Shown in pieces: positions 1 to 64,000 of a stretch of DNA of 64,000 nucleotides. How positions within the stretch are numbered: the first letter of the stretch is position 1; each line of letters opens with the position of its first letter. Both the position numbers and the translations under genes were made by a program. The stretch is from Actinacidiphila sp. DG2A-62 (GTDB taxonomy: Bacteria; Actinomycetota; Actinomycetes; Streptomycetales; Streptomycetaceae): positions 4,946,501 to 5,010,500 of the forward strand of contig NZ_JAYMGI010000002.1 of assembly GCF_035825295.1 (NCBI RefSeq), given 5' to 3'. The notes beneath the pieces were generated by a model. It did no database searches, had not been told where the DNA came from, and saw only the letters and a program-made list of their open reading frames with translations.

Positions 1-55
1 CATTGTGGTAGACCTTCACCGCGCACAAGGCGCCAGAAACCGTCAGGAGGTCATC

Positions 56-343
56 GTGAAGGCACTAAAAGCAGCGCGTGAAGTGCGCGGACTGACAGGC
101 GAAGAACTCCTCGGCCTGCCGGCGGTCATCGACCTCGACACCGCGAACCGTGCATTGATGATCGGCCGATCTACCGGGTACGGGCTCGCCAGGCAAGGCG
201 ACTACCCGGTCAGGGTGCTCCGCCTGGGAAACGCCTACCGGGTCGTGACGGCTGACCTGCTGAAGTTGCTCGGGCTAGAGCGTCAGCCGGCGGTCGCCAG
301 CCGAACTGACGACGTCGGGAGCGAGCACGGCCTGTGTGCCTGA
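56..343 (+). CDS. small excisionase-like HTH DNA-binding protein
   Basis: Encodes 95 residues. The GTG at 56 is chosen because AGGAGG lies at 45-50, five bases upstream; an upstream ATG-like opening near 5 has no such site. The C-terminal half contains a run reading STGYGLARQGDYPVRVLRLG followed by a YRVV strand and a short helix. This layout is typical of the winged-helix/MerR-like DNA-binding proteins that act as excisionases or small regulators in actinobacterial integrative elements. No integrase is visible beside it in this window, so the excisionase role is inferred from the fold pattern only. The start of the window cuts off its upstream neighbour. Confidence 0.65.
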   Translation: MKALKAAREVRGLTGEELLGLPAVIDLDTANRALMIGRSTGYGLARQGDYPVRVLRLGNAYRVVTADLLKLLGLERQPAVASRTDDVGSEHGLCA

Positions 344-479
344 CGGAGGAGAACGTCGCCGATCGCCACAGGGGGGAGCCGGTAGGGTGGACGGCGAGAT
401 CACTGTCCGACACAGAAGGCTGCGCGCTGTGACCGCTGCTGCTGGTGTGGCCCCCGCTGCGGATACTTCGGACTTCTAG

Positions 480-770
480 TCACCAGGCCATTCCGCTGAT
501 CTCGTCCACGATGCGGTAGGGGGTGACCCTGTCGTCGAGCTTGCGGACGTCGTTCCGGAGGCTCTCGGTCAGCAGGTAGCCCGCTTCGCAGAAGCGGTCG
601 GTCCGGGCGCTGGCCCCGTTCGCGCAGGTGTCGCCGCAGCCGTCGCCGGTCGAGCACTGGAGCTTGCCGAACGGGTGCGCGGCGAGCACGACCTTCACGT
701 CCAGCGGCGCGAAGTCCTCGTCGTCCAGGTCGGTGAACCCGGGTGCCGTGGTCAGGGTGGTGCCGGTCAT
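480..770 (-). CDS. FxLD-type lanthipeptide precursor B, chimeric C-terminus
   Basis: Encodes 96 residues. The ATG at 770 is preceded by GGAAGG. The N-terminal half looks like a RiPP leader (DEDFAPLDVKVV, close to the FxLD leader motif), and is followed by a Ser/Thr/Cys-rich core, CSTGDGCGDTCANG, closely resembling the core of precursor A at 9973-10158. The frame does not stop after the core. It continues for about 40 residues (RTDRFCEAGYLL, VRKLDDRVTPY) that match part of the unrelated protein at 13361-13732. The natural precursor probably ended shortly after the core, and recombination fused it to a gene fragment. It is the last gene of the minus-strand cluster, 50 bp after methyltransferase 1. 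Whether the fused product can still be processed is unknown. Confidence 0.75.
   Translation of the reverse strand: MTGTTLTTAPGFTDLDDEDFAPLDVKVVLAAHPFGKLQCSTGDGCGDTCANGASARTDRFCEAGYLLTESLRNDVRKLDDRVTPYRIVDEISGMAW
497..606. repeat. imperfect direct repeat, copy 1 (cluster flank)
   Basis: About 110 bp that align with 13585-13697 in the same orientation, differing by roughly a dozen substitutions and one 3-bp indel; stretches such as GGGGGTGACCCTGTCGTCGA are identical. Both copies encode the same protein segment. Here it forms the unexpected tail of precursor B. The repeats bracket about 13 kb containing the whole lanthipeptide cluster. Confidence 0.85.
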
Positions 771-820
771 GGTGATGTCCTTCCGTCGGGTCGAGGCAGT
801 ACGGGAGTTCCGGCCTGCGA

Positions 821-2051
821 TTACTGCTGTGCGGTCGGCCAGGACAGGGAGATCCGGGTGTGGGTCTTGTCGATGATCCGGTCGCCGGGGATCTGGTCGT
901 CGGGGGTGCCGGCGGGGTGGACGCGGATGATCGGGCTGGGGCCGCCGCGGTGGGTGTCGGCCCAGTCGTGGAGGTGGCCGGTGAGGATCTGGGCGAAGGC
1001 GGCGGCGTCGGGGCCGAGGGCGTGGACGCCGTATTCGACGTGCTGGTTGTCCTGCGTGCGGCGGGTGGTGAGGTAGGCGAAGGTGGTGCCGGTGTCGTTC
1101 ACAGCGGCCAGGGAGAAGCTCTTGTTGGCCGGGGCGACGATGCCGGTGTCCAGGTCGGGGTCGACGGCCATGGTGCAGAAGCCGGGCAGGGCGATGGCCA
1201 GGTGCATCTGGAGGGTGTCCAGCAGCTCGCTGAGGCCGACGGTCACGCCGGTCCACGTCTCGTGGCGGGGGTGGGTGACGGCGTTGTCGAGCAGGCGGGG
1301 ATCGGTGGGCAGGCCGTCGTCGAAGCGCAGTCCGATCTCCGGGGTGCCGTTGACCAGGAGCAGGTCCTCGTGGTGTGCGGTGGAGCCCTGCATGGGAACG
1401 AAAGCAGATCTTCGCCGATTCGCTCTCCAGGTGGTCGCCGGCGCGGGTGAAGGCGATGGAGCGGGTCAGGCCGCGCATCCGCAGCGGCACGACGATGCGG
1501 CCGGCGGGGGTGAGCTGGTCGGTCCAGGCGGGCGGGATGTCCCAGGCGCCGGCGGTCACCATGACCACGTCGACCGTGCCCAGGCCGGGGATCGCCTCGG
1601 CGGCGTCGGCGGTGACGACGGTGACCCGGCCGTACCCGTGCTCGTCCAGCAGGCGGCGGGCGCGGTCGGTGACGGCGGGGTCGATGTCCACGGTGGTGAC
1701 CTGGCCCTGGGGGCCGGTGAGTTCGGCGAGGTAGGCGGCGTTGAGGCCGCCCGAGCCGATCTCCAGCACCCGCATCCCGGGGCAGAGGCGGGCCTGCTCC
1801 AGCATCAGGGCCTGGATCTGCGGCGCGGACACCGAGCTGAGCTGCACACCGTGCTCGTCGGTCTTGGTGATCACCGCCGCGAACGGGTTGTACGCCTCCT
1901 GCACGCTCGCCTCGGGCGCGAACTCATGGCGCGGAACCCTACGCATCACCGCTTCGACCTCGCGGGAGGTGATCCAGCCCCGGTCGCGCAGGGTGTCGAC
2001 GGCGTTGTTGCGCAGGCGGGTGGCGTCGTCGGGTTCGACGGTGGTCGTCAT
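821..2051 (-). pseudogene. FxLD-system PCMT-like methyltransferase 1, frameshifted
   Basis: About 410 codons. The ATG at 2051 follows AAAGG. The N-terminal part is a protein-L-isoaspartate methyltransferase (PCMT)-like SAM domain: VPRHEFAPEA near residue 40, SAM motif I VLEIGSGGLNAAY near 100, VTTVDIDP after it. The C-terminal part carries the extra domain seen in FxLD-system methyltransferases. The two parts are in different frames, joined near 1400; comparison with the two paralogues in the cluster suggests loss of two bases (or gain of one). Such enzymes are expected to methylate an Asp carboxylate of the modified precursor. Located between methyltransferase 2 and precursor B. Confidence 0.8.
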
Positions 2052-2235
2052 GAAAGCGGTGCCTTTCGTTGGGCGGTGGTGAGGAGACACGCAGGTCGGC
2101 GGGACCAGCCTGAGTGCCCGGGCTGACGAGGTCGACGAGCGCCCCTACGCGGTCGGGGAGCGGCAGGCAAGCGGGGCGGAATCGGGCGACGAGCGGGAAC
2201 CGCCGGACAGTCCGGCCCTCAGGTCCGGACGCGGG

Positions 2236-3475
2236 TCACCGCCAGTGGACAACGATGCGGTTCAGCGGGGTGTCGATGGCGAAGAGGCCGGGCCGCTGCT
2301 CGCTCGCGGGTGCGTCGAGTCGCTGGATCTCGAAGGATGCCTCACGGCCCCGGTGGTCGCGGTCCCACGTGCGGATCGCGTCGGCGACCTGCGCGGCCAG
2401 TTCGTCGGCGCCGGGGCCGTGGCCGATGACGCCGAACTCCCAGAGCTTGCCGCCCTCGGGCCTGGTCTTGTCCAGCGGGCGGCGGGCGAGGTAGGTGAGG
2501 GCGCCGTTGTCGACGGCCGCGGTGGAGGAGGGGTAGGGGTCGTCGGTGAGCAGCGTGCCTTTGGCCGCGGTGGGGAACAGCATCCGGAACAGGCCGCTGG
2601 GCAGGGAGCAGGAGACGAACAGCTCCATCCACTCCGGCGACTCCATGGCCCGGACGGTCATGCCCGTCCACTCCTCGGTGCGCGGCTGGTCCAGCACGCC
2701 GGCCAGGGCTTCGGCGTCGATGGGCTGTCCTGCGAGGCCTGGAGTCGCACGGTGCCGTCGGTGCTGAGGGGGATGACGCGGCGGTCGTCGTCGGCGATGC
2801 CCCTGCGCAGCGGCATGAAGGTGTTCACCTTGCTGCTGATGCTGGTCCAGCGGCCGTGGCGCTGTTCGTAGGCGATGGAGCGCGACACGCTTCCCTTGAG
2901 GCGCTGGGGGACGACGAGCCGTCCGCCGGGGGCGAGTTGCTCCATCCAGGCGTGGGGGACGCCGTGGGCGCCGACGGTGGCGATGATCCGGTCGTACGGT
3001 GCGCCCTCGGCGTGACCGAGCGCTCCGTCGCGGTCAGGGCCTGCACGTTGGTGAATCCGGCGGTGGCCAGGTGGGTGCGGGCTCCTTCCACGAGGTCGTC
3101 GACGTCGATGGTGGTGACGTGGCCCCTGTCGCCGACGAGGTGGGCGAGGAGGGCGGCGTTGTCGCCGGTGCCGGCGCCCAGTTCGAGGATGCGTTCGCCA
3201 GGCTGCGCGTCGAGCTGGTCGAGCATGAGGGCGACGATGCTGGGTTGGGACGCGCAGGAGATCGATGTGCCGTCGGTGTCGTACTTGATGCTGACCGGGC
3301 TGTTGGCGTAGGCGTCCTGGAGGGAGGCGTCGGGCACGAACAGGTGGCGGGGGACGGTCCGCAGCGCGGCCTCGACCGCGGAGGTGCCGACGTGTCCGGC
3401 CGCGGTGAGCTCGTCGGCCAGCTGGTGGCGCAGAGCGGTGGCCTCGTCGAGGTCTGTGGCGGGGGGTGTGGTCAC
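2236..3475 (-). pseudogene. FxLD-system PCMT-like methyltransferase 2, two frameshifts
   Basis: About 413 codons from the GTG at 3475. PCMT-like core: VPRHLFVPDASLQDAY, SAM motif ILELGAGTGDNAALL, VTTIDVDD. Two breaks separate three open segments. Near 3016 a GG run would need a third G to restore GHAEGAPYDRII. Near 2722 a CCC run would need a fourth C to restore PIDAEALAGVLDQ. With both restored the protein aligns end to end with methyltransferases 1 and 3, including the C-terminal FGVIGHGPGADELA segment. Same predicted role as its paralogues: carboxyl methylation of the lanthipeptide. Confidence 0.8.
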
Positions 3476-3575
3476 GTGCGGGCCTTTCGGTCGGACGGGT
3501 TATAGCTGGTCGGGGACGGTGGGTGCGGTGGGGTGGGGATGGTCGGGCGGGCCGGGTTGCGGCGTGCTCGATCGC

Positions 3576-4694
3576 TCACCTGGCCTGGGCTTCGTCGTGG
3601 TCCCGCAGGAGGCGTTTCAGCGCGGCTTCACCGAGGACGACGGACTCGGACAGGGCTTGCCGGTGGCGTGCGGACAGGGTGCCGGCGCCGAGACCGGCCG
3701 CCTCGACCACCGAGCCGAGCGTTCCTGCCTGCTCGGCGCTGAGGAGTGCCCGGGCGTGCGGGTGGTTCAGCACCTCACGTGCGGCGTGGGCGTCGAGACG
3801 GGCCGCGTCGGCTAGGGCTTCACCGAGCGCCCTCGGCCGGCACCTGCTGCTGCCGAGTTCCAGGGCGGCCAGGCCGGCACGCGTCTGGAACACGGCGGTC
3901 GACGGCTCGGGGTCGGTGAGGAGTGCGGCAGCCGCGCGCCGGGCTTGGTCGAGTTCGGCGCGGGGAAGCGGTGCCTGGGCTGGTCGGCAGTGGGCGCGCA
4001 GGAGTTGGGCGACGAGGGTCTCCCAGAGCTCGGTGGGCCGTGTGGCGTCGATGAGGTCGCGAGCTTGCTCGTCCAGCCCCTGTTCCATGAGGGCCATGAT
4101 CTTGATCTGTCTGCCGTCGAGAAGGCGGTTGCCGATGCCGTGGTGCTGGGCCATGGCGTCGGCCGCTGCCGTCCACCGGCCGATGCGGGCAAGGGCGCGG
4201 GCGCCGTCCACGAGCAGCGTGATGTAGAGCTCCTGGCACACCGTGCGCTGGTCCTCGTCCGTGCCGGTCAGAAGCGACAGGTCGACGGTGCGGCCGTCGA
4301 TCGTCGTCTTTTCCCGGTGCCGCGCGGCGTGGTTGAGGCGGGCCAGCAGGTCGTAGGCGGCCTCGCCCCGGCCGTTGCGGGTCAGCAGCCGGGAGAGGTT
4401 GACCAGTGGCATCAGCGACATGACGGCGGTTCGCCCGCCCAGGCGTCCGGCGTCGGCGAAGACCCGGTGCTGGCGCCAGCACAGATCGGCGGCCATGTCG
4501 GGCAGGCCGATGTCGGAGGCGATGAGCGCGGCGTAGTTGAGGACTCCGCAGGTGCGGGCCACCAGGTCGTGATGGCCCGCGCTTGCGGGCGCGAAGTTCA
4601 GGCCGGTGAGGTGGTCGATGCGTTCTCCCAGGGGGAGCGCGGGCGCCTTGGCGCGGCGGACCAGGGGGATGCGGCCGGCTGTCGCGGGGATCAA
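3576..4694 (-). CDS. helical-repeat protein of the lanthipeptide cluster, function unknown
   Basis: Encodes 372 residues starting at TTG 4694, only 4 bp after the preceding methyltransferase stop, so it is probably translationally coupled. The sequence is rich in Ala, Leu and Arg and mostly helical, with paired-helix segments resembling TPR-like repeats (for example AADLCWRQHRVFADAGR, ALARIGRWTAAADAMAQHHG). No catalytic motif is seen. It shares the style of the C-terminal regions of actinobacterial XRE-TPR regulators but lacks an N-terminal HTH. It lies between two methyltransferase genes in the same operon and could be a scaffold or regulator; that is inference from position. Confidence 0.7.
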   Translation of the reverse strand: MIPATAGRIPLVRRAKAPALPLGERIDHLTGLNFAPASAGHHDLVARTCGVLNYAALIASDIGLPDMAADLCWRQHRVFADAGRLGGRTAVMSLMPLVNLSRLLTRNGRGEAAYDLLARLNHAARHREKTTIDGRTVDLSLLTGTDEDQRTVCQELYITLLVDGARALARIGRWTAAADAMAQHHGIGNRLLDGRQIKIMALMEQGLDEQARDLIDATRPTELWETLVAQLLRAHCRPAQAPLPRAELDQARRAAAALLTDPEPSTAVFQTRAGLAALELGSSRCRPRALGEALADAARLDAHAAREVLNHPHARALLSAEQAGTLGSVVEAAGLGAGTLSARHRQALSESVVLGEAALKRLLRDHDEAQAR

Positions 4695-4698
4695 CGCT

Positions 4699-6742
4699 TC
4701 AGCCCTTGCGCGCCCGGTCGACGACGAGTCGGCTGTAGGGCTTGTCGATGACGAAGCGGGGATCGTCCGCCGCCAGCCGGTCGCGGCAGTCGGCGACGGC
4801 CATCCGGAAGCCCGGTTCGGGGGCGTCGTTGCCGCCGCCGGCGTCCCAGGCGCGGATCTCGCTCACAACATGCTCGGCGAGATCGGCACCTGCCTCGCCG
4901 TGGCCGATCACGCCGATCTCCCAGTAGCGGCCGCGCTCGTCCGCACCCTCACGTACGGTCAGGTACGCCAGCGACCCGCCGTCGAGGGCCGCCATCGAGC
5001 CCCAGCCGAAATGCGGGGTGAACCCGGGGCGCTTCCCCGGCAGGCGGGACAGGCCGTTGGGCAGCACGCAGGCCAGGTACAGGTACAGCCACTCCCACGC
5101 CGAGCCCTGCCGGAACTTCACTCCGGTGTAGATCTTGGTCTGTTGCCGGTCGAGGACGGTGCAGCGCGTCGCGGTCGATGTCCTGTTCGCTGAACGTCTC
5201 CAGGCGGGCGTTGCCCTCTCCGGCCAGCGGCACGACGGTGTACACGTCGTCGCAGACGCCCTTGCGCAGGGGAATGAAGGTGGCCATCTCGCAGGAGACG
5301 GTCTTCCACGTGTCGCCGTCGCGTTCGAAGGCGAACGAGCGGGAGATGCTGCCGCGGACGCGCATCGGAAGGACCAGGCGCCCGCCGGCCGCAAGCTGAT
5401 CGAGGACGTTCACAGGGACGTCGCCGGCGCCGACGGTGAAGATGATCCGGTCATAGGGGGCGTGCTCGGGCAGTCCTTCCGCGCCGTCGGCCACCACTGC
5501 GGTGGCGTTGCCGACGCCGGCGTCGGCGAGGTGCTTGTCCGCGCCCGCGACGAGGTCCTCGTCGACGTCGAGGGTCCACACCTGTCCGCCGGGGGAGACG
5601 ATCTTGCCGAGGAGGGCGGCGTTGTAACCGGTGGCGGCACCGGCTTCGAGGACCTTGTGGCCGGCCGCGGCGCCGAGCTGTTCGAGCTGGGTGGCGACGA
5701 TGGAGGGCGCGGAGATGCAGGAGATCATCTCCCCGTGCTCGTCGTGCTTGATCGCAACCGCGTCCTCCTTGTACGCGGAGTCAAGGTCGGCACCGGGAAG
5801 GAAAGCGTGCCGGTCGGTGGTGCGGAAGGCGTTGATGGCCGCCTGGGTGCGCAGGTGGCCGCTGTCGACGAGGCGCTGGGCGAGGGCTTCGCTCAGCCGG
5901 GTGGTGTCGGTCACGGGTGTCACGGTGGTCTCCGTTCGGGGGAGGCTTGGGTCCTCCCGGTCGGACTTGCGGGCGGACACGTCCGCTCCTTCTCCGGTGG
6001 AGAAGGCGACGTGACGGCCGAGCCACGCGGTGGCCGCCTGCACGTCGGCGGGCACGCCCGCGCGGTTGAACGCGAAGATCGCATGGTGGGCGAGGACGCC
6101 CCGGATTCCGCGTGTGAGTCGGCCGTCAGCGGCGAGCCGGTGCAGGCGGCGGCCGGCGTCCTCGAACGCGGCGACGCGCTCGACCCAACCGGCTTCGGCG
6201 TCGGGGCGCAGGGCGGCGTCGGCGTTCATCAGCCGGCGCATCGCCGAAGCGGCTTGCTCCAGCGGGTGCCCCTTGGGCGCAGTGACGGGAGGCCGGAGGG
6301 CTGCCCATCGGGCGTAGACGTCGCCGGCTTCGAACGGGTCAAGACCGGCGGCGCGGATCATCGCGGACAGCAGCATCACGCCGCGCTCGCGGGCGCCGGG
6401 GGCGCCGGTCTCGGCGAGGGCGGCCGGGCTGTCGGCGCAGAACACGTCGTGCGCGACGTCCATGCCCTCGGGGCCGCCGAAGGCAAGGGTCTCCGGTTCG
6501 TAGATCCCGCCCGTCCAGCCGGTGATCACACGGTCGGCGACGAGCTGGTCCAGCAGGTCGGCGGCGGGCTGCGGGGTACGCAGGCGCACCCCGGCGTCCT
6601 TGCGCAGGAAGTGGAAGCGGCGCCCGGCCAGCGCGGTCGCCAGGGCCCGGGCCGCATCGGTGTGCGAGTCGGGGAAGACCACGGAGGCGTGCCACCAGGA
6701 CCTGTCCCGAGGGAGCGGCAGGTTCTCGTCGTCGAAGCTCAT
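4699..6742 (-). pseudogene. LanB elimination domain fused to FxLD methyltransferase 3, frameshifted
   Basis: About 681 codons from ATG 6742. Residues about 1-270 resemble the thiopeptide-type/SpaB C-terminal domain (SWWHASVVFP, RRFHFLRK, VITGWTGGIYEPE), which catalyses glutamate elimination in split LanB dehydratases. Residues about 275 onward are a PCMT-like methyltransferase (FLPGADLDSAYKEDAVAIKH, SAM motif VLEAGAATGYNAALLGK) with the FxLD-system C-terminal extension. The frame breaks near 5165; the last 150 residues (LDRQQTKIYTGVKF to the end) continue in another frame. The fusion puts dehydration and carboxyl methylation on one polypeptide, partnering the LanB protein at 7846-9881. Confidence 0.8.
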
Positions 6743-6778
6743 GGGCAGGGATTTCCTTGTGGGGCGGCGGGGAAGGGG

Positions 6779-7849
6779 TCAGGTGAGCAGGAGGACGCGG
6801 GTCCAGCCGGTGGCGTCTGTGGCGTTCAGGGCGAGTTGCGCGCCGGCACGGCCCTCCATGACGCCGCGTTTGGTCAGGTGCTCCCAGTCGGCGGCCAACC
6901 TCCGGTGCAGGTCTTGCACGATCGGGGCGAAACGCTGGGGTGCGGGGCTGTCGGCGGCGACCGCGCGGGTCAGGACGAGCAGACCGGCCCAGCCGTGGCA
7001 GAGGGTCGAGTCGGTGATGCGGGCGAGGCACAGCGGGTCGGTCAGGATGGCCTCGACGGTGTCCTCGGCTGCCTGGCGCCGGGCGGGGTCGTCGAGGGCG
7101 AGCGCGGCGAGTTGCTGGGCACGCGCGGTACCGGGCCGGCCGTAGCACCAAGAGGGGCGGGTCGGTTCCGAGACGGGCGCTTGCTCCGCGCCCAGGTGAG
7201 CTGCGGTGGACCAGTAGCGGGTGCCGTGCCGGTCGAGCCAGGTCGCGAACGCGCCCACGGCTTCCTCCTGGCCGGGTACGCTGACGCCTTCCCGCAGGGC
7301 GAGGGAGAGGATGGCCAGGGGCCCGGCGATGCCATGGGCCATGCCGTTGTTGCCGTGCCCGCCGGCCATCTCCTTCCCGTCCGGGCCGACCGGCGACCAC
7401 CACCCGGGCAGTATCCGGCCGTGGTTGCGGGCGGGGTGGGCGAGCGAGACGAGGCAGGCGAGCACGTCGGGCAGCCGGGGTGCTTTCGGGCGGCGGGTCA
7501 GCAGCAGCGCGGCGAGCCCGGTCAGGCCGCGGACGAGGTCCCATTCGGCGAGGTGGGGCAGGGCGCCGGACGCCTGGCGGCGGTGGGCGGCAGCCAGCCG
7601 GGCGTCCACGACGCGGTCGACGGCCGTGCGGATGTCGTCGCCGGCTCCGTGAGCGCGGGCCAGGACGAACTCCAGGGCGGGTGCGCCGTGAAACAGGCTG
7701 GCGTTGGTCCCGGTGCTCACCCCGCCGGCGGTGGCCTGGGTGAGGTGGCGGCGGGCGGTGGGCAGGTCACGGCGCTCGATGTCGAGCAGGGCCATTCCCA
7801 GGGCGCCCTCGGACAGGTCCTGTGTGCGGGGCACGGTCGTCGTGGTCAT
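6779..7849 (-). CDS. LanC-like lanthionine cyclase
   Basis: Encodes 356 residues, the usual size for stand-alone LanC. LanC enzymes add Cys thiols to dehydro-residues to form lanthionine rings, using a zinc ion. The expected zinc ligands are visible: Cys235 in PSWCYGRPG and Cys284-His285 in LCHGWAG, together with the Gly-rich repeats GGHGNNGMAHGIAG near 165. The ATG at 7849 overlaps the LanB stop (ATGA). It is intact, unlike the surrounding modification genes. The presence of LanC supports thioether ring formation rather than a linear dehydrated product. Confidence 0.9.
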   Translation of the reverse strand: MTTTTVPRTQDLSEGALGMALLDIERRDLPTARRHLTQATAGGVSTGTNASLFHGAPALEFVLARAHGAGDDIRTAVDRVVDARLAAAHRRQASGALPHLAEWDLVRGLTGLAALLLTRRPKAPRLPDVLACLVSLAHPARNHGRILPGWWSPVGPDGKEMAGGHGNNGMAHGIAGPLAILSLALREGVSVPGQEEAVGAFATWLDRHGTRYWSTAAHLGAEQAPVSEPTRPSWCYGRPGTARAQQLAALALDDPARRQAAEDTVEAILTDPLCLARITDSTLCHGWAGLLVLTRAVAADSPAPQRFAPIVQDLHRRLAADWEHLTKRGVMEGRAGAQLALNATDATGWTRVLLLT

Positions 7850-9881
7850 GAGCGCCTGGCCAGGGGGATGACGATGCTGTGGGCCCGGCCGCCGATCCAC
7901 CCGTCGGCACCGGGCGGGGGTGCGTCGTGCAAGGTGGCGATGCCGAAGGGGCTGGCGTCCAGATGCGCGCGTAACAGGTCCAGGTCGATGTCGCGGGTCA
8001 GGACGAGGGGAAGGTGCTGGTCGTCCTCGGCGAGCAGGACCCGGTCCGGCACACCGGACCGGGCGCGCCAGGCGTGGAGGTGCTCCGCCCACTGGTGGAG
8101 TGGGGCGGTGCGGGCGGGCAGGATGCGGCGGTGGATCCTCCACCGGGCGGCGGTGAGGATCGTGCGCCGGTAGGTGAGGGCCGGGGTGAAGGGCAGGGCC
8201 CAGGCGGCGCCCCAGTCGAACCAGGTCACTTGCGGGGACGCGGCCCTGCTGATCTCGCTGAGGAAGCGCGCCATCGGCGGGGTGTAGTTGTTCCACTGGA
8301 AGTTGATGGCGGTGGGTGCCAGCAGTTCCAGAGGCTTGCCCGTCGCGGACTCCACCAGCTGCGGGCGGCCTTCGGTGACGGTCACCGCCAGGTCGCGGGG
8401 GAAGAGGACGTGCGGGTCGGGGTGCCGGAATTCGCCGACGCTGACGACGCGGGGCAGGGCCTGCGGTGCGCGGGTGAGCAGGTCGGCCGGCACACGTCCG
8501 GCGTGGAAGGAGAGCTGCACGAGTTCCGCCTCCGGATCGACCGTAGGCAGGTTCGCGTACGTCGCTGCGACGCCGGGGAACAGGTGCCAGAACCGGCCTG
8601 TCATCGATCCGGCCGAGCGGGAGACGGTCAGCACGCGCAGCCGGAAGTCCCCCGGTCCAGAGCCGGGACACAGGAGGAGTGGACCTGCACCGCCAGTTCG
8701 AGGTGGGGCGCCAGGCCGTAGGGCTTGTCGCCTGCTGCTTCGAGCTCCTCGATCATCGCTCCGGTCATCGCGACAGTGCGGCTGCCTTCGACGCCGGCCG
8801 TGCCGGCAAGCTCCAGCAGCAGGCGGTCACGTCGCGACATCGGCCGGGGCGGTTCGCTCGCCGTGACGAACCCTGCCGGGAAGCCCAATCCTCGGTCGGG
8901 GTCCGTCACCGCCTCCACCGGCACCGTGGCGTTCTCGCCGTAGCGCTCCGAGAACTGCTCGATCCACCGCCGCCAGGCCGGTGTCCCGTTCGGATGGGTG
9001 ACCAGGCGGGCCAGCACGGTCGCCGCGGTCCCCGCTTCGGTCAGCACCTGTCCGGGCAGCCGCACCTCGGCGTCCAGTCGCAGGTCGCATGCGGTCCGCG
9101 GTCCTGTTGTCTGGGGGTGCGCCGCCGGAGGTAGGACGCCGGCGGGGTCGGTGACGGTGGCGGGCGCGCGCAGCGAGGAGCGCAGCAACCGCACGCGCAG
9201 CAGTTCACCCAACAGCCGGTCGAGCGCGGTCCCGCTCATGGCGGGGAACTCCGCGGCCAGCTTGTCGGACAGCTGGTCGTAGCCGATCGGGGACCGCGCC
9301 ACGTCGAGCACGAGGCGCAATGCGGGGCTCAGCGCGAGGCGGAACTCGGCATCACCCTCGGACGGCACGTGGACGTGCCGGTCCCGCCGACGGATCAGGT
9401 TGTTGACGCAGACCTCGGCGTCGGCCATGCGGGAGGCGTCGCTCTCCCAGGCGCTGAGCATCCCGTCGAGCCCGATCGGGTCGGGGCGGGCGACGGCCTG
9501 GTGTTCCCCACCGAAGCGGACAGACGTGGCGTGGCCGAAGCCGAGCGGGGCGACTCCGGCGAACAGGCCGTACGGGATGGAGCGATGGGTGTAGCGGATC
9601 ACGTAACGGGCCGTGGACAGCGCCGCCCGGCGAACCCTGCGCGCCTTCGGTGTGCGGCCGTCGATGATGGCCAGCACCTGGCCCGCCAGGTGAGGGCTCG
9701 CCTGCGACACGGTCCGCCGGAAGTCGCTGTCGGACCACACCGCGCTCAGCCACGACCGCCACTCCTCCACCGGCGCCGTATGCGTCGGCCAGGGCGGCAT
9801 GGCGGGCCCCGTCGTGTGGACCGTGGCGCGCAGCATGGCCTGCCCCGCGCCCCCGTACAAGCTGGGCCGTTGCCGTGTCAT
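7846..9881 (-). pseudogene. LanB-type dehydratase (glutamylation domain), frameshifted
   Basis: About 678 codons from ATG 9881. It resembles the N-terminal domain of class I lanthipeptide dehydratases, which transfers Glu from glutamyl-tRNA to Ser/Thr of the precursor: YVIRYTHRSIPYGLFAG near residue 95, VNNLIRRRDRH near 160, and the later VTWFDWG, INFQWNNYTPPMARFL and VSRSAGSMTGRFW segments. The frame breaks near 8650, inside a five-C run (plus strand). One extra base restores PALDRGDFRLRVLTVSRSAG across the junction. The matching elimination domain is encoded separately at 4699-6742, so this is a split LanB system. It directly follows precursor A. Confidence 0.85.
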
Positions 9882-9972
9882 CAGCGCTCTCCTCCTCTTC
9901 TGCGTCGCGCGGACGGACGGGGTGGGCCGGGCGGGGAGAGTCCCGCCCGGCCCGATGCCAAGGCGGTCCCGC

Positions 9973-10158
9973 CTACGAAGTGGTGCAGGCGCTGGGGCAG
10001 GAGCTGCCGCAGGTGTCGCCCGTGCTGCACATCAGGGTCGTTTCGGTCGCCGGCGTGCCCTCGATGAAGGTGATGTCGAGCCCGAACGGGTCGTTGTCGA
10101 CCTTCACGGGGTCCGCCTGAGCGGGAGCGGTCGGCCTCGTGGCCTGGACGGCGGTCAT
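9973..10158 (-). CDS. FxLD-type lanthipeptide precursor A
   Basis: Encodes 61 residues from ATG 10158, preceded by AGGAGG. The leader contains DPFGLDITF, exactly matching the F-x-L-D motif that names this lanthipeptide family. The C-terminal core CSTGDTCGSSCPSACTTS has four Cys and many Ser/Thr, suitable for several lanthionine rings. The Gly-Asp in CSTGDTC is shared with precursor B and is a plausible target of the PCMT-like methyltransferases. It is the first gene of the operon precursor A-LanB-LanC-fusion-helical protein-methyltransferases-precursor B. The 200-bp gap upstream, before the TauD-like gene, is where a promoter would be expected. Confidence 0.9.
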   Translation of the reverse strand: MTAVQATRPTAPAQADPVKVDNDPFGLDITFIEGTPATETTLMCSTGDTCGSSCPSACTTS

Positions 10159-10361
10159 GCATGCCTCCTGGGGATGGTGAACGGTACGGGCCACCGGAAT
10201 CCGGCCGGACCCCGGAGATTGCGCCCAGACGGCCATGACCGGCGCAGTCACCTGGGCCGTGGCGCCTGGGAGTTGGAGTGCCGCGCAGGCAGGCTGCGGG
10301 GTGGTCTGCGGACGTTTTTCCTGACCGCATCGCAGGTCGCACTTCGACGCGAATGACGTTG

Positions 10362-11180
10362 TCAGCCACGGTCCACAGCCACTCCGGCGTCGGCCGGGCT
10401 CGGCCTGGACCACAGAGCCGGGAAGCCAGGCTGCAAGGCGAGATGGGGAGTCGGCTGTCCGAGGGCCCGCAGAAGCAACCGCTCTCCGACGAACGAGGTG
10501 CGGCCGTGCAGAAAGCGGTGGTTGTCCAGCACGATCCCCTGCCCCTCGAACAAGGTCAGGCGAATGGTGTTCCGCTCGATGGCTCGGCGTAGCGCCGGCA
10601 GGTGCGCTTCGGCTTCCGGAGAGAAGCGGGCGAGGGAATCCTGGCGCAGCCGAAGTCGCCACCGACCGTTGGCAAGACGCTCCAAGACCGGGGCGAAGTG
10701 GCCGTCCACACCCCCGAAGTACGCCGCCCGTGGCGCTGCGAGAGCCTCCAGCGCCGAAGGGCGGACGTCGGCGAGTTCGGTGAGAACGGTCCGGCCGTCC
10801 ACCAGCAAGCTCTCACCGCCGGCATCGGCTGACCGTGCGCATGCCAGCAAGAGCAAACGGGGAGGGTGCGGCAGTTGGGCACACTCGGTGTGCAGCGCGA
10901 GGCTGCCGCGCCCCAGGCCGGCGAAGCCCGGTCGGCCCTCATGCCGGCCGGTGTCACGGATGACGGTCAGACCGTCCGGATCAGCGTCGCGGTGCTGCCA
11001 CACCGCGGACATCAGCCGCCCCGCAGCACCGAGAACGCCCCCGCGTCCCCCGAGCCGCCCGAGCCGGATCAGTCCGCGGTCGCGCAGCGCCGCCGCGGCT
11101 CGCTCCAGCGCCTCGCCGCCCAGGGCATCGGGGGTGAACTCCTCGCCCGCAGACGCAACCGCGGTACGGAATGAAGGCAT
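10362..11180 (-). CDS. TauD/TfdA-family Fe(II)/2-oxoglutarate oxygenase
   Basis: Encodes 272 residues from ATG 11180, preceded by AGGGGG. Members hydroxylate or cleave small molecules or amino acid side chains with Fe(II) and 2-oxoglutarate. The metal ligands are visible as LHTECAQLPH (His-x-Glu, near residue 95) and a distal His in DNHRFLHGRTSF, with the 2-oxoglutarate-binding Arg in LLLRALG. It reads in the same direction as the lanthipeptide operon and ends about 200 bp before precursor A. A tailoring role, such as side-chain hydroxylation, is possible but inferred from position only. Confidence 0.85.
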   Translation of the reverse strand: MPSFRTAVASAGEEFTPDALGGEALERAAAALRDRGLIRLGRLGGRGGVLGAAGRLMSAVWQHRDADPDGLTVIRDTGRHEGRPGFAGLGRGSLALHTECAQLPHPPRLLLLACARSADAGGESLLVDGRTVLTELADVRPSALEALAAPRAAYFGGVDGHFAPVLERLANGRWRLRLRQDSLARFSPEAEAHLPALRRAIERNTIRLTLFEGQGIVLDNHRFLHGRTSFVGERLLLRALGQPTPHLALQPGFPALWSRPSPADAGVAVDRG

Positions 11181-11357
11181 GGAGAATCCCCCTGGTGAGA
11201 ACGGGCGGATGGGAGTGGACCCACTGTCTCGGACGCATCGGCCCGTAGTGAAGTGACAGATTGTCAAAGCCCGCTCACCCGCAGCGCGGGTATTCGCCGG
11301 CGGTCGACTGCTACGTTCGACGGACCCCATGCCCGCTCGCTCACTGCGGAAGAAGAG

Positions 11358-11789
11358 ATGACCGGACAGTCTGAACAGCCCTACGTGCCAGCGACCTTTC
11401 CCATCTCGGTCAAGGGCGTCGTCCTCGACCCGCAGGAACGGGTCCTGCTGCTGAAAAATGAGCGGGCGGAGTGGGAGCTGCCCGGCGGGAAGCTGGAGGG
11501 ATCGGAGACGCCCGAGCAGCGGGTCGAGACCGAGATCCGCGAGGAGAGCGGCTGGGGAGCACGTGCGGGCCACCTGCTCGACGTGTGGCTGTACGAGCCG
11601 ATCCCCGGCCGACAGGTGTTCATCGTCACCTACGGCTGTACCGCGACGGACACCGGGCGGCCGCCGGTCGTCAGCCACGAACACAAGGAAGCAGGGCTGT
11701 TCCACCGCCACGAAGTCCCCGGCCTGGTCATGCCCCAGGGGTACAAGGACTCGATCGCCCGCTGGTACGAACTGCACGACCGGGCGTGA
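11358..11789 (+). CDS. Nudix hydrolase
   Basis: Encodes 143 residues from ATG 11358, preceded by GAAGAAGAG. The Nudix box is present as GGKLEGSETPEQ followed by VETEIREESGW; the usual Arg of the REUXEEXGU core is replaced by Thr (TEIREESGW), a conservative weakness. Nudix enzymes hydrolyse nucleoside diphosphates linked to another group; the substrate cannot be predicted. It is divergent from the TauD-like gene, with about 180 bp between, and the XRE regulator downstream begins 4 bp after its stop, suggesting a two-gene operon. Confidence 0.88.
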   Translation: MTGQSEQPYVPATFPISVKGVVLDPQERVLLLKNERAEWELPGGKLEGSETPEQRVETEIREESGWGARAGHLLDVWLYEPIPGRQVFIVTYGCTATDTGRPPVVSHEHKEAGLFHRHEVPGLVMPQGYKDSIARWYELHDRA

Positions 11790-11792
11790 CCG

Positions 11793-12941
11793 GTGAGCCG
11801 GCCGAACGCCCACGGCGGCATCCGCTGGCACTGGACGACTCCCCGCGCCCAGGCCATCCTGCGCCGCCGCAGCCTGTCCGAGATCCTCGCCTTCTACCGG
11901 GAGCTGAACCACCTCCCGCAGGAAGAACCCGGCGTCCTCCTGGGCTACTCCACCTCGTACATCTCCAGGGTGGAGACAGGGAGCCGAACCATCACCGACA
12001 TCGGTGCGCTGCGGCACATCGCCGAGCGCCTTGGCCTGCCACCCCACGTCTTCGGTATCACCGACGACGCCGACGGAGACCACCGGGCCATGATCCAGTT
12101 CGGGGAGAGCGTGCTGCGACTGGCCGACATCGCCCGCCAGGCCGGTCACGCCGCCGCTGCCGTCGACGAACTCTGGCCTCTCGTCGCCCGCCTGGAAGCC
12201 GGCGCCGCCGACGGGCACGCCGACACCGACGTTCTGCGTCTGCTCGCCCGCGCCCGTGTCGGCCTCGGCGTCGCCCTCGGCCACGTCCTGCCGGAAGAAC
12301 GCCTCGCCACCGCGGCCCGCTGGACGGGAAAGGGCGTAGCCGTCGCACGCCGCCTCGACGACCCCACGCTTCACGCCCACGCTCTGCGCCACCACGGCAA
12401 CGAGTTGCGCAAGGCCGGTCTGCACCACGCGGCCCTCGAACGGCTCGGCCGCGCCCGCGACCTCTCCCGTACCGCGGACGAACGTGCGGCGGCCGTCATC
12501 CTGCTGGCCCGCGCCGCAGGGACTGCCGGCGCCACGAAAGTGTTCGACGATGCCGTGGCGGAATGCCGAAGCCTGCTCGAAACGGCCAGCGTCACCCCGC
12601 TGTTCTCCGAGTTCACCGTCCACGAGGTGCACCTGCGCGGGCTGGCCGCCACAGGCCGGACCCGGCAAGCCGTGGACCTGCTTGCACGCTCCCCTGCCCC
12701 GGGCCTGCAGGCCAGCCCGCAGTGGCGCATCATCTCCGCGATCACCGCCGGCGAAGTCCTGCTGCGGCGCGGCGGCCGTGACGCGGCAGCCGCGCAGATG
12801 CGCTCCGCGTTGCAGGGCGCCGAACTGCACCGCCTGCCGCACCAGGTCCAGCGGGTGGTCCGCGCCAGCGACTCCTTGCCCGACGTCCGTGAGCAGGCGC
12901 AGAACACGCTCGCACGGCTGCGGGCGGACATAGCGGCCTGA
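11793..12941 (+). CDS. XRE-family regulator with TPR-like C-terminus
   Basis: Encodes 382 residues from GTG 11793. An N-terminal helix-turn-helix is visible (LLGYSTSYISRVETGSRTI, residues about 45-70). It is followed by about 300 helical residues with TPR-like pairs (ALRHHGNELRKAGLHHAALE, FTVHEVHLRGLAATGRTRQA). This is the common actinobacterial layout in which a C-terminal repeat domain senses a small peptide or ligand. It directly follows the Nudix gene and lies next to the lanthipeptide cluster. It may control the cluster, but no operator is identified. Confidence 0.82.
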   Translation: MSRPNAHGGIRWHWTTPRAQAILRRRSLSEILAFYRELNHLPQEEPGVLLGYSTSYISRVETGSRTITDIGALRHIAERLGLPPHVFGITDDADGDHRAMIQFGESVLRLADIARQAGHAAAAVDELWPLVARLEAGAADGHADTDVLRLLARARVGLGVALGHVLPEERLATAARWTGKGVAVARRLDDPTLHAHALRHHGNELRKAGLHHAALERLGRARDLSRTADERAAAVILLARAAGTAGATKVFDDAVAECRSLLETASVTPLFSEFTVHEVHLRGLAATGRTRQAVDLLARSPAPGLQASPQWRIISAITAGEVLLRRGGRDAAAAQMRSALQGAELHRLPHQVQRVVRASDSLPDVREQAQNTLARLRADIAA

Positions 12942-13360
12942 GCCCGGGGAGCCCAGGCGATACTCGCCCGCGCCGCCGGTGAGCACGTCCAGGCCCCGGC
13001 ACACATCGAGAAGACAACGGCCCGCGCACCCGCCGGCCTGCCACGCACCCAGGCGCACTCCTGGGCACAACTCCCCACGCTCGCCGAACGCGGCCGGGAA
13101 CGGGAAGCCGACGCCGGTCGTGCCACGGCCGCACGGGGACTGGAATCCGGCGCGGGCGGAGGGGCAACGGGACGGTTCGGCTACGACGCGGCCGCATATG
13201 CCGCCTACGAGGGCGACGCACACCGAGTCCTTCGACGGACCGAACGCGCGCCGGCCTGCGCCGGGCAGTCGCTGAAGGCCGGGCGGGCTGCTTGCTGATG
13301 CGGACGGCATGGCGTGTCGACGGTCGCCGGCAGCGAGCCTCGTCGAGCGGGCGGTGTGTT
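12942..13360. other. 419-bp gap with decayed coding look
   Basis: Plus-strand reading from about 12960 gives an uninterrupted but start-less frame (for example WAQLPTLAERGREREAD, GYDAAAYAAYEGDAHR) with the composition of a real actinobacterial protein. No start, no ribosome site and no recognised family. It may be a remnant of a gene disrupted when the region was rearranged, since it sits just inside the downstream direct repeat. Confidence 0.4.
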
Positions 13361-13732
13361 TCACCCGCCGATCTCCCAGGTGTGGTTGCCGGGGTGGGCG
13401 GCGAAGAGGCCGCAGGGTTTGCCGATTCCGGGGGAGCAGCTGGTGCAGTCGGGGAGAAGGAAGACGGTGGTGGGCGGGTCCTGGTTCCAGCGGGTCCAGA
13501 TGGCTCCGGAGTCGTGGCCGGGGAGGTGGTCGTAGACGATGGCGAAGTGGTCGACGGTGTCGTCGTGTTCCGCCAGGTGACAGATGATCTCGTCGACGAC
13601 GTGGTAGGGGGTGACCCTGTCGTCGAGCTTGCGGATGTCGTTCCGGAGGTTCTCGGTGAGGAGGAGGTAGCCGGCTTCGCAGAAGCGGTCCGTCCTGGTA
13701 CTGCCGTCGTCGTCGGGGTGTGGTTCGGTCAC
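13361..13732 (-). CDS. hypothetical protein, source of the precursor B tail
   Basis: Encodes 123 residues from GTG 13732. The segment RTDRFCEAGYLLLTENLRND followed by RKLDDRVTPYHVVDE is almost the same as the tail of precursor B. The C-terminal half has a Cys pair (LLPDCTSCSPGIGKPCG) and ends HPGNHTWEIGG. Two CxxC-like positions could bind metal but this is not established. It is not a recognised family. It appears intact, so it is probably the parent copy of the repeat and precursor B the recipient. Confidence 0.65.
   Translation of the reverse strand: MTEPHPDDDGSTRTDRFCEAGYLLLTENLRNDIRKLDDRVTPYHVVDEIICHLAEHDDTVDHFAIVYDHLPGHDSGAIWTRWNQDPPTTVFLLPDCTSCSPGIGKPCGLFAAHPGNHTWEIGG
13585..13697. 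repeat. imperfect direct repeat, copy 2 (cluster flank)
   Basis: Counterpart of 497-606, same orientation, inside the coding sequence of the hypothetical protein at 13361-13732. Identity by eye is roughly 88 percent. Divergence between the copies implies that the duplication is not recent, or that it involved two related but different genes. Confidence 0.85.
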
Positions 13733-13841
13733 GTCCGGGCGGCGCCCTTTCTTGTGTCGGAGAAGACGTTCACTGGTGCGCGCTGGCCGTGCACGGCCTA
13801 CGACGGCCGGTGCGGTCAGTTGTCGTTGTAGGCCGTGGTCG

Positions 13842-14186
13842 TCAGGGCAGACGGCGGTGCCGCCCGGCGGGTGGAGGGAGCGTGTGGCGGGGCGCGCCGA
13901 CTGCTGCGAACCCGGAAGCGGGAGATCGGTCCTTGATCATCTGGGACTCGATGATGTGATCGGCGAGTGCCTGCGCACATGGCGCGCAGGAGAAGACGTC
14001 CGCGGTGACGCCGTGGACGGACGCCGGGCCGAGCCAGACGACTCGGGTGGTCTCGCGGCCGCACCAGAACCAGCAGCGGCCGGTGGCCCAGCGGTTGCCG
14101 TCGTCGAAGTCCGCGATGGGCGGGAGCCGCCAGGGTGCGATGCGGTCGGGCCGGCCGTCCGCGCCGGTGGGTCGGCGGATTGTCAC
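13842..14186 (-). CDS. hypothetical protein coupled to the ATP-binding regulator
   Basis: Encodes 114 residues. GTG 14186 overlaps the stop of the upstream ATP-binding gene (GTGA), which fixes the start. The protein has a Cys/Trp-rich middle (RCWFWCGRETTRVVWLG) and a CxxC in FSCAPCAQALADHI. The CxxC pairs suggest a small zinc-binding fold, an inference. No enzyme motif is seen; its role is probably tied to its translational partner. Confidence 0.7.
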   Translation of the reverse strand: MTIRRPTGADGRPDRIAPWRLPPIADFDDGNRWATGRCWFWCGRETTRVVWLGPASVHGVTADVFSCAPCAQALADHIIESQMIKDRSPASGFAAVGAPRHTLPPPAGRHRRLP

Positions 14187-14614
14187 GGACGTTCCGTCGA
14201 CAACTCGGTCCAGACGGTCTTGTCCGGGCCCACAACTTCTGTGCCCCACCGGTCCGCGATCGCGGCCACGATCAACAAGCCCCGCCCTCTCTCGGATTCC
14301 TCGTCGGGTGCGCGGAGCATCTCCGGCAGTGCCCCGCCCTGGTCGGAGACCGAGATGCGGATGCGGCGCTGCGCGAGCAGGGCGATGCTGAGTCGGAAGG
14401 ACTGGCAGCCGGCGTGCTGGATGGCGTTGCCGGCGAGTTCGGAGGCGACGAGCGCGGCGTCCGCGCCGAGTTGGCCGATGCCCCATGCGGTTAACGCATC
14501 CCGGACCAACCTCTTCGCGTAGACCGCGGATTCGAGCTCGCAGGGCCAGGACCCGCTGAAACTGCTGGGTACGTCGGCCGTGCGGGCGTGGGCGCGTGTG
14601 TGAGTGGTGGTCAC
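14183..14614 (-). CDS. ATP-binding protein, RsbW/anti-sigma-like HATPase
   Basis: Encodes 143 residues from GTG 14614, preceded by GGAGGGAC. GHKL ATPase motifs are visible: N box LVASELAGNAIQHAG, G1 box ISVSDQGGALPEM, G2 region GRGLLIVAAIADRWG. Stand-alone proteins of this type in Streptomyces act as anti-sigma or anti-regulator kinases and are often paired with an XRE/DUF397 gene pair, exactly as here (14856-15944, divergent). The next gene overlaps its stop. An operator-rich region lies upstream. Confidence 0.85.
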   Translation of the reverse strand: MTTTHTRAHARTADVPSSFSGSWPCELESAVYAKRLVRDALTAWGIGQLGADAALVASELAGNAIQHAGCQSFRLSIALLAQRRIRISVSDQGGALPEMLRAPDEESERGRGLLIVAAIADRWGTEVVGPDKTVWTELSTERP

Positions 14615-14738
14615 TGGTAGTCCCTCCGGGATCGCTGGAGGCAGCACGACGTGCCGACGGGCAGGCTGGGCCGCACTCCGGACAGAGACTTCGCCAGTAC
14701 GGAGAGTCGGCATCGCTGTCCGAGAGCAACTCTGGCGT

Positions 14739-14820
14739 ATGAGCAACGTTTCTAGCAACTAGAGTGAACAGAAACGTTGCTCATGCGAGGAAGTTGGCAT
14801 ATGCCAGCAACGTTGCTGGC
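14739..14820. promoter_or_regulatory. operator cluster with AGCAACGTT sites between divergent regulators
   Basis: A perfect 15-bp inverted repeat (ATGAGCAACGTTTCT at 14739-14753 and its complement at 14770-14784, 16-nt spacer) is followed by a perfect 18-bp palindrome, GCCAGCAACGTTGCTGGC at 14803-14820. All share the half-site AGCAACGTT; further partial sites (GAGCAAC, AGCAACT) lie at 14724-14760. The cluster lies between the ATP-binding gene and the XRE/DUF397 pair, so it is probably bound by the XRE protein or a relative and controls both directions. Confidence 0.75.
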
Positions 14821-14855
14821 GCTACCCTTCAAGCGATCACGAGAGAGGCGAGACC

Positions 14856-15719
14856 ATGGCAGAAGCACGGCCCAACGTGCACCGCAGGCGGTTCGGCTCG
14901 GCGCTCCGCTCGCTGCGGCTCGCCTCCGGTCTCAGCCTCGAGGAAGCGGCGCAGCGCCTCGGCCTGGCCGGCAAACCCGCGCTCAGCAAGATCGAGACGG
15001 GCAAGCAGCGGGTCTCTGGTCTCGGACTGACGGCGTTCCTGAGCGTCTACGCGGTGGACAGCGAAGAGACCGTCGCCAAGATCAAGGCCATGGCTGCGCT
15101 CGCTTCGTCCAGCAAGCGAACGAACCTGCTCGACGAGTACAAGGAGGCGATCCAGACCGCCGAGTTCGAGGACTACCTGCACCTGGAAGGAATGGCCTCG
15201 AAACACGAGTCGTACCTGCACATGGTCCCGGGGCTCCTCCAGACCAGGGAGTACGCGACCTCCGTCGTGGAACGAAGCCAGGTGTGGGCGTCGCAGCGCG
15301 AGGTGAACCGCTTCGTAGACCTCCGGATCGCACGGCAGGCCGCATGGGCCCGGGAGAATCCCCTCAGTGTCTGGTGCATCCTCGACGAAGCGGCTCTGCG
15401 CCGCGTCGTCGGCGGCCCGGAGGTCATGCGCGGGCAGTTCCAGCGCCTCCTGGACGTGACCGAGGAGCACGCACACATCGTGATCCAGATCCTGCCGTTC
15501 AGTGCCGGAGCACACCCAGGGCTCGACGGTCCGTTCCAGCTCCTGCACTTCCCCGGCGGATCGCCGGTCGCCATGGTCGAGACAAAGACAACGTCCATCT
15601 ACCTGGAGGAAGATGGCATCGTCGACCGTTATCGAACCGCCCTGGACACCCTCCGCGAAGAGGCTCTCGACGTACAGGCGAGCCGACGCCTCATTCGCGA
15701 ACTGATCAAGGACAGCTGA
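14856..15719 (+). CDS. XRE-family regulator with DUF5753-like domain
   Basis: Encodes 287 residues. An N-terminal HTH (LEEAAQRLGLAGKPALSKIE, residues about 30-50) is followed by a long C-terminal domain with YLHMVPGLLQTREYATSVVE and IQILPFSAGAHPGLDGPF, characteristic of the DUF5753 domain of Streptomyces HTH regulators. These genes usually precede a DUF397 gene and act with a RsbW-like kinase. Here the DUF397 start follows its stop codon with no gap. The 18-bp palindrome ends 35 bp before its start, suggesting autoregulation. Confidence 0.9.
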   Translation: MAEARPNVHRRRFGSALRSLRLASGLSLEEAAQRLGLAGKPALSKIETGKQRVSGLGLTAFLSVYAVDSEETVAKIKAMAALASSSKRTNLLDEYKEAIQTAEFEDYLHLEGMASKHESYLHMVPGLLQTREYATSVVERSQVWASQREVNRFVDLRIARQAAWARENPLSVWCILDEAALRRVVGGPEVMRGQFQRLLDVTEEHAHIVIQILPFSAGAHPGLDGPFQLLHFPGGSPVAMVETKTTSIYLEEDGIVDRYRTALDTLREEALDVQASRRLIRELIKDS

Positions 15720-15944
15720 ATGAACAAGAACGTTGATCTCACGGACGCCCACTGGGTCAAGAGCGACCTGTCCAATGGGGGAAACAACTGCCTTGAGGTG
15801 GCCTTCGTGGACGGGGTCGTCGCACTGCGTGACTCGGTCGACGTGGGTGATCCCGAGGCCAAGGTGCTGATCATCTCCCGTAAGGACTACGACCTCTTCA
15901 CCCAGAGCGTGCGGGCCGGCCAGGAGAACCTCCTCCGTCCCTGA
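15720..15944 (+). CDS. DUF397 protein
   Basis: Encodes 74 residues; the ATG directly follows the stop of the XRE gene. Signature features of DUF397 are present: WVKSDLSNGGNNCLEVAF near residue 13 and VVALRDSVD near 40. Such proteins are small partners of DUF5753-type HTH regulators, encoded in the same operon. Biochemical activity is not established. Confidence 0.9.
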   Translation: MNKNVDLTDAHWVKSDLSNGGNNCLEVAFVDGVVALRDSVDVGDPEAKVLIISRKDYDLFTQSVRAGQENLLRP

Positions 15945-15963
15945 TCGCTTCGCCGCCGGTCTG

Positions 15964-16215
15964 TCACGGGGAGCGCTTGCGTTCGAGTGCCACGAGAGGG
16001 CAGTTGAGAGCGTCGGCGATCTTCTTGAGGTTCGCCGGAGTGGCGCTGCGCCAGCCGGACTCGATCTCACCCATCAACTGCTCGGAGATTCCGATGGTCT
16101 CGGCGAGAGCTCGTTTGGTCAGGCCCGCCTTCTCGCGCGCCCAGCGCACCACTTCCGGCTCTTGGTGAAGACGGCGAGGAGCCGTACGGGTGCGGGGGCC
16201 TGCGGGACGGTCCAC
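15964..16215 (-). CDS. small XRE-family DNA-binding protein
   Basis: Encodes 83 residues from GTG 16215, preceded by GGAAGGA. Nearly the whole protein is a Cro/CI-type HTH (VRWAREKAGLTKRALAETIG, then EQLMGEIESG). There is no sensing domain. It converges with the DUF397 gene and diverges from the HTH-TPR gene at 16392, so it may act at that intergenic region. Confidence 0.85.
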   Translation of the reverse strand: MDRPAGPRTRTAPRRLHQEPEVVRWAREKAGLTKRALAETIGISEQLMGEIESGWRSATPANLKKIADALNCPLVALERKRSP

Positions 16216-16391
16216 GGAGAATTCCTTCCTGCTGTCTGCGAGCCGGTGATGGCCAGCGGCCGGCTGCCCGCGGGCTGGACTGGGCTAGCCTCGCCACCAG
16301 CAAACCGTGCGTAGCGACGCGGTGGTACTGGGTAGCGGTACGGGATGCCGTCAACGCCGTCAAAGATCATCTTTGGAACAAGGGGTGCACC

Positions 16392-17774
16392 ATGGCGCGC
16401 ACTCGGAACGAGTTGCTGGCCGCGGTCATTGCGGAGACTGGTTGGTCGCAGGCCCAAGTCGCAGCGCACGTCGTCAAAGTCGCGGCGGAGAACGGGGTGC
16501 AGGAACTGCAGAGCGTCTCCCGGTCCCACATCGCCATGTGGATCAGCGGAGTTCAGCCGGAACGGCGCGCACCGCATATCTTGTGCGAGACCCTCTCGCG
16601 GCGGCTCGGGCGCGTGGTGACGCTCAGCCAGCTGGGCCTCGCCCCCGTCGACCGCGCGTTACCCGCGGCGTCCGCATGGGAAGTCGACACTGCTGTCGCA
16701 CTCGTGGATCTCGGAGACCAGGACATGAAGCGTCGGAGCGTGCTGACGGCCCCGGCGTACTCCGTGGCCCATGCGGCACTGCCGCCGGAGACCTGGTGGG
16801 ACGAGACCCGTCGCACGGCACGCGATCGGCAGTCGGTGTCCCGGTTCACCGTCACCGTGGCGCACGTGGAGAGCATCCGCGAGGCAGCCCGCTTCTTCAG
16901 CCGGCAGGACCAACGTCTGGGCGGCGGCGCCAGCCGGGCAGCGCTCGATGCCTTCCTCAGAACCGACGTTGCGGCCTACGTCGCGGCCCGGTTTCCGAAC
17001 GACACGGTCCGCCGCGCTCTCTTCTCCGCAGCCGGGGAACTGGTCTACCTGGGCGGATGGATGGCATTCGACTCCGGCGACCACCCCACGGCGCAGAGCC
17101 GGTTCACCCTGGCCACCAAGCTGGCAGCCGAGGCCGACGACGCACCGCTGGTCGGCCATGTCCTGCGCGCGGCGGCCCACCAGGCCGTCGATCTCGGGCA
17201 CCCCACCGTCGCCGTCGAGTTCGCCGAGGGCTCCCTGGCGCGGCGCCGTTACACGTCGGCCAGTCCTCGGGAGAAGGCGCTCCTGGGCGTGGTGCACGCG
17301 CGCGCCCTGGCCATCGCCGGTCGAAAGGCCGATGCCCTGGGGGCACTTCGCCGTGCTGAGGACGATCTGCGCAGTGCCGCGGCCGGAGACGAGGAGCCCG
17401 AGCGCGTGTTCTTCTTTGCCGAAGCCTCCCTTGCCCACGAGACCGCGGCCACCTTGCGGGACCTGGGCGATCTCAAGGCCGCGGAGGCGCAGTTCAAGCG
17501 GAGCGTGCGGACCCGGTCCCTGCCCCTGGCCTCGCGCACCCACGCGGTGACCTTGGGATACCTGGGCGCCGTCCAGGCTCGGCGGGGGATGATCGATGTC
17601 GCGTGCGAGACGTGGACGCGGGCGCTGGACAGCATGGACGGCATCCAGTCCGGTCGTACCCGTGACGCTGTGGTGCAGATGCGGCGTTCGCTGTCGCCGG
17701 TGCTGCAACGCGGAGGCGGTCCGGCCCGCGAACTGGACCAGCGGGCGAGAGACGTTCTTCGCCGCATAGGCTGA
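16392..17774 (+). CDS. HTH regulator with TPR-like C-terminus (NsdA-like layout)
   Basis: Encodes 460 residues from ATG 16392. The N-terminal 75 residues include a HTH-like segment (WSQAQVAAHVVKVAAENG, then SRSHIAMWISG). The rest is helical and contains TPR-like repeats (AGELVYLGGWMAFDSGDHPT, HVLRAAAHQAVDLGHPTVAV, TLGYLGAVQARRGMIDVACE). This layout is common in Streptomyces developmental or antibiotic regulators; I do not assign an ortholog. About 75 bp separate it from the TrmO-like gene. Confidence 0.8.
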   Translation: MARTRNELLAAVIAETGWSQAQVAAHVVKVAAENGVQELQSVSRSHIAMWISGVQPERRAPHILCETLSRRLGRVVTLSQLGLAPVDRALPAASAWEVDTAVALVDLGDQDMKRRSVLTAPAYSVAHAALPPETWWDETRRTARDRQSVSRFTVTVAHVESIREAARFFSRQDQRLGGGASRAALDAFLRTDVAAYVAARFPNDTVRRALFSAAGELVYLGGWMAFDSGDHPTAQSRFTLATKLAAEADDAPLVGHVLRAAAHQAVDLGHPTVAVEFAEGSLARRRYTSASPREKALLGVVHARALAIAGRKADALGALRRAEDDLRSAAAGDEEPERVFFFAEASLAHETAATLRDLGDLKAAEAQFKRSVRTRSLPLASRTHAVTLGYLGAVQARRGMIDVACETWTRALDSMDGIQSGRTRDAVVQMRRSLSPVLQRGGGPARELDQRARDVLRRIG

Positions 17775-17844
17775 CGCCACGGCTCTCCCCGTTCCGCGGA
17801 GGAGGCCGCCAGCTTACCGGTCGGCCGGTCTGAGACGGGGAACG

Positions 17845-18339
17845 ATGATGCCAGTCACGATCGAAATCGAGTCCATCGCCACGGTCGTCGGCGGTCACAC
17901 GGTGCCGGCGGACGACTTTCAGGGCGGCGTCGAGTCGGTCATCCGGCTCGACGAGAGGTTCCCGCTGGAGACCCTGGCCGGTCTCGCGGAGTTCTCGCAC
18001 CTTGAGGTCGTCTGGTGGTTCTCGAAGGCGTCGCCGAGCGACGTGGCCCTCCACGCGCGCAGCCCGAGGAACAACCCCGCTTGGCCCCGGACCGGCACGT
18101 TCGCCCACCGCAACCACCGGCGGCCCAACCAACTGGCGGTGTCCCACCCTCAGTTGCTCGGCGTCGACGGACGTGACCTGCGGGTCACCCACCTCGACGC
18201 GGTGGACGGCACGCCCGTCTTCGACATCTCGCCGTACTTCCCCGTCATGGGCCCACAGGGAGAGATCCGCGTGCCGACGTGGGTGTCGGAGATGCTCGAC
18301 GGCTACTGGGCTCCGGCCGACCAGCGCCCGGGCGAGTAG
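17845..18339 (+). CDS. TrmO/TsaA-like SAM-dependent tRNA methyltransferase family protein
   Basis: Encodes 164 residues; two consecutive ATGs at 17845 and 17848 follow GGGGAACG. Family features of TsaA/YaeB (TrmO) proteins are seen: a N-terminal IATVVGG, RLDERFPLETLAGLAEFSHL near residue 30, FAHRNHRRPNQLAVSHPQLL with conserved Arg-Pro-Asn near 95, and LDAVDGTPVFDISPYFP near 120. TrmO methylates t6A at position 37 of certain tRNAs. Actinobacterial relatives are divergent, so substrate is not certain. Confidence 0.82.
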   Translation: MMPVTIEIESIATVVGGHTVPADDFQGGVESVIRLDERFPLETLAGLAEFSHLEVVWWFSKASPSDVALHARSPRNNPAWPRTGTFAHRNHRRPNQLAVSHPQLLGVDGRDLRVTHLDAVDGTPVFDISPYFPVMGPQGEIRVPTWVSEMLDGYWAPADQRPGE

Positions 18340-18353
18340 CCCTTGCACGGTAC

Positions 18354-19104
18354 GCAGCTGCGGAGGGTGGCGCGGGCCAGACGGTGCGTATCGGCGCCAG
18401 CGACGTCGCCGTGGTGCAGAGCATGACGGACAAGATCGCGGACATTCTCGATGAACTCGGCGGGGCCCACGCGCGTCCCATGGCAGCGGCGTTCGTCGTG
18501 AACCCCGCTGCTGCGCGGGATGGCGTTGCAGGCCGCGAACCTCAAGCACGCCAACAAGGCCCTGTCGCTGGCCGATTCCGCGGCCGAGGCCGCGCCTCGT
18601 TCCGGCCCGCGCCTGCAGGCGTTTCTGCGCGGACAGCAGGCCCACGGAGCGGCCCTGGTCGGCGACCGTCGTCTCGCTTTCGCCCATCTCGCCGACACCG
18701 AGGCGGCGTTGTCGAAGGCCGACAACCGCAGGGACGCGATCGGCGGATACGACCAGGCGGCGTACCACTTCCACGTGTCCAGCGTCCTGTACGCCTTGGG
18801 CGACCTTCCGGGGTCCATCGAGGCGATGAAGGCGTCGAACCGGGCACGTCCGGCGGTCGAACGCCAGGGCAACGCCCACGCCAACGGTCTGCTTGCCCAG
18901 CGCCAGATGGAGTTGGGACACCTGGAAGCGGCCTGCGAGACATGGCACGCGTTCCTCGACGACTACGCCACACTGGCCTCCGCCCGCGCCGACGAGCACT
19001 TCGACGTGCTGCGCCGCCGCATCCGCCCCCACCTGGGCAACGCGAAAGCACGCGAACTGAACACCCGTGCACGGGAGATGGCCCAGCAGAAAGCGCTGCG
19101 CTGA
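18354..19104 (+). pseudogene. truncated, frameshifted XRE-TPR regulator remnant
   Basis: The 3' part (about 18520-19104) encodes TPR-like helices (FLRGQQAHGAALVGDRRLAF, YHFHVSSVLYALGDLPGSIE, AKARELNTRAREMAQQKALR) typical of the C-terminus of Streptomyces HTH-TPR regulators. About 60 codons of upstream sequence lie in another frame (ASDVAVVQSMTDKIADILDE), the linker normally following the HTH; the shift is near 18520. The HTH is missing altogether. It is therefore a remnant; a short product from an internal ATG at 18520 is possible. Confidence 0.75.
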
Positions 19105-19178
19105 CCCGGCGCCCGCGCGTCTCGCGCCATGGGCCGGGGGCTATCTGTGCGTCGATCACGTCCATCACGGAGCTGACG

Positions 19179-19805
19179 ATGACCTACCGTGGCCTGATTC
19201 TCGACTTCGGCGGGGTTCTCACCGTCCACATGCGGCTGAACCGGGAGGCGTTCGAGCGCAGTGAGGGGCTGGAGCCCGGCGCCTACTACCGCGCGTTGAA
19301 CGAGCATCCGGACGGGGTGGCGGTCTACGCGGCTTTGGAGGTGGGCGAGGCCACGCAGGAGGACTGGAACCGCGTCATCGGCGGCATCCTCGGTATCGAT
19401 CCCACGGACCTGATGCGGCGCGCGCTGGCCAACCTCCACCTGGAGCCGGCCATGGTCGACGCCGCCCGTCGCGCCCGCGCCGCGGGCATCAAGGTCGCCA
19501 TGCTCTCCAACAGCTTCGGCCTCACGCCCTTCAACCCCTACGCAGCGCTGGGCACGTGGGACGGAGAGTGGGACACGATCGTCCTGTCCGAGCAGCTCGG
19601 CGTACGCAAGCCCGACCCGGCCATCTACGCGCACACACTGAAGCAGCTCGACCTTCCCGGCGAGGACTGCGTGTTCGTCGACGACCGCGCGGCCAACCTG
19701 CCGCCGGCCGAAGCGCTCGGCATCCGCACGATCCACCACACGCAGGTGGCCGAGACGCTCGCCCAGCTCGACGCGCTGCTGAATCGCGCGCCGACGTCGA
19801 ACTGA
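19179..19805 (+). CDS. HAD-family hydrolase
   Basis: Encodes 208 residues from ATG 19179. Motif I is LILDFGGVLT near residue 6, where the usual DxDx(T/V) is D-F-G-G-V; motif II is MLSNSFG near 108; the Lys is in VRKPDPAIY near 147; motif IV is VFVDDRAANL near 166. The layout matches GMP/IMP-type or epoxide-hydrolase-N-like HAD phosphatases of actinobacteria. Substrate unknown. The CRISPR array begins about 50 bp after its stop. Confidence 0.9.
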   Translation: MTYRGLILDFGGVLTVHMRLNREAFERSEGLEPGAYYRALNEHPDGVAVYAALEVGEATQEDWNRVIGGILGIDPTDLMRRALANLHLEPAMVDAARRARAAGIKVAMLSNSFGLTPFNPYAALGTWDGEWDTIVLSEQLGVRKPDPAIYAHTLKQLDLPGEDCVFVDDRAANLPPAEALGIRTIHHTQVAETLAQLDALLNRAPTSN

Positions 19806-19858
19806 CGTTGGACGGCATCACCGTGTCCAGTCGGTGGCCCTTCACCCATATCGCAGAG

Positions 19859-20667
19859 GCTGCGCGCCCTTTGGGCCGATGAGGAACCCGCGAGATGGCC
19901 GAGCGGTCGGTCACCGGGCGCGCCGGTTGCGAGCCCTTCGGGCTGATGAGGGACCCGTCCACACGGTCCAGTTGACCGCGCCCGGCCCGGGTTGCGAGCC
20001 CTTCGGGCTGATGAGGGACGTGCGGCAGGTCGCCAGCGCGGAGCGGGATCTGGGGTTGCGAGCCCTTCGGGCTGATGAGGAACAGGCGTCGGCGCCCACC
20101 CCGTAGACCAGGGCGTGGTGTTGCGAGCCCTTCGGGCTGATGAGGAACGGGCCGGGTGTGGTCCACGCACGGCGCGGCGGTGATGTTGCGGGCCCTTCGG
20201 GCTGATGAGGAACGCGTGTACGCCGTGCATGGGGCGACCTGATGTCCCGGTTGCGAGCCCTTCGGGCTGATGAGGAACCTCCTGTGGGAGGGCGACGACC
20301 CGGCGGAGCCGGCGTTGCGAGCCCTTCGGGCTGATGAGGGACCTTGGCCGATCTCACCGATCAGCCTCACGGCCACGTGTTGCGAGCCCTTCGGGCTGAT
20401 GAGGGACCAGGGCCGATCTCACCGATCAGCCTCACGGCCACGTGTTGCGAGCCCTTCGGGCTGATGAGGGACCTTGGCCGATCTCACCGATCAGCCTCAC
20501 GGCCACGTGTTGCGAGCCCTTCGGGCTGATGAGGGACCAGGGCCACGCAGTCCGCGATCCACCTGGAGACCCGGTTGCGAGCCCTTCGGGCTGATGAGGG
20601 ACGGTGATGTTGTGGTCGGCGCCGACGTAGACGCGGGCGTTGCGAGCCCTTCGGGCTGATGAGGGAC
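19859..20667 (-). CRISPR. CRISPR array 1: 13 repeats, 12 spacers
   Basis: Repeats of 29 nt start at 19859, 19926, 19991, 20055, 20120, 20185, 20250, 20314, 20379, 20444, 20509, 20574 and 20639; spacers are 35-38 nt. On the plus strand the repeat begins GTTGCGAGCCC and ends GATGAGGGAC or GATGAGGAAC; the centre AGCCC..GGGCT forms a hairpin. The repeat at 19859 has four mismatches and marks the old, leader-distal end, so transcription is on the minus strand from a leader at 20668-20762. Spacers at 20343 and 20473 are identical, and the one between them nearly so. The repeat at 20185 carries one substitution. Matches the neighbouring type I-B cas genes. Confidence 0.97.
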
Positions 20668-20762
20668 CCGAGGGTAAAGGCGCAGGCCAGGCCGCGTCCA
20701 CGCGGGGCTTCTCGTGGTGCTTCTGCAGCGAGCCATCGGTAGTGCATCTGCGGTGGTCAGAG
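20668..20762 (-). promoter_or_regulatory. leader of CRISPR array 1
   Basis: The 95 nt before the first minus-strand repeat align with the sequence before array 2 (29147-29241). Both begin CTCTGACC, contain GATGCA-T/C-TACCG, and end with a block matching at 21 of 24 positions (CTTTACC then TCGG directly before the repeat). Leaders carry the promoter and the integration signals for Cas1-Cas2, which explains conservation in both arrays. Confidence 0.85.
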
Positions 20763-20936
20763 CGTTTTGGGGTGGCCGAAGTCTGTCCCGCAGGCTAGTG
20801 GTTGCGAGCGCGGAGGAGCGTCGGTCGCCGCTCGCTGTCAGTGGGGCTCGCTAGCGTGCTCGTCGCGCTGTGGCCTCGCCGATGCCTTCCTGCTCTGGCT
20901 CGCTAGGCATATAGCACTTCCCTAGAGTCTTCATGA

Positions 20937-20952
20937 TCTTTCATCTGAAAGA
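20937..20952. promoter_or_regulatory. palindrome upstream of cas6
   Basis: TCTTTCATCTGAAAGA, a perfect inverted repeat with 7-bp arms and a 2-bp centre, lies 90 bp before the cas6 start in an AT-richer stretch (20905-20995) that probably holds the cas promoter. It could be an operator for control of the cas operon; no repressor is identified. The rest of 20763-21042 shows nothing else recognisable. Confidence 0.5.
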
Positions 20953-21042
20953 CGTTCGTATCGTCGTTTCTTACGTTACGTTGCTCGCCATGAATGACGG
21001 TTTAGCCTCGCTCGTGGGGCACCGCCCGTCGCACCTTGGCGG

Positions 21043-21741
21043 GTGCGCATGCGGTTGAGAGTTGATGTCGCGTCGGATGCGCCCTCCCTCGCCTGGGACA
21101 ACCTGCACGGTCCAGCGCGCGGTGTGGTGTACGGGCTGCTGCGCGAGCATGATCCCCAGCTGGCCCGGTCGTTGCACGACGACGGGTGGAAGGGGCAGCC
21201 GATGAAGCCGGTCGGTGTGGCCTGTCCGCGGTTTCGCGGGGTGCGGCGGCAGAAGGGGGTCTACGCGGCCTCGTCGCAGGGGTCGGTGTGGTTCGCGTCG
21301 CCGGTGCCGGAGATCGCGTCGGCGTTGGTGAGCGCGTTGGCCCGGCGTACGGAGATCGACTGGGGAACCGCCAAGCTGCGGGTGCGCGGCTTCACCGTCG
21401 ACATCGACAATGCGGCCGTCGCTGACGGGTTCGTCGAGGTGGCGACCGCGACGCCCGTCGTCGTCCGGCACGACAGGTGGGATCTGCTGCCCGGCGACGA
21501 GCACTACGTGGAGCGCGTGACGCACAACCTCGTGCACAAGGCGGATGTGCTCGGTCTGCCCGCCCCGCAGGGGGTGCGGGTGTTGGAAGCAGGGCCGCGG
21601 CGGCGGTTCTCCGTGCGGGGCGCGCCTCGCATCGGGGCCCGGGTGCGGCTGGGGATGGAGGCCGACGCGCGGTTCGTGGACGCCCTGCGCTCATGGGGCG
21701 TCGGGCTCGACACCATCCAGGGGTTCGGGTGGGTGGAGTGA
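21043..21741 (+). CDS. cas6: Cas6 crRNA-processing endoribonuclease
   Basis: Encodes 232 residues from GTG 21043 (an ATG at 21049 is an alternative; neither has a clear ribosome site). Cas6 cleaves the pre-crRNA at the repeat hairpin to release crRNAs. The ferredoxin-like fold ends with the glycine-rich loop DTIQGFGWVE typical of Cas6, and a conserved N-terminal segment LHGPARGVVYGLLREHD places a candidate His. It is the first cas gene and overlaps cas8 by a GTGA junction. Confidence 0.88.
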   Translation: MRMRLRVDVASDAPSLAWDNLHGPARGVVYGLLREHDPQLARSLHDDGWKGQPMKPVGVACPRFRGVRRQKGVYAASSQGSVWFASPVPEIASALVSALARRTEIDWGTAKLRVRGFTVDIDNAAVADGFVEVATATPVVVRHDRWDLLPGDEHYVERVTHNLVHKADVLGLPAPQGVRVLEAGPRRRFSVRGAPRIGARVRLGMEADARFVDALRSWGVGLDTIQGFGWVE

Positions 21742-22964
21742 CGGACGCGCCGGCACTGGCCGTGACGAGCCACCCGCTGCAGCGGGCGGGCGCCTGGGCG
21801 GCGGCGATCATCGCCGGCCGTGAACAGCCGGCGGAGATGACCGCCGACGACCTGGCAGCCGTGGCCTCCCGTCTCACGAGCGACATCTGCGAGGCGGCCA
21901 CCGCATCGAAGGACGGGGCGGCGTACGACTGGTGGAAGGTCCTGTTCGCGCTGTATCCGAACTCGAAGGCGACGCACAGCAAGCGGCCGTCGGAGCAGCG
22001 GGCGCTCAAGCCGGAGATCGAGAACCTGTTCGCTCCGGACGCCGCGGGCGCGATCGTCCGCCCCTGCACGTTCTGCGGCGCCGACGCTGGCGCGGTGTGG
22101 GCGAAGTCGAACCTGCCGCTGTTCGACACCAGCAAGGCGCTCAACACCCTGCCGCCCGGCGTCCGGGGCTGGCCGGTGTGCCACGGCTGCCGGATCGCGA
22201 TGTGGGCCCTGCCGTACGGGGCCTGGGTGACGGCCGGATCGGCGACGGTCCTGTCCTGCGAGAACGAGGCGGCGGAGCGGGAGTTCGCGCGACGCAACGT
22301 CCAGCGTGCCCGGCGCATTCTGCACGCGGGATTCAACGGACTCGTAGCCGGCGCCCGCGCCGAATTGGTCGCCGTCACCGCCCTGCGCGACGCGGCTGCC
22401 GGGCTGTGCGCCACCACCCTGTGGTCCTTCAAGAACGACAACCAGGAGCCCTGGCTGCGGGTGACCCGCACCCGCCGCGCCGTCTCCGTCTTCCTGGCGA
22501 CGGTCGACGGCAACGCGTCACTGCGGCGCGGCTGGCACCTGCTGCGGCGCGCGCTCACGCGGTACGACGCCAAAGGCGCGGTCACCGCCGGGGGAGCGGG
22601 CGAAGCCGCACGGCTGTTGTTCGAAGCCGAGGATGGCCGTAGCCGGTCGCTCCTGCTGCAACTCCACTATCTGCTGAAGGAGTCGGAGGACTCCTGGCGC
22701 CTGGCCGACCGGGACGCCCTGACCCGACTCGCCTTCACCTACGCCGAAGAGGTCTACGGAATGACAACGGACCTGGAGCCCGTGGCCGTCCTGCTCACCG
22801 AGTGGATCGCCCGGGGTAGCAGCCCGCGCGGTCGCCTCGCCGAGTACAACAACGCCGCGCTGAGCGACTACCACCTCGGGCAGCTCCTGCTACGGGCGTC
22901 CGTGCGGCTGCAGATGGACGACACCGGCACGCCCATGGCCGGCCCCAGTACTGGGCGCCGCTGA
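21738..22964 (+). CDS. cas8: Cas8 (Cst1-like large subunit of type I-B Cascade), shortened by frameshift
   Basis: The readable frame encodes 408 residues from GTG 21738, overlapping cas6. Two CxxC zinc-finger halves are visible, PCTFCGADAGAVWAKSNLP and WPVCHGCRIAMWAL (residues about 110-155), the signature of Cst1/Cas8 proteins of the I-B Tneap group. The protein recognises the PAM within the interference complex. The frame stops at 22964, but homologous-looking coding continues in the next frame to 23170. One missing C in the CCCC run at 22943-22946 would rejoin them. Whether the shift is real decides if interference is functional. Confidence 0.85.
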   Translation: MTDAPALAVTSHPLQRAGAWAAAIIAGREQPAEMTADDLAAVASRLTSDICEAATASKDGAAYDWWKVLFALYPNSKATHSKRPSEQRALKPEIENLFAPDAAGAIVRPCTFCGADAGAVWAKSNLPLFDTSKALNTLPPGVRGWPVCHGCRIAMWALPYGAWVTAGSATVLSCENEAAEREFARRNVQRARRILHAGFNGLVAGARAELVAVTALRDAAAGLCATTLWSFKNDNQEPWLRVTRTRRAVSVFLATVDGNASLRRGWHLLRRALTRYDAKGAVTAGGAGEAARLLFEAEDGRSRSLLLQLHYLLKESEDSWRLADRDALTRLAFTYAEEVYGMTTDLEPVAVLLTEWIARGSSPRGRLAEYNNAALSDYHLGQLLLRASVRLQMDDTGTPMAGPSTGRR

Positions 22965-23170
22965 TCGAGCGCCGCCCGCGGGCCTGGGAGCAGCGGCTGC
23001 TGCTCTCCGCGCGGGTGCTTCTGCTGCTTCAGCAGCGCGGTGTCGCGGTCGGCGCGAAGGCGCCCGACCCCGAGGAGGAACGGCGGATCGAGGCCGAACT
23101 GGATCGGCCGCCGTTCGACGACAGCCACGACGACTTCGCGGCGGACGACTACAGCATGGGACCGGCGTAA
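22947..23170 (+). other. cas8: displaced C-terminal part of Cas8
   Basis: Plus-strand frame reading QYWAPLIERRPRAWEQRLLL onward, ending DDYSMGPA with TAA overlapping the cas7 ATG (TAATG). It has no start of its own and lies exactly where the Cas8 C-terminus should be, with the usual tight coupling to cas7. Best read as the frameshifted end of Cas8, giving a full length of about 477 residues. Confidence 0.8.
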
Positions 23171-24240
23171 TGAGCTATCTGGCAGGGACGGTCGTACTCG
23201 CGGTCCAGGCGGGCGCGCCCAACAACGGCAAGGGCGAGGACACCACGGCGCGGGTGAAGTACGCGCAGGTGCGCGGACGTAAGCACCCTTACGTCTCCGC
23301 GCAGGCGGTACGCCGCTGGATTCGCGACGGCATGGTCGAACTCGGTGACAAAGCCTCCCCGGTGACGCGGGTGGGCAAGGCGCAGGGCAAGGCGCAGAAG
23401 GCCAACACCGAGGCGAACCCCGTCAAGTTCGCCGACGACGACCTGTTCGGCTACATGAAGGCCGGTGCCAAGCGGGACGACTCGGCGACGACGCTGCGCG
23501 ACAGCCCGTTCATGCTCGGCACACTGATGTCCGTCGAACCGGTCTACCCCGCGGTGGACTTCGGAGTGATGTCGCGCGGGGTGACCGAACCGGTGCTGCA
23601 CGGGCACGAGTTCTACACCGCCGACCTCGCGGCCCCGTTCCTTCTGGACCTGCCGCGCGTGGGCACCTTCACCCTTCCGAACGCCGACGGGGTGGGTCGC
23701 CCCAATTACCTCACCGCGGAGCAGGCGCTCCAGGTGGCGGAGGCGACCGCCCACGGCGCGAGCACCCTGCACTTCCGCGATCAGCCCGCTGTACGGCTCC
23801 CGCTGGAGGAGCGCGCCCGGCGCGCCGCGCTGCTGCTGGAGGCCATGGCGAATCTCAGCGGAGGGGCCAAGCAGGCGCTCCACTACGGGGACCGGGTGCC
23901 GTCGCTGATCGTCCTGGTCCCGTTCAAGGGCGGCATCAACCCCCTGGCCAACGTCATCGACAGCGACATGGTCACCGGGGTGCGAGTCCGCGGCGACGTG
24001 CTGCGCCAGGAACTGGAGGCGTGGCAGGGGGAGTGGGAGGCGCCGGTGCGCGTCGGATGGCGTCCCGGCTTCCGTGACCAGGCCCGCGAGGACTTCGAGA
24101 AGCAGTGCAAGGACCAGATCGACGACGGAACCGTCGTGATCGGTCACCCTCGGACCGTGCTGCTCGACCTGGCCAGGGAACTGCGCGACGGCAAGCGCAA
24201 CGCCTGGTTCGACGACCCGGTCCGGCAGGAGGTGCGGTGA
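23170..24240 (+). CDS. cas7: Cas7 (Cst2/DevR-type Cascade backbone)
   Basis: Encodes 356 residues from ATG 23170. Cas7 forms the helical backbone that covers the crRNA spacer. Family features: N-terminal LAGTVVLAVQAGAPNNGKGE, the RKHPYVSAQAVRRWIRDG segment near residue 35, YPAVDFGVMSRG near 125 and LSGGAKQALHYGDRVPSLIV near 225, all characteristic of Cst2/DevR proteins. The stop overlaps the cas5 start (GTGA). Confidence 0.93.
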   Translation: MSYLAGTVVLAVQAGAPNNGKGEDTTARVKYAQVRGRKHPYVSAQAVRRWIRDGMVELGDKASPVTRVGKAQGKAQKANTEANPVKFADDDLFGYMKAGAKRDDSATTLRDSPFMLGTLMSVEPVYPAVDFGVMSRGVTEPVLHGHEFYTADLAAPFLLDLPRVGTFTLPNADGVGRPNYLTAEQALQVAEATAHGASTLHFRDQPAVRLPLEERARRAALLLEAMANLSGGAKQALHYGDRVPSLIVLVPFKGGINPLANVIDSDMVTGVRVRGDVLRQELEAWQGEWEAPVRVGWRPGFRDQAREDFEKQCKDQIDDGTVVIGHPRTVLLDLARELRDGKRNAWFDDPVRQEVR

Positions 24241-24941
24241 TCCCGCCCCAGCGGACAGCGACCGCGACAGCTGAGCCCGTCCCGGCCTGGCGCGCGGAGT
24301 TCCACGCCCCGGTGGCCTCCTTCCGCGACCCGCTCTTCCCCGGTGTCACCCGCGGGCTCCCCGTCCCGCCGCCGTCGACCGTACGCGGCATGCTGGCGGC
24401 GGCCACCGGGGAATCGCTGGAGCCGGTGGTCCTGGGGATGGCCGCGTGGTCCGAGGGCAGCGGCGTGGACACCGAGACGTACCACCCCATCGCGGCGGAC
24501 GGCACCAACCCGTCCTCCGGCGGCAGGGTGCGGGCCGTCAAGGGCGGGATGACGATCAGGGACCGCAGTTTCCTCGTCGACGTCCACCTCACCGTGTGGC
24601 TCCCGGAGCCTGACGGGGAACGGATCGCCCAGGCGCTCCGCCGCCCGCGCTGGCCGCTGCGCCTGGGCCGCTCGCAGGACGTCGTGCACCTCGAAGCCCT
24701 GCGCCGGGTGGAACTGCAGCCGGCCGCGACCGCTGTCGTGGACCACGCCCTGGCACCGCGGGACGGGCACGCGGTGGGTGCGGCGTTCGACTACCGCATG
24801 GCGACCCAGGTATCCCTCGACCGGCTGACGACCGCCTGGTCGGATTACCTGTGGTGCGACGAGCCCACTGGAGAGCAGCCGGTGTCCGGAGCCCTGCGCG
24901 ACCCGGACGGAGGCCGGGCCGTATGGCTGCTGGCCCCCTGA
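24237..24941 (+). CDS. cas5: Cas5 (Cas5t-type)
   Basis: Encodes 234 residues from GTG 24237. The N-terminal FHAPVASFRDPLFPGVTRG and PPPSTVRGMLAAATGES are the conserved RAMP start of Cas5 proteins, and WPLRLGRSQDVVHLEAL near 140 is the later conserved block. Cas5 caps the 5' end of the crRNA in Cascade. It overlaps cas3 by 19 bp. Confidence 0.92.
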   Translation: MIPPQRTATATAEPVPAWRAEFHAPVASFRDPLFPGVTRGLPVPPPSTVRGMLAAATGESLEPVVLGMAAWSEGSGVDTETYHPIAADGTNPSSGGRVRAVKGGMTIRDRSFLVDVHLTVWLPEPDGERIAQALRRPRWPLRLGRSQDVVHLEALRRVELQPAATAVVDHALAPRDGHAVGAAFDYRMATQVSLDRLTTAWSDYLWCDEPTGEQPVSGALRDPDGGRAVWLLAP

Positions 24942-27340
24942 CCGCGGGCGGACGGCAGCGCAGCCTTGCTGATCTGCGCGCCAAGTCGCGTCCCAGGCAC
25001 GACCCGGAACGGCTGACCACTCACCTGCGCGCGGTGCACGACGCCGTGGCGCAGATCGAAGCCCGCATCGCCGCCGCCGGGCCCATCGCGACGCGGTCCG
25101 GGTTCTGGACGGCCGTCCGCCGCGCGGCGCTCCTGCACGACGCCGGGAAAATCGCTGAAGGCTTCCAGCGGCAGGTCGAGCCCGGTGGGGCGGTGTGGGG
25201 CGAGCGGCACGAGGTCCTCTCGCTCGCCTACCTCGACCTGCTCGCACCGGCTGCGGGGTGGAGCAGCGCCGAGCGGCTGCTGATCGGCACGCTGGTCGCC
25301 TCCCACCACCGGGCGCTGCACGCCGCGTCGTCGCTCGGTGGCGGGAAGCCGGCGCTGTCCCGCGTGTACAACGAACGGACCAAGTGGGAGGAGGCGTTCT
25401 CCGCCACATCCGGGCCGGACGGCACCGTGGTTCAGGTACCGCGCTACCTGCACCAGCAGTTCCTCGCCTGGCTCAGCGGCTTCCTCGCCGTCGACCCGCC
25501 GCCGGCCGGCCGTGAGGACCCGCCGCTGGCACACCGCGCCAGCTGGGAACTCACCGATGTGCTCGACGCCTGGCGCGACCCGGTGAAACCCCACACGGGG
25601 CTGCTGGCCGTGCTCGCCCAAGGCGCGCTCACCCTGGCCGACCACGCCGGTTCCGCCCACGAGCGGCTCCAGACCCACATGCCGCTGCTGCCCGACTACC
25701 TCGAGCGGCTGCCGTACCCCGCCCATCAGCACCAACGGGAGGCCGGGACGACCCTGGGCCACCTCGTCCTCGTCGCCCCGACCGGCAGCGGCAAGACCGA
25801 AGCCGGCCTCGCCTGGGCCGCCCGCCAGGCCGACACCATGCCCGGACAGCCCCGCGTCGTGTGGACCCTGCCGTACCGCGCGTCGCTCAACGCGATCCGC
25901 CGCCGTTTCGAGAAGGGACTCGCCCCCGCTCCCGGCGAGCGCACCGCGGACATCGGCCTCCTGCACGGAGCCGTCGCGCGCACGCTCCTCTACGAAGCGG
26001 TCGAGGAGGACTGCGGGCCGGACACCGCCACGCGCCCGGTCCCCGACAAGGGCGACGCCGGCAAGGCACGGGCGCGGGCCAACGCCATGCGGCTGTTCGC
26101 CCAGCGGGTGCGCGTCGCGACCCCGTACCAGCTGCTCAGCGCCGCCATCGCCGGGCCTTCGCACTCCTCCGTCCTGCTGGAGCAGGCCAACTGCCTGTTC
26201 GTGATGGACGAACTGCATGCCTACGAGCCGGAGATCCTGGGACGGGTGTGCGCCGCGGCCCGGCTGTGGGAGCAACTCGGCAGCCGTTTCGCCGTGCTCT
26301 CCGCGACGCTTGCGCCGCAGCTCCTCGACCTCATCGGCGAGAGCGTCGAGCAACACGTCACCCTCCACAAGGCGCCGCCCGGCACCGCGCCGGTCAGGCA
26401 CCGCCTCGTCCTCGACGAGTGGCCGATCGACGCCCCCGACAGCGTGACCAGGCTCGGGGAGTGGCTCGGCGAGGGGCACAGCGTCCTCGCCGTCGTCAAC
26501 ACCGTCGACACAGCACAGAAGCTGTTCACCACCCTCGCCGACGAAGTCCGCGCGGCGCGGCCCGACGACCCGCAGGCGGCGCTGCTGCTCCACTCCCGCT
26601 TCAAGAACCGCGACCGCGACGCCATCGAGCGCCGGCTGCTGCGCCGGCACCCCGAACGCCGCGAAGGCGAGGCAGAGTCACGCGGCGGGCTCGTCGTGGC
26701 GACCCAGGCCGTCGAGGTCTCCCTGACCCTGGACTTCGACCGGGGCGCGGTGGAGAACGCACCGGTCGAAGCCGTCGCCCAGCGGGCTGGCCGGGTCAAC
26801 CGGCGCGGCCTCCACCCGCACGGCCCGGTCGAGTTCCGCGTGCACCGTGGGTCCGGTTTCCGCCCGTACGAGCAGGGCGCCGTCGAGGCCGCCTGGGAAG
26901 CGCTGAAGGCTCTGGGGGCCGAAGGCGCGGACGGCCTCGGCGAGCAGGACATCGACCGGCTGCTGGCCCTCGCGTACGACACCGAGTGGGGGCAGAAGTG
27001 GCTTGAGCGGGCCCGTGACGCCCGCGACGCCTTCACCGCGGAGTTCCTGACGTTCACCGACCCCTTCCACGACCGTACCGAGCACGCGAAGGCACTCAGC
27101 GAGCGCTTCGACACCGCCGAGGTGCTGCTGCGCGACGACCTCGACGAATACCGCCGGCTCGTCTCCGGCCGGCACGGCGATCCGCTCCTCGCCTCCGGCC
27201 TGCTCATCCCCCTGCGATACGGCCAACTCAACACCTACAACGCCGAACTCGACCGGCGCCTCGGCGTCTTCCTGATCGACGGCGACTACGACCCGGTCCT
27301 GGGCCTGCGCCCGCCGCCCGACCAGGAGACCATCCTGTGA
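24923..27340 (+). CDS. cas3: Cas3 helicase-nuclease
   Basis: Encodes 805 residues from ATG 24923, overlapping the end of cas5. Domains: HD nuclease at the N-terminus (LLHDAGKIAEGF with His72-Asp73, then VASHHRALH near 120), then a superfamily 2 helicase with Walker A APTGSGKTEAGL near 280, DExH box MDELHAYEP near 425, SATLAP shortly after, and the C-terminal QRAGRVNRRG motif near 625. Cas3 is recruited by Cascade to unwind and degrade target DNA. It is intact and of normal length, with all motifs present. Confidence 0.96.
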   Translation: MAAGPLTAGGRQRSLADLRAKSRPRHDPERLTTHLRAVHDAVAQIEARIAAAGPIATRSGFWTAVRRAALLHDAGKIAEGFQRQVEPGGAVWGERHEVLSLAYLDLLAPAAGWSSAERLLIGTLVASHHRALHAASSLGGGKPALSRVYNERTKWEEAFSATSGPDGTVVQVPRYLHQQFLAWLSGFLAVDPPPAGREDPPLAHRASWELTDVLDAWRDPVKPHTGLLAVLAQGALTLADHAGSAHERLQTHMPLLPDYLERLPYPAHQHQREAGTTLGHLVLVAPTGSGKTEAGLAWAARQADTMPGQPRVVWTLPYRASLNAIRRRFEKGLAPAPGERTADIGLLHGAVARTLLYEAVEEDCGPDTATRPVPDKGDAGKARARANAMRLFAQRVRVATPYQLLSAAIAGPSHSSVLLEQANCLFVMDELHAYEPEILGRVCAAARLWEQLGSRFAVLSATLAPQLLDLIGESVEQHVTLHKAPPGTAPVRHRLVLDEWPIDAPDSVTRLGEWLGEGHSVLAVVNTVDTAQKLFTTLADEVRAARPDDPQAALLLHSRFKNRDRDAIERRLLRRHPERREGEAESRGGLVVATQAVEVSLTLDFDRGAVENAPVEAVAQRAGRVNRRGLHPHGPVEFRVHRGSGFRPYEQGAVEAAWEALKALGAEGADGLGEQDIDRLLALAYDTEWGQKWLERARDARDAFTAEFLTFTDPFHDRTEHAKALSERFDTAEVLLRDDLDEYRRLVSGRHGDPLLASGLLIPLRYGQLNTYNAELDRRLGVFLIDGDYDPVLGLRPPPDQETIL

Positions 27341-27897
27341 GCCCCGCGAACCCTGGGAACTCCGGGAACCCCGGTAGCCCGGTTTCCCCGCTCGACCCCG
27401 GCGAGGACGACCAGTCGCTCGGCGGCGTCCACATCAAGTACCTGCACCACTGCCCGCGCCAACTCTGGCTGTACATGCGCGGATACCGCCCCGAAGCGCG
27501 CAGCGACCTCGTCGCTTTCGGCGAGGTCGTGGACGACACCACCTTCACCCGGCGCCGCGACGTGGACCTAGGCGAGGCGAAGATCGACTGGGTGACGGCC
27601 GGCGCGGTCGTCCACGAGACGAAATCCTCCCGGGCACCGTCGGCCGCGCACGAGGCCCAAGTGCGCCACTACTGCCTCCTGTTGGAGCGGCGCGGCATCA
27701 ACGTCCGCGGCGGCGTCGTCCACTACCCGCTGATCCGGCGCACCACGGACGTCCCCTGGGACGACGAGGCACGCGACCTCGCGGAGACGGCGGAGGCCGA
27801 CGCCCAGGCGGTCATCGCGGCCCCGACGCCGCCCGACCGCCTCACCCGCGGGAAATGCCGCGGCTGCTCGTATCTCGACTACTGCTGGGGAGAATGA
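27337..27897 (+). CDS. cas4: Cas4 iron-sulfur nuclease
   Basis: Encodes 186 residues from GTG 27337, overlapping the cas3 stop. RecB-like nuclease motifs are visible (VAFGEVVDD, then DLGEAKIDWV and VVHETKSSR). The [4Fe-4S] cysteines are one in YLHHCPRQLW and three in CRGCSYLDYC at the C-terminus. Cas4 trims prespacers and selects PAM-adjacent ones with Cas1-Cas2. The first 25 residues are a Pro/Gly/Ser/Asn-rich repetitive tail (GNSGNPGSPVSP) unusual for Cas4; translation might start later. Confidence 0.93.
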   Translation: MSPANPGNSGNPGSPVSPLDPGEDDQSLGGVHIKYLHHCPRQLWLYMRGYRPEARSDLVAFGEVVDDTTFTRRRDVDLGEAKIDWVTAGAVVHETKSSRAPSAAHEAQVRHYCLLLERRGINVRGGVVHYPLIRRTTDVPWDDEARDLAETAEADAQAVIAAPTPPDRLTRGKCRGCSYLDYCWGE

Positions 27898-27900
27898 CCC

Positions 27901-28881
27901 ATGGCCGCCGTCGGCCGCACCTACTGGCTGACCGAACCCTGCCGCATCCGCCGCGAGGACAACAGCATCCGCGTCGAACGCCCCGACGGCAGCCCGGTCC
28001 GCATCCCGATCACCGACATCCGGGACCTGATCGCCTTCGACAACGTCGACGTCAACACCTCCGCCATGTCGCTGCTGAGCCGCAACGGCGTCACGCTCCA
28101 CGTCCTCGACCACTACGGCAACCATGCCGGCCACTTCGCCCCCGCCGAATCCATGGCCTCGGCCGCAGTCGTACGCCGCCAGGTCGAACTCACCGCCGAC
28201 ACTGCCGCGCGCCTCGCCGTCGCCCGCTCCCTCGTCCTGACCACCGCCGAGAACCTGCGCTGGTCCCTGGACACCGACCTCCTCGCCCCGGCCCTCGACG
28301 CTCTGCGTACCGCCGTCCCGACCTGCGAGGACACCGACGCGCTCATGGGCCAGGAAGGCAACTTCCGCCGTACGGGGTGGGCCGTGCTCGACACCTTCCT
28401 CCCGCCGTGGCTGCGCCTCAACGGCCGCACCCGCCGCCCGCCGACCAACGCCGGCAACGCCTTCGTCAGCTACCTCAACGCGCTCGTGTACGCCCGCGTT
28501 CTGACCGCCCTGCGCAGCACGCCCCTCCACCCGGCCATCGGCTTCCTCCACGCCGACACCGACCGCCGCCGCAACACCCTCGCACTCGACCTCGCGGAGC
28601 CTTTCAAGCCCTTGTTCGCCGAGCGTCTGCTCAAGCGCGCCGCGGCACAAAAGCAGCTCAAGGAGAGCGACTTCGAGACCGATGTCGGCCGCGCGTCGCT
28701 GAGCAAGGACGGCCGCAAGAAGGTCGCCGCACTCGTCCGCGAGGAACTCGCCACGACCGTCCACCACCGCACCCTGAAACGCCAGGTCTCCTACGACGAG
28801 CTGATCCATCTCGAAGCGCTCAAGCTCGTCCGCCTCTGCCTGGAAGGCACACCGTACAAGCCCTTCCGGCCGTGGTGGTGA
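27901..28881 (+). CDS. cas1: Cas1 integrase
   Basis: Encodes 326 residues from ATG 27901, 3 bp after the cas4 stop. Catalytic metal ligands are visible: Glu in LMGQEGNFRR near residue 152, His in GFLHADTDRR near 218, and the acidic pair in ALDLAEPFKP near 233. The N-terminal beta-domain reads ITDIRDLIAFDNVDVNTSAM. Cas1 with Cas2 inserts new spacers at the leader end. Length and motifs are those of type I-B Cas1. Confidence 0.96.
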   Translation: MAAVGRTYWLTEPCRIRREDNSIRVERPDGSPVRIPITDIRDLIAFDNVDVNTSAMSLLSRNGVTLHVLDHYGNHAGHFAPAESMASAAVVRRQVELTADTAARLAVARSLVLTTAENLRWSLDTDLLAPALDALRTAVPTCEDTDALMGQEGNFRRTGWAVLDTFLPPWLRLNGRTRRPPTNAGNAFVSYLNALVYARVLTALRSTPLHPAIGFLHADTDRRRNTLALDLAEPFKPLFAERLLKRAAAQKQLKESDFETDVGRASLSKDGRKKVAALVREELATTVHHRTLKRQVSYDELIHLEALKLVRLCLEGTPYKPFRPWW

Positions 28882-28888
28882 GCCGACG

Positions 28889-29152
28889 GTGTTCGTCATC
28901 CTCGTCTACGACACGGCGGTCGAACGCAACCCGCACGTGCTGAAGACCTGCCGCAAATACCTCCACTGGACCCAGCGCAGCGTCTTCCAGGGCGAACTCA
29001 CCGCGGGCCAGTACCGCGCCCTGATGACCACCCTCGGCACGGTCATCGACCCCGACCACGACAGCATCGTCACGTACACGGCCCGTTCCCCCGACTTCAT
29101 CGCCACGTCCACGCTGGGCGTCTCTCTCGGAGGCCCGGGCGACATCCTCTGA
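28889..29152 (+). CDS. cas2: Cas2
   Basis: Encodes 87 residues from GTG 28889. The ferredoxin-like fold starts MFVILVYDTAVERNPHVLKT with the conserved Asp, followed by YLHWTQRSVFQGELT. Cas2 bridges the Cas1 dimers in the adaptation complex. Its last codons overlap the first bases of the array 2 leader, so coding and leader function share a few bases. Confidence 0.95.
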   Translation: MFVILVYDTAVERNPHVLKTCRKYLHWTQRSVFQGELTAGQYRALMTTLGTVIDPDHDSIVTYTARSPDFIATSTLGVSLGGPGDIL

Positions 29153-29241
29153 CCTGCGACGATGCATTACCGGAGCGCTGCTGCGGAATGATAGGTACGA
29201 CGAGTTCCAAAGGTCGCCCTGACCTGCGACTTTACCGTCGG
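29147..29241 (+). promoter_or_regulatory. leader of CRISPR array 2
   Basis: 95 nt matching the leader of array 1 in length and in three blocks (see 20668-20762). It contains a 12-bp direct repeat, CTGACCTGCGAC, at 29149-29160 and 29219-29230; the second copy is also conserved in array 1. The first lies across the cas2 stop codon. Confidence 0.85.
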
Positions 29242-29792
29242 GCCGTCATCAGCCCGAGAGGGTTCGCAACGCGCTGACCGGGCTGCTGACCGTCAGCGCG
29301 GACACCGCCGTCATCAGCCCGAGAGGGTTCGCAACCAGGTCTCCACCTGGGACCTGAGCAGCGACGACGCCGCCGTCATCAGCCCGAGAGGGTTCGCAAC
29401 TCCGGACCGAGGTGGAGAAGCTCACCGGCTCGATCGCCGTCATCAGCCCGAGAGGGTTCGCAACCCCGGCGCGCCGGCCAGCTGGACCGCGAGCCCACCA
29501 GCCGTCATCAGCCCGAGAGGGTTCGCAACACGAGGGCAGCGCGGGCGGCGAGGAGGAATGGCTGGCGCCGTCATCAGCCCGAGAGGGTTCGCAACAGCGA
29601 CGGCAGAGCAAGGGTTTGGCGCTGCCACCGTGCCGTCATCAGCCCGAGAGGGTTCGAAACCCGCGGACTACGCCGCTGGCCGCCTCACCTGCGCCCGCCG
29701 TCATCAGCCCGGGAGGATTCGAAACAGCTCCATCAGTGCCCTGCCCGGGCCCGAGAGCTACGGCTGTCATCAACCTGAGAGGGATTCAAAAC
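29242..29792 (+). CRISPR. CRISPR array 2: 9 repeats, 8 spacers
   Basis: Repeats begin at 29242, 29307, 29372, 29436, 29501, 29567, 29632, 29697 and 29763; spacers are 35-37 nt. The 29-nt consensus begins GCCGTCATCAGCC and ends GAGGGTTCGCAAC. The last three repeats degenerate (GAAAC ending; then GGGAGGATTC; then a 30-nt form with several changes), which marks the distal end and confirms plus-strand transcription from the leader after cas2. The repeat is clearly related to that of array 1 read on the opposite strand. Confidence 0.97.
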
Positions 29793-29922
29793 ACGGAGAT
29801 CCGCCCACGACGGAAGGGACGAGAACCCGTTGTGCTTCACCCACGGAAGATCGCTCCGTCTGTCGTCCTCTCCTCCCGACGTGCAGCGAACCGGTTGAGT
29901 GGCGCTTGGCAGCGGAGGAGGC

Positions 29923-30774
29923 TCAGGCTGCTGCCGCCGAGCTTGTCGGTGGCTCCTTGGGCGTTCGCGGAGCGAGGATGGTCATGCGGCATCCGGGGAG
30001 GCCGGCGGGTTCCATGACGTGGGTGACGAGTTCGGCTGGCCGCCCGTCGAACGTGGGGAGGGCTATCCGAAGCACGTGGCCGTCGTGGTGCTCGGTTATG
30101 TCGCCGGCGCTGCGGGTCCACAGGCCGCGGACGATCGGGTCCTGGGTGGTGTCGTGGATGAGCTGCTGGAGGTCGCAGTCCTTTGGGCGGGCGACGGCGG
30201 CGGCACGGAGCATGCGAACGCAGACGACGGCGTCGGCTTGCCAGTCGAGGTGCTGTTCTCTGGCCTCGGGGTTGAGCAGCAGCCAGCGCATGAGGTTGGC
30301 TTCCGGCTCGGCTGACCATGGGAACAACTTGGCCATCACCTCGTTGACCGCCAGCACGTTCCAGGCTGGGTCGACGACGTAGGCGGGGAACGGCTGCCGG
30401 TCCAGCAGGAGGCGCAGCTCGTCGCTGAGCTGCGGCCGTTCCTTGGGCGCCACCTGGCAGGCCAGCTCGCCCACCGTGGCGAGGAGGAGCGCGTGGCGCT
30501 GCGCCATGTCGAGGCCGAAGACCTTGCCCAGGGCTGCGCGTTCCTCTCGGGTGAGGGGGCGGGGGAAGGTGCCGCTCTCAAGGTCGCGGTACCAGCGCTC
30601 GCTTCGGTCCAGGGCGCGGGCCACGTCCCGCTGGAGCATGGGGCGACCGGACCTGGCGCCGGCCGCGGCCCGCCAGGCGCGTAGCAGCCCGCCGGCTCCC
30701 AGGGTCTCTTCCACACGCGGCGCTGTGTGCGACGTTCTCGTCGCACGTGCGTATCCCTCGAATTCCGTGCCCAT
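29923..30774 (-). CDS. MmyB-like XRE regulator
   Basis: Encodes 283 residues from ATG 30774. A N-terminal HTH (MLQRDVARALDRSERWYRDL, residues about 45-65) is followed by FPAYVVDPAWNVLAVNEVMA near 128, the hallmark of the MmyB-like ligand-binding (PAS-like) domain, and by FDGRPAELVTHVMEPAGLP near the end. Members are actinobacterial transcription factors thought to bind small ligands. It diverges from the plasmid replication module. The 130 bp between it and array 2 hold nothing recognisable. Confidence 0.88.
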   Translation of the reverse strand: MGTEFEGYARATRTSHTAPRVEETLGAGGLLRAWRAAAGARSGRPMLQRDVARALDRSERWYRDLESGTFPRPLTREERAALGKVFGLDMAQRHALLLATVGELACQVAPKERPQLSDELRLLLDRQPFPAYVVDPAWNVLAVNEVMAKLFPWSAEPEANLMRWLLLNPEAREQHLDWQADAVVCVRMLRAAAVARPKDCDLQQLIHDTTQDPIVRGLWTRSAGDITEHHDGHVLRIALPTFDGRPAELVTHVMEPAGLPGCRMTILAPRTPKEPPTSSAAAA

Positions 30775-31575
30775 TCCACAGTCCTCGTGCTTTCGGATTA
30801 CCCGATGTGGGACTCACCGGTTTGACCGTGCGCAGATCATACGTGACTCGCAGTTGGCCCAGAACTGTTGCCGACGGTAACAGATGCTGATCTGAAGCTT
30901 GTGTCTCGCTGGGTGAACGGCAGAAAAATTGCCGGTCATGGAATTTTTGCCCCTTTTGCCAGTAGTGGTCCAACCGTGCCTCCCGATCCCCTCGCGCGCG
31001 TAATTACGCGAAGTCGACTTAAAAACGGGTTAGTTGAGCGAGAGGGGTGCTCGCTTCTTTGCCCGCGGTCACGGAAGGCGGTGCTCCTCTGTGACGGCTC
31101 GGTCGCGTTGACGAATGATCTGGACCAAGTCCAAAATCTTTCCGTCCGTGCGGAACTCCAGGTCGTGGGCCATGGCGGGTGGGGGTGGTCGTGATCATCG
31201 TTGCTGTGAGAGCCCAGCCCTGCGACCTTCGGCAGCCGTCGAGGGGCGATTCCCTTGCGACGCGGGAGAGATGTCGCTTTGGCATCGTTGCCGCCGAGCG
31301 ACGGTATCCGCTGGATCGTGGGCGCGGTTGCGTCATACGTTGCTGCTCCGCGCCGGGCTGACCGAAAGGGGAGGGGGACGGGAATGCCGAAAGGCCACCG
31401 AAAAGGCCACCGAAGGCTCAGCCTGCCGTAACGACAAACCGGCGCCCGGGAGTTACCAGCTCCCAGACGCCGGGCCGGCATCCCAGAGAGGTGCCGATTC
31501 ACTGCCACGCGAGCGGCGGGGCCATCTCTGCACGAGAACCGCCGCATCGCGCTCCTACAAGCAAGGGAGTATTGC
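30775..31575. other. 801-bp non-coding region before the replication module
   Basis: No convincing gene. The part 30890-31040 is clearly lower in G+C than its surroundings (runs such as GAAAAATTG, GGAATTTTTG, TTAAAAACGGG), as expected for promoters or a DNA-unwinding region. A short inverted repeat GCGAG..CTCGC lies near 31040, and a tandem 12-bp repeat AAGGCCACCGAA near 31389-31414. It separates the divergent MmyB-like and replication genes and may carry regulatory or origin functions of the element. Confidence 0.45.
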
Positions 31576-33018
31576 ATGCCCACCGCTTCAGGCGGAACCG
31601 TTGGCCTCGACGCCGGCGACGGCGGGCCGACCGATCGGCAGCGGCGGCTCGCGCTGCAACTGGCGGACATGATCCCGGGAGCAGCAACGATCCGGATAAG
31701 CCTGACCAACCCGGCGACGGGCTGGCCCCACCCGCACGCCGTCGCCCGGGACGAGCAGGGGCAGCGGATCGAGCTGAACCGGACGACCTCGGCGGTCGCC
31801 GCGCGCTGGATTCTGCGCGCCTGGCCGACGGCGGACTGGACCATCCCGCACACCCTGGAGCTCGCTGACGCCGTTCTCACCCGGAGCGACCTGCTCGCCG
31901 TGAGCGGGGCCGCTGACGTGGCTCGAATCCGGACCGTCAAGTCGGAGGCGTTCACCTCCGAGTCCCTGGCCTGCGTCACCGTCGAGGCCGAGCGGACCTT
32001 CTTCGGACTGCTCACCCAGGCCGACGACGAAGGCCGGCACCGGGACAATCCCGCGATCATCGCCGGCGTGCTGTGGCCGCTGCGGGCCGAGCACACCTCC
32101 GTCCACGTCGAGGACGACCTCGCCCAGCTCGCGGACGCGGGTCTGGTCTGCCGGTACACCGGCTGCGACGGAAAGCGGTACCTGCACATCGTCGGCTGGG
32201 CCGAACATCAGAAGATCGACAAGCGCAGCCAGTCACGGATGCCGGTATGCACCGAGCACCACGCCGATCACCGGTGCGGCAGGTGCAGCGGCCCGTGCCG
32301 AAGCCTCGCCGAACCGTCCGCGACTGCTCCCCAGCCCCTCGCCGAGGGTTCGGCGAAGGCTCCCGGAGCCCTCCCCGAACCCTCGGCGAGCGCTCTCCGA
32401 GCCCTCGCGTCACCGTCGAGCCCGGCACCGGCAGCCTCTGCGACCGGTGTTGGCGCCCCCGGAGCCGGCGCGGACACCACGTCCGGTCCGGAGGAAGCCG
32501 CTGCCCCGGCAAGCGGAGAATCCACAGGTCACAGCGCTTCCACCGAGTCCTCGGCGAACCCTCCGCGAGCCCTCGCCGAAGGCTCGGCGCCTGGATCTGG
32601 GATCTTGGATCGTGGATCTTCTGTTCCTACGGGGCGCCAAGCGCCCGGCGCACCCGATTCGCCCGGCACACCCGATCCGGTCGGCGCGTCCGCTGTCTCG
32701 GCGAAGGACCTGATCGGCGAGTACGTCGCCTCGTGCCGGGAGCGCCCGCCCGGCGACGTAATCGGTCACCTGGGCCGGGTGGTCAAGAAGCTTCTCGCGG
32801 AGGGCATCGGGGTGGATCACGTGCGGGCCGGGCTGCGCCGGTACGCCGAGATCCAGGGGCACCCGTCGCGGCTGCCGTCGCTGGTCAACGACGCGATAAA
32901 CGCCCCCGGCGGCTTGGGCTCCGGCTTGGTCCGTCCGGCATCGCGGTCTACCGTGCCCGCTCACCGGGCGTGGACCAACCCGGCCGACCCTGCTGCCGCC
33001 TACGCCGAGGAGCTGTGA
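31576..33018 (+). CDS. plasmid/phage-type replication initiator-like protein
   Basis: Encodes 480 residues from ATG 31576. The region around residues 120-225 (ERTFFGLLTQADDEGRHRDN, HVEDDLAQLADAGLVCRYTG, YLHIVGWAEHQKI) is a winged-helix of the kind seen in replisome organisers of actinobacterial phages and integrative elements, followed by a Cys/His knuckle (CTEHHADHRCGRCSGPC). A long low-complexity linker rich in Ala, Pro and Ser (about 240-370) precedes a C-terminal helical DnaD-like block (HLGRVVKKLLAEGIGVDHVR). It overlaps the helicase-loader gene (TGATG), a typical initiator-loader pair. Confidence 0.72.
   Translation: MPTASGGTVGLDAGDGGPTDRQRRLALQLADMIPGAATIRISLTNPATGWPHPHAVARDEQGQRIELNRTTSAVAARWILRAWPTADWTIPHTLELADAVLTRSDLLAVSGAADVARIRTVKSEAFTSESLACVTVEAERTFFGLLTQADDEGRHRDNPAIIAGVLWPLRAEHTSVHVEDDLAQLADAGLVCRYTGCDGKRYLHIVGWAEHQKIDKRSQSRMPVCTEHHADHRCGRCSGPCRSLAEPSATAPQPLAEGSAKAPGALPEPSASALRALASPSSPAPAASATGVGAPGAGADTTSGPEEAAAPASGESTGHSASTESSANPPRALAEGSAPGSGILDRGSSVPTGRQAPGAPDSPGTPDPVGASAVSAKDLIGEYVASCRERPPGDVIGHLGRVVKKLLAEGIGVDHVRAGLRRYAEIQGHPSRLPSLVNDAINAPGGLGSGLVRPASRSTVPAHRAWTNPADPAAAYAEEL
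32304..32620. repeat. repeat-rich segment inside the initiator gene, candidate origin
   Basis: Many copies of CCTCGSCGA-like blocks in both orientations occur at 32304-32400 and 32549-32590, including a 7-bp inverted pair TCGCCGA/TCGGCGA at 32339-32356. Directly after lie four perfect-register 7-bp tandem repeats (GGATCTG, GGATCTT, GGATCGT, GGATCTT) at 32593-32620. Several phage and plasmid initiators carry their iterons inside the initiator gene. The protein linker encoded here is low-complexity, leaving the DNA free to evolve such sites. Confidence 0.55.
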
Positions 33019-33731
33019 TGCGCACCCGAAGCCGCGAACCGCAGCCCCTCGCCGGAACCGGAGCCCTGGACCGGGTGGCCCGGATTCTGGCCGCCCGCGA
33101 CATCGACCCGACCGCACTCACCGTGGCGCCGACCGTGGCGGAGGCACCCGACGCGTACGCACCGCTGGACGTCCTGCAGGCCAGGATGCTGCCGCGCTAC
33201 CGCAACGCCGTGGCCGACCACCCGCAGGTCCTGGCCTGGTGCCGGGAGGTCGCAGCGCAGGCGGTCGCCCCGGGCATCGGCGCGCGCCGGCAGGTGGCCA
33301 CGGGGCCCTCGCTGCTGATGGCCGGAGTGGTCGGCGCGGGCAAGACGCACCAGGCGTACGGGGCCCTGCGCGCCCTGGCCGAAGCCGGAGTCGGAGTGCG
33401 GTGGCGGGCGACGGCCGCCGCGGACCTGTACGCCGAACTGCGCCCGCGCACCGGCGTGGACACGGAGCGGGAGCTGGCGGCGGTGGCCCGGGTGCCGCTA
33501 CTGATCCTGGACGACCTCGGCGCGGCCAAGGCCAGCGAGTGGACCGAGGAGATCACGTACCGGCTGATCAACCGCCGGTACAACCACATGCTGCCAACGC
33601 TGATTACCACCAACCTCGCGATCGGCGACCTGCGGGCGCACGTCGGCGACCGCGTCGCCTCCCGCCTGGCCCAGATGACCACGAAGGTCGCCTTCGACCT
33701 GGTCGACCGCAGACGCACCCGAGCAGCCTGA
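33018..33731 (+). CDS. DnaC/IstB-like AAA+ helicase loader
   Basis: Encodes 237 residues from ATG 33018, overlapping the initiator stop. Walker A MAGVVGAGKTHQAYG near residue 105, Walker B PLLILDDLGAAK near 160, sensor-like LITTNL near 197, and a C-terminal Arg finger region GDRVASRLAQ. The layout matches DnaC/DnaI-type loaders, which deliver the replicative helicase to an initiator-opened origin. Confidence 0.85.
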   Translation: MRTRSREPQPLAGTGALDRVARILAARDIDPTALTVAPTVAEAPDAYAPLDVLQARMLPRYRNAVADHPQVLAWCREVAAQAVAPGIGARRQVATGPSLLMAGVVGAGKTHQAYGALRALAEAGVGVRWRATAAADLYAELRPRTGVDTERELAAVARVPLLILDDLGAAKASEWTEEITYRLINRRYNHMLPTLITTNLAIGDLRAHVGDRVASRLAQMTTKVAFDLVDRRRTRAA

Positions 33732-33780
33732 CCCGCCGCCAGGCCGTCTCCGCCGGGCCCGCCCCCAGCGCGCCGCCCGC

Positions 33781-34416
33781 ATGAACTTCCCCGACCAGGC
33801 ATCTCCGCCGCCCGATCCGCGCGCGGAGAGCGATCGGAGCACACCGCGCATGCCCAGCACGCCGAACACCCCTGCCCGCCACCGCTCCCTGGGGGACCAG
33901 ACGTGGCAGAACCGCGCCGCCTGCCGGCCCACCGAGCACCACCCGGTCGACCCCGAACTCTTCTTCCCCGACCCCGAGGAGATGGACAAGATCCGCGCCG
34001 CCAAGGCCCTGTGCAACCAGTGCCCCGTCCGCCGCACCTGCCTGGACGCCGCCCTGGAGAACACCGACACCCACGGCATCCGCGGCGGCCTCACCGAGGA
34101 GGAGCGCGCGCCGATGCACACCCGGCTTCCCCACCGGCTGGACTACTCCCGTGTGAACGCGGCCGTCGCCGGCCGAGACATCCACCTCACCCCGGCCGAA
34201 CGACAGGCCGTCGTGCACGCCGCCTACCGCCACGGCCTGTCCGCCAGCCGCCTCGCGTGGATACTGAAGATTGACGAGGAGACCGCGCAGAAGCGGTATC
34301 GCGAGACCCGCCGAGCCCTGCGCCACCAAGACCTCGACCGGACCACCACCGCCAGTCCGCCGCCCGAGCACGGCGGACACCCCCTGGCCCGCGACGACTT
34401 CGGGACGGCCGCGTGA
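33781..34416 (+). CDS. WhiB-family iron-sulfur regulator with C-terminal HTH
   Basis: Encodes 211 residues from ATG 33781. The four [4Fe-4S] cysteines are visible: one in NRAACRPTEHH and three in LCNQCPVRRTCLDAAL, followed by the family G-rich turn HGIRGGLTEEER. Beyond the normal WhiB length there is an added helical segment (VVHAAYRHGLSASRLAWILK) resembling a HTH. WhiB proteins bind sigma factor and DNA; plasmid and phage members often control element genes. It overlaps the next gene (GTGA). Confidence 0.92.
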   Translation: MNFPDQASPPPDPRAESDRSTPRMPSTPNTPARHRSLGDQTWQNRAACRPTEHHPVDPELFFPDPEEMDKIRAAKALCNQCPVRRTCLDAALENTDTHGIRGGLTEEERAPMHTRLPHRLDYSRVNAAVAGRDIHLTPAERQAVVHAAYRHGLSASRLAWILKIDEETAQKRYRETRRALRHQDLDRTTTASPPPEHGGHPLARDDFGTAA

Positions 34417-35453
34417 ACCCCGCCGACGCGCCGACCGCGGCGCTCGTCACCGCCTGGGACCGCCTGGCCGTCATCGTCCTCGGCGGCGCCGGATGCGCCC
34501 TGTCCGCCAGCGCTCTCATGCAGATGGCCATCGCCATCCACATCCGTCCCGCTCTGTGCTGGCTCTTCCCGCTGGTCGTCGACGGCTTCATCGCATACGG
34601 CATCCGCGCCCTGCTCGTCCTGCGCACCGCACCGCTGCGCGCCCGCCTCTACGTCTGGACGCTGGTCGGCACCGCGACCGGCGTCAGCGTGTGGGCCAAC
34701 GCGCTGCACGCGGTCCGCCTCAACCAGACCGCCGCCCCGGGCGGCGGACTGCAGCTCGGCGACACCGTGGTCGCTTACCTGTCCACGGTCGCCCCGCTCG
34801 CGCTTGCCGGAGCCGTCCACCTGTACATCCTCATCGCCCGGGGCCCGGACAGCCGCGCTGACCGAGCTGACCGAGTCGACCGAGGAGACCGCCCCGGTCA
34901 GGTCGGTCACCCGGGCGCGGCCAGCCCGGGGGACCGCACCGCGGTCACCGCGGTCGGCCTGCCCGACCAGCGGTCACCGCACGCCGGCCAGCGCGCTGCC
35001 GGTCAGGCGGTCACCGCGCCGACGGAACCGCCCCGCGCGACCCGCGACCGGCCCACCGCGGTCACCGGAGCACTGAACGGGGCAGCCGGCACCGGTCCGG
35101 TCACCGGTCATCACGATGCCCAGCCGCAGCGGGACCAGGGCGCTGACCAGGACGGTCAGCCAGACAACAGTCAGGCGGACAGCGGCCGACCGGTCGCCAC
35201 CCGCGCCGCCGGCCACCCGCCGGCCGGTGACCGCGAAAGCCGCAGAACCGGTGACCGGCGCGCCGACCCGGACACCGAGGATCTGCTGGCGATCGCCCGG
35301 TCAGCGGTCAGGGCGGAGGACAAGCTGACCCGCAAGGTGGTCGCCCAGGCGATCCGCGGTCAGAAGATCCCGCTGTCCAGCGACACGCTGACCGCGCTGA
35401 TGGCTCAGCTCCGCGAACAGCGCGACGAGCCGGTCACCGCCCGTCGGGACTGA
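34413..35453 (+). CDS. DUF2637 membrane protein (Spd-like)
   Basis: Encodes 346 residues from GTG 34413. Four hydrophobic segments fill residues about 15-150 (LAVIVLGGAGCALSASALMQ, LCWLFPLVVDGFIAYGIRAL, YVWTLVGTATGVSVWANALH, LSTVAPLALAGAVHLYILIA), the pattern of the DUF2637 family common on actinobacterial plasmids and integrative elements. The C-terminal 190 residues are hydrophilic and low-complexity because the DNA contains the repeated GGTSACC sites. A short helical block ends the protein (LTRKVVAQAIRGQKI). Confidence 0.85.
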   Translation: MNPADAPTAALVTAWDRLAVIVLGGAGCALSASALMQMAIAIHIRPALCWLFPLVVDGFIAYGIRALLVLRTAPLRARLYVWTLVGTATGVSVWANALHAVRLNQTAAPGGGLQLGDTVVAYLSTVAPLALAGAVHLYILIARGPDSRADRADRVDRGDRPGQVGHPGAASPGDRTAVTAVGLPDQRSPHAGQRAAGQAVTAPTEPPRATRDRPTAVTGALNGAAGTGPVTGHHDAQPQRDQGADQDGQPDNSQADSGRPVATRAAGHPPAGDRESRRTGDRRADPDTEDLLAIARSAVRAEDKLTRKVVAQAIRGQKIPLSSDTLTALMAQLREQRDEPVTARRD

Positions 35454-35498
35454 CCGCACGCCACGGGGCGGGTGACCGGACGACGTCGCCCGGTCACC
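34905..35498. repeat. array of 11 GGTSACC palindromic heptamers
   Basis: GGTCACC or GGTGACC starts at 34905, 34943, 34972, 35009, 35060, 35099, 35226, 35250, 35432, 35471 and 35492, mostly inside the wider CGGTCACCG. The sites fall in the low-complexity 3' half of the DUF2637 gene and the following gap. Their density is far above chance for a 7-mer. They look like binding sites for a DNA-binding protein. Confidence 0.7.
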
Positions 35499-35549
35499 CG
35501 CCCCGGACCGCCCCCACCGACTTCCTCCGACCGACTGGAGAGCACCGTC

Positions 35550-35771
35550 ATGCGCACGACCCTCACCACCCCCGCTGAAGTGGACACCTGGCTGGCCGTC
35601 CTGGTCCGAAAAGGCCTCCACCGCGCCGAACACGGACCCGACCGCACCTGGATCGTGCAGCGCGGCCGGCACAGCCGCCCGTGGACCCTGCACCACCCGG
35701 TGCTCGCGATGGACTTCATCGAAGACGTCCTGCGCGACGTCCGCCGGCAGGACGCGGAACCCGGCCGATGA
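35550..35771 (+). CDS. small hypothetical protein of the mobilisation operon
   Basis: Encodes 73 residues from ATG 35550, preceded by GGAGAGC. It reads WLAVLVRKGLHRAEHGPDRT and ends VLRDVRRQDAEPGR. No family recognised; its size and alternating pattern suggest a compact alpha/beta fold. Located between the DUF2637 gene and the candidate transfer origin. Confidence 0.65.
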   Translation: MRTTLTTPAEVDTWLAVLVRKGLHRAEHGPDRTWIVQRGRHSRPWTLHHPVLAMDFIEDVLRDVRRQDAEPGR

Positions 35772-35809
35772 CCGAGCCCGACCCGACGCACACCACCACG
35801 CAAGAACAG

Positions 35810-35849
35810 CGCGACACCAACTCGGCTCCTGGCGGAGCAAGTTGTCGCG
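35810..35849. other. candidate oriT: nested inverted repeats
   Basis: Outer arms CGCGACA (35810-35816) and TGTCGCG (35843-35849) enclose inner arms GCTCC (35825-35829) and GGAGC (35834-35838) with a 4-nt loop. It lies 60 bp before the mobC start and 600 bp before the relaxase, the usual position of an origin of transfer with its relaxase-binding hairpin and adjacent nick site. No known nick consensus is recognised. Confidence 0.5.
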
Positions 35850-35910
35850 TACGACGGTCCTACGGCCCGTCGAACGCACGTGACCCCGCCCAGGGGAGCG
35901 GGGAAGCCCG

Positions 35911-36444
35911 GTGGGTCCCCGAGCGAGGGCGCACGGGAACCCACCGGAGGCCCGGCACCAGGGGACGCCGGCCGCAGGGGGAGAAGCAACCGATCGCTCG
36001 ACGACCGAGCAGCCCACCCCACGCACGCCCATCCCCGTGCCCGCGTTCCCCGACCGCGTGCCGCGCCGCCGCGCCCGCAACCCGAGCCGGCGCACCCACA
36101 AGCTGACCACGCGCCTGTCGCTCGACGAGAAGAGCGAGATCACCGCCGCCGCAGCTCAGCGCGCCGTCACCGTCGCCCGGTTCCTCGCCGCCGCAGCTCT
36201 CACCGCCGCCCGCGGCTCGCTCCCGGTGCGCAGCAACGAGCAACTCGACACGGCGATCGACGAGTTGGCGGCCCTGCGCACCGCGATCTCCCGCGTCGGC
36301 AACAACATCAACCAGATCGCGTACGTCTACAACTCCGGCGGCCGGCCCCGGCCCGGCGAACTCGACCACGCACTCGCCGTACTGACCCGCATCCTCGACC
36401 GCGTCGACGACACGGCCGACACTCTGGCGCGCAGGCGGGTGTGA
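35911..36444 (+). CDS. mobC: MobC-like relaxosome accessory protein
   Basis: Encodes 177 residues from GTG 35911 (the first start after an in-frame stop; GGGGA lies upstream). The C-terminal 100 residues contain a ribbon-helix-helix-like segment (LTTRLSLDEKSEITAAAAQR) and the conserved MobC block SRVGNNINQIAYVYNSGG. MobC proteins help the relaxase melt and bind oriT. The N-terminal 50 residues are Pro/Arg-rich and may not be translated if a later start is used. The stop overlaps the relaxase ATG (TGATG). Confidence 0.85.
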   Translation: MGPRARAHGNPPEARHQGTPAAGGEATDRSTTEQPTPRTPIPVPAFPDRVPRRRARNPSRRTHKLTTRLSLDEKSEITAAAAQRAVTVARFLAAAALTAARGSLPVRSNEQLDTAIDELAALRTAISRVGNNINQIAYVYNSGGRPRPGELDHALAVLTRILDRVDDTADTLARRRV

Positions 36445-38216
36445 TGGTCCCGAAGATCCGGCGCGGCTCGCGCACCCACGGCGTGCTCGCCTATCTCTTC
36501 GGCCCTGGCAAACGCGACGAGCACACCGACCCCCACCTCGTCGGCTCCTGGGACGGCTTCGCTCCCGACCCCGGCCGCGACACCAGCTCCCGCCCCGACC
36601 CGAAGGCGACCCTCGCTCGCCTGGCCGCAGTCCTGGACCTGCGGGTCAAGCAGGCCGGCAGCAGTGCACCCGCCCAGCACGTATGGCACTGTTCGGTCCG
36701 CACCGACCCTCACGATCGTCGGCTGAACGACGCCGAGTGGGACACAGTCGCCCGCCGCCTCGTCCAGGCCGTGGGCCTCGCGCCCGAAGGCGACCCGGAC
36801 GGCTGCCGCTGGGTCGCCGTACGCCACGCCGAGGACCACATCCACATCGTGGCCACCATGGTCAGGGGCGACCTGCGCCGCCCCCGCATGAACTACGACT
36901 TCAAGAAGGCCCAGGCCGAATGCCGCCGCATCGAAGGGGAGATGGGCCTGCGCCGGCTCAACCCCGGCGACGGCACCGCCGCCAAGAAGCCCACCAGCGC
37001 CGAACGGTTCAAAGCCGAGCGCACCGGCCGCGCCGAGACCCCACGCGAGACACTGCGCGAAGCCGTCCGCCAGGCGCTTGCCGGTGCCGCCGACGAGGCC
37101 GAGTTCTTCGCCCGGCTCCGCGACAAGGGCGTACGTATCACGACGCGCGAAGCTCCCTCGGGCGACACCACCGGCTACAGCGTGGCGCTGCCCGGCGACC
37201 GCAACCGCGACGGCACCCCGGTCTGGTTCCCCGGCTCCGCCCTCGCGCCCGACCTGTCCCTGCCCAAGATCCGCCTCCGCCTGACCGGCTCCTCCCCGGG
37301 CCACCACCCCGTGCCACCGCAGGACGGCCCCGCGCGACCGCCATGGTCACCGCCCGCCCGCGAGCGGCGCATCGCCACCGGCGCCGCCGAACGCGCGGCT
37401 CTCGTCCTTGACCGAGGTGGCGACGGAGCCGCCGGCCAGCTCGTCGGCATGGGCGAACTCCTGGACGCCGTCGCGCAGACCTCCCCGACCGCGACCCGAG
37501 CCGAACTGGCCACCGCGGCACGCGCCTTCGAACGCGCCACCCGTAGCCACACCCGCGCCGAACACGCCGACATGCGTGCCCTGCGCTCCGCCGCCCGCGG
37601 CATCGTCCGGGCCGGCGGGGCGCTGGGCCGGGGCGAAGACGGCGGCGCCACCGCGATGCTCTTGTCCACCCTGATCCTGGCCGCGATCGCCGCGGCCCGC
37701 TGGCACTCCGCCCGCGGACACGCCCAGCAAGCAGCAGCCGCTGGCCAGACCGCCCAGCACCTGCGAGCGGCCTACCGCCAAGCGGCCAACGCGCCTCTCC
37801 GGACCCTGCGCAGCCAAGGCCGAGCCCTGCCCGAAGCCCAACGTCGGGGCCTCGAAGCCACCATCCGCGCGGTGCTGCCGGAAACGTCCTCGGACCTGGG
37901 CGATGAGAGGAAGCACGACGCGCTGGCCGCCACCCTCGCCCAGGCCGAGCGAGCCGGCCACGATCCGCAGGCACTGTTGCGGCAGGCCATCGACATGCGG
38001 GAACTCGACACTGCCGACGACGTGAACGACGTCCTGGTCTGGCGCCTGCGCCGCCTGGCCGACCTCCCCGCCAACCCGGGCGGCGCCCCACGTTCCGCCA
38101 CGACCGGCACCGCCCGCTCGACGGCAACGCCTCGCCGGACCGGCGTTCACGGCGCGCCACCGGCTGCGCCGCGAGCCCTCGCACCGGACTCCCGCGACCG
38201 CCCGCCGCGTCGCTGA
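36444..38216 (+). CDS. MobA/VirD2-like relaxase
   Basis: Encodes 590 residues from ATG 36444. The N-terminal relaxase domain carries the His-triad motif HAEDHIHIVATMV near residue 135, preceded by VWHCSVRTDPHD near 75, and followed by FKKAQAECRRIE. A candidate nicking Tyr is in GVLAYLFGPGK near residue 17. After residue 330 the protein is helical and Ala-rich, with one hydrophobic segment (AMLLSTLILAAIAAARW near 410). It nicks oriT and pilots the DNA strand during mobilisation. Intact and tightly coupled to mobC. Confidence 0.9.
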   Translation: MVPKIRRGSRTHGVLAYLFGPGKRDEHTDPHLVGSWDGFAPDPGRDTSSRPDPKATLARLAAVLDLRVKQAGSSAPAQHVWHCSVRTDPHDRRLNDAEWDTVARRLVQAVGLAPEGDPDGCRWVAVRHAEDHIHIVATMVRGDLRRPRMNYDFKKAQAECRRIEGEMGLRRLNPGDGTAAKKPTSAERFKAERTGRAETPRETLREAVRQALAGAADEAEFFARLRDKGVRITTREAPSGDTTGYSVALPGDRNRDGTPVWFPGSALAPDLSLPKIRLRLTGSSPGHHPVPPQDGPARPPWSPPARERRIATGAAERAALVLDRGGDGAAGQLVGMGELLDAVAQTSPTATRAELATAARAFERATRSHTRAEHADMRALRSAARGIVRAGGALGRGEDGGATAMLLSTLILAAIAAARWHSARGHAQQAAAAGQTAQHLRAAYRQAANAPLRTLRSQGRALPEAQRRGLEATIRAVLPETSSDLGDERKHDALAATLAQAERAGHDPQALLRQAIDMRELDTADDVNDVLVWRLRRLADLPANPGGAPRSATTGTARSTATPRRTGVHGAPPAAPRALAPDSRDRPPRR

Positions 38217-38321
38217 GCCCCGGCCCGGCGGCCCCGCACCAGACCCGCCGGACCGGCCGAAATCCCTGGACAACCCACCCCACCTGCCGATACGGATGAA
38301 CAGACCGGCTCAGAGACGGAG

Positions 38322-38726
38322 ATGACGCTCGTGCTCAGAACGAACGACCACTTCACCGAGGCACCTCCCGTCCCGCCTGCTGCTCCTGCCGGCAGCGACC
38401 CGCTGCCGCAGCTCCAGCACGAACTCAAGGCTCCGTCCGGCCCCCGCGCCTACCGCTACATTCGCCATCCGCAGAAGCTGGCCCTGCGCGGCATCCCCGT
38501 CAGGTGCTCGGCCTGTCGGGCGCTTCGCGACTGGCTCCTGATCAACCAGGGCCGCATCACCTGGGTCCACTGCCGCTGCAACAACGAGTGGCACGAACCC
38601 GAGATCACCCGCGCCGCCTTCGAAGCACTGGCCCACCTGCCCGACACCACCACCTACGCCAGCGTGGAGGAGGGCGTGGCCGCCATGGGCTTCGACGGCA
38701 GCTTCGCCGGCACCTACCTGGAGTAA
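38322..38726 (+). CDS. hypothetical zinc-ribbon-like protein
   Basis: Encodes 134 residues from ATG 38322, following GGAGATG-like sequence. Two Cys pairs (VRCSACRALRDW and WVHCRCNNEWHEPE, residues about 65-95) look like a zinc ribbon. No catalytic motif. It lies 105 bp after the relaxase in the same direction and may belong to the mobilisation operon. Function unknown. Confidence 0.65.
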   Translation: MTLVLRTNDHFTEAPPVPPAAPAGSDPLPQLQHELKAPSGPRAYRYIRHPQKLALRGIPVRCSACRALRDWLLINQGRITWVHCRCNNEWHEPEITRAAFEALAHLPDTTTYASVEEGVAAMGFDGSFAGTYLE

Positions 38727-39154
38727 GGCCCGGTTCTGCATGACCTTCGATGCGCGCAGGGTGGACGGCGATGCACGGTGGTCACGGAGCGGGCGAAGCG
38801 GGTGAGGAAGGTGGCTTCCTCGATGGGGTGTCGCCACCGCCGGTCACGGCGGTGTCCCGGTCCTTGAACGAAAGAAAAAGCCTCAGCAACTTGATGTAGC
38901 CGGTCTGGTCGTCGTCGACCATCTCGTCGTCGAGCTTCTCGGTCGGGCCCCGTGTCCTCCATCAGGACGGGACCGTCGACGCCGTCGGGGAAGCCGGGAA
39001 CTCCTCCACCTCGGTCGAGGTCGTCAGCGAGCCGCCGACGAAGACGGAGCTGCCGAAGAGCAGGGGCGTGAGCTGGGCGCGGGCGGTGTAGAGGGCGGCG
39101 GGCACCCGGCGGGGCCGGAGCCGATGATGACGACGTCGCGGATGCCGCCGCTCA
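38727..39154 (-). pseudogene. trxB: thioredoxin reductase remnant of the ars operon
   Basis: The start reads VVIIGSGPAG and, in another frame, ALYTARAQLTPLLFGSSVFV, GGSLTTSTEVEEFP, the FAD-binding N-terminus of TrxB. After a jump, VTGGGDTPIEEATFLTRFAR, VTTVHRR and TLRASKVMQ match the NADPH-binding domain. The CxxC active site and most of the middle and C-terminus are missing, and at least two frame changes occur. It follows arsC with overlap, the usual place for the arsenic-linked thioredoxin reductase. Confidence 0.85.
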
Positions 39155-39565
39155 TGCCGACGGCTCCGGGGCGATCTCGGCAATCAGGCCCTCCACCAGC
39201 GTCTTGATCTCGTCGCGGATGGGGCGTACGGCCTCCACGCCCTGGCCGGCCGGGTCTTCGAGATCCCAGTCGAGGTAGCGCTTGCCGGGGAAGACAGGGC
39301 AGGTGTCGCCGCAGCCCATGGTGATGCACACATCCGACTCACGGACTGCATCGATGGTGAGGACCTTGGGGACCTCGGCGGAGATGTCGATGCCGACCTC
39401 GGCCATGGCCGCCACCGCCGCGGGGTTGACCTCCTTGCCCGGCGTGGAGCCGGCGGAGCGGACCTCGACGCGGTCGCCTGCGAGGTGGGTGAGCCACGCG
39501 GCGGCCATCTGGGAGCGGCCGGCGTTGTGGACACAGACGAACAGTACGGACGGCTTGTCGGGCAT
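39152..39565 (-). CDS. arsC: arsenate reductase, low-molecular-weight phosphatase type
   Basis: Encodes 137 residues from ATG 39565. The P-loop is FVCVHNAGRSQMA near residue 10 (CxxNxGRSQ), with the redox Cys in MGCGDTCPVFPG near 83-87 and the catalytic Asp in KRYLDWDLEDPAG. These are the hallmarks of thioredoxin-linked ArsC, which reduces arsenate to arsenite in the cytoplasm. Its usual partner reductase is only a remnant here, so it must rely on a host thioredoxin system. Divergent from arsR. Confidence 0.95.
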   Translation of the reverse strand: MPDKPSVLFVCVHNAGRSQMAAAWLTHLAGDRVEVRSAGSTPGKEVNPAAVAAMAEVGIDISAEVPKVLTIDAVRESDVCITMGCGDTCPVFPGKRYLDWDLEDPAGQGVEAVRPIRDEIKTLVEGLIAEIAPEPSA

Positions 39566-39679
39566 CGTCTTCGTTCTTCCTGATGGAGTCGGTCGCGGCA
39601 GCACGGGGCGAGGCCGCGGAAGGCGTGGGGAGCCCGGACGGGCTGGCGTCAGTCCCCGCTGATGTGAAAGTATCACCCC

Positions 39680-39994
39680 ATGCTGACGTCAGTCGATACT
39701 GATCTGATCCGGGTTCTGGCCGATCCCCTGCGGCTGCAGATCGTCACCCTGCTCGCGCGCGAGACGCTGTGCACGACGCACCTGGTGGAGGAGACCGGAG
39801 CGCGTCAGACCAACCTGTCCAACCACCTGCGAGTGCTGCGCGAGGCCGGTGTCGTCGACACCGAGCCGTGCGGCCGGTTCACCTACTACAAATTGCGCCC
39901 CGCCGTTCTGGAGCAGCTCGCGGGGTCGTTCACCCAACTGGCGGCCACGGCCCGCCAGACGGAGCTGAACAACACCAAGCGTGCCTGTCCCTGA
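39680..39994 (+). CDS. arsR: ArsR-family repressor 1
   Basis: Encodes 104 residues from ATG 39680. Winged HTH: LADPLRLQIVTLLARETLC, HLVEETGARQTNLSNHLRVL, then the wing CGRFTYYKLRP. ArsR proteins leave DNA when bound to arsenite or similar metalloids. The Cys pattern (LCTTHL rather than CVC) differs from ArsR 2 at 41624, so the inducer site may differ. It lies between arsC and the aquaporin gene and probably controls both through the 114-bp gap at 39566-39679. Confidence 0.9.
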   Translation: MLTSVDTDLIRVLADPLRLQIVTLLARETLCTTHLVEETGARQTNLSNHLRVLREAGVVDTEPCGRFTYYKLRPAVLEQLAGSFTQLAATARQTELNNTKRACP

Positions 39995-40055
39995 TCGTCG
40001 CCGATTCCTCCCGCCGGTCTTTGAGGCCGCGCCGTTCCCGTACCCGGAGACCTTC

Positions 40056-40835
40056 TTGAGCGCCACCGATGCCGCTGCCGGACCCGTCGCCGCCCCCGCG
40101 CCCGCCGCGCCGCAACCGGCACCCGGCGCCACCCCGTCTCGGGCGCCCCTGGTGCGCCGGGCCGCTGCCGAACTGGTCGGCACCGCCGCCCTCGTCGCTG
40201 TAGTGGTGGGCTCGGGCGTCCAGGCCACCGAACTCACCCACGACGTGGCCCTGCAGCTGCTGGCGAACTCCACCGCCACCGTCTTCGGCCTCGGCGTGCT
40301 CATCGCTCTGCTCGGCCCAGTCTCCGGCGCGCACTTCAACCCTGTGGTCACCCTGGCCGAGTGGTGGACCGCCCGCCGCGGCGGAGGCGGAGTCACGTTG
40401 CGCGAGGCCGCGGTCTACATACCCGCGCAGATCGCGGGGGCGATCGGCGGCGCGGTCCTCGCGGACGCGATGTTCGGCAAGGTGCTGGTGGAATTCTCCA
40501 GCCACGACCGCAGTGCCGGGCACCTGCTGCTCAGCGAGGTCGTGGCCACCGCCGGGCTGATCCTGCTGATCTTCGGCCTGGCCCGCACCGACCGGCTGCA
40601 CATGGCGGCCGTCGCGGTCGCCTCCTACATCGGCGCCGCGTACTGGTTCACGTCCTCCACCTCGTTCGCCAACCCGGCCGTCGCCATCGGCCGCGCCTTC
40701 ACCGACACCTTCGCCGGCATCGCACCCGGTTCGCTGGCCGGCTTCGTCGCCGCCCAATTGGTCGGCGCGGTGGTGGGCCTCGCTCTGGTCGCGGTCGTCT
40801 TTGGCGAACCGGCGGCGGCACCCGCCGACGGCTGA
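40056..40835 (+). CDS. MIP/aquaporin-family channel of the ars cluster
   Basis: Encodes 259 residues from TTG 40056, after CGGAGA; a GTG at 39981 overlapping arsR would add 25 residues. Six hydrophobic segments and two half-helix motifs, GAHFNPVVTLAEW (NPV) and SFANPAVAIGRAF (NPA). Aquaporins in ars operons let arsenite leave the cell down its gradient after ArsC reduces arsenate, replacing an Acr3 or ArsB pump; no pump is seen nearby. The first NPA is NPV, a known variant. Confidence 0.88.
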   Translation: MSATDAAAGPVAAPAPAAPQPAPGATPSRAPLVRRAAAELVGTAALVAVVVGSGVQATELTHDVALQLLANSTATVFGLGVLIALLGPVSGAHFNPVVTLAEWWTARRGGGGVTLREAAVYIPAQIAGAIGGAVLADAMFGKVLVEFSSHDRSAGHLLLSEVVATAGLILLIFGLARTDRLHMAAVAVASYIGAAYWFTSSTSFANPAVAIGRAFTDTFAGIAPGSLAGFVAAQLVGAVVGLALVAVVFGEPAAAPADG

Positions 40836-40872
40836 CGCGGCGGGCGCCGCAGTGGACCGAGGATGTCGGCTG

Positions 40873-41583
40873 TTAGCGCTGCACGCTGCTGGTGTCGATG
40901 AGGCGGGCCAGTACGCTGAGGACGGCCAGCTGCTCCAGGGCCTCGTGCTGGGTCCACTCGGCGGTGTCGTGCGCCGCGGGGTTGCGTATGGCGAAGAAGG
41001 CGGCCAGTCCCAGCTGGAGCGCGCCGCGCTGACGGCTCTGGGTGGTGGGGCTCGTGGGGTCGCCGGCCACGCGCAGGCGCGGCTTGCCCGCCTCAGCCGG
41101 CTTGTCGCTGAAGGCCTCCTGTATCACCTTGTCGTCGGAGATGTCGGTACGGCCCAGCTTGGTCTGGGTGTGGGCGTTGATGGAGCTGGCAGCGGCGTGC
41201 ACGGCTGCCCGGTAGTGGCGCGAGTCCCAGAAAGTGCGGGCCGCGTCCCAGATCCACGGGTGGAAGCGGTCGGCCACCAGACTCGGAGCGTCTGGTGCCA
41301 GCCGGACCTTCCACTCGTCCAGGTCGGCCAGGATGCCCAGGGCCCGTTGCGCCTGGTGGCGTGCGGTGGCCTCGCCGGCCATCTGGTCGATGTCGACCTT
41401 CTCGGCGAGCTGCGGATCCAGCGTCCGCAGAATCTGCTTGACGGTCGGTTCCGCGCGGTGCAGCTGGTCGTACAGCCGCTCGTCGCCCAGATACTCACCG
41501 GGCGGGGTGCTTCGTTCGTACGCGAGGCAGAGGTTGCTGAACGATTCCAACTGCTGCCGCATCCAGTCGCGATCCACGGCCAC
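40873..41583 (-). CDS. TIGR02391-type (Ymh) protein
   Basis: Encodes 236 residues from ATG 41583. The C-terminal half has the family blocks WIWDAARTFWDSRHYRAAVH, AAASSINAHTQTKLG and AAFFAIRNPAAHD. Proteins of this family are scattered on mobile elements and in defence-rich regions, with no settled function. It lies inside the arsenic region but on the opposite strand from its flanking arsenic genes on either side, so it is probably a passenger. Confidence 0.82.
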   Translation of the reverse strand: MAVDRDWMRQQLESFSNLCLAYERSTPPGEYLGDERLYDQLHRAEPTVKQILRTLDPQLAEKVDIDQMAGEATARHQAQRALGILADLDEWKVRLAPDAPSLVADRFHPWIWDAARTFWDSRHYRAAVHAAASSINAHTQTKLGRTDISDDKVIQEAFSDKPAEAGKPRLRVAGDPTSPTTQSRQRGALQLGLAAFFAIRNPAAHDTAEWTQHEALEQLAVLSVLARLIDTSSVQR

Positions 41584-41623
41584 AGGCTAGAGGACCGGTC
41601 CGACAATACGAGTGGACCTCGCG

Positions 41624-42004
41624 TCAGCCGGCCGCGGCGGGAAGGTCGAGCATGGTTGCCATGCCTGCGACCACCGAGGGTGCCACCGCGTAGTAGACCC
41701 ACGTGCCGCGGCGCTCGGAGGTCAGGAGCCCTGCTTCGCGGAGCTTCTTCAGGTGGTGGGAGACGGTCGGCTGGGAGACGCCGACGTCCTGGATGTCGCA
41801 CACGCACGCTTCCCCGCCCGGGTGCGAGGCGATCTTGGAGAACAGGCGCAGCCGGACCGGGTCGGACAGGGCCTTGAACATCGCGGCCATTCTCTCCGAG
41901 TCCTCCACCGACAGCTCGCCTGCGGTGATCGGCGGGCAGCACAGCACGGTCGGCGCGTCCTGGAGGACCGACAGCTCGGCCAACGGCGACGACGGGTTCG
42001 ACAT
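41624..42004 (-). CDS. arsR: ArsR-family repressor 2 with CVC motif
   Basis: Encodes 126 residues from ATG 42004. HTH region FKALSDPVRLRLFSKIASHP, GVSQPTVSHHLKKLREAGLL. The arsenite-binding Cys pair is ACVCDIQDV, as in classical ArsR, plus an N-terminal CC (VLCCPPIT). Divergent from the flavin monooxygenase gene; the 106-bp gap 42005-42110 contains a repeated TCGATA-type AT-rich stretch that is a likely operator. Confidence 0.92.
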   Translation of the reverse strand: MSNPSSPLAELSVLQDAPTVLCCPPITAGELSVEDSERMAAMFKALSDPVRLRLFSKIASHPGGEACVCDIQDVGVSQPTVSHHLKKLREAGLLTSERRGTWVYYAVAPSVVAGMATMLDLPAAAG

Positions 42005-42110
42005 GCGTCTATGTTGACACTCGTCGATAGTGAGGCAACCTCGGGGATATCGACAGATATCGAAACAGTGGCCGGGTCACCGTCCGGCCGCCCGGAAGAA
42101 GGGCACCGCC

Positions 42111-43505
42111 ATGTCAGCTCCCGCCACCGGGGACCTGCCGGTCGTCGTCATCGGCGCCGGCCCCGTCGGCCTCGCCGCCGCCTCCCACCTGACCGAGCGC
42201 GGCCTGACCCCGCTCGTCCTGGAGGCCGGCCCGCGCGCCGGATCCGCAGTCCGCGAGTGGGGCCACGTGCGGCTGTTCTCCACGTGGGCCGAGCTGACCG
42301 ACCCCGCTGCCGAGAAGCTGCTGGCTCCCACCGGCTGGGCCAAGCCCGATGCGGCTACCTACCCCACCGGCAAGGAGTGGGCGGAGGCGTACCTCCAGCC
42401 ACTCGCCGACACCCTCGGCGACGCCGTACGGTACGGCGCCACGGTGACCGGGGTCTCCCGCGTGGGCCGTGACCGGATCGTCGACGCCGACCGCGATATC
42501 CAGCCCTTCACCGTTGACTATCGGCTCGCCGACGGCCGCGAGGAGCGCGTGCTGGCCCGCGCGGTCATCGACGCTTCCGGCACCTTCACCCTCCCCGCAC
42601 CCGCCGGCGGCAATGGCCTGCCGGCCCTCGGCGAGCGCGCCGCGGCCGACCGCATCACCTACCGCGTCCCCGACCTGGCCGATCCCGCCGTCCGCGCCCG
42701 GTACGCCAGGCGGCGCACCGCCGTGATCGGCTCGGGAGCCTCCGCCTTCACCGCGCTGGCCTCCCTCGCCGACCTGGCCAAGGAGGAGCCCGGCACCCAC
42801 GCGCTGTGGGTGCTGCGCCGCGGCATCTCCGGCTCCACCTTCGGCGGCGGCACCGCCGACCAGCTCCCCGCCCGCGGCGCTCTCGGCTTGGCGGCCAAGG
42901 CCGCCGTCGACGACGGACACGCCGACGCCGTCACCGGTTTCCGTACCGACGCGATCGAGACCGACGGCGACGGCCGCCTGGTCCTGGTCGGGGACGACGG
43001 CCGCCGACTGGAAGCGGTCGACGAGGTCATCGTGCTGACCGGCCTGCGCCCCGACCTGACCTTCCTCGGCGAGATCCGCCTCGGCCTCGACGAGCGCCTC
43101 CAGGCCCCGCCCGCGCTCGCCGAGGAGATCGACCCCAACCAGCACTCCTGCGGCAGCGTCCGCCCCCACGGCCACCGCGAACTCGCCCACCCCGAACCCG
43201 ACTTCTACATGGTCGGCATGAAGTCCTACGGCCGCGCCCCCACCTTCCTCGCCATGACCGGCTACGAGCAGGCCCGCTCGGTCGCCGCAGCGATCGCCGG
43301 CGACCTCGACGCCGCCGACCGCGTCGAACTCACCCTCCCCGAGACCGGCGTGTGCGGCGGCTCGGGCCTGTTCGACGACCCGACCGGACAGACGTCCTCT
43401 GGCTGCTGTATCCCCACGCCGCCGCTCGTCCAGATCGGCATCGGTTCCACCGCAGCCATCGAGATTGGCGAGTCCGGCAAGACGTCCGGCAGCTGCCGCG
43501 GCTGA
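42111..43505 (+). CDS. FAD-dependent monooxygenase of the ars cluster (ArsO-like)
   Basis: Encodes 464 residues from ATG 42111, preceded by GAAGAAGGG. FAD-binding VVVIGAGPVGLAAASHL at the N-terminus; NADP-binding TAVIGSGASAFTALASL near residue 205; a flavin monooxygenase layout. The C-terminus is Cys-rich (GVCGGSGLFDD, SSGCCIPTPP), which could bind arsenicals. Genes like this are common next to arsR in actinobacteria, but the exact reaction is not known to me. Confidence 0.85.
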   Translation: MSAPATGDLPVVVIGAGPVGLAAASHLTERGLTPLVLEAGPRAGSAVREWGHVRLFSTWAELTDPAAEKLLAPTGWAKPDAATYPTGKEWAEAYLQPLADTLGDAVRYGATVTGVSRVGRDRIVDADRDIQPFTVDYRLADGREERVLARAVIDASGTFTLPAPAGGNGLPALGERAAADRITYRVPDLADPAVRARYARRRTAVIGSGASAFTALASLADLAKEEPGTHALWVLRRGISGSTFGGGTADQLPARGALGLAAKAAVDDGHADAVTGFRTDAIETDGDGRLVLVGDDGRRLEAVDEVIVLTGLRPDLTFLGEIRLGLDERLQAPPALAEEIDPNQHSCGSVRPHGHRELAHPEPDFYMVGMKSYGRAPTFLAMTGYEQARSVAAAIAGDLDAADRVELTLPETGVCGGSGLFDDPTGQTSSGCCIPTPPLVQIGIGSTAAIEIGESGKTSGSCRG

Positions 43506-43745
43506 GCCTGCCCTGCGTTGCCCGCCGACACCACGAGGCCCAACCAACACCGGGGACTGGTCGCGGCCCGCGCCGCGCTTCTGGCACTGGTCTCGCCTAG
43601 ACCACCGGCTGCGGCACCCTTTCCTTCTTCCTCGCCACTCCTCCGTCATCCGGCGCGTGTAGTTGACGGAGGAGGTGCCGCACGTTGCAACCGCTGCCCG
43701 GTTGGGGGACACCCACCACGGGCGATGTGTCGCCTGATCTGGACG

Positions 43746-44137
43746 TCAGTTCTTCTTGGTGTACGTGGCGGCGGCGCGGGCCGCCGCGGTCTGGTCGGCG
43801 ACGTCCGCAGCGAGCCGGAGCACCGTGCCTGCGGAGGGGTGTCCGAGCGGAGCCGCGGTGATGATCTGGCGGAAGAGCCTGAAGGCGGCGTGGGGGCTCT
43901 ATTCAAACTGGCTGTCGGGGTAGGGCTGGTGGCCGTTGTCCATGGTGATGAGGTCGCGGCGGACCCGGCGGAGGGCGGTGACGTCTGTGCTGGGGCGCCG
44001 GGTGGTGCTGGCGGCTTCGATGGCGGCGTCGAGGAGCTGGTGGAGTGCCGGGTAGGCGGGGGTCCATGAGGCGGGGCGTTCGCTGGGCAGGGGAAGCCTT
44101 CGGCGGTCGTGATGTCTTCGGACGGTGCAATCGACAT
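43746..44137 (-). pseudogene. hypothetical plasmid-type protein with frameshift and in-frame TAG
   Basis: About 130 codons from ATG 44137 (MSIAPSEDITTAEGF). The frame shifts in the GGGG run at 44090-44093 (plus strand); one added base continues as LPSERPASWTPAYPALHQLL. A TAG at 43899-43901 then interrupts the frame, yet the same frame goes on with fully coding-like sequence (HAAFRLFRQIITAAPLGHPS) to a TGA at 43746. A single G-to-T change would explain the TAG. Family unknown; helical. The 240 bp between 43506 and 43745 hold nothing recognisable. Confidence 0.65.
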
Positions 44138-44208
44138 CGTGGTGCGGTGGACAGGCGGCCCGTGAGGGCGTTGTCGTTGGGCGGTGCCCCGTGAGGAGTA
44201 CACAGGCA

Positions 44209-44694
44209 TTACCGGCGGGGGCCGCTGGTGTCCACCGCCGGGCCGGCAGCGGTGGGGCGTTGGCCCAGTCGTGGCGGCTCTGGGGTGCGCGGTGCCTGTA
44301 CGGAACGGGCGACAGCCGCTTGGGCCAGGCGGATCGCCGGGGTCCGGTCCGGGAGCTGGGCGGCTTCGCGGGCGTCGATGATGTGGCCGATCGCTTGTAG
44401 GCGCGCTTGGCTCTCGGCTTGGGCGATGCGCAGATCTGCCGCTGACCTGGTGAGCCGTTCGAGGTCGTAGAAGGCCGGCACTTGGCCGGGCCCGGTCATG
44501 CCGTGGAGGCGGTCCTGGTGGACGACGACAGCGTTGGACGAGACGACGAGCGCGGAGCGGATATGCATCGCGGAGCGCAGCAGCGGGTCCTGGACCGGGC
44601 ATTGGAGGGCGAGGGTCTCCAGCTCCTCGATAGGGCGGGCCCAGGCTTTCTCGATCATCGCAGTGGCATGGTCCAAGACGGTGGCGTCGGGCAT
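44209..44694 (-). CDS. hypothetical helical protein
   Basis: Encodes 161 residues from ATG 44694, preceded by AGGGGAG. Rich in Ala, Arg and Leu, predicted all-helical (ATAMIEKAWARPIEELETLA, LRIAQAESQARLQAIGHIID). No family recognised. It follows the DUF317 gene in the same direction with a 41-bp gap, at the end of the transfer-region block. Confidence 0.65.
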   Translation of the reverse strand: MPDATVLDHATAMIEKAWARPIEELETLALQCPVQDPLLRSAMHIRSALVVSSNAVVVHQDRLHGMTGPGQVPAFYDLERLTRSAADLRIAQAESQARLQAIGHIIDAREAAQLPDRTPAIRLAQAAVARSVQAPRTPEPPRLGQRPTAAGPAVDTSGPRR

Positions 44695-44735
44695 AGACGA
44701 ACTCCCCTTCTCCGGAGGCGATCTGGGGGCTCGTG

Positions 44736-45715
44736 TCACCGCTTCTCGGTGGTGGCGTAGGCCGTGGCTTGCTCCCGAACGTCAGCGGTGGCGAGCCGGG
44801 GTCGGCGAGTCGGTCGGCGGGCTGGTCCCTGGGGTGGGACCGGGACTGCTCGGGTGGTTGGGTGCCGGGTTGGCAGTGCGGCTGCGGGCCTGCGGAGGTC
44901 GGCGGCTGTCTGCGGGTTTCGGGCGGCGCGGTGGACGGCCTGCATGACGGCGGTGCGGCGCACGTCGAGCGGAGTGGGAGCCCGCGGGCCCGCAGGCGCG
45001 GGCGGGTGCACGGGAGTGAGCGTGACCAGGTGCTCGACGTCGGGGTGGATCGCGTGGCGCTCGCGGAGCACCGGTGTGGGGTCGGTCATGGCGGCTGCGG
45101 TGGCGGCGATCAGGTGGGACGGGGTGCGGGAGCTGAAGACGGCTTCCGCGCGGGTGGCCCAACCAGGGGGCCCGGCCCACAGCGTCACGGCTTCGTCGTC
45201 GCTGCTGTAGCGGCGGTTGTCGATGAGCGCGCCGGCTTGCCGGTCGGGGGCGATGATCTCGACGGTGCCGGGCTCGGCCGGGCCGCGGGTCCAGCCGACT
45301 TCGATCAGCGGATGGATGCAGTCGGCCCAGTACAGCGATCGGGCGGCCAGGAACCGGGCCTCGCCCTGAGCGGTTTCGGCGTCGGCGTAGTCGTGGGCCA
45401 GGGCGTGGGTGAGGCCGGCGACGATCTCGGCGGGTGTGACGTGGTTGAAGGTGGCGGTCCAGCGGGGTACGGAGACGGCGTCCTCGGCTGCGCTGATCTT
45501 CCACAGCTCGAAGTCGTCGCCGAACCAGCCGATGCGGATGCGTCCGTCGGGGGAGGTGACCAGGAGTTGGCAGGGGCCGTCGTCCAAGTAGTGGTGGGGC
45601 CAGTGGGCGACGGGTGCGAAGCCGGCGTCGCCGGTCCCGCTGGACCCGGCGAGTAGCGGGGGCTGACTAGGAGCGGCTGGTCGGGGTGCTGGTCGTCGGG
45701 CTGCTGGGTGCTCAT
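44736..45715 (-). pseudogene. DUF317 protein, frameshifted near its start
   Basis: About 327 codons. Start ATG 45715 (MSTQQPDDQ); a GTG at 45814 overlapping the upstream stop is an alternative. The shift is near 45652: VSPRY must be followed by LAGSSGTGDAGFAPVAHWPH, needing one added base. DUF317 blocks follow: CQLLVTSPDGRIRIGWFGDD, WTATFNHVTPAEIVAGLTHA, then a second copy VTLWAGPPGWATRAEAVFSS. DUF317 proteins are abundant on Streptomyces plasmids and integrative elements, function unknown. Confidence 0.8.
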
Positions 45716-45810
45716 GAAGACGTGCTCCGGGGGAGGTGGGGCCCGCGCGCCGTCGTGAGCGGCGCGCGGAGCAGGGATCGGCGGGACGGCGGGTCTGGGG
45801 TCCATGAGGG

Positions 45811-46640
45811 TCACCTACTGCGGGAGGGGGCGGACTGGGCGGTGACGGGTGCCGGCACCGGGGCTGCGGGGCGGGGGCGTGGCTGAACAGGCCGTTCGGG
45901 GCGGCGGGGCTACGGTGCAGCGCTGCTGCCGTGCGTATGCCGTCCGGGCGCGAGGCAGCGTGGTGGGTGCGGGTGGCTGTGTCCACCGCAGCGGCAGCGG
46001 GACGGTTCGCGGTGGGGTTGCTCCAGTGCTCGAAGGCGGCGTACACCGGGCCGAGTGCCCGGCCGGCGGAAGTGAGGGTGTAGGGGTCGCCGTGCCGGGG
46101 GCCGGTGCGGGTGACCAGGCCGTCGTTCTGCAGGCGTATCAGGCGCTGCCGGGTGTAGGGGTCGTCCAGCCCGACCGTCTCGCTGATGTGGACGAACCGC
46201 ATGGGCCCGCCGTCGAGGGCCTGGATCACGGAGGTGGTGTGGCGCAGGCTCAGCCGACGCACCGCGTCTCCGACGCGCTCGGCACCGGCCACACCGCCTG
46301 CCGGGAAGTGGAAGTGCTCGTGCGACCAATCCGTCAGTGCCTGGTGGACCGGGGCCAGTGACGTACCACGGCTGCTGAGCCGGTACGGGGCACGGAGGTC
46401 TTCGCCGCGGGTCAGCAGGCCGTCGGCGTGCATCTGGGCCAGCCGCCTGCCGACGAGCGGCTCGCTGACGAAAGGCAGTCGTCGGGCGATCTCCCGTACC
46501 CGCATCGGCTGGTGCTGCTGGGCCAGGGTCTGCACGACCCAGTTGGTCCACTTCGGTGCGATCAGGGACAACGCGTCCTCGATGCGCTGGGCGCGGGCGG
46601 CGCCGGTCCGCGAGGCACTGGGCTGGGCGAGGGTGGACAT
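45811..46640 (-). pseudogene. HxlR-like tandem winged-helix regulator, frameshifted at the end
   Basis: About 276 codons from ATG 46640. Two similar winged-helix units: ALSLIAPKWTNWVVQTLAQQ, EIARRLPFVSEPLVGRRLAQ and RRLSLRHTTSVIQALDGGPM, TVGLDDPYTRQRLIRLQNDG. This resembles a HxlR domain duplicated. The last about 20 residues shift frame near 45858; one added base gives VPAPVTAQSAPSRSR and a TGA whose GTGA overlaps the alternative DUF317 start. Without repair the frame would run into the DUF317 gene as an artificial fusion. The main domains are intact. Confidence 0.8.
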
Positions 46641-46674
46641 GAAGGACTCCAGGGGGACGGGGAAGGCTGGTGGT

Positions 46675-47220
46675 TCAGTGGGCGCCTTCGGCGCGGAGCA
46701 GCTGAAGAACGGCCCCAAGACGGCGGTTGCTGATGTGGATGCCGCGGTCACGAAGGGCCTGGCGCAGCGCGTCGCGAGTGAGGCGGGGCAGGCCGGCGGC
46801 GGCCTGGCGGGCGGCGTCCATCACCTCGTGGTCTTCGACAGCGCGGCCGGGCCGCTGGGACAACGGGAGGCGGCCGGCAGCGGGCTGGTCGAGCAGCAGT
46901 CGGACGTCCAGCAGATCCCACAACGCTTCGACCTGGGACTGCTCCTGCTGCTCCAGGCGCATGAGTTCGGCGATGTACGGGCGCAGGCGGTCATCTTGGA
47001 GGCTGCCGTCGGCGACGGCCTTCTGAACGCTGGTGCGCAGGGCGCGGTGCGTCGCGTGGCCTTGCTCGGCGGTCCGTTCCAGAACGGTCAGTCGGCGCAG
47101 CACGATCGGCAGGACGGGGTCGGCCGAGCGGTTGCGGACAACCTCGTCGCGGAGATGCTCCAGCGGGCGGCCGTACCGGTGCTCTACCAGGCGGCGGGTG
47201 TGGACAGCAGTGGTGGGCAT
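46675..47220 (-). CDS. hypothetical protein, transfer-region block
   Basis: Encodes 181 residues from ATG 47220. Helical (LRPYIAELMRLEQQEQSQVE), with a C-terminal LPRLTRDALRQALRDRGIHI and SNRRLGAVLQLLR that looks like a winged-helix. It could be a DNA-binding protein. Follows 47241-48047 by 20 bp. Confidence 0.65.
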   Translation of the reverse strand: MPTTAVHTRRLVEHRYGRPLEHLRDEVVRNRSADPVLPIVLRRLTVLERTAEQGHATHRALRTSVQKAVADGSLQDDRLRPYIAELMRLEQQEQSQVEALWDLLDVRLLLDQPAAGRLPLSQRPGRAVEDHEVMDAARQAAAGLPRLTRDALRQALRDRGIHISNRRLGAVLQLLRAEGAH

Positions 47221-47240
47221 GGCATTTTCCTTCGTTCAGG

Positions 47241-48047
47241 TCAGCGGGAGCGGGTCGGCTTCGTCTGACCAGCGGGGCCGACGGCAGGGGGTACCGCCGG
47301 CCGCGAGTTGAGGGAGTTCGGGGCGCTGCGGCTGAGAGCGGCGACGCCCTCGGCGACCTGCAGGGCTGTTTGGCCCAGCGCGGTGAGCGACAGGAGCTGC
47401 CCCTGTGAGGGCGTTGTGGTGGTGTCAAGGTCGAGCAGGCCGTCGGCGAGCATCCGCTCGACGGTCTGCGCCCAGACCGGGACGAGAATGCCGGTGCCGT
47501 CGGATAGGTAGCGGTCCTGCTCGGACAGCGCGCTCTGCTTCAACCGCAGCCCGCCGCGCTCGACGGCCCGCAACGCCTGAAGCTGCCGACCGCCGGCAAC
47601 GGCCCAGTCGTCGTTCCGACCCGGTGCCTCTTCCTCCATTCGCTCCGGTGCAAGGTCGCGCTCCTCGGCTGCCGCGTCAGTCACTTCGGGAAGCAGCCGC
47701 CGGTACCCGGCTACTGCTCGGGCCAGTTGCTGGTACGCCGTGTCCCGGCGGGCTGCGAGCAGTTCGAGCTGCGGGCCGGCGGCGCCCAGGAGTCCGTACG
47801 CACCGCGCATCTGGGGGGCTTTGCCCTGGGAGATCGGTTCGAGAGTCTCGATCGCCGCCTTCGCGGCGCGGGTGAGGTCGGCGTGCAGGTCGTCGGTCTC
47901 GTGAGCAGCGGTGGCGACGAGCCTGCCCACGATGTCCAGGGGACTGCGCAGCGGGTGGCGGTCGCTGAGTTCCCAGGGCTCGTCGACACCGAGTTCGGCT
48001 GCGACCAGGTGCGCGCCGGGCCGGACGGAGGGGTCGTGGGGGTTCAC
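47241..48047 (-). CDS. hypothetical protein, transfer-region block
   Basis: Encodes 268 residues from GTG 48047, overlapping the stop of the upstream gene (GTGA). Mostly helical. The stretch VERMLADGLLDLDTTTTPSQ followed by LLSLTALGQTALQVAEG resembles a wing-containing terminal domain. No family recognised. Confidence 0.65.
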   Translation of the reverse strand: MNPHDPSVRPGAHLVAAELGVDEPWELSDRHPLRSPLDIVGRLVATAAHETDDLHADLTRAAKAAIETLEPISQGKAPQMRGAYGLLGAAGPQLELLAARRDTAYQQLARAVAGYRRLLPEVTDAAAEERDLAPERMEEEAPGRNDDWAVAGGRQLQALRAVERGGLRLKQSALSEQDRYLSDGTGILVPVWAQTVERMLADGLLDLDTTTTPSQGQLLSLTALGQTALQVAEGVAALSRSAPNSLNSRPAVPPAVGPAGQTKPTRSR

Positions 48048-48705
48048 CGGGCCGTCTCCATCCGGGTCAGCAGGGTGCGCACCAGCGTCGGCAAACTGTC
48101 GGAGCCTTCGCCGATGCGCAGGTGGCCGTTGGCGTCACCCAGCACGTGTGCCGCGTCCTCGGCGAGGCCGCCGGCGATCTCCATGCAGGCGTCGGTGATC
48201 CGGGCCGCGGCCAGCAGTGACAGCGAGAGAAGGCGCACGTACTGGTCAGGTCGGCGGTCTCGGCGGCGGCGCGGACGGCCGCCAGCTCCAGCACGCTGAA
48301 CCCGAAGCCGGCCCGGGCCGTGCTGTCTTCTCGGGGCAGGAGCGACGCGAGGTCGGGATCGGGAGGCCCGGCGGGGATGCCGACCTGGATGCAGATGTGA
48401 TCGACGGTGTCGGTCAGCTCGGCGAGGGATTCGGTGAGCCAGCCCAGGGCGGCGGCGTAGGAGGCGAGCGCGAACAGCCCCGCGGGGGTGTCGGGCCATG
48501 CCTCGGCGAGGACGTCCTCCAGCCGGTCGTTCAGTTCGCTGACGACCGCGGGCCCGGCGGACAGTACGCCCAGGACCGGGTGCAGGTAGGAGCGAGCGGC
48601 CGGCGTGGGGTATTCGGCGCTCACGAGAGCGGAGACGCTGCACGCGGCGCCGGTGAGCAGATCGGCCAGCTCGGTGCGGGACAGCGCAGTGCGGTCGGCG
48701 GTCAT
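48044..48705 (-). pseudogene. hypothetical helical protein, frameshifted
   Basis: About 220 codons from ATG 48705 (MTADRTALSRTELADLLTGA). The frame shifts near 48247; one added G gives DQYVRLLSLSLLAAARITDA and the run to the TGA at 48044. All-helical, no recognised family. Coupled to the next gene by GTGA. Confidence 0.65.
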
Positions 48706-49182
48706 CGGGTGGTCTTCCGGGCGGTGGCCGATGTGCTGGTGCTGTACGCGGCCGGGGAGGTCGAAGAGCCGGCGGCAAGGCTCGCGGCGTGGGGGAGCGG
48801 GACCGGGCAGCGCGGATGCGGGCCGCCGTCGCCGGGTCCGGCAGTGGCGTCTGGGTTCGGCCGGTGCGGTGCTGGGCGGCGCGGTAGACCGCGTAGTCCG
48901 CGCGGGGCCGGCGGCGACCAGGTACACCTCGCGCTCGTGCTTGGAGGTGGCCGGTGCGGGCCGGAACTGCACGACGAGCCGGTGGCTGGCCCAGTCGGTT
49001 CCCACACCGAGGATGACCTTGTGGAAGCCTTCGAGCCGGCCCTGCAGGCGCTTGGCGACGCGTTCGCCGTTGACGAGGTCCTGCAGGTGCAGCAGTGCCT
49101 GGTCACGGATGGGTTCGGGCAGGTTGCGCAGGTCGGCGAGAGCGTCTGGGTGGGCGGCGAAGGCGCGCCGGGGCAGGCTCAC
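48702..49182 (-). pseudogene. RelE/ParE-like protein, frameshifted
   Basis: Start GTG 49182 overlaps the upstream stop (GTGA). The first 100 residues have the RelE/ParE-like pattern of two helices (ALADLRNLPEPIRDQALLHL, QDLVNGERVAKRLQG) and strands (FHKVILGVGTDWASHRLVVQ, HEREVYLVAAG). The frame breaks in a GGGG run at 48904-48907; one added base gives GPRADYAVYRAAQHRTG, completing the fold. The 3' end after that is uncertain. No antitoxin gene is evident next to it, so toxicity is doubtful. Confidence 0.5.
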
Positions 49183-49946
49183 AGCGACCTCCCCGGACCC
49201 GGCCGCTGGCCCGCGCTGGTGAACGGCGCGGGAAGGGCGTCGAGGCCGCATGCCGTGGCACGCGGGGCGCGGGTCGAGCGGGCGAGCGCGACGCGCCTGC
49301 GCACGCCATCGGCGTCGCGGTGGTCCTCGGGCGGCTGCGGCAGCGGGGTGTCGCGGTCCTCCAACCACTGCCGGGCGGTGCCCTCGTCGGGAAACGCGCC
49401 CTCGCGCACGGTGTAGGTGCGAGCTGCGGGGTCGACCACCGCAAGGAAGACGCGGACCGGGTTGTCGGCTGCGGCGCTGTCACGCACGAGGGTCCAGTTC
49501 TCGCACGGGGCGTCATCCCGCGTCCACGTATCGAGGACCTCGTAGCGCTGCCCGCCCTCGCGGATCGCCTGCTCCAGCCGCAGGGTCTGCTCGTCAGCCG
49601 CTTTCACGAAGTCGCCCTCGGCCAGGGCGATCTTGTCGGGCGGGCAGCCGCGCTCGATCAGCCAGGCTTGCGCGAACGGCAGACCGGCGTGGTACTCGGA
49701 TTCCAGGGTGAACGTGCCCAGACTGAAGTCGCGGGCGACCTCGATCGAGACGAGCTGCGGTGCCCCTGGCACTCCCCAGGTCGCGGACGTGTCGTGGGCG
49801 ACGACGTAACTGTGCGACCTGTGCGGAGCGGTGTGGTACGCGGCCAGTACCTTCAGGTCAGCGGCCCACAGCACGCTCTCGGTCTGTTCGGAGCCGAGAT
49901 CGGCGGGGACGAGGCCGTCCAGGGCGAGGTCGAGTTCGGCGGTCAC
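49179..49946 (-). CDS. hypothetical protein, transfer-region block
   Basis: Encodes 255 residues from GTG 49946, overlapping the DUF4913 stop. Contains ADLKVLAAYHTAPHRSHSYV, FAQAWLIERGCPPDKIALAE and VRDSAAADNPVRVFLAVVDP; alpha/beta in appearance. No family recognised. Tightly coupled on both sides. Confidence 0.7.
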   Translation of the reverse strand: MTAELDLALDGLVPADLGSEQTESVLWAADLKVLAAYHTAPHRSHSYVVAHDTSATWGVPGAPQLVSIEVARDFSLGTFTLESEYHAGLPFAQAWLIERGCPPDKIALAEGDFVKAADEQTLRLEQAIREGGQRYEVLDTWTRDDAPCENWTLVRDSAAADNPVRVFLAVVDPAARTYTVREGAFPDEGTARQWLEDRDTPLPQPPEDHRDADGVRRRVALARSTRAPRATACGLDALPAPFTSAGQRPGPGRSL

Positions 49947-50578
49947 TGGGCGCCGCCCGCCGTCGAGGGGGTTGTTGCCGCGGGCGCCGGTGTGGCGAGG
50001 ACTCGGTGGGTCGGGCGGACCGGGCTGGTGGTGCACGCGGCGAACGGCCCGTCGGGAGCGCGCAGTTGGGCCAAGGTGTGGTCGAGGTGGTCGCGGTGCC
50101 AGGTGGAGGGGCCGGCGAGTCCGGCGTCGGCGTCGGTGAGTTGCTGCCAGGCCAGCCACAGGCCGTGGAGGCGGGCGACGGCTTCCAGGTGCTCGTACCA
50201 GCGGTCGCACCAGGGGCGGGTGGTGCTGATCTCGCGGCCGTAGACCGGCAGGAGCAGGTGGTCGACCCAGTTGGCGAGCGCGGCCAGCTCGGCGGCGTAC
50301 GCATCGCCGCCGAGCGCCAGGATGAACACGCTGGGCGGACCGCTGTCCGGCGCGGCGCCGGCGTCCGCTGCGACGGGGCCAGCATCGTCGGCCGGCGCGG
50401 CAGCAGAGGCAGAAGTGTCGGGTTCGACGGCGAGGCGGTCGAGGATGACGCCGTGGTGTCGGACCTCGGCGATGGTCGCGGCGAGGGTGCTGGCGAGGTC
50501 GTCGAGGTCCTCGTCGGCGACGCGGAACGGCTCCGGCTCGGTTCCGGGTTCGGGTACGGCCGGGGTGGTTTCGGGCAT
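49943..50578 (-). CDS. DUF4913 protein
   Basis: Encodes 211 residues from ATG 50578. The C-terminal part carries the strongly conserved family block: LANWVDHLLLPVYGREISTT, RPWCDRWYEHLEAVARLHGL, WLAWQQLTDADAGLAGPSTW, HRDHLDHTLAQLRAPDGPFA. DUF4913 genes are typical of actinobacterial plasmids and conjugative elements. The middle is a low-complexity Ala/Asp linker. Confidence 0.9.
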   Translation of the reverse strand: MPETTPAVPEPGTEPEPFRVADEDLDDLASTLAATIAEVRHHGVILDRLAVEPDTSASAAAPADDAGPVAADAGAAPDSGPPSVFILALGGDAYAAELAALANWVDHLLLPVYGREISTTRPWCDRWYEHLEAVARLHGLWLAWQQLTDADAGLAGPSTWHRDHLDHTLAQLRAPDGPFAACTTSPVRPTHRVLATPAPAATTPSTAGGAQ

Positions 50579-50734
50579 GGCGCTTCCAGGAGTGGGTGAG
50601 CAGGTCGGAGGCGGTGCGCGCGGAAGCGGCGTTCTTCTGGAGACCACGGCGGTGCTCCTCGGGGAGGTCGGCATGGGGGAGAGGGTTGCGGAGGATCGGT
50701 GATTTGGCCGGTCCGGGGAAAAGCGGTAGTGCGG

Positions 50735-51932
50735 CTACGTACCGGCGCAGCGGGAGCAGCGGCGGAAGGGTGGTGCCAGCAACTGCACTGCCCCGGCAGC
50801 TTGTTGGGGGATGACGCCGTTGCCCAGCGCGGTGAGCTGGGCGGGTCGGCCGAGACCGGGCGTAGCAGTCACCCAGCCGTCGGGCAGGCCCTGCATCCAC
50901 TCGACGAAGCGCGGATGCAGCCGCCCGCCGGCATCGGTCGGCGGCGGCGCGGGACGGGTGAGCATCTCCCACCGGGCGACGGCGGCGCCGTACGGCCCCC
51001 ACCGTCCGTCAGCCCCTCCTCCTCCGGGGTCGTCCGCGCCCACAGCGGCAGGACCACCGCCGACAGCGGCGGACGCCAGCCCGCGCCCGGACGGCGCCCG
51101 GGGGTGCCGGTGTCGCTCGCCCGGGGGGTGGGCAGCAGCGAGGCCGCCGCCGAGGCGAGAGTGAGGTCGCCGTTGCCGTGCCGCTGGTTCGGCGAGCCCT
51201 TGATCCCGTCCGATGCCTTCGGAGTCCGCAGCAGCCACTCCACCTCGTCCGCCAGGTTCGGCCCGTGACCACCGTTCTTCCTCTTGCCCGGGTGCTGGGA
51301 GCCGCCGTTGCTGCCGATGTTGCTCGTCGGCGTCTTGAGGAGCCGGCTCGGCGGGCCAGGCCGTGAGGAAGACGCGTTCGCGGCGGTGGGGTGCTCCGAC
51401 GTCGCTGGCGCGCAGCACGAGCCATCGCGTGTCGTACCGGAGGTCGGCCAGGGAGCCGAGTACGGCGCCAAGTGCCCGCAGATCGTGGTCTGGCCGGTCT
51501 CCCAGACACCACGGGCAGAGTTCCACGTCACCAGCGCGACGAGCGGCGGAGCTGGTGAGGAGTCCTCGGACATTCTCGATCACCACCAGGCAAGGGCGGA
51601 GGGCCTCGACGGCACGGGCGACGTGCAGCCACAGCCCCGAGCGGGTGTCGGGCGCGAGTCCGGCGCGGCAGCCGGCGACCGAGACGTCTTTGACACGGGA
51701 AGCCCGCGGTCAGCACGCACACCCGCGGTACGTCACCCCAGTTGACCGTCGTGATGTCGCCGTAGTTGGGCACGCCGGGCCAGTGGCGGGCCAGGATGCG
51801 GGAGGCGTTCGGGTCGCTCTCGGCATGCCAGACCACGGCGCCGCCGAGCGCGGCCTGCACACCAAGATCCAGGCCGCCATAGCCGGAGCAGAGGCTCCCT
51901 ATTGCGGGCGCGGTGTTCGACGTCCCGGTCAT
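50735..51932 (-). pseudogene. C5-cytosine DNA methyltransferase, three frame changes
   Basis: About 400 codons from ATG 51932. Motif I IGSLCSGYGGLDLGVQAALG, motif IV GFPCQ, motif VI VVIENVRGLL, motif VIII PHRRERVFLTAWP, and the final motif X LGNGVIPQQAAGAVQLL are all present, but in different frames. Breaks lie near 51693 (an extra A after PCQ), 51365 and 51000. The middle segment, RTPKASDGIKGSPNQRHGNG, is typical of actinophage and plasmid Dcm-like enzymes. No cognate restriction gene is seen, so it would be a solitary methylase protecting the element. Confidence 0.82.
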
Positions 51933-52537
51933 GAGCGGCTTTTCGCATCCGTAGCCGGTGTCGTTGGAGGTGGCGCCGGGACAACTGGGACGGCACAGGC
52001 GGCGGGGGCGGCCCTTCGAGGGCCGCGAGATTGAGCCGCGCGAAGGCGTTCCTCGGTCGCGCGGCGTTTCGCCGTGTACCGCAGCCTCGCGGCCGCCTCG
52101 GTCAGGGCATCGCGGGCGGTACCCAGATACGTGGCGGTCCGGCCTCGGGCGAAGGGCGTGTTGACGTCCGGGCGGTCGTAGTCCGCCGCGAAGTGGTCGA
52201 TGAACAAGTGGGCGTCCTGTGCGGCGGCCATCTCGTTGAGCGCCCGGCCGAGGTTGCCGATGACCAACGTCAGGTCCGACGCGATGATGGCGTACCCCGC
52301 AGGGTCGGCGGGCCCGGTGGCACCCAGCGCCGTCAGTGTGCGGTTGAGCTGGGAGTCCAGACGTACCGCAAGGCTGACGACGGCCGTGAGGGCCTCGGCC
52401 AGGCGCTCCTGGGACCGGTCCGGCGTGCTGTAGGACGTCGGCATGGTGTGCAGCACGCCCGCGAAGGCGTCGGCCAGGGCTTCGAGTTCGGTGACGGAGC
52501 TGGGTGAAGACGGCTCGTGGAGGGGTGGCTGGTTCAT
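51929..52537 (-). CDS. hypothetical protein, transfer-region block
   Basis: Encodes 202 residues from ATG 52537; ATGA overlaps at both ends. Helical, with LAEALTAVVSLAVRLDSQLN and LVIGNLGRALNEMAAAQDAH, ending in a Pro/Ala-rich tail. No family recognised. Its position directly after the coupling protein suggests a role in transfer. Confidence 0.7.
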   Translation of the reverse strand: MNQPPLHEPSSPSSVTELEALADAFAGVLHTMPTSYSTPDRSQERLAEALTAVVSLAVRLDSQLNRTLTALGATGPADPAGYAIIASDLTLVIGNLGRALNEMAAAQDAHLFIDHFAADYDRPDVNTPFARGRTATYLGTARDALTEAAARLRYTAKRRATEERLRAAQSRGPRRAAPAACAVPVVPAPPPTTPATDAKSRS

Positions 52538-54365
52538 GGGCGGCTCCGGGTTGACGGGCGCACGTGCGGTGCGGGTGGGGCACCGGTGCGGCGGGCGTCG
52601 GCGGGGGCGGTTTTGGCGATGGCGCGCTTGGTGATGGCCTGGGTCGCGGCGGCTGAGGCCGGGGCGATGTGGCGGGCGGAGGGCCCCTTGAACCAGGGGC
52701 GGAGGTTCAGCATCGCGGGGCGCAGGCCGGTGGCGAAGAGGAGGGCCCTGCCTTTGGGGAGGGCGCGAATCGCGTCCGGGGGCAGGATGCGCTCGGTGCG
52801 CATGCTGACCGAGGTGGACTTGCCGGACTCGCTGGTGGACACCGAGGTGGTCGGCACCTCGTGCTCACCGATCATGCGGGAGAGCCGGTCGGCGAAGTCG
52901 GCGTCGTCGATCCCCGATCCGACGATCTTGACGGTGGCCGCGGACCACAGGGCGTCCATGCCGGTCTCGCCCCAGACGCGCTGGCCCTGCCGGTAGGACT
53001 GCAGGATCGTGATCGGGATGACGCCGCGGCTGCCCAGGTGCGAGTACAGGTCGGGCAGGTCGGAGATTTTGCAGACGTTGGCGGCTTCGTCCAGGACGCA
53101 CAGTGCGGGGTGGGTCGAGCCGGCCGCCGGAGCGCTCGGCGACGACGACGGCGGCGCGCATGACGGCGTCGGCCGCGGCGGCGATGATGGCGCTCGCGCT
53201 GCCGCCGCCGTCCTTGCTGAGCAGGTACAGCGTGTCGCGGGAGGTCGCGAAGGCCGTCGGCTTGAATTCCGGCAGATGCGGGGCGGGGGTGACCCAGGCG
53301 GCGACCTCGGGGTCCAGCAGGCAGCTGGCGTACTGCCGTGCCGTCTCGTAGATGCCGTCGCGGGTCTCGGTGGCGCCGGAGACGGTGCCCTGGAGCTGGG
53401 CGGCGACCGCGTGGTGGCCCGCGTCGGTGAGCAGGTCGACGGGGGTGCGGTCGGCCGGCGAGGCGAGCCAGGCGAGTGCGTCGGTGATCGGCCGCCGGTG
53501 TGAGGCCGCGGCGAGGAAGAGGGCGCCGAGGGTGTTGCTGGCGGCGGTGGACCAGAAGTCCGAGCCCGCCGCCTCGTCCACCGACGCGGCGACGAAGTGC
53601 CCGGCGAGGCGTTTGGCGCCGGCCAGGTCGCGGGCGTCGGCGAGGATGTCCCACCACATCTGCCGCGGGTGGTGGGCGATCTGCTGCGGGTCCAGCGTCC
53701 ACACGGTGCCGACCGCGGCGCGGGCGTCGACGGTGGCGGTGAAGGCGTCGTTGGCGGCCTTGTTGGAGGTGAGCAGCACCGGTCCGGGGGCGGCGAGGAT
53801 CGCGGGGACCGCCAGCCCGGACGTCTTGCCCGAGCGTGGCGCCATGACGGCGACCAGGACGTCCTCCCAGCTGGCGCGGACCTCGGCGCGGCCGGGGGAG
53901 AGCGTGCCGAGGAGGATGCCGCGGTCAGCGGGCGCGACCTCTTTTACGCTCCCGGCCGGCCAGGCTCGGCCGCAACTCCTGCGCCTTGGTGGTGATCTCC
54001 CGGCCGAGCAGCGGGGCCAGGTCCGCGGCGCCGGCGAGACCGGTCTTCGCGCCGCCGCGCAGACGCAGCCACAGGACACCGGTTGCCGCGAGCAGTCCGA
54101 GAGTGAGCAGGCCCGGGACGACGCGCGCTCCGACCAGCAGAGCGGTGGCGCCCAGGTGCGGCCACAGCACATCCGGGTGAAGCAGGGCGTCGCCAACCCG
54201 GAACGGCGCCCAGGAGCCTGCGCCGACAGCGGAGTTGGTGAGGTTGCCGGTGAGCCAGGCCAGCGAGCCGAAGGCGAGAACGGCACCGAGGACGCCGAAC
54301 AGCAGGTACAGGAGGGCGTCGGTTCCGGCGGTGGTGGAGGGCGGGCGGGTACGCGAAGGAGGCAT
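52534..54365 (-). pseudogene. VirD4/TraG-like coupling protein, two frameshifts
   Basis: About 610 codons from ATG 54365. Two N-terminal membrane segments (LLYLLFGVLGAVLAFGSLAW, VPGLLTLGLLAATGVLWLRL), then a P-loop ATPase: Walker A VAVMAPRSGKTSGLAVPAIL near residue 165 and, after the second break, Walker B LCVLDEAAN near 420, then DLPDLYSHLGSRGVI. Frame changes near 53940 and in a GGGG run at 53107-53110. Coupling proteins link the relaxosome to the transfer channel; with the relaxase at 36444 this supports conjugal mobility. Confidence 0.82.
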
Positions 54366-54450
54366 GGCGGGTTCCAGAAGTCTGGGGCAGCGGAACGGTC
54401 TGCGGCGGGGCAGCCGGTTCTTGAGCGCGTGGGTGCCGTCGGCGCGGGGG

Positions 54451-55683
54451 TCACGCGGTGACCGTCAGGGTGAGGCGGTCGGTGAGCAGCGCGAGCCGGT
54501 CGCGGGCCTGCTCGGGGCTGTCGGCGGTGACGATGAGGAAGCCCACCCGGGCGGTGGTCAGATCGCCGTGCGGGGGGAGGGTGACGCGGTCGCCGGGCTC
54601 GCGCAGCCAGGTCGCCTGGTGCAGCCAGTGGGGCTCGGCGCCGGGCCTGACCGGGAGGCGGACGGTGTCGAGCGTGCCGCTGACCGGCGGGTAGAGGATC
54701 GTGATCGCGGCGGTGCGGTGTGCCGTGGCCGTCAGGGCGGGAACGTTTCCGCAGGCGATGTCGGCGGCGATCCGGGGCAGGTCGAGGCCGGTGGCGAGCC
54801 GGACGAGCGTGCCGATCAAGTCACCGCCGATACGGGCGTTGACCTCGATGATCCGCGGGCCGGAGGTGGTCAGCCGCATTTCGACGTGCTGGATGCCGGC
54901 GCTGATGCCCAGCGCGCGTACCGCCTGCGCGGCGATGGGGGCGACGTGCGGCAGCAGCGGGTCACCTGCGGTGACGGTGTGGCCGGTCTCCTCGAAGTAC
55001 GGAGCGAAGCCGACCTCCTTGCGGGTGACGGCGAGCGCGGTCGTCGCGCCGCCGACGGTGGCGCACTCCACGCTGATCTCCGGGCCGCGCAGGTACTCCT
55101 CCACCAGGACACCGCGCCCTTCCGGGCCCTGTGCGCTCGCTCCGGCGGCGGCGAACTCCCAGCGGTGCGGCAGCTCGTCGGGGTCGTCGACGCGGATGAC
55201 GCCGATGCTGGCCGCGTGCGAGGCGGGCTTGAGGACGACCGGGTAGCCGATCCGTGAGGCGGCGGCGGTGGCCTGGGTCAGGTCGCGCACCCGGATGGAC
55301 CGGGCGGAGGGCACGCCGTGTTCGGCGAGCAGGCGCCGGGTGGCGGCCTTGTCGCGGGCGGCGTTCATCGAGGCGACGGTGCTGCCCGGTACGCCGAGCC
55401 GGGCGGCGAGGGCCGCCGCGGGCACGAGGGCGTACTCGTCCCAGGTGACGACCCCCGCGATGGCGTGCCGTTCGGCCAGGGCGAGGCCGGCGGCGGTGAC
55501 GGCGACCGGGTCGCGGGTGTCGGCGACCTCGTGGTCCACGACCAGGTCGCCCTGCCACGTCGGCGGCTTGGCGTCGATCAGCGCGATGTCGTACGCAGCG
55601 GCGACCTGCTTCGTGCAGTAACCCCGGTACACCGGGTCGGTGCCGGCGACGACGATCAGCACAGGGCGGGCGGATCGGGACAT
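54451..55683 (-). CDS. ATP-grasp ligase
   Basis: Encodes 410 residues from ATG 55683. ATP-grasp motifs: IGYPVVLKPASHAASIGVIR near residue 145, VLVEEYLRGPEISVECATVG near 195, and the metal-binding IIEVNARIGGDLIGTLV near 275. This is the carboxylate-amine ligase type related to L-amino acid ligases and carbamoyl-phosphate-like enzymes. Directly downstream of an exporter gene, which suggests that it makes a small peptide-like product that is exported; substrates unknown. Confidence 0.9.
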   Translation of the reverse strand: MSRSARPVLIVVAGTDPVYRGYCTKQVAAAYDIALIDAKPPTWQGDLVVDHEVADTRDPVAVTAAGLALAERHAIAGVVTWDEYALVPAAALAARLGVPGSTVASMNAARDKAATRRLLAEHGVPSARSIRVRDLTQATAAASRIGYPVVLKPASHAASIGVIRVDDPDELPHRWEFAAAGASAQGPEGRGVLVEEYLRGPEISVECATVGGATTALAVTRKEVGFAPYFEETGHTVTAGDPLLPHVAPIAAQAVRALGISAGIQHVEMRLTTSGPRIIEVNARIGGDLIGTLVRLATGLDLPRIAADIACGNVPALTATAHRTAAITILYPPVSGTLDTVRLPVRPGAEPHWLHQATWLREPGDRVTLPPHGDLTTARVGFLIVTADSPEQARDRLALLTDRLTLTVTA

Positions 55684-55772
55684 CGGGAAGCCTCCAACAG
55701 GCGGGAATCGGGTGAACGAGGAGAGGGTGAACGGGAGCAGCCGGGGGCGGGGGCGCAGTTCGGCGGGGGCGC

Positions 55773-57056
55773 TCACGCGCGGCTCGTGGGCTGGAGCGTG
55801 CGCTGGTCCGCCGTCGTCGGCGCGGGAGCAGCGGGCGGTGGGTCGCCGACGGGTCGGTGGCGCCGCAGGCCGGCGAAGGATGCGGTCAGCATCAGGCCCT
55901 GCAAGACTGCGCAGGCCAGCAGCAGATGGGGCAGGCCGGTGGCGGGCACGACAGCGACGAGTGCCCCGGCCGTGGGCAGCGGCACCAGCATCACGATGAT
56001 CGTCACGGCCAGGGTCGAGCCGAAGCCGTCGCGCGGGATGAGGTGGGCGCGCAGGGTGCGGAGCACGACCGTCATCGCCCCTTCGGACGCCATCACCAGT
56101 GCGACTGCCGCGGTGTAGAAGGCGAAACCGGGTGCCAGGGCGGTGGCCGTGCAGGCGCCGGTGGCGACCGCGGCGGCGACGGCGCCCACCGGCCACACCT
56201 GCCAGCGGTCGATGGCCCGGCGCGTCACCCACACGGCCAGCAGGGAGGCGACGGCGGCCGTGCTCCACACCGCGCCGACCGAGGCCGTGGAGCAGCGGAA
56301 CCGGCGGATGACCGTGATCGGGGCCGCCGCCTGCAGCACACCGGTGGCGAGGTTGGACACCGCGAACCCCGCGACCAGCCAGGCCAGCGCGGGAGAGCGC
56401 CGCACGGTCCGCCAACCCGACCGCAGACCGGCCGACGTACCCCCGCGCTCGGTCGAACCGCCACCCGGCGCGCAGACCGCAGCGGCCAGGGCCAGCACCG
56501 CGACGACCGCCATCAAGACTCTGCTTCCGACAAGCAGCAGGAGCCCGCCGAGCAGCGGACCGACGAGAGCAGCCCCCTGGTCGATCCCCGTCTGCGCGGC
56601 CTGGACCCGATGCGGCTGCAGCGCGCGACGGCCGGCCTCGGCGCCCAGCGTCTCCACCGCCACGTACGAGACCTCCGCCAGCAGGCCCGACGCGGCTCCG
56701 AACGCCAGAACCACGCCCGTTACCGCCGTGCCGGTGGGCGGCAGGACCAGCAACACCGCGCTGGTGAACGCGACCGTGGCAGCACGGACCAGATTGGCGA
56801 CGCGGAAGACACGGCCGGCACTGAAACGGTCGACCAGCGCGCCTGCGAAAGCGAACGCGCTCAGCCGCGGGGTCCACTCCAGCACGAACGCCACGCCGGT
56901 CAGCGCCGTCGAACCGGTGGTGATCAGCACCAGCAGCGGAATCGCGTACGCAGCGGTCGCGCCGGCCAGCGCGTCGGTGGCACGCACCAGATACATGCCC
57001 GTCAGCCCGGCGGACGCCGGACGCGCCCGGGTCTTGAGGGTCACCACCGTGTTCAT
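55773..57056 (-). CDS. MFS exporter
   Basis: Encodes 427 residues from ATG 57056, which overlaps the upstream stop (ATGA). About twelve hydrophobic segments (VRATDALAGATAAYAIPLLV, TGVVLAFGAASGLLAEVSYV, GAALVGPLLGGLLLLVGSRV, VMLVPLPTAGALVAVVPATG). The layout matches MFS exporters of the MefA/macrolide type. Ends in a Pro/Ala/Thr-rich tail. Probable exporter of the ATP-grasp product or a self-resistance pump. Confidence 0.88.
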   Translation of the reverse strand: MNTVVTLKTRARPASAGLTGMYLVRATDALAGATAAYAIPLLVLITTGSTALTGVAFVLEWTPRLSAFAFAGALVDRFSAGRVFRVANLVRAATVAFTSAVLLVLPPTGTAVTGVVLAFGAASGLLAEVSYVAVETLGAEAGRRALQPHRVQAAQTGIDQGAALVGPLLGGLLLLVGSRVLMAVVAVLALAAAVCAPGGGSTERGGTSAGLRSGWRTVRRSPALAWLVAGFAVSNLATGVLQAAAPITVIRRFRCSTASVGAVWSTAAVASLLAVWVTRRAIDRWQVWPVGAVAAAVATGACTATALAPGFAFYTAAVALVMASEGAMTVVLRTLRAHLIPRDGFGSTLAVTIIVMLVPLPTAGALVAVVPATGLPHLLLACAVLQGLMLTASFAGLRRHRPVGDPPPAAPAPTTADQRTLQPTSRA

Positions 57057-57745
57057 CGGGCCCGCGGACCGGTCTGCGGGCCCGGGACGCACGCGGATGC
57101 CGGCGGGTGCGGCGCGGCGGACGCCGCAGTGCGCACGGCTCCGGCTTGGATGGCGGGGGAAGGGGCCACCGCCGCCTCACGCACGCCCGGCAGATACGGC
57201 AGCGGCGTCCTGATCTGCGCCAACTCGTGCCCTACACCTGGAAGCTCACCTTCTGCCGCGGTGACGAACTCAGCGGCAACGGCGAAACGGTCAGCGAGCT
57301 GGTGCGCCTCGTCGTCCAGGTCGGTGACCTGCTCGCCGGCGGCCTCCAGTGCTTCACGCACCCGCTCCAGCACGCCGTGCTCGGGGTGCACGAGCCGTCC
57401 GACGGCGTCGCCGAGTTCCCCGCCGCTGCGGGCTCCGCGGATCTGGTCGATCAACTGCAGCAGGTGGTCGTCCAGCGACTGCTCAGCGGGCGCTGCCTGC
57501 GTCCGGTCCAGCGCGGGGTCGAGGTCGACGGTGTAGCGGGCGGCGCGGAGCATCTCGGCGGCGTGCGAGGCGACGGCGGCCTGCTCCTCGCGCGCCATCG
57601 AGGTCGGAAGCCGGTGCCGGGGGCCGTACCAGTCGTTGGCGAAGGCGAACCCGGCGTGGTCGAGAAGGGACTGGGCAAGGCTGTCGCCACCGCGGGCGAC
57701 GACGCTGCCGCTCGGCTCGGCGGCGATGGTGACGGTGATGGGCAT
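57053..57745 (-). CDS. hypothetical helical protein, first gene of the ATP-grasp operon
   Basis: Encodes 230 residues from ATG 57745. N-terminal MPITVTIAAEPSGSVVARGG with later long helices (DDHLLQLIDQIRGARSGGEL, GDAVGRLVHPEHGVLERVRE). No family recognised. The open frame continues upstream to about 58290 without a good start; a segment there (VLGDCHCKPVGFANYTETLP) looks coding, so either the gene is longer or an upstream gene fragment is fused in frame. Confidence 0.65.
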   Translation of the reverse strand: MPITVTIAAEPSGSVVARGGDSLAQSLLDHAGFAFANDWYGPRHRLPTSMAREEQAAVASHAAEMLRAARYTVDLDPALDRTQAAPAEQSLDDHLLQLIDQIRGARSGGELGDAVGRLVHPEHGVLERVREALEAAGEQVTDLDDEAHQLADRFAVAAEFVTAAEGELPGVGHELAQIRTPLPYLPGVREAAVAPSPAIQAGAVRTAASAAPHPPASACVPGPQTGPRAR

Positions 57746-58300
57746 TGAGTTCTCCGGTAGAGAGGATTGGGCGCTGAACAGGCCAGCACGGCTCAGGTCG
57801 CGGCGGCGGTCGAAGCGGACTGAGCACACCCACAGCGGCAGCTCGGGCACCTGGGAACCGCGCCGTTCGACGGTGACTCCCAAGGCGTGGGCCAGTTGAG
57901 GCAACGTTTCGGTGTAATTGGCAAAGCCGACCGGTTTGCAGTGGCAATCACCGAGCACCAGACGGGAAATCTCTGGTCGCCGCGCCCACTGCGCGACCAG
58001 AGGTGGGCGAACAGGCCGGCGGTGTGGCCGACACGCATGAAGGAGGGCGATGACGAGCTGACCTCGACGGAGACTAGAAGGGCGGGGGCCGGGCAGGTCG
58101 TGCTTTCGAGTGACGAGAATCCGCACCACCGTCGATTTGGCCCGTCCGGCAATCGGTGATAGAAGACGCCCGCTCAGCGGTGCACCGTGAACGACCCCTA
58201 GCAGTTGGGACGACGCCCCGCGCGTCCAGGCCGGTACAGACTTGGCCGAACGTCGCCGTTGTCCCCGGTCGGCGTGGGCACGGGTGGTCACCGTAGGGCA
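57746..58300. other. 555-bp stretch with an unexplained minus-strand open frame
   Basis: No confident gene. The minus-strand frame entering the gene at 57053-57745 is open and contains coding-like pieces (FANYTETLPQLAHALGVTVE, VPELPLWVCSVRFDRRRDL). It may be a decayed gene next to the transposase remnant. No other structure is recognised. Confidence 0.4.
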
Positions 58301-58305
58301 GCCGG

Positions 58306-58910
58306 TCAGGGCGCCACGACAGGGCGCGAGGTGACTGAGCTTTTCCCGCGTTGTCCCTCCGGGATGAGGAGGGCTTTGGTGGTGACGCTCGTGCGGTTGG
58401 GGCCGATGCGGGACTGCGTGCCCGAGCTACGACCACGGCCGCCGTTGGATGGGCGGCGTTCGGCGGTGGTGACACAGTCGCCCGCACCGACATAGGCCAT
58501 GTCGGCGAGGATCGGGACCCCCTAGCGACCGCAGATCAGGAAGACCTTGTGGGTGCGGGTGGCTGTGAGGTCGTGGGTCCGGCCCGGGCAGCGCGGGCGG
58601 ACAGTCACAGGACCTCGCCGGCCGGGTCGGTGATGACTGCACGTTCACCCCGCGACGCTTGTGCTTCGAGGAACAGTGGGCCCTGCCGTCGCCGACACGG
58701 TTGCATTCTGCGAGCGTGCCGTTCAGGAGAACGTAGTCTCGGTCGTGCGCGCACAACGTCCTCAGCAGGCCCGGCGCCTGCTCGGCGAGCAGGCCGGTGA
58801 CCGCGGTGACGTGGGTGTGTGCGATGCCGACGATACGGGCAAGAGTGTTGTGCCGACGCAGGTATACAAGAGCGACCAACGCACGGCGGGGCGGTGAGAG
58901 TTTGCATCAC
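58306..58910 (-). pseudogene. DDE transposase remnant (IS5-like, DDE_Tnp_4 type)
   Basis: Reads ALVYLRRHNTLARIVGIAHT, VTGLLAEQAPGLLRTLCAHD, then in other frames CNRVGDGRAHCS, ITDPAGEVL and LPGPDPRPHSHP. These match the Streptomyces transposases whose N-terminus is ALVYLRRHDTLAQI and whose core is GTLAECDRVGDGR. The protein is broken by several frame changes and lacks its end. Confidence 0.75.
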
Positions 58911-59036
58911 CGGTGACCCTCACAGGTGACAATGAGCATCGTGACCCACGCGACCAGGGCATGAGGTAGGTCGTGCGCCAGGATACGGAACCAACAGGGC
59001 TCCCGCGCCGCTGAGCTGAGACGTCGAACGCCTCAC

Positions 59037-59430
59037 TCACAGCGGCGAACACAATGAGTTGATCTGTCGCAGGGTGATGAGGCAGCAGGCGAGTTCGCGA
59101 AAGGCTTCGTGGGCGTCGGCTCTGCGTTTCCAGCGGATGCGCAGTCGCTTGAAACCGTGGTGGCAGGCGAAGGTGCGCTCCACGACCCAGCGGTAGGTGC
59201 CCAACCCGGGCGCCGTGCCGGGTTTCGCGGCGTGCGAGGGCTGGCACGATGCGGCGGGTGCGGACTTGGTCGCGGTAGACGTCGTGGTTGTAGCCGCGGT
59301 CTGCGAAGAGCGAAGTCGGCTTTCGGTGAGGTCGTCCGCGTCGGCCACGGATCGCGTCGATCAGCGGCAAGAGCTGGGTGATGTCGTTGCGGTTGCCGCC
59401 TGTGGGCCCCTGCGGTTGTCGGTTGAGCCA
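59037..59430 (-). pseudogene. second IS5-family transposase remnant (C-terminal part)
   Basis: Segments in three frames: LLPLIDAIRGRRGRPHRKPT-like start, SLFADRGYNHDVYRDQVRTR with the second catalytic Asp, then YRWVVERTFACHHGFKRLRI with the catalytic Glu, ending RELACCLITLRQI. Typical of IS5 transposase ORF B; no N-terminal half. Distinct from the intact element at 59606. Confidence 0.8.
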
Positions 59431-59461
59431 TTAATTTCCGCTTCCGAAATTAATGGCTCAA
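59423..59461. repeat. perfect 16-bp AT-rich inverted repeat
   Basis: TTGAGCCATTAATTTC at 59423-59438 and its exact complement at 59446-59461, separated by 7 nt. It sits at the truncated edge of the second transposase remnant where base composition changes abruptly. It can form a strong hairpin. No T-run follows on either side, so a terminator is less likely than a recombination or protein-binding site. Confidence 0.7.
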
Positions 59462-59605
59462 TCCGACGGGTTTATAATCAGGACAAGTTTTTCGATTGCA
59501 TTATTAAGTCCTGAGGTTGCTAATCTGGAAACGACGATTGCATGGACCGGATCGGGTCCGTATGTCTTCTGCCGCGACCCAGGCGTAGTGCGCTCCGGAA
59601 CCTAA

Positions 59606-60533
59606 GAGCGTGTCTGAGATCCGTCGTGTCGGCCGTTCGGGTGGCTCGTTGGGTGGTGTGTGAGTGCTGGTAGGGACGGTTACCCGTCTGATCTGACCGA
59701 TGAGCAGTGGGCGTTGATCGAGCCCTTGCTGCCCGAGCCGAGGACGGGCAGCAAGGGCGGTCGACGGGAGAAGCACCCGCGTCGGCGGATCGTGGATGCG
59801 ATCTTGTACCTGGCCCGGACCGGCTGCCAGTGGCGGTACCTGCCCAAGGACTTCCCGCCCTGGCCGACTGTGTACTGGTATTTCACCTGGTGGCACGACG
59901 ACGGGACCGTCGAGTGCGTCCACGACGCGTTGAGGGTGAAGGTCCGCCAGGCCGACGGCCGCAACGCCGAGCCGTCCGCAGGGCTGGTCGACTCGCAGTC
60001 GGTGCGTGCCGCGGACACCGTGCCGAAGGCAACCAGCGGGTTCGATGCCGGAAAGAAGACCAAGGGCCGCAAACGTTTCATCGTCACCGACACCCTCGGT
60101 CTCCTGCTGACGGTGCACGTCCTGGCCGCAAGCGTCCAGGACCGCGACGGTGCCAGGCGTTCCCTGCTGTGGACACGCCTCGACCACCCCACCGTGGCCA
60201 AGGTCTGGGCGGACCAGGGCTTCGCCGGCCGCCTGGTCCAGTGGGCCGCCGACACCCTCCGCCGCGACCTGGACATCGTCCGCAAACAACCCGGCCAACG
60301 CGGCTTCCAGGTCCAGCCCAAGCGCTGGGCGGTCGAGCGCACCTTCGCCTGGATCACCATGCGACGACGCCTGGCCTGCGACTACGAACGCGACCCCGCC
60401 CACTCCGAAACGATGATCCGCTGGGCCATGACCGACGTGATACTCCGCCGGCTCACCCGCGGCCGACCCGCCACACGCCCAGGCCCCCGGCCACTACGGA
60501 AGATCGCTCCGTAACCCGATCCCAAACACGCTC
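59606..60533 (+). mobile_element. intact IS5-family insertion sequence
   Basis: A 928-bp element. Left end GAGCGTGTCTGAGATC; right end, complement strand, GAGCGTGTTTGGGATC (14 of 16 identical). TAA occurs on both outer sides (59603-59605 and 60534-60536), consistent with a 3-bp target duplication, as IS5-group elements make. It encodes one complete transposase. It inserted in lower-GC DNA between the transposase remnants and the toxin locus. Confidence 0.88.
59660..60514 (+). CDS. IS5-family transposase
   Basis: Encodes 284 residues from GTG 59660. N-terminal PSDLTDEQWALIEPLLPEP and RIVDAILYLARTGCQWRYLP (the DUF4096-like entry domain), then the DDE residues: Asp in AGLVDSQSVRAADT near 115, Asp in KVWADQGFAGRL near 190, Glu in WAVERTFAWI near 235. 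Full-length, with no frameshift. Confidence 0.95.
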   Translation: MSAGRDGYPSDLTDEQWALIEPLLPEPRTGSKGGRREKHPRRRIVDAILYLARTGCQWRYLPKDFPPWPTVYWYFTWWHDDGTVECVHDALRVKVRQADGRNAEPSAGLVDSQSVRAADTVPKATSGFDAGKKTKGRKRFIVTDTLGLLLTVHVLAASVQDRDGARRSLLWTRLDHPTVAKVWADQGFAGRLVQWAADTLRRDLDIVRKQPGQRGFQVQPKRWAVERTFAWITMRRRLACDYERDPAHSETMIRWAMTDVILRRLTRGRPATRPGPRPLRKIAP

Positions 60534-60536
60534 TAA

Positions 60537-60793
60537 GAGAGCATTATCTGAATATCGCCTACTTCGGAGCTAAATGCGGCGTGTCGGAGTTTATCGTCAT
60601 TGTGCGACATGAACGTCGGATTCCAGCGCGTAGAGGTTCGCCAGAGCGCCACCATGTCATTGTCGCGGTCGACTAGTGGTTATCATTTCATCTACCGAAT
60701 ACCCTACTGACACTACATTCTACCTTCGCATCCTTAGGGCGGTCGGTAATTGCCTCTATCGGTAGATGTCACAATTTAACTCGAAGGCTGCAA
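60537..60793. other. AT-rich stretch between the IS and the small membrane gene
   Basis: G+C content is clearly lower than in the rest of the window. On the minus strand a short frame (DMVALWRTSTRWNPTFMSHN, LRHAAFSSEVGDIQIM) ends at the IS junction, and beyond the IS another frame (GSGAHYAWVAAEDIRTR) continues. This looks like a gene remnant, possibly an old immunity or toxin fragment, cut by the IS. Nothing intact. Confidence 0.45.
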
Positions 60794-60827
60794 TGATATA
60801 CCCCTTAGCTGAAGATTAGGTATATCA
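60794..60827 (-). terminator. hairpin at the end of the small membrane gene
   Basis: TGATATACC (60794-60802) and GGTATATCA (60819-60827) form a 9-bp stem with a 16-nt loop; the stop codon of the 55-residue gene lies in the loop. It could end the toxin-small gene transcript. There is no clear T-run, so the terminator call is tentative. Confidence 0.4.
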
Positions 60828-60972
60828 CTAGCGAGATAACAGCAACTAAGGCTGATGTCTGGGTAAGGGTTTTCGAGATGTTACGCGCTCGCTTCCGGCT
60901 ATACTCCGCAATCAGATCAGCGAGCAGAAAACCTGCGGTCATGCCTAGTGCGAAGATAGAAACTTTACTCAT
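60805..60972 (-). CDS. 55-residue small membrane protein, candidate immunity protein
   Basis: Starts ATG 60972 after GGAGGTG, a strong ribosome site. Two hydrophobic segments: VSIFALGMTAGFLLADLIAE and TSALVAVISLVIYLIF, joined by the basic loop YSRKRARNISK. It lies 80 bp after the RHS toxin gene on the same strand, in the low-GC part, the normal place for the immunity gene of a polymorphic toxin. Function is inferred from position; no family recognised. Confidence 0.65.
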   Translation of the reverse strand: MSKVSIFALGMTAGFLLADLIAEYSRKRARNISKTLTQTSALVAVISLVIYLIFS

Positions 60973-61052
60973 TACACCTCCATTGCCGGACGGCGAGGTA
61001 GCCTTCTCGCCGCCCGGCGCATTGCCATCGCTTCAACCGAGGCTGTGTTCGA

Positions 61053-64000
61053 TCAGAAATAGAAGCGCTTGCCTCGTACAACGATGGATCCACGAGCTCT
61101 GAATCTCAAATTTGACAGAGTTCTCGCGGCACGGTACCTCAAGCCCCAGCCCCTGCCGATGGGTGTTCCAAAGAGGTAGCCCGTTGCCGCAGACTTGATG
61201 TGACTGTAATAGCCGCCATATGTTCTTTTCTTGTGGCGGTGCTTCACGTAGTATCCACCACCGCCGACAAGAAGAGTAGCACTTACAGCGCAGGCTCCCA
61301 GCCCGACGCCAGTCCAGCCAGTGGCCCCGCAAGCAAAACCGGCGCCCACGCCTCCCAAAAACGTCTTGTGATGCGTTACATAGCGCTTTGTGTGGTGCCA
61401 CCCCCACTTAGCTGCCCCGCCGAAACTGAACTCACCGCTCAGATCGGAAGAATTGATGGGGTCACCGTTGCAGTAGTCGTAGGCGTTGGCGCTGCCGCCG
61501 GGGACGGGGTCGGTGGTGAGGAAGCGGCCGAGGGTGGGGTCGTAGAGGCGGACACCCATGAGAGTGGCGCCGGTGACGGTTTCCGACGAGCGCTGCTTGC
61601 CGCCGAGCCAGCCGTAGCGGGTGGCCGGAGTGCTGTTTTCGGGGTTGCCGAATTCGTCGTAGGCCAGCGCCGTGGGCGCCACGGTGGTGTCCAGCGGGAG
61701 TTGGACGGTGACGTCGCCGTGCAGGTCCGTGAGCTGGAGAACGGTTCCGGTGGTGGCGGTGGTGGTGGCGTCGAGGTCGCCGCCGGGGCCCTGGACGTTG
61801 CGGGTGATGGTGCCGGCGGCGTCTTCGGCGGTCCAGTCGGGACTGTCGGAGTCGGAGCCGTAGTGGTTGGTCTTGGCTGCGGTCTGGGTCCAGGTGCCGC
61901 CGGCGTTGGTTTCGGTGGTCCAGGAGGCCAGGCGCTGGGCGGCGTCGAGGGTCCAGGTCTGGCGGCTGGTGCCGTCGGCGGAGGTCTGCTGGCGAACCAG
62001 GTCGTTGGTGTAATAGCCGATCGAAGCGCCGGTGGCCTGGGTGGTGGTGCGGCCGAAGGCGTCGTAGACGATGCCGCCGGTGCCGCCGACGGTCTGGAGG
62101 CGGTCGGCGCTGTCGTAGGTGGAGGCGGTGCTGACCGGGGTCCCGGGGGTGCCGTCGGGGTTGTCGACGGTGGTGGTCAGGCCGGTGCGGTTGGTGTTGT
62201 CGTCGAAGGTGTAGGTGCGGTGGGTGGTGGTGTCGGCCTGGGTGTCGTCGGTGTGGGTGAGGCGGCCGGCCGGGTCGTAGGTGTACGCCTGGTCGCCGGT
62301 GTCGGAGGCGTGGGTGGCCTGCTGGCCCTGGACGGTTTCGGAGGCGGAGTCCTCGGCGACGGTCATGCCGTCGCTGTCACGGGTGTAGGTGCGTGAGGTG
62401 TCCGCGCCGGTCTCGTCCTGGCCGAGGGTGAGGGTGTAGCCGCCGGGCAGGGCCTCGGTGGCCAGGTCGCCGTCGGCGTCGTAGGCGGCGGTGAAGGTTC
62501 CCGCCACGGAATCGGTGCGGGAGGTCTCCAGGCCGCGCGGGTCCTTGGTGGTGTCGTAGGTGTAGGTGGTCGTCGACGGCGCGGAGTCGGTGGTTTTGGT
62601 GGGCCGGTCCAGCTGGTCGTACCAGGTGGTGGCGGTGTTGCCGGCGCCGTCGGTGTACGAGATCTGCCTGCCCAGCGCGTCGTAGCTGTTGCTGATGGTC
62701 TGGGTGCCGTTGCTCGTGGTGGCGACCTTGCCGGTGGCCTGGTCGTAGGTGGTGGAGATGTCGGGCACCGCGGTGCCGGCCCCGCCGGTCACCACGACCT
62801 TGATGGTCCGCCCGGCACCGTCGTAGGTCGTGGTGGTGGTGCGGGTGACGCCGCCCGCGGTGTCGGCCTCGGTGGCGGTGCTGCCCCACCGGTCGTACGT
62901 GGTGGTCGTGGTCGGCAGCTGGGACGGGTTGGTGCCGCCGCCGGTGATGGCGCCGGCCGGGCCGACCGAGCAGACCAGGTCGGCCCATTCGGGGCGGCCC
63001 TGGCACGTGCCGGTGCCGGTCGCGGACCAGTAGGTGGTGACGGTGGCGCCGGCGTCGGTGCCGTTGGACTTGGGCAGGGTGGTCTTGATGACGCGGCCCT
63101 GTGAGTCGTAACTGGTGGTCTTGACCAGGTTCAGGCCGCCGGGGTCGGTGACCGTCTGGGTCACCAGGCCCTTGGCCCAGTCGTACGCGGTCGTGTTGGT
63201 GCGCTTGTCGGCGTCGGTCGAGTATCCGGGCACGGATGCGCCGACGGTGACGGTGGTGGGCTGGTTGGCGGCGGTCGCGGTGCCGTCGGTCGGCCGGCCC
63301 TGGTCGTAGGTCGTGACGGTGTGCTGCCGGGCCGGAACGACGCTCCCCGCGGGCAGGTCGGTGCCTCCGGCCGGTGCGCTCAGCGTCGAGGCGAGCGTGA
63401 CCAGGTGCAGCGGCCCGTACTCCTCCAGCTCACGCTGCCCCACGGTGGCAGGGTCGGTGTCCTTGTCGGTGCCGGCGTCCGAGCTGACGCTGCTGGTGTT
63501 GTACACCGACGTCGTCGACAGCTGCTGCGCGCGGTCGGCGGTGGACAGCTCCTCGATGCCGAGTTGCTGCAGCTCGCCGTAGCCGGCGGATGCCGCGCCG
63601 GCCAAGGCGAGTTCGCGGTTGCCCGCGGTCAGCTCCCGCACCGTGTTGCCGTATGGGTCGTACTCGGTGGTGGTGATGTGCCCGCCGGGCGAGGCCGTGT
63701 TGACCTCGTTCCCCGAGGCGTCGGTGTAGGTGATCGTGGCCCGGCCGTAGTCACCGGCGCCGAGGGCGGTGCCGTCGTGGGTGGAAGGGACCTGGTCGGC
63801 GGGGAAGACCGCGGTGGCATCCGAAGGAGTGTCGCTCTGTCCCCACGCGGCGACGTCCGTGCCGCCCATCGCGTAGGGAGCCGAGCTCCCGCTCAGCGGC
63901 ACGTCGTAGACGACGCTGGTGGTCGCGGTGCCGTTGGTCTGCGTGGCGCTGCCCGGGGTCAGGGTCGCGCGGCTTGCGGAGACGAGCATGCCGTCCCCGG
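61053..64000 (-). CDS. RHS/YD-repeat polymorphic toxin, 3' part
   Basis: At least 982 codons; the 5' end lies beyond the window. Many YD-type repeats (TTTTYDGAGRTIKVV, QAYTYDPAGRLTHTDD, GNPENSTPATRYGWL). The RHS core ends with GVRLYDPTLGRFLTTDPVPG and DPINSSDLSG. The variable C-terminus, about 125 residues, begins after DLSG; it has a Gly-rich hydrophobic stretch (GVGLGACAVSATLLVGGGGY) and a basic end (RFRARGSIVVRGKRFYF). Its DNA is lower in G+C than the core, as expected of exchangeable toxin cassettes. RHS shells store and deliver the C-terminal toxin. Confidence 0.92.
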   Translation of the reverse strand, partial: GDGMLVSASRATLTPGSATQTNGTATTSVVYDVPLSGSSAPYAMGGTDVAAWGQSDTPSDATAVFPADQVPSTHDGTALGAGDYGRATITYTDASGNEVNTASPGGHITTTEYDPYGNTVRELTAGNRELALAGAASAGYGELQQLGIEELSTADRAQQLSTTSVYNTSSVSSDAGTDKDTDPATVGQRELEEYGPLHLVTLASTLSAPAGGTDLPAGSVVPARQHTVTTYDQGRPTDGTATAANQPTTVTVGASVPGYSTDADKRTNTTAYDWAKGLVTQTVTDPGGLNLVKTTSYDSQGRVIKTTLPKSNGTDAGATVTTYWSATGTGTCQGRPEWADLVCSVGPAGAITGGGTNPSQLPTTTTTYDRWGSTATEADTAGGVTRTTTTTYDGAGRTIKVVVTGGAGTAVPDISTTYDQATGKVATTSNGTQTISNSYDALGRQISYTDGAGNTATTWYDQLDRPTKTTDSAPSTTTYTYDTTKDPRGLETSRTDSVAGTFTAAYDADGDLATEALPGGYTLTLGQDETGADTSRTYTRDSDGMTVAEDSASETVQGQQATHASDTGDQAYTYDPAGRLTHTDDTQADTTTHRTYTFDDNTNRTGLTTTVDNPDGTPGTPVSTASTYDSADRLQTVGGTGGIVYDAFGRTTTQATGASIGYYTNDLVRQQTSADGTSRQTWTLDAAQRLASWTTETNAGGTWTQTAAKTNHYGSDSDSPDWTAEDAAGTITRNVQGPGGDLDATTTATTGTVLQLTDLHGDVTVQLPLDTTVAPTALAYDEFGNPENSTPATRYGWLGGKQRSSETVTGATLMGVRLYDPTLGRFLTTDPVPGGSANAYDYCNGDPINSSDLSGEFSFGGAAKWGWHHTKRYVTHHKTFLGGVGAGFACGATGWTGVGLGACAVSATLLVGGGGYYVKHRHKKRTYGGYYSHIKSAATGYLFGTPIGRGWGLRYRAARTLSNLRFRARGSIVVRGKRFYF

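Follow-up and report, generated by a model that had tools for sequence, protein, structure and literature searches.

Results

Near the left edge of the 64,000-nucleotide stretch of DNA that we analysed (the window), ORF 770-480 is a minus-strand reading frame of 96 amino acids, with plus-strand genes on one side and a minus-strand methyltransferase gene on the other. The features needed to follow its composition are as follows.

5 to 343, plus strand: small protein of an integrase/XRE module, at the left edge of the putative island described below; 67-75% identical relatives in several genus mates, and homology of the module
429 to 494, plus strand: what is left of a HIT-domain gene, its start only; 82% identical at the DNA level to the L106 region
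480 to 496, minus strand: final residues (about SGMAW) and stop codon of the ORF, read off the opposite strand of the HIT remnant; homology with L106 and L107 at the DNA level as far as window 491-494
497 to 605, minus strand: the tail, a fragment in the donor's own frame that spans about codons 11-49 of a gene resembling 13732-13361; assigned by the DNA match given below
606 to 770, minus strand: FxLD precursor codons 1-55, leader with FAPLD and core with TGDGC; TIGR04363 match, still resembling its relatives
821 to 2051, minus strand: the FxLD methyltransferase (TIGR04364) cognate to the precursor, interrupted near 1402, where a net 2 bp are missing; from comparison with relatives
9973 to 10137, minus strand: Precursor A, listed for comparison, a distinct FxLD precursor whose end is normal; TIGR04363 at 56.2 bits, full model covered
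13361 to 13732, minus strand: third member of an XRE/HATPase triad and an intact relative of the gene that donated the tail; sequence match and gene neighbourhood

Residues 19-51 of the ORF match the model for FxLD lanthipeptide precursors, TIGR04363, with 43.2 bits over model positions 2-33 of 37, and as the curated cut-off of this model is 30 bits, the ORF is a family member by score. The precursor part is up to 78% identical to its homologues in the genus. Its ribosome-binding site, leader and core are intact, the frame is open across both junctions, and the adjacent gene is the FxLD methyltransferase that the family leads one to expect, though frameshifted. Another unbroken frame, of 536 codons, runs on the minus strand over window 480-2090, from the methyltransferase start past its frameshift and into the precursor and tail; in DNA this rich in GC it probably arose by chance.

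The original prediction had held that the precursor runs past its core into about 40 residues resembling the protein encoded at 13361-13732, with a Cys after the core, and both statements were borne out. Residues 53-91 of the ORF align with residues 10-49 of that protein (33/40 identical, E 8e-22), and at the DNA level 101 of 114 positions (89%) are identical with one 3-nt gap and an E value of 6e-37, so that the likeness is not due to chance; the tail has one Cys, at residue 61. Most of the last 41 residues thus go back to codons 10-49 of a 13732-13361-like gene, and the closing SGMAW or so is foreign to that gene, being the antisense of the truncated HIT-domain gene. Judged from these matches, the segment is a mosaic of three pieces, namely the remnant of the HIT gene, some 109 bp of a 13361-type gene, and the precursor with its methyltransferase.

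When searched against Pfam and NCBIfam, the 13361-13732 protein was assigned to no family. It has about 10 relatives in the source genome and others in 21 further members of the genus, and CHL, YDHLPG and HPG motifs are found in the family. At the five closest paralogous places the gene adjoins an XRE regulator and a HATPase gene; such triads, with an XRE of the DUF5753 type, lie at window 13361-15719 and at C2 5535688, 4250871, 5510552, 4660701 and 7070136. A HATPase gene and a distant relative of the 13361 type are also located just upstream of the FxLD methyltransferase at L048, L049 and L050, and a gene of this kind near an FxLD precursor is therefore usual. Compared to the family, the tail keeps the N-terminal CEA-YLL stretch, but only codons 10-49 are present and the conserved His/Cys part is absent. 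Codon by codon, the tail differs from the 13361 gene by six synonymous and four nonsynonymous changes and by one missing codon. This divergence of about 10%, together with the missing codon, means that the tail was not copied recently from the 13361 gene, and the possibility of a recent duplicate was accordingly discarded. A third partial copy of the tail (71/80 bp) was found in the source genome at C2:796,635, and it has the tail's missing codon and several of its variants. Three copies might suggest that the tail is a small dispersed repeat inserted into the precursor, but we consider this highly unlikely, as there are only three and their ends differ, and as an insertion would leave the precursor end and LanB downstream, where both are absent.

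The junction and tail peptide were found in only 1 of 395 family genomes, the source genome itself. Homologues carrying the same tail, named in the original prediction as grounds for refuting it, were sought in all 395 and seen in none of the others. Plasmid records and viral contigs gave no match, and a search of genome contigs returned only Streptomyces sp. NRRL F-5123, whose precursor ends normally. In that strain (L062:6728-9532) a methyltransferase-precursor pair without LanB, with both genes intact, directly precedes what may be left of an excisionase, and an integrase ORF.

To see where homologous precursors end, as had been proposed, the 8.6-Mb source genome was compared with the 34 genus mates in the search set, 10 of which have a precursor homologue, each match spanning only about the first 58 residues. 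At all nine same-genus loci examined the methyltransferase is followed by the precursor, and at eight of the nine the precursor is followed by LanB and LanC. All nine precursors stop at a conserved xCxxxxxxPA* end (for instance CANGASACNSFVEDPA), with PA at the extreme terminus. The window precursor tracks this layout up to CANGASA and then, from about 606/605, passes into the foreign tail, so that the last conserved Cys and the end motif present in the nine homologues are lost at this point. No cognate LanB or LanC adjoins ORF 770-480, whereas eight of nine relatives have both. Elsewhere in the source genome, which has other FxLD sets at 2.01 and 6.30 Mb, the best LanB matches share only 37-40% identity with the cognate type, and a search for further precursors of the cognate type gave none.

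The second junction is defined from the other side. From position 1 to about 491-494, the window is homologous to a module of integrase, XRE and small-protein genes that other genus members carry, and in G031 and G011 the DNA homology extends as far as the beginning of a HIT-domain gene. This gene is intact in L106, where its protein matches PF01230. The window copy starts at 429 on the plus strand and is cut at about 491-497; the rest of it was found neither in the window nor in the 30 kb that lie beyond. At the second junction, about 491-497 and approximately 110 bp from the first, the tail therefore meets the HIT start in antisense; both junctions, the missing parts and the methyltransferase frameshift are present as such in the assembly.

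Frameshifts were called by tblastn against relatives, with control gene families, after a 3-periodic Markov frame scan was dropped because it confused the strands in GC-rich DNA. Relative to an intact homologue, the two frames of the methyltransferase (2051-821) meet at 1404/1402, where relatives read TGCGGCTTCGTTCC and the window reads TGCTTTCGTTCC. Further breaks relative to homologues were seen in a second methyltransferase (two breaks), in a third methyltransferase domain, in the LanB gene at 9881-7846, and in the XRE gene left of the window. In window 4949-6742, on the minus strand, an FxLD methyltransferase domain with a frameshift near 5264-5145 is fused to a thiopeptide-type elimination domain. 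The controls were the aldehyde dehydrogenase and AMP-binding genes of the source genome, most of which are in a single frame, although a few matches are partial; genes of the cluster are frameshifted more often than the controls. Such a concentration points to local decay, even though any single frameshift may be an error. That the junctions or frameshifts are errors of assembly would fit a completeness of 95.6%, which is lower than for most genus mates, and the several broken genes nearby. We regard this as unlikely, however, because such an error would have had to occur twice, at two separate junctions some 110 bp from each other, and because most of the control genes are intact.

A tRNA-Thr gene was found at C2:4,942,886-4,942,961, and its 3' end is repeated, without a full tRNA, at C2:5,038,345-5,038,378; the copy is of 34 bp or longer, and the shared stretch around it is about 43 bp by eye. 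A tyrosine integrase is encoded just inside the left copy. The region C2:4942886-5038378 is thus a putative island of about 95 kb inserted at tRNA-Thr, with its right end about 28 kb beyond the window (L017, L059). Given the repeat and the integrase, the whole window would lie inside this putative island, with the fusion ORF near its left edge. The putative island also carries two CRISPR-Cas sets, at window 23170-27340 and L105:5418-10678, one with Cas3-like and DevR/Csa2-like proteins and the other, near the right end, with Cas3 and a CT1975-like protein.

Discussion

Based on these comparisons, we propose, with a probability of roughly 0.86, that ORF 770-480 is the broken and most likely dead relic of a lanthipeptide precursor, generated by two deletions. 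The ancestral precursor would have been of class I (FxLD/TxDGC type), in a normal methyltransferase-precursor-LanB-LanC cluster. One deletion would have joined precursor codon 55 to about codon 11 of a regulatory-triad gene on the same strand, removing the last codons of the precursor, LanB and LanC, and another would have run from about codon 49 of the triad gene to the start of the oppositely oriented HIT gene, which belongs to the integrase module at the island's left end. Two simple deletions would suffice because precursor and tail fragment are on the same strand, and an in-frame fusion could be expected by chance in 1 of 3 cases, with no need for selection. We infer the order of these events, the deletion mechanism and the loss of function from the remains in the assembly.

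The original prediction had offered a choice between a broken precursor and a new follower-type extension, and our results give no support to the latter and favor the former, given the lost end and LanB, the private tail and the truncated HIT gene. The tail could in principle be a functional follower gained by fusion, one that would guide or time how another LanB/LanC set modifies the shortened core in trans. The fusion is in frame, FAPLD leader and TGDGC are intact, the tail brings an extra Cys, and the other FxLD sets of the genome might supply enzymes. Even so, we find this very hard to believe, because the tail is in no homologue and in a single family genome, neither the conserved end nor the cognate LanB remains, a frameshift is read in the methyltransferase, and the tail terminus is the antisense of a broken gene. 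It is likewise extremely improbable that the fusion is translated and that its tail is a newly acquired follower through which the FxLD core can be modified in the absence of its own LanB. A functional tail would, on the other hand, show how a follower peptide can originate by fusion in one step.

Two points speak against a decayed relic. The intact ribosome-binding site, leader and core, along with the open frame, make expression possible, and the frameshifts could be assembly errors in light of the completeness figure and the partial matches among control genes. Were the fusion translated, a mature product would still be improbable, since the precursor has neither its cognate LanB nor the last conserved Cys and the methyltransferase carries a frameshift. 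Ordinary gene decay is the most likely account of ORF 770-480, and the locus would be a clear case of a lanthipeptide cluster eroding at the edge of a mobile island. It also calls for caution, because a 96-aa precursor with a new type of follower is what genome mining would report here, whereas comparison with relatives suggests a decayed fusion.

In known systems, class I families I 1-4 have a conserved core Asp (PMC7268733), and in precursors with the TxDGC motif (PMC10787088), among them the so-called lanthimiditides (PMC13001092), the core Asp is converted to aspartimide and then isoaspartate via a PIMT-like enzyme (PMC10787088, PMC13001092, PMC7268733). ORF 770-480 resembles FxLD precursors (TIGR04363) in its FAPLD leader, its TGDGC core and its adjacent PIMT-like methyltransferase, but differs from them in having neither the xCxxxxxxPA* end nor an adjacent LanB/LanC, and in ending in two foreign gene fragments. 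Pamtides and imiditides are made by two-gene clusters of a precursor and a PIMT-like methyltransferase (PMC10787088, PMC13001092). The locus is similar to these in that a precursor sits beside a PIMT-like methyltransferase while the primary modification enzymes are not adjacent; unlike them, it is of the lanthipeptide FxLD type, its methyltransferase reads as frameshifted, and its two-gene state would have come about by loss.

Follow-up and report, generated by a model that had tools for sequence, protein, structure and literature searches.

A putative hybrid spacer within a tandem spacer amplification in a type I-B CRISPR array of Actinacidiphila sp. DG2A-62

The window analyzed here, a stretch of 64,000 nucleotides, contains a CRISPR array (array 1) in which four successive spacers stand, from left to right, in the order A (20343), H (20408), A (20473), B (20538). 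H is best read as a genuine hybrid of A and B that arose inside a tandem amplification, rather than as an independent acquisition. More generally, we consider it likely that the A-H-A-B block results from a rearrangement within the array, in which the repeat-mediated tandem amplification of A was accompanied by an exchange or a conversion with B. The block, an uncommon by-product of an already known process, is ordinary in kind, and the hybrid call depends on two bases of a single assembly. The features of the locus are listed in Table 1.

Table 1. Coordinates of the CRISPR arrays, the spacers of the A-H-A-B block and the cas genes in the window.
Feature	Coordinates	Strand	Remarks
CRISPR array 1	19859..20667	- (crRNA sense)	13 repeats of 29 nt, 12 spacers of 35-38 nt
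Degenerate repeat	19859-19887		leader-distal, far left of array 1
101-bp perfect direct repeat, copy 1	20314..20414		repeat-A-repeat-CAGGGCC
Spacer A, copy 1	20343..20378	-	sequence CTTGGCCGATCTCACCGATCAGCCTCACGGCCACGT
Hybrid spacer H (putative)	20408..20443	-	CAGGGCC (as B) + bases 8-36 of A
101-bp perfect direct repeat, copy 2	20444..20544
Spacer A, copy 2	20473..20508	-	identical to copy 1
Spacer B	20538..20573	-	presumed donor of the H edge; + strand start CAGGGCC, then ACGCAG...
Leader of array 1	20668..20771	-	conserved with relative L025: 81% over ~133 nt, repeat included
cas6 (Cas6b)	21043..21741	+
cas8b	21738..22964	+	weak match (E ~1e-9) and synteny with relative L025
cas7 (Cst2/DevR, I-B)	23170..24240	+
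cas5 (I-B), listed ORF	24105..24941	+	Cas5b NCBIfam model below its curated cut-off
cas3, listed ORF (Cas3b match)	24851..27340	+
cas4	27337..27897	+
cas1 (I-B)	27901..28881	+
cas2	28889..29152	+
CRISPR array 2	29242..29791	+	9 repeats, consensus GCCGTCATCAGCCCGAGAGGGTTCGCAAC

Direct reading and parsing agree that most repeats of array 1 have the sequence GTTGCGAGCCCTTCGGGCTGATGAGGGAC. Parsing of the repeats and spacers also returned every coordinate given by the first-pass annotation, including the identity of the spacers at 20343-20378 and 20473-20508, which makes array 1 a carrier of identical repeat-spacer units in tandem. The composition that this annotation gave to H, with the first 7 bases of B followed by the remaining 29 of A, is exact on direct reading. 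H lies between both copies of A, shares with them an identical suffix of 33 bases, and differs from them at two bases only, 20409-20410, which are TT in A and AG in H and B. The donor tract in H consists of these 2 informative bases within the 7 that match B.

The sequence around the changed pair bears on how the switch between A and B may have occurred. Leftwards of the pair, H and B are identical over 95 bases, and from the pair rightwards over 6, which together form the 101-bp perfect direct repeat. Copy 1 of A and B share 30 identical bases on the left of the pair (the repeat and one C) and the four bases GGCC on its right, and the homology beside the switch amounts to 63 bp if A had already been doubled before the exchange. 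It had been proposed that the switch occurred at the shared GGCC, seen as a 4-bp microhomology. The position stands, with the breakpoint within GGCC or just before it, but 30, 63 or 95 bases of perfect homology adjoin the motif, which closes a long run of homology and does not stand alone as a microhomology. One junction of the duplication lies within a spacer (bases 2-7 of H) and the other can fall in a repeat. The block therefore departs from repeat-mediated tandem duplications in which the breakpoints are in the repeats and the spacers remain whole.

The frequency of such edge matches was computed on arrays other than those of the window. We compared 59,924 pairs of distinct spacers, each pair from a single array: 18 share a prefix of at least 7 bases and 22 a suffix of at least 7 bases. 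Unrelated spacers of an array hence match over at least this length in around 1 in 3,000 pair-ends (0.00033 each, ~0.03%). For one given end of H, the chance of agreement with at least one of the 9 other spacers in array 1 is 0.003 (~0.3%), and it is 0.0007 (0.07%) for agreement with the two flanking places. The motif CAGGGCC starts 2 of the 556 spacers in a smaller survey set, and the window holds two spacers of this kind, H and B. Given that only two bases are informative, the edge match provides good but not overwhelming support for B as a putative donor.

We placed the block in the context of other arrays with a survey of loci near cas6 or cas1 only, parsed with a custom parser. The family collection around cas6 had matches in 20 of 394 genomes (20 regions), the class collection around cas1 in 78 of 394 (80 regions), and the phylum collection around cas1 in 83 of 384 (40 regions), some genomes having more than one locus. 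With the addition of the window and of a Streptomyces radicis locus (L010), and with the omission of L009 (on the contig of L026) and L011 (no array found), the survey comprises 142 loci, 122 of which yielded 208 arrays. These contain 4,303 spacers of 20-60 nt, with 61,892 + 29,770 within-array pairs. Duplicates were counted on 204 of the 208 arrays, leaving out four with a consensus shorter than 26 bases. Exact duplicate spacers were found in 36 of the 204 arrays, window included, and form 60 pairs; the two members are neighbors in 21 of these, two positions apart in 15 and three in 6. Outside the window there are nine near-identical pairs (1-8 edits), at 3-68 positions from each other, fitting related protospacers. 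None of the 35 other arrays with duplicates has a near-identical copy within a tandem cluster; the window alone shows one.

Some further matches of the survey were considered and set aside. Those of L043 stem from a single array that was parsed twice, and were discarded. In array 2 of S. radicis L010, the spacers 18967-19003 and 19167-19203, three places apart, have their last 18 bases in common and differ before them; one of them may be a second hybrid, but no third parent is visible. By eye, the 15-base suffix shared by spacers of L065 was attributed to related or repetitive targets, as were the related spacers of six other loci (L140, L138, L104, L096, L091 and L063), and the edge matches of L060, of the small L082 array and most of those of L031 to repeat-boundary artefacts of the parser (the exact duplicate in L031 was retained in the counts). 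A single array of L140 holds three related, diverged spacers (L140:11032, L140:11250 and L140:11541), whose source is probably an internally repetitive target.

A rearrangement leading to A-H-A-B could start with the tandem amplification of a repeat-spacer unit (A, or A-B) via misaligned 29-bp repeats, either by replication slippage or by RecA-dependent unequal exchange. At that step or in a further one, a tract of copying or strand exchange would run between the B junction and an A junction and end 3-7 bases beyond the repeat, inside the shared GGCC, which would leave two bases of B in a copy of A. The first-pass annotation invoked unequal recombination as opposed to new acquisition. We retain the recombinant origin as the best reading of H, but a single unequal crossover cannot yield A-H-A-B, and at least two events are required. 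More precisely, our enumeration of unequal exchanges starting from A-B indicates that three steps are needed if these take place between identical copies only. Two steps suffice with gene conversion (A-B to A-B-A-B, then conversion), or with the exchange of differently duplicated sister copies, e.g., A-B-B with A-A-B. A single round of replication with a double template switch would also serve. The choice among these event histories is not made by the sequence alone.

Recombination within the array is favored because A, H and A are consecutive, whereas the near-identical pairs found elsewhere are dispersed, because the edge match is improbable by chance and coincides with runs of homology at the switch, and because the survey shows duplications of whole spacers to be frequent. 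Some observations count against it. The window is the sole case of its kind among the arrays with duplicates. Neither A-B, A-A-B nor A-B-A-B turned up as an intermediate array, spacer A being absent from the 393 other genomes of the family (one per species); in a set of 102 loci, no array has a spacer in common with the window, the best pair being 10 edits apart. Furthermore, H and A differ at only two bases, and single-nucleotide variants of spacers are known in other species, being described in passages on Mycobacterium tuberculosis (PMC7708916) and Salmonella (PMC3356390). This raises the possibility that A was triplicated in tandem via the repeats and that the middle copy then underwent a TT to AG dinucleotide mutation, its agreement with B being coincidental. 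Tandem triples of identical spacers are indeed present in loci L091 and L104 of the survey. Yet, this scenario needs two adjacent changes that equal the bases of B, and a B that beforehand matched A at bases 1 and 4-7. Such an edge agreement concerns a tiny fraction of pair-ends (see above), and B happens to be the next different spacer, so that we regard the scenario as unlikely.

The quality of the assembly is uncertain, which also counts against a recombinant origin and opens the way to an artefact of assembly or polishing in the tandem repeat. The assembly (two contigs, 8.6 Mb) is 95.57% complete, when most relatives are at 97-100%, and the reading frame of cas8 is broken within a G/C run by what looks like a 1-nt indel. 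However, the suspected errors are indels, whereas in H two bases are substituted and the 65-bp periods are intact, which is not the usual error of long reads. The presence of just two contigs also suggests the use of long reads, which would span the block, and an artefact seems unlikely. Finally, although cas1, cas2 and cas4 are present with open frames and related targets do give rise to near-identical spacers, it is very improbable that Cas1-Cas2 acquired A, H and A independently from closely related elements with a chance likeness of H to B, as this demands that one 36-nt site be captured three times in succession with the same ends, on top of the coincidence with B, the nine near-identical pairs outside the window are never adjacent and have differences mostly spread across the spacer, and new insertions of the same spacer are rare in a published reconstruction (1% of complex spacer events, against 86% for duplications; PMC11472070).

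The preferred reading, a within-array rearrangement, has precedents in part. Duplication and deletion of spacer-repeat units through the repeats are established according to the passages on the topic in a 2021 review (PMC8047081), which present the mechanism (RecA or slippage) as being without direct data. As in the present case, the duplications they describe double a repeat-spacer unit in tandem in the middle of the array, by misalignment or recombination of repeats that remain intact. Those events keep the spacers whole, with a breakpoint in the repeat, whereas here the tract seems to end inside a spacer, giving a hybrid. Similarly, the relevant passages on Salmonella arrays (PMC3356390) report duplicated and triplicated units next to spacer variants of the SNP and VNTR kind, and a fused unit, STM7A/7B. 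The latter is made of a spacer, a partial repeat and another spacer, over 74 bp, whereas H is of unchanged length and has a 7-base edge from its neighbor; unlike H, the SNP variants are not traced in these passages to a neighboring spacer. The M. tuberculosis locus is comparable in evolving in the absence of acquisition, through recombination between direct repeats, with duplications in tandem and by rearrangement and with SNPs in spacers. In contrast with H, a spacer with two parents is not mentioned in the corresponding passages (PMC7708916). We searched the literature for a spacer built from two neighbors and found none described, a claim that is limited to that search.

The hybrid spacer is useful mainly because it shows where one end of an exchange tract lay, which duplications of whole spacers cannot do. 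Moreover, the reconstruction of spacer histories and the matching of protospacers can be misled by spacers that did not enter the array in their present form. One could go further and propose that repeat exchange routinely extends by a few bases into the adjoining spacers, so that their PAM-distal ends are slowly rewritten from their neighbors, but we find this doubtful. If true, such rewriting would escape notice, since most tracts would cover identical or unalignable sequence and the tools pool near-identical spacers under one label, and H would be a rare case where the flanks happen to carry markers.

The changed bases are unlikely to affect the function of the guide. On the crRNA strand of H they occupy positions 34-35 of 36, at the PAM-distal end, and in type I systems the seed and the PAM are at the opposite end. 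Hence, H probably guides to the same target as A, in which case the block would represent three doses of one guide; the effect of H on immunity is probably nil and the variant harmless. We found no protospacer for the exact cores of A and B in IMG/VR, for codon-degenerate forms of A (two frames) and B (one frame), for A, H and B searched by blastn in phage records, for A in plasmids, nor, with up to 3 mismatches, for A in 35 genomes of the genus and for A and B in 394 genomes of the family. These searches returned nothing, the array itself, or hits to unrelated hosts or genes with an E-value of at least 0.3, which were taken as noise.

The cas genes next to array 1 comprise the type I-B effector set (cas6, cas8b, cas7, cas5 and cas3) and the adaptation genes of a type I-B locus (cas1, cas2 and cas4); the nearest named relatives by Cas6 are Streptomyces. 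The listed ORF of cas5 starts inside cas7, and its true start is probably further in. Relative to L025, cas8b has a 1-nt difference in the G/C run near 22938-22946 that puts around the last 76 residues out of frame, which may be a real inactivation or an indel of sequencing or assembly. The repeat-proximal end of the leader of array 1 resembles, in reverse complement, that of array 2 (49 of 57 positions identical, repeat included). This likeness, the conservation of the leader with L025 and the degenerate repeat at the far left place the leader of array 1 on its right and the crRNA on the minus strand. Array 2 has no duplicate spacers and is decayed at its distal end, where the last repeats have several substitutions.

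Two further observations concern the repeats of array 1. Repeats 4-7 (20055-20278) end in GAGGAAC, whereas the other regular repeats end in GAGGGAC; this variant is interleaved in the array, not restricted to its old end, and may be the trace of an older rearrangement. The repeat of array 1 is also found far from the cas locus, in a two-repeat remnant at L001:1435-1526 (G000:C2, about 2551320-2551411), with one exact repeat, another with 3 mismatches, and a match to the Cas1 family ~15 kb away.
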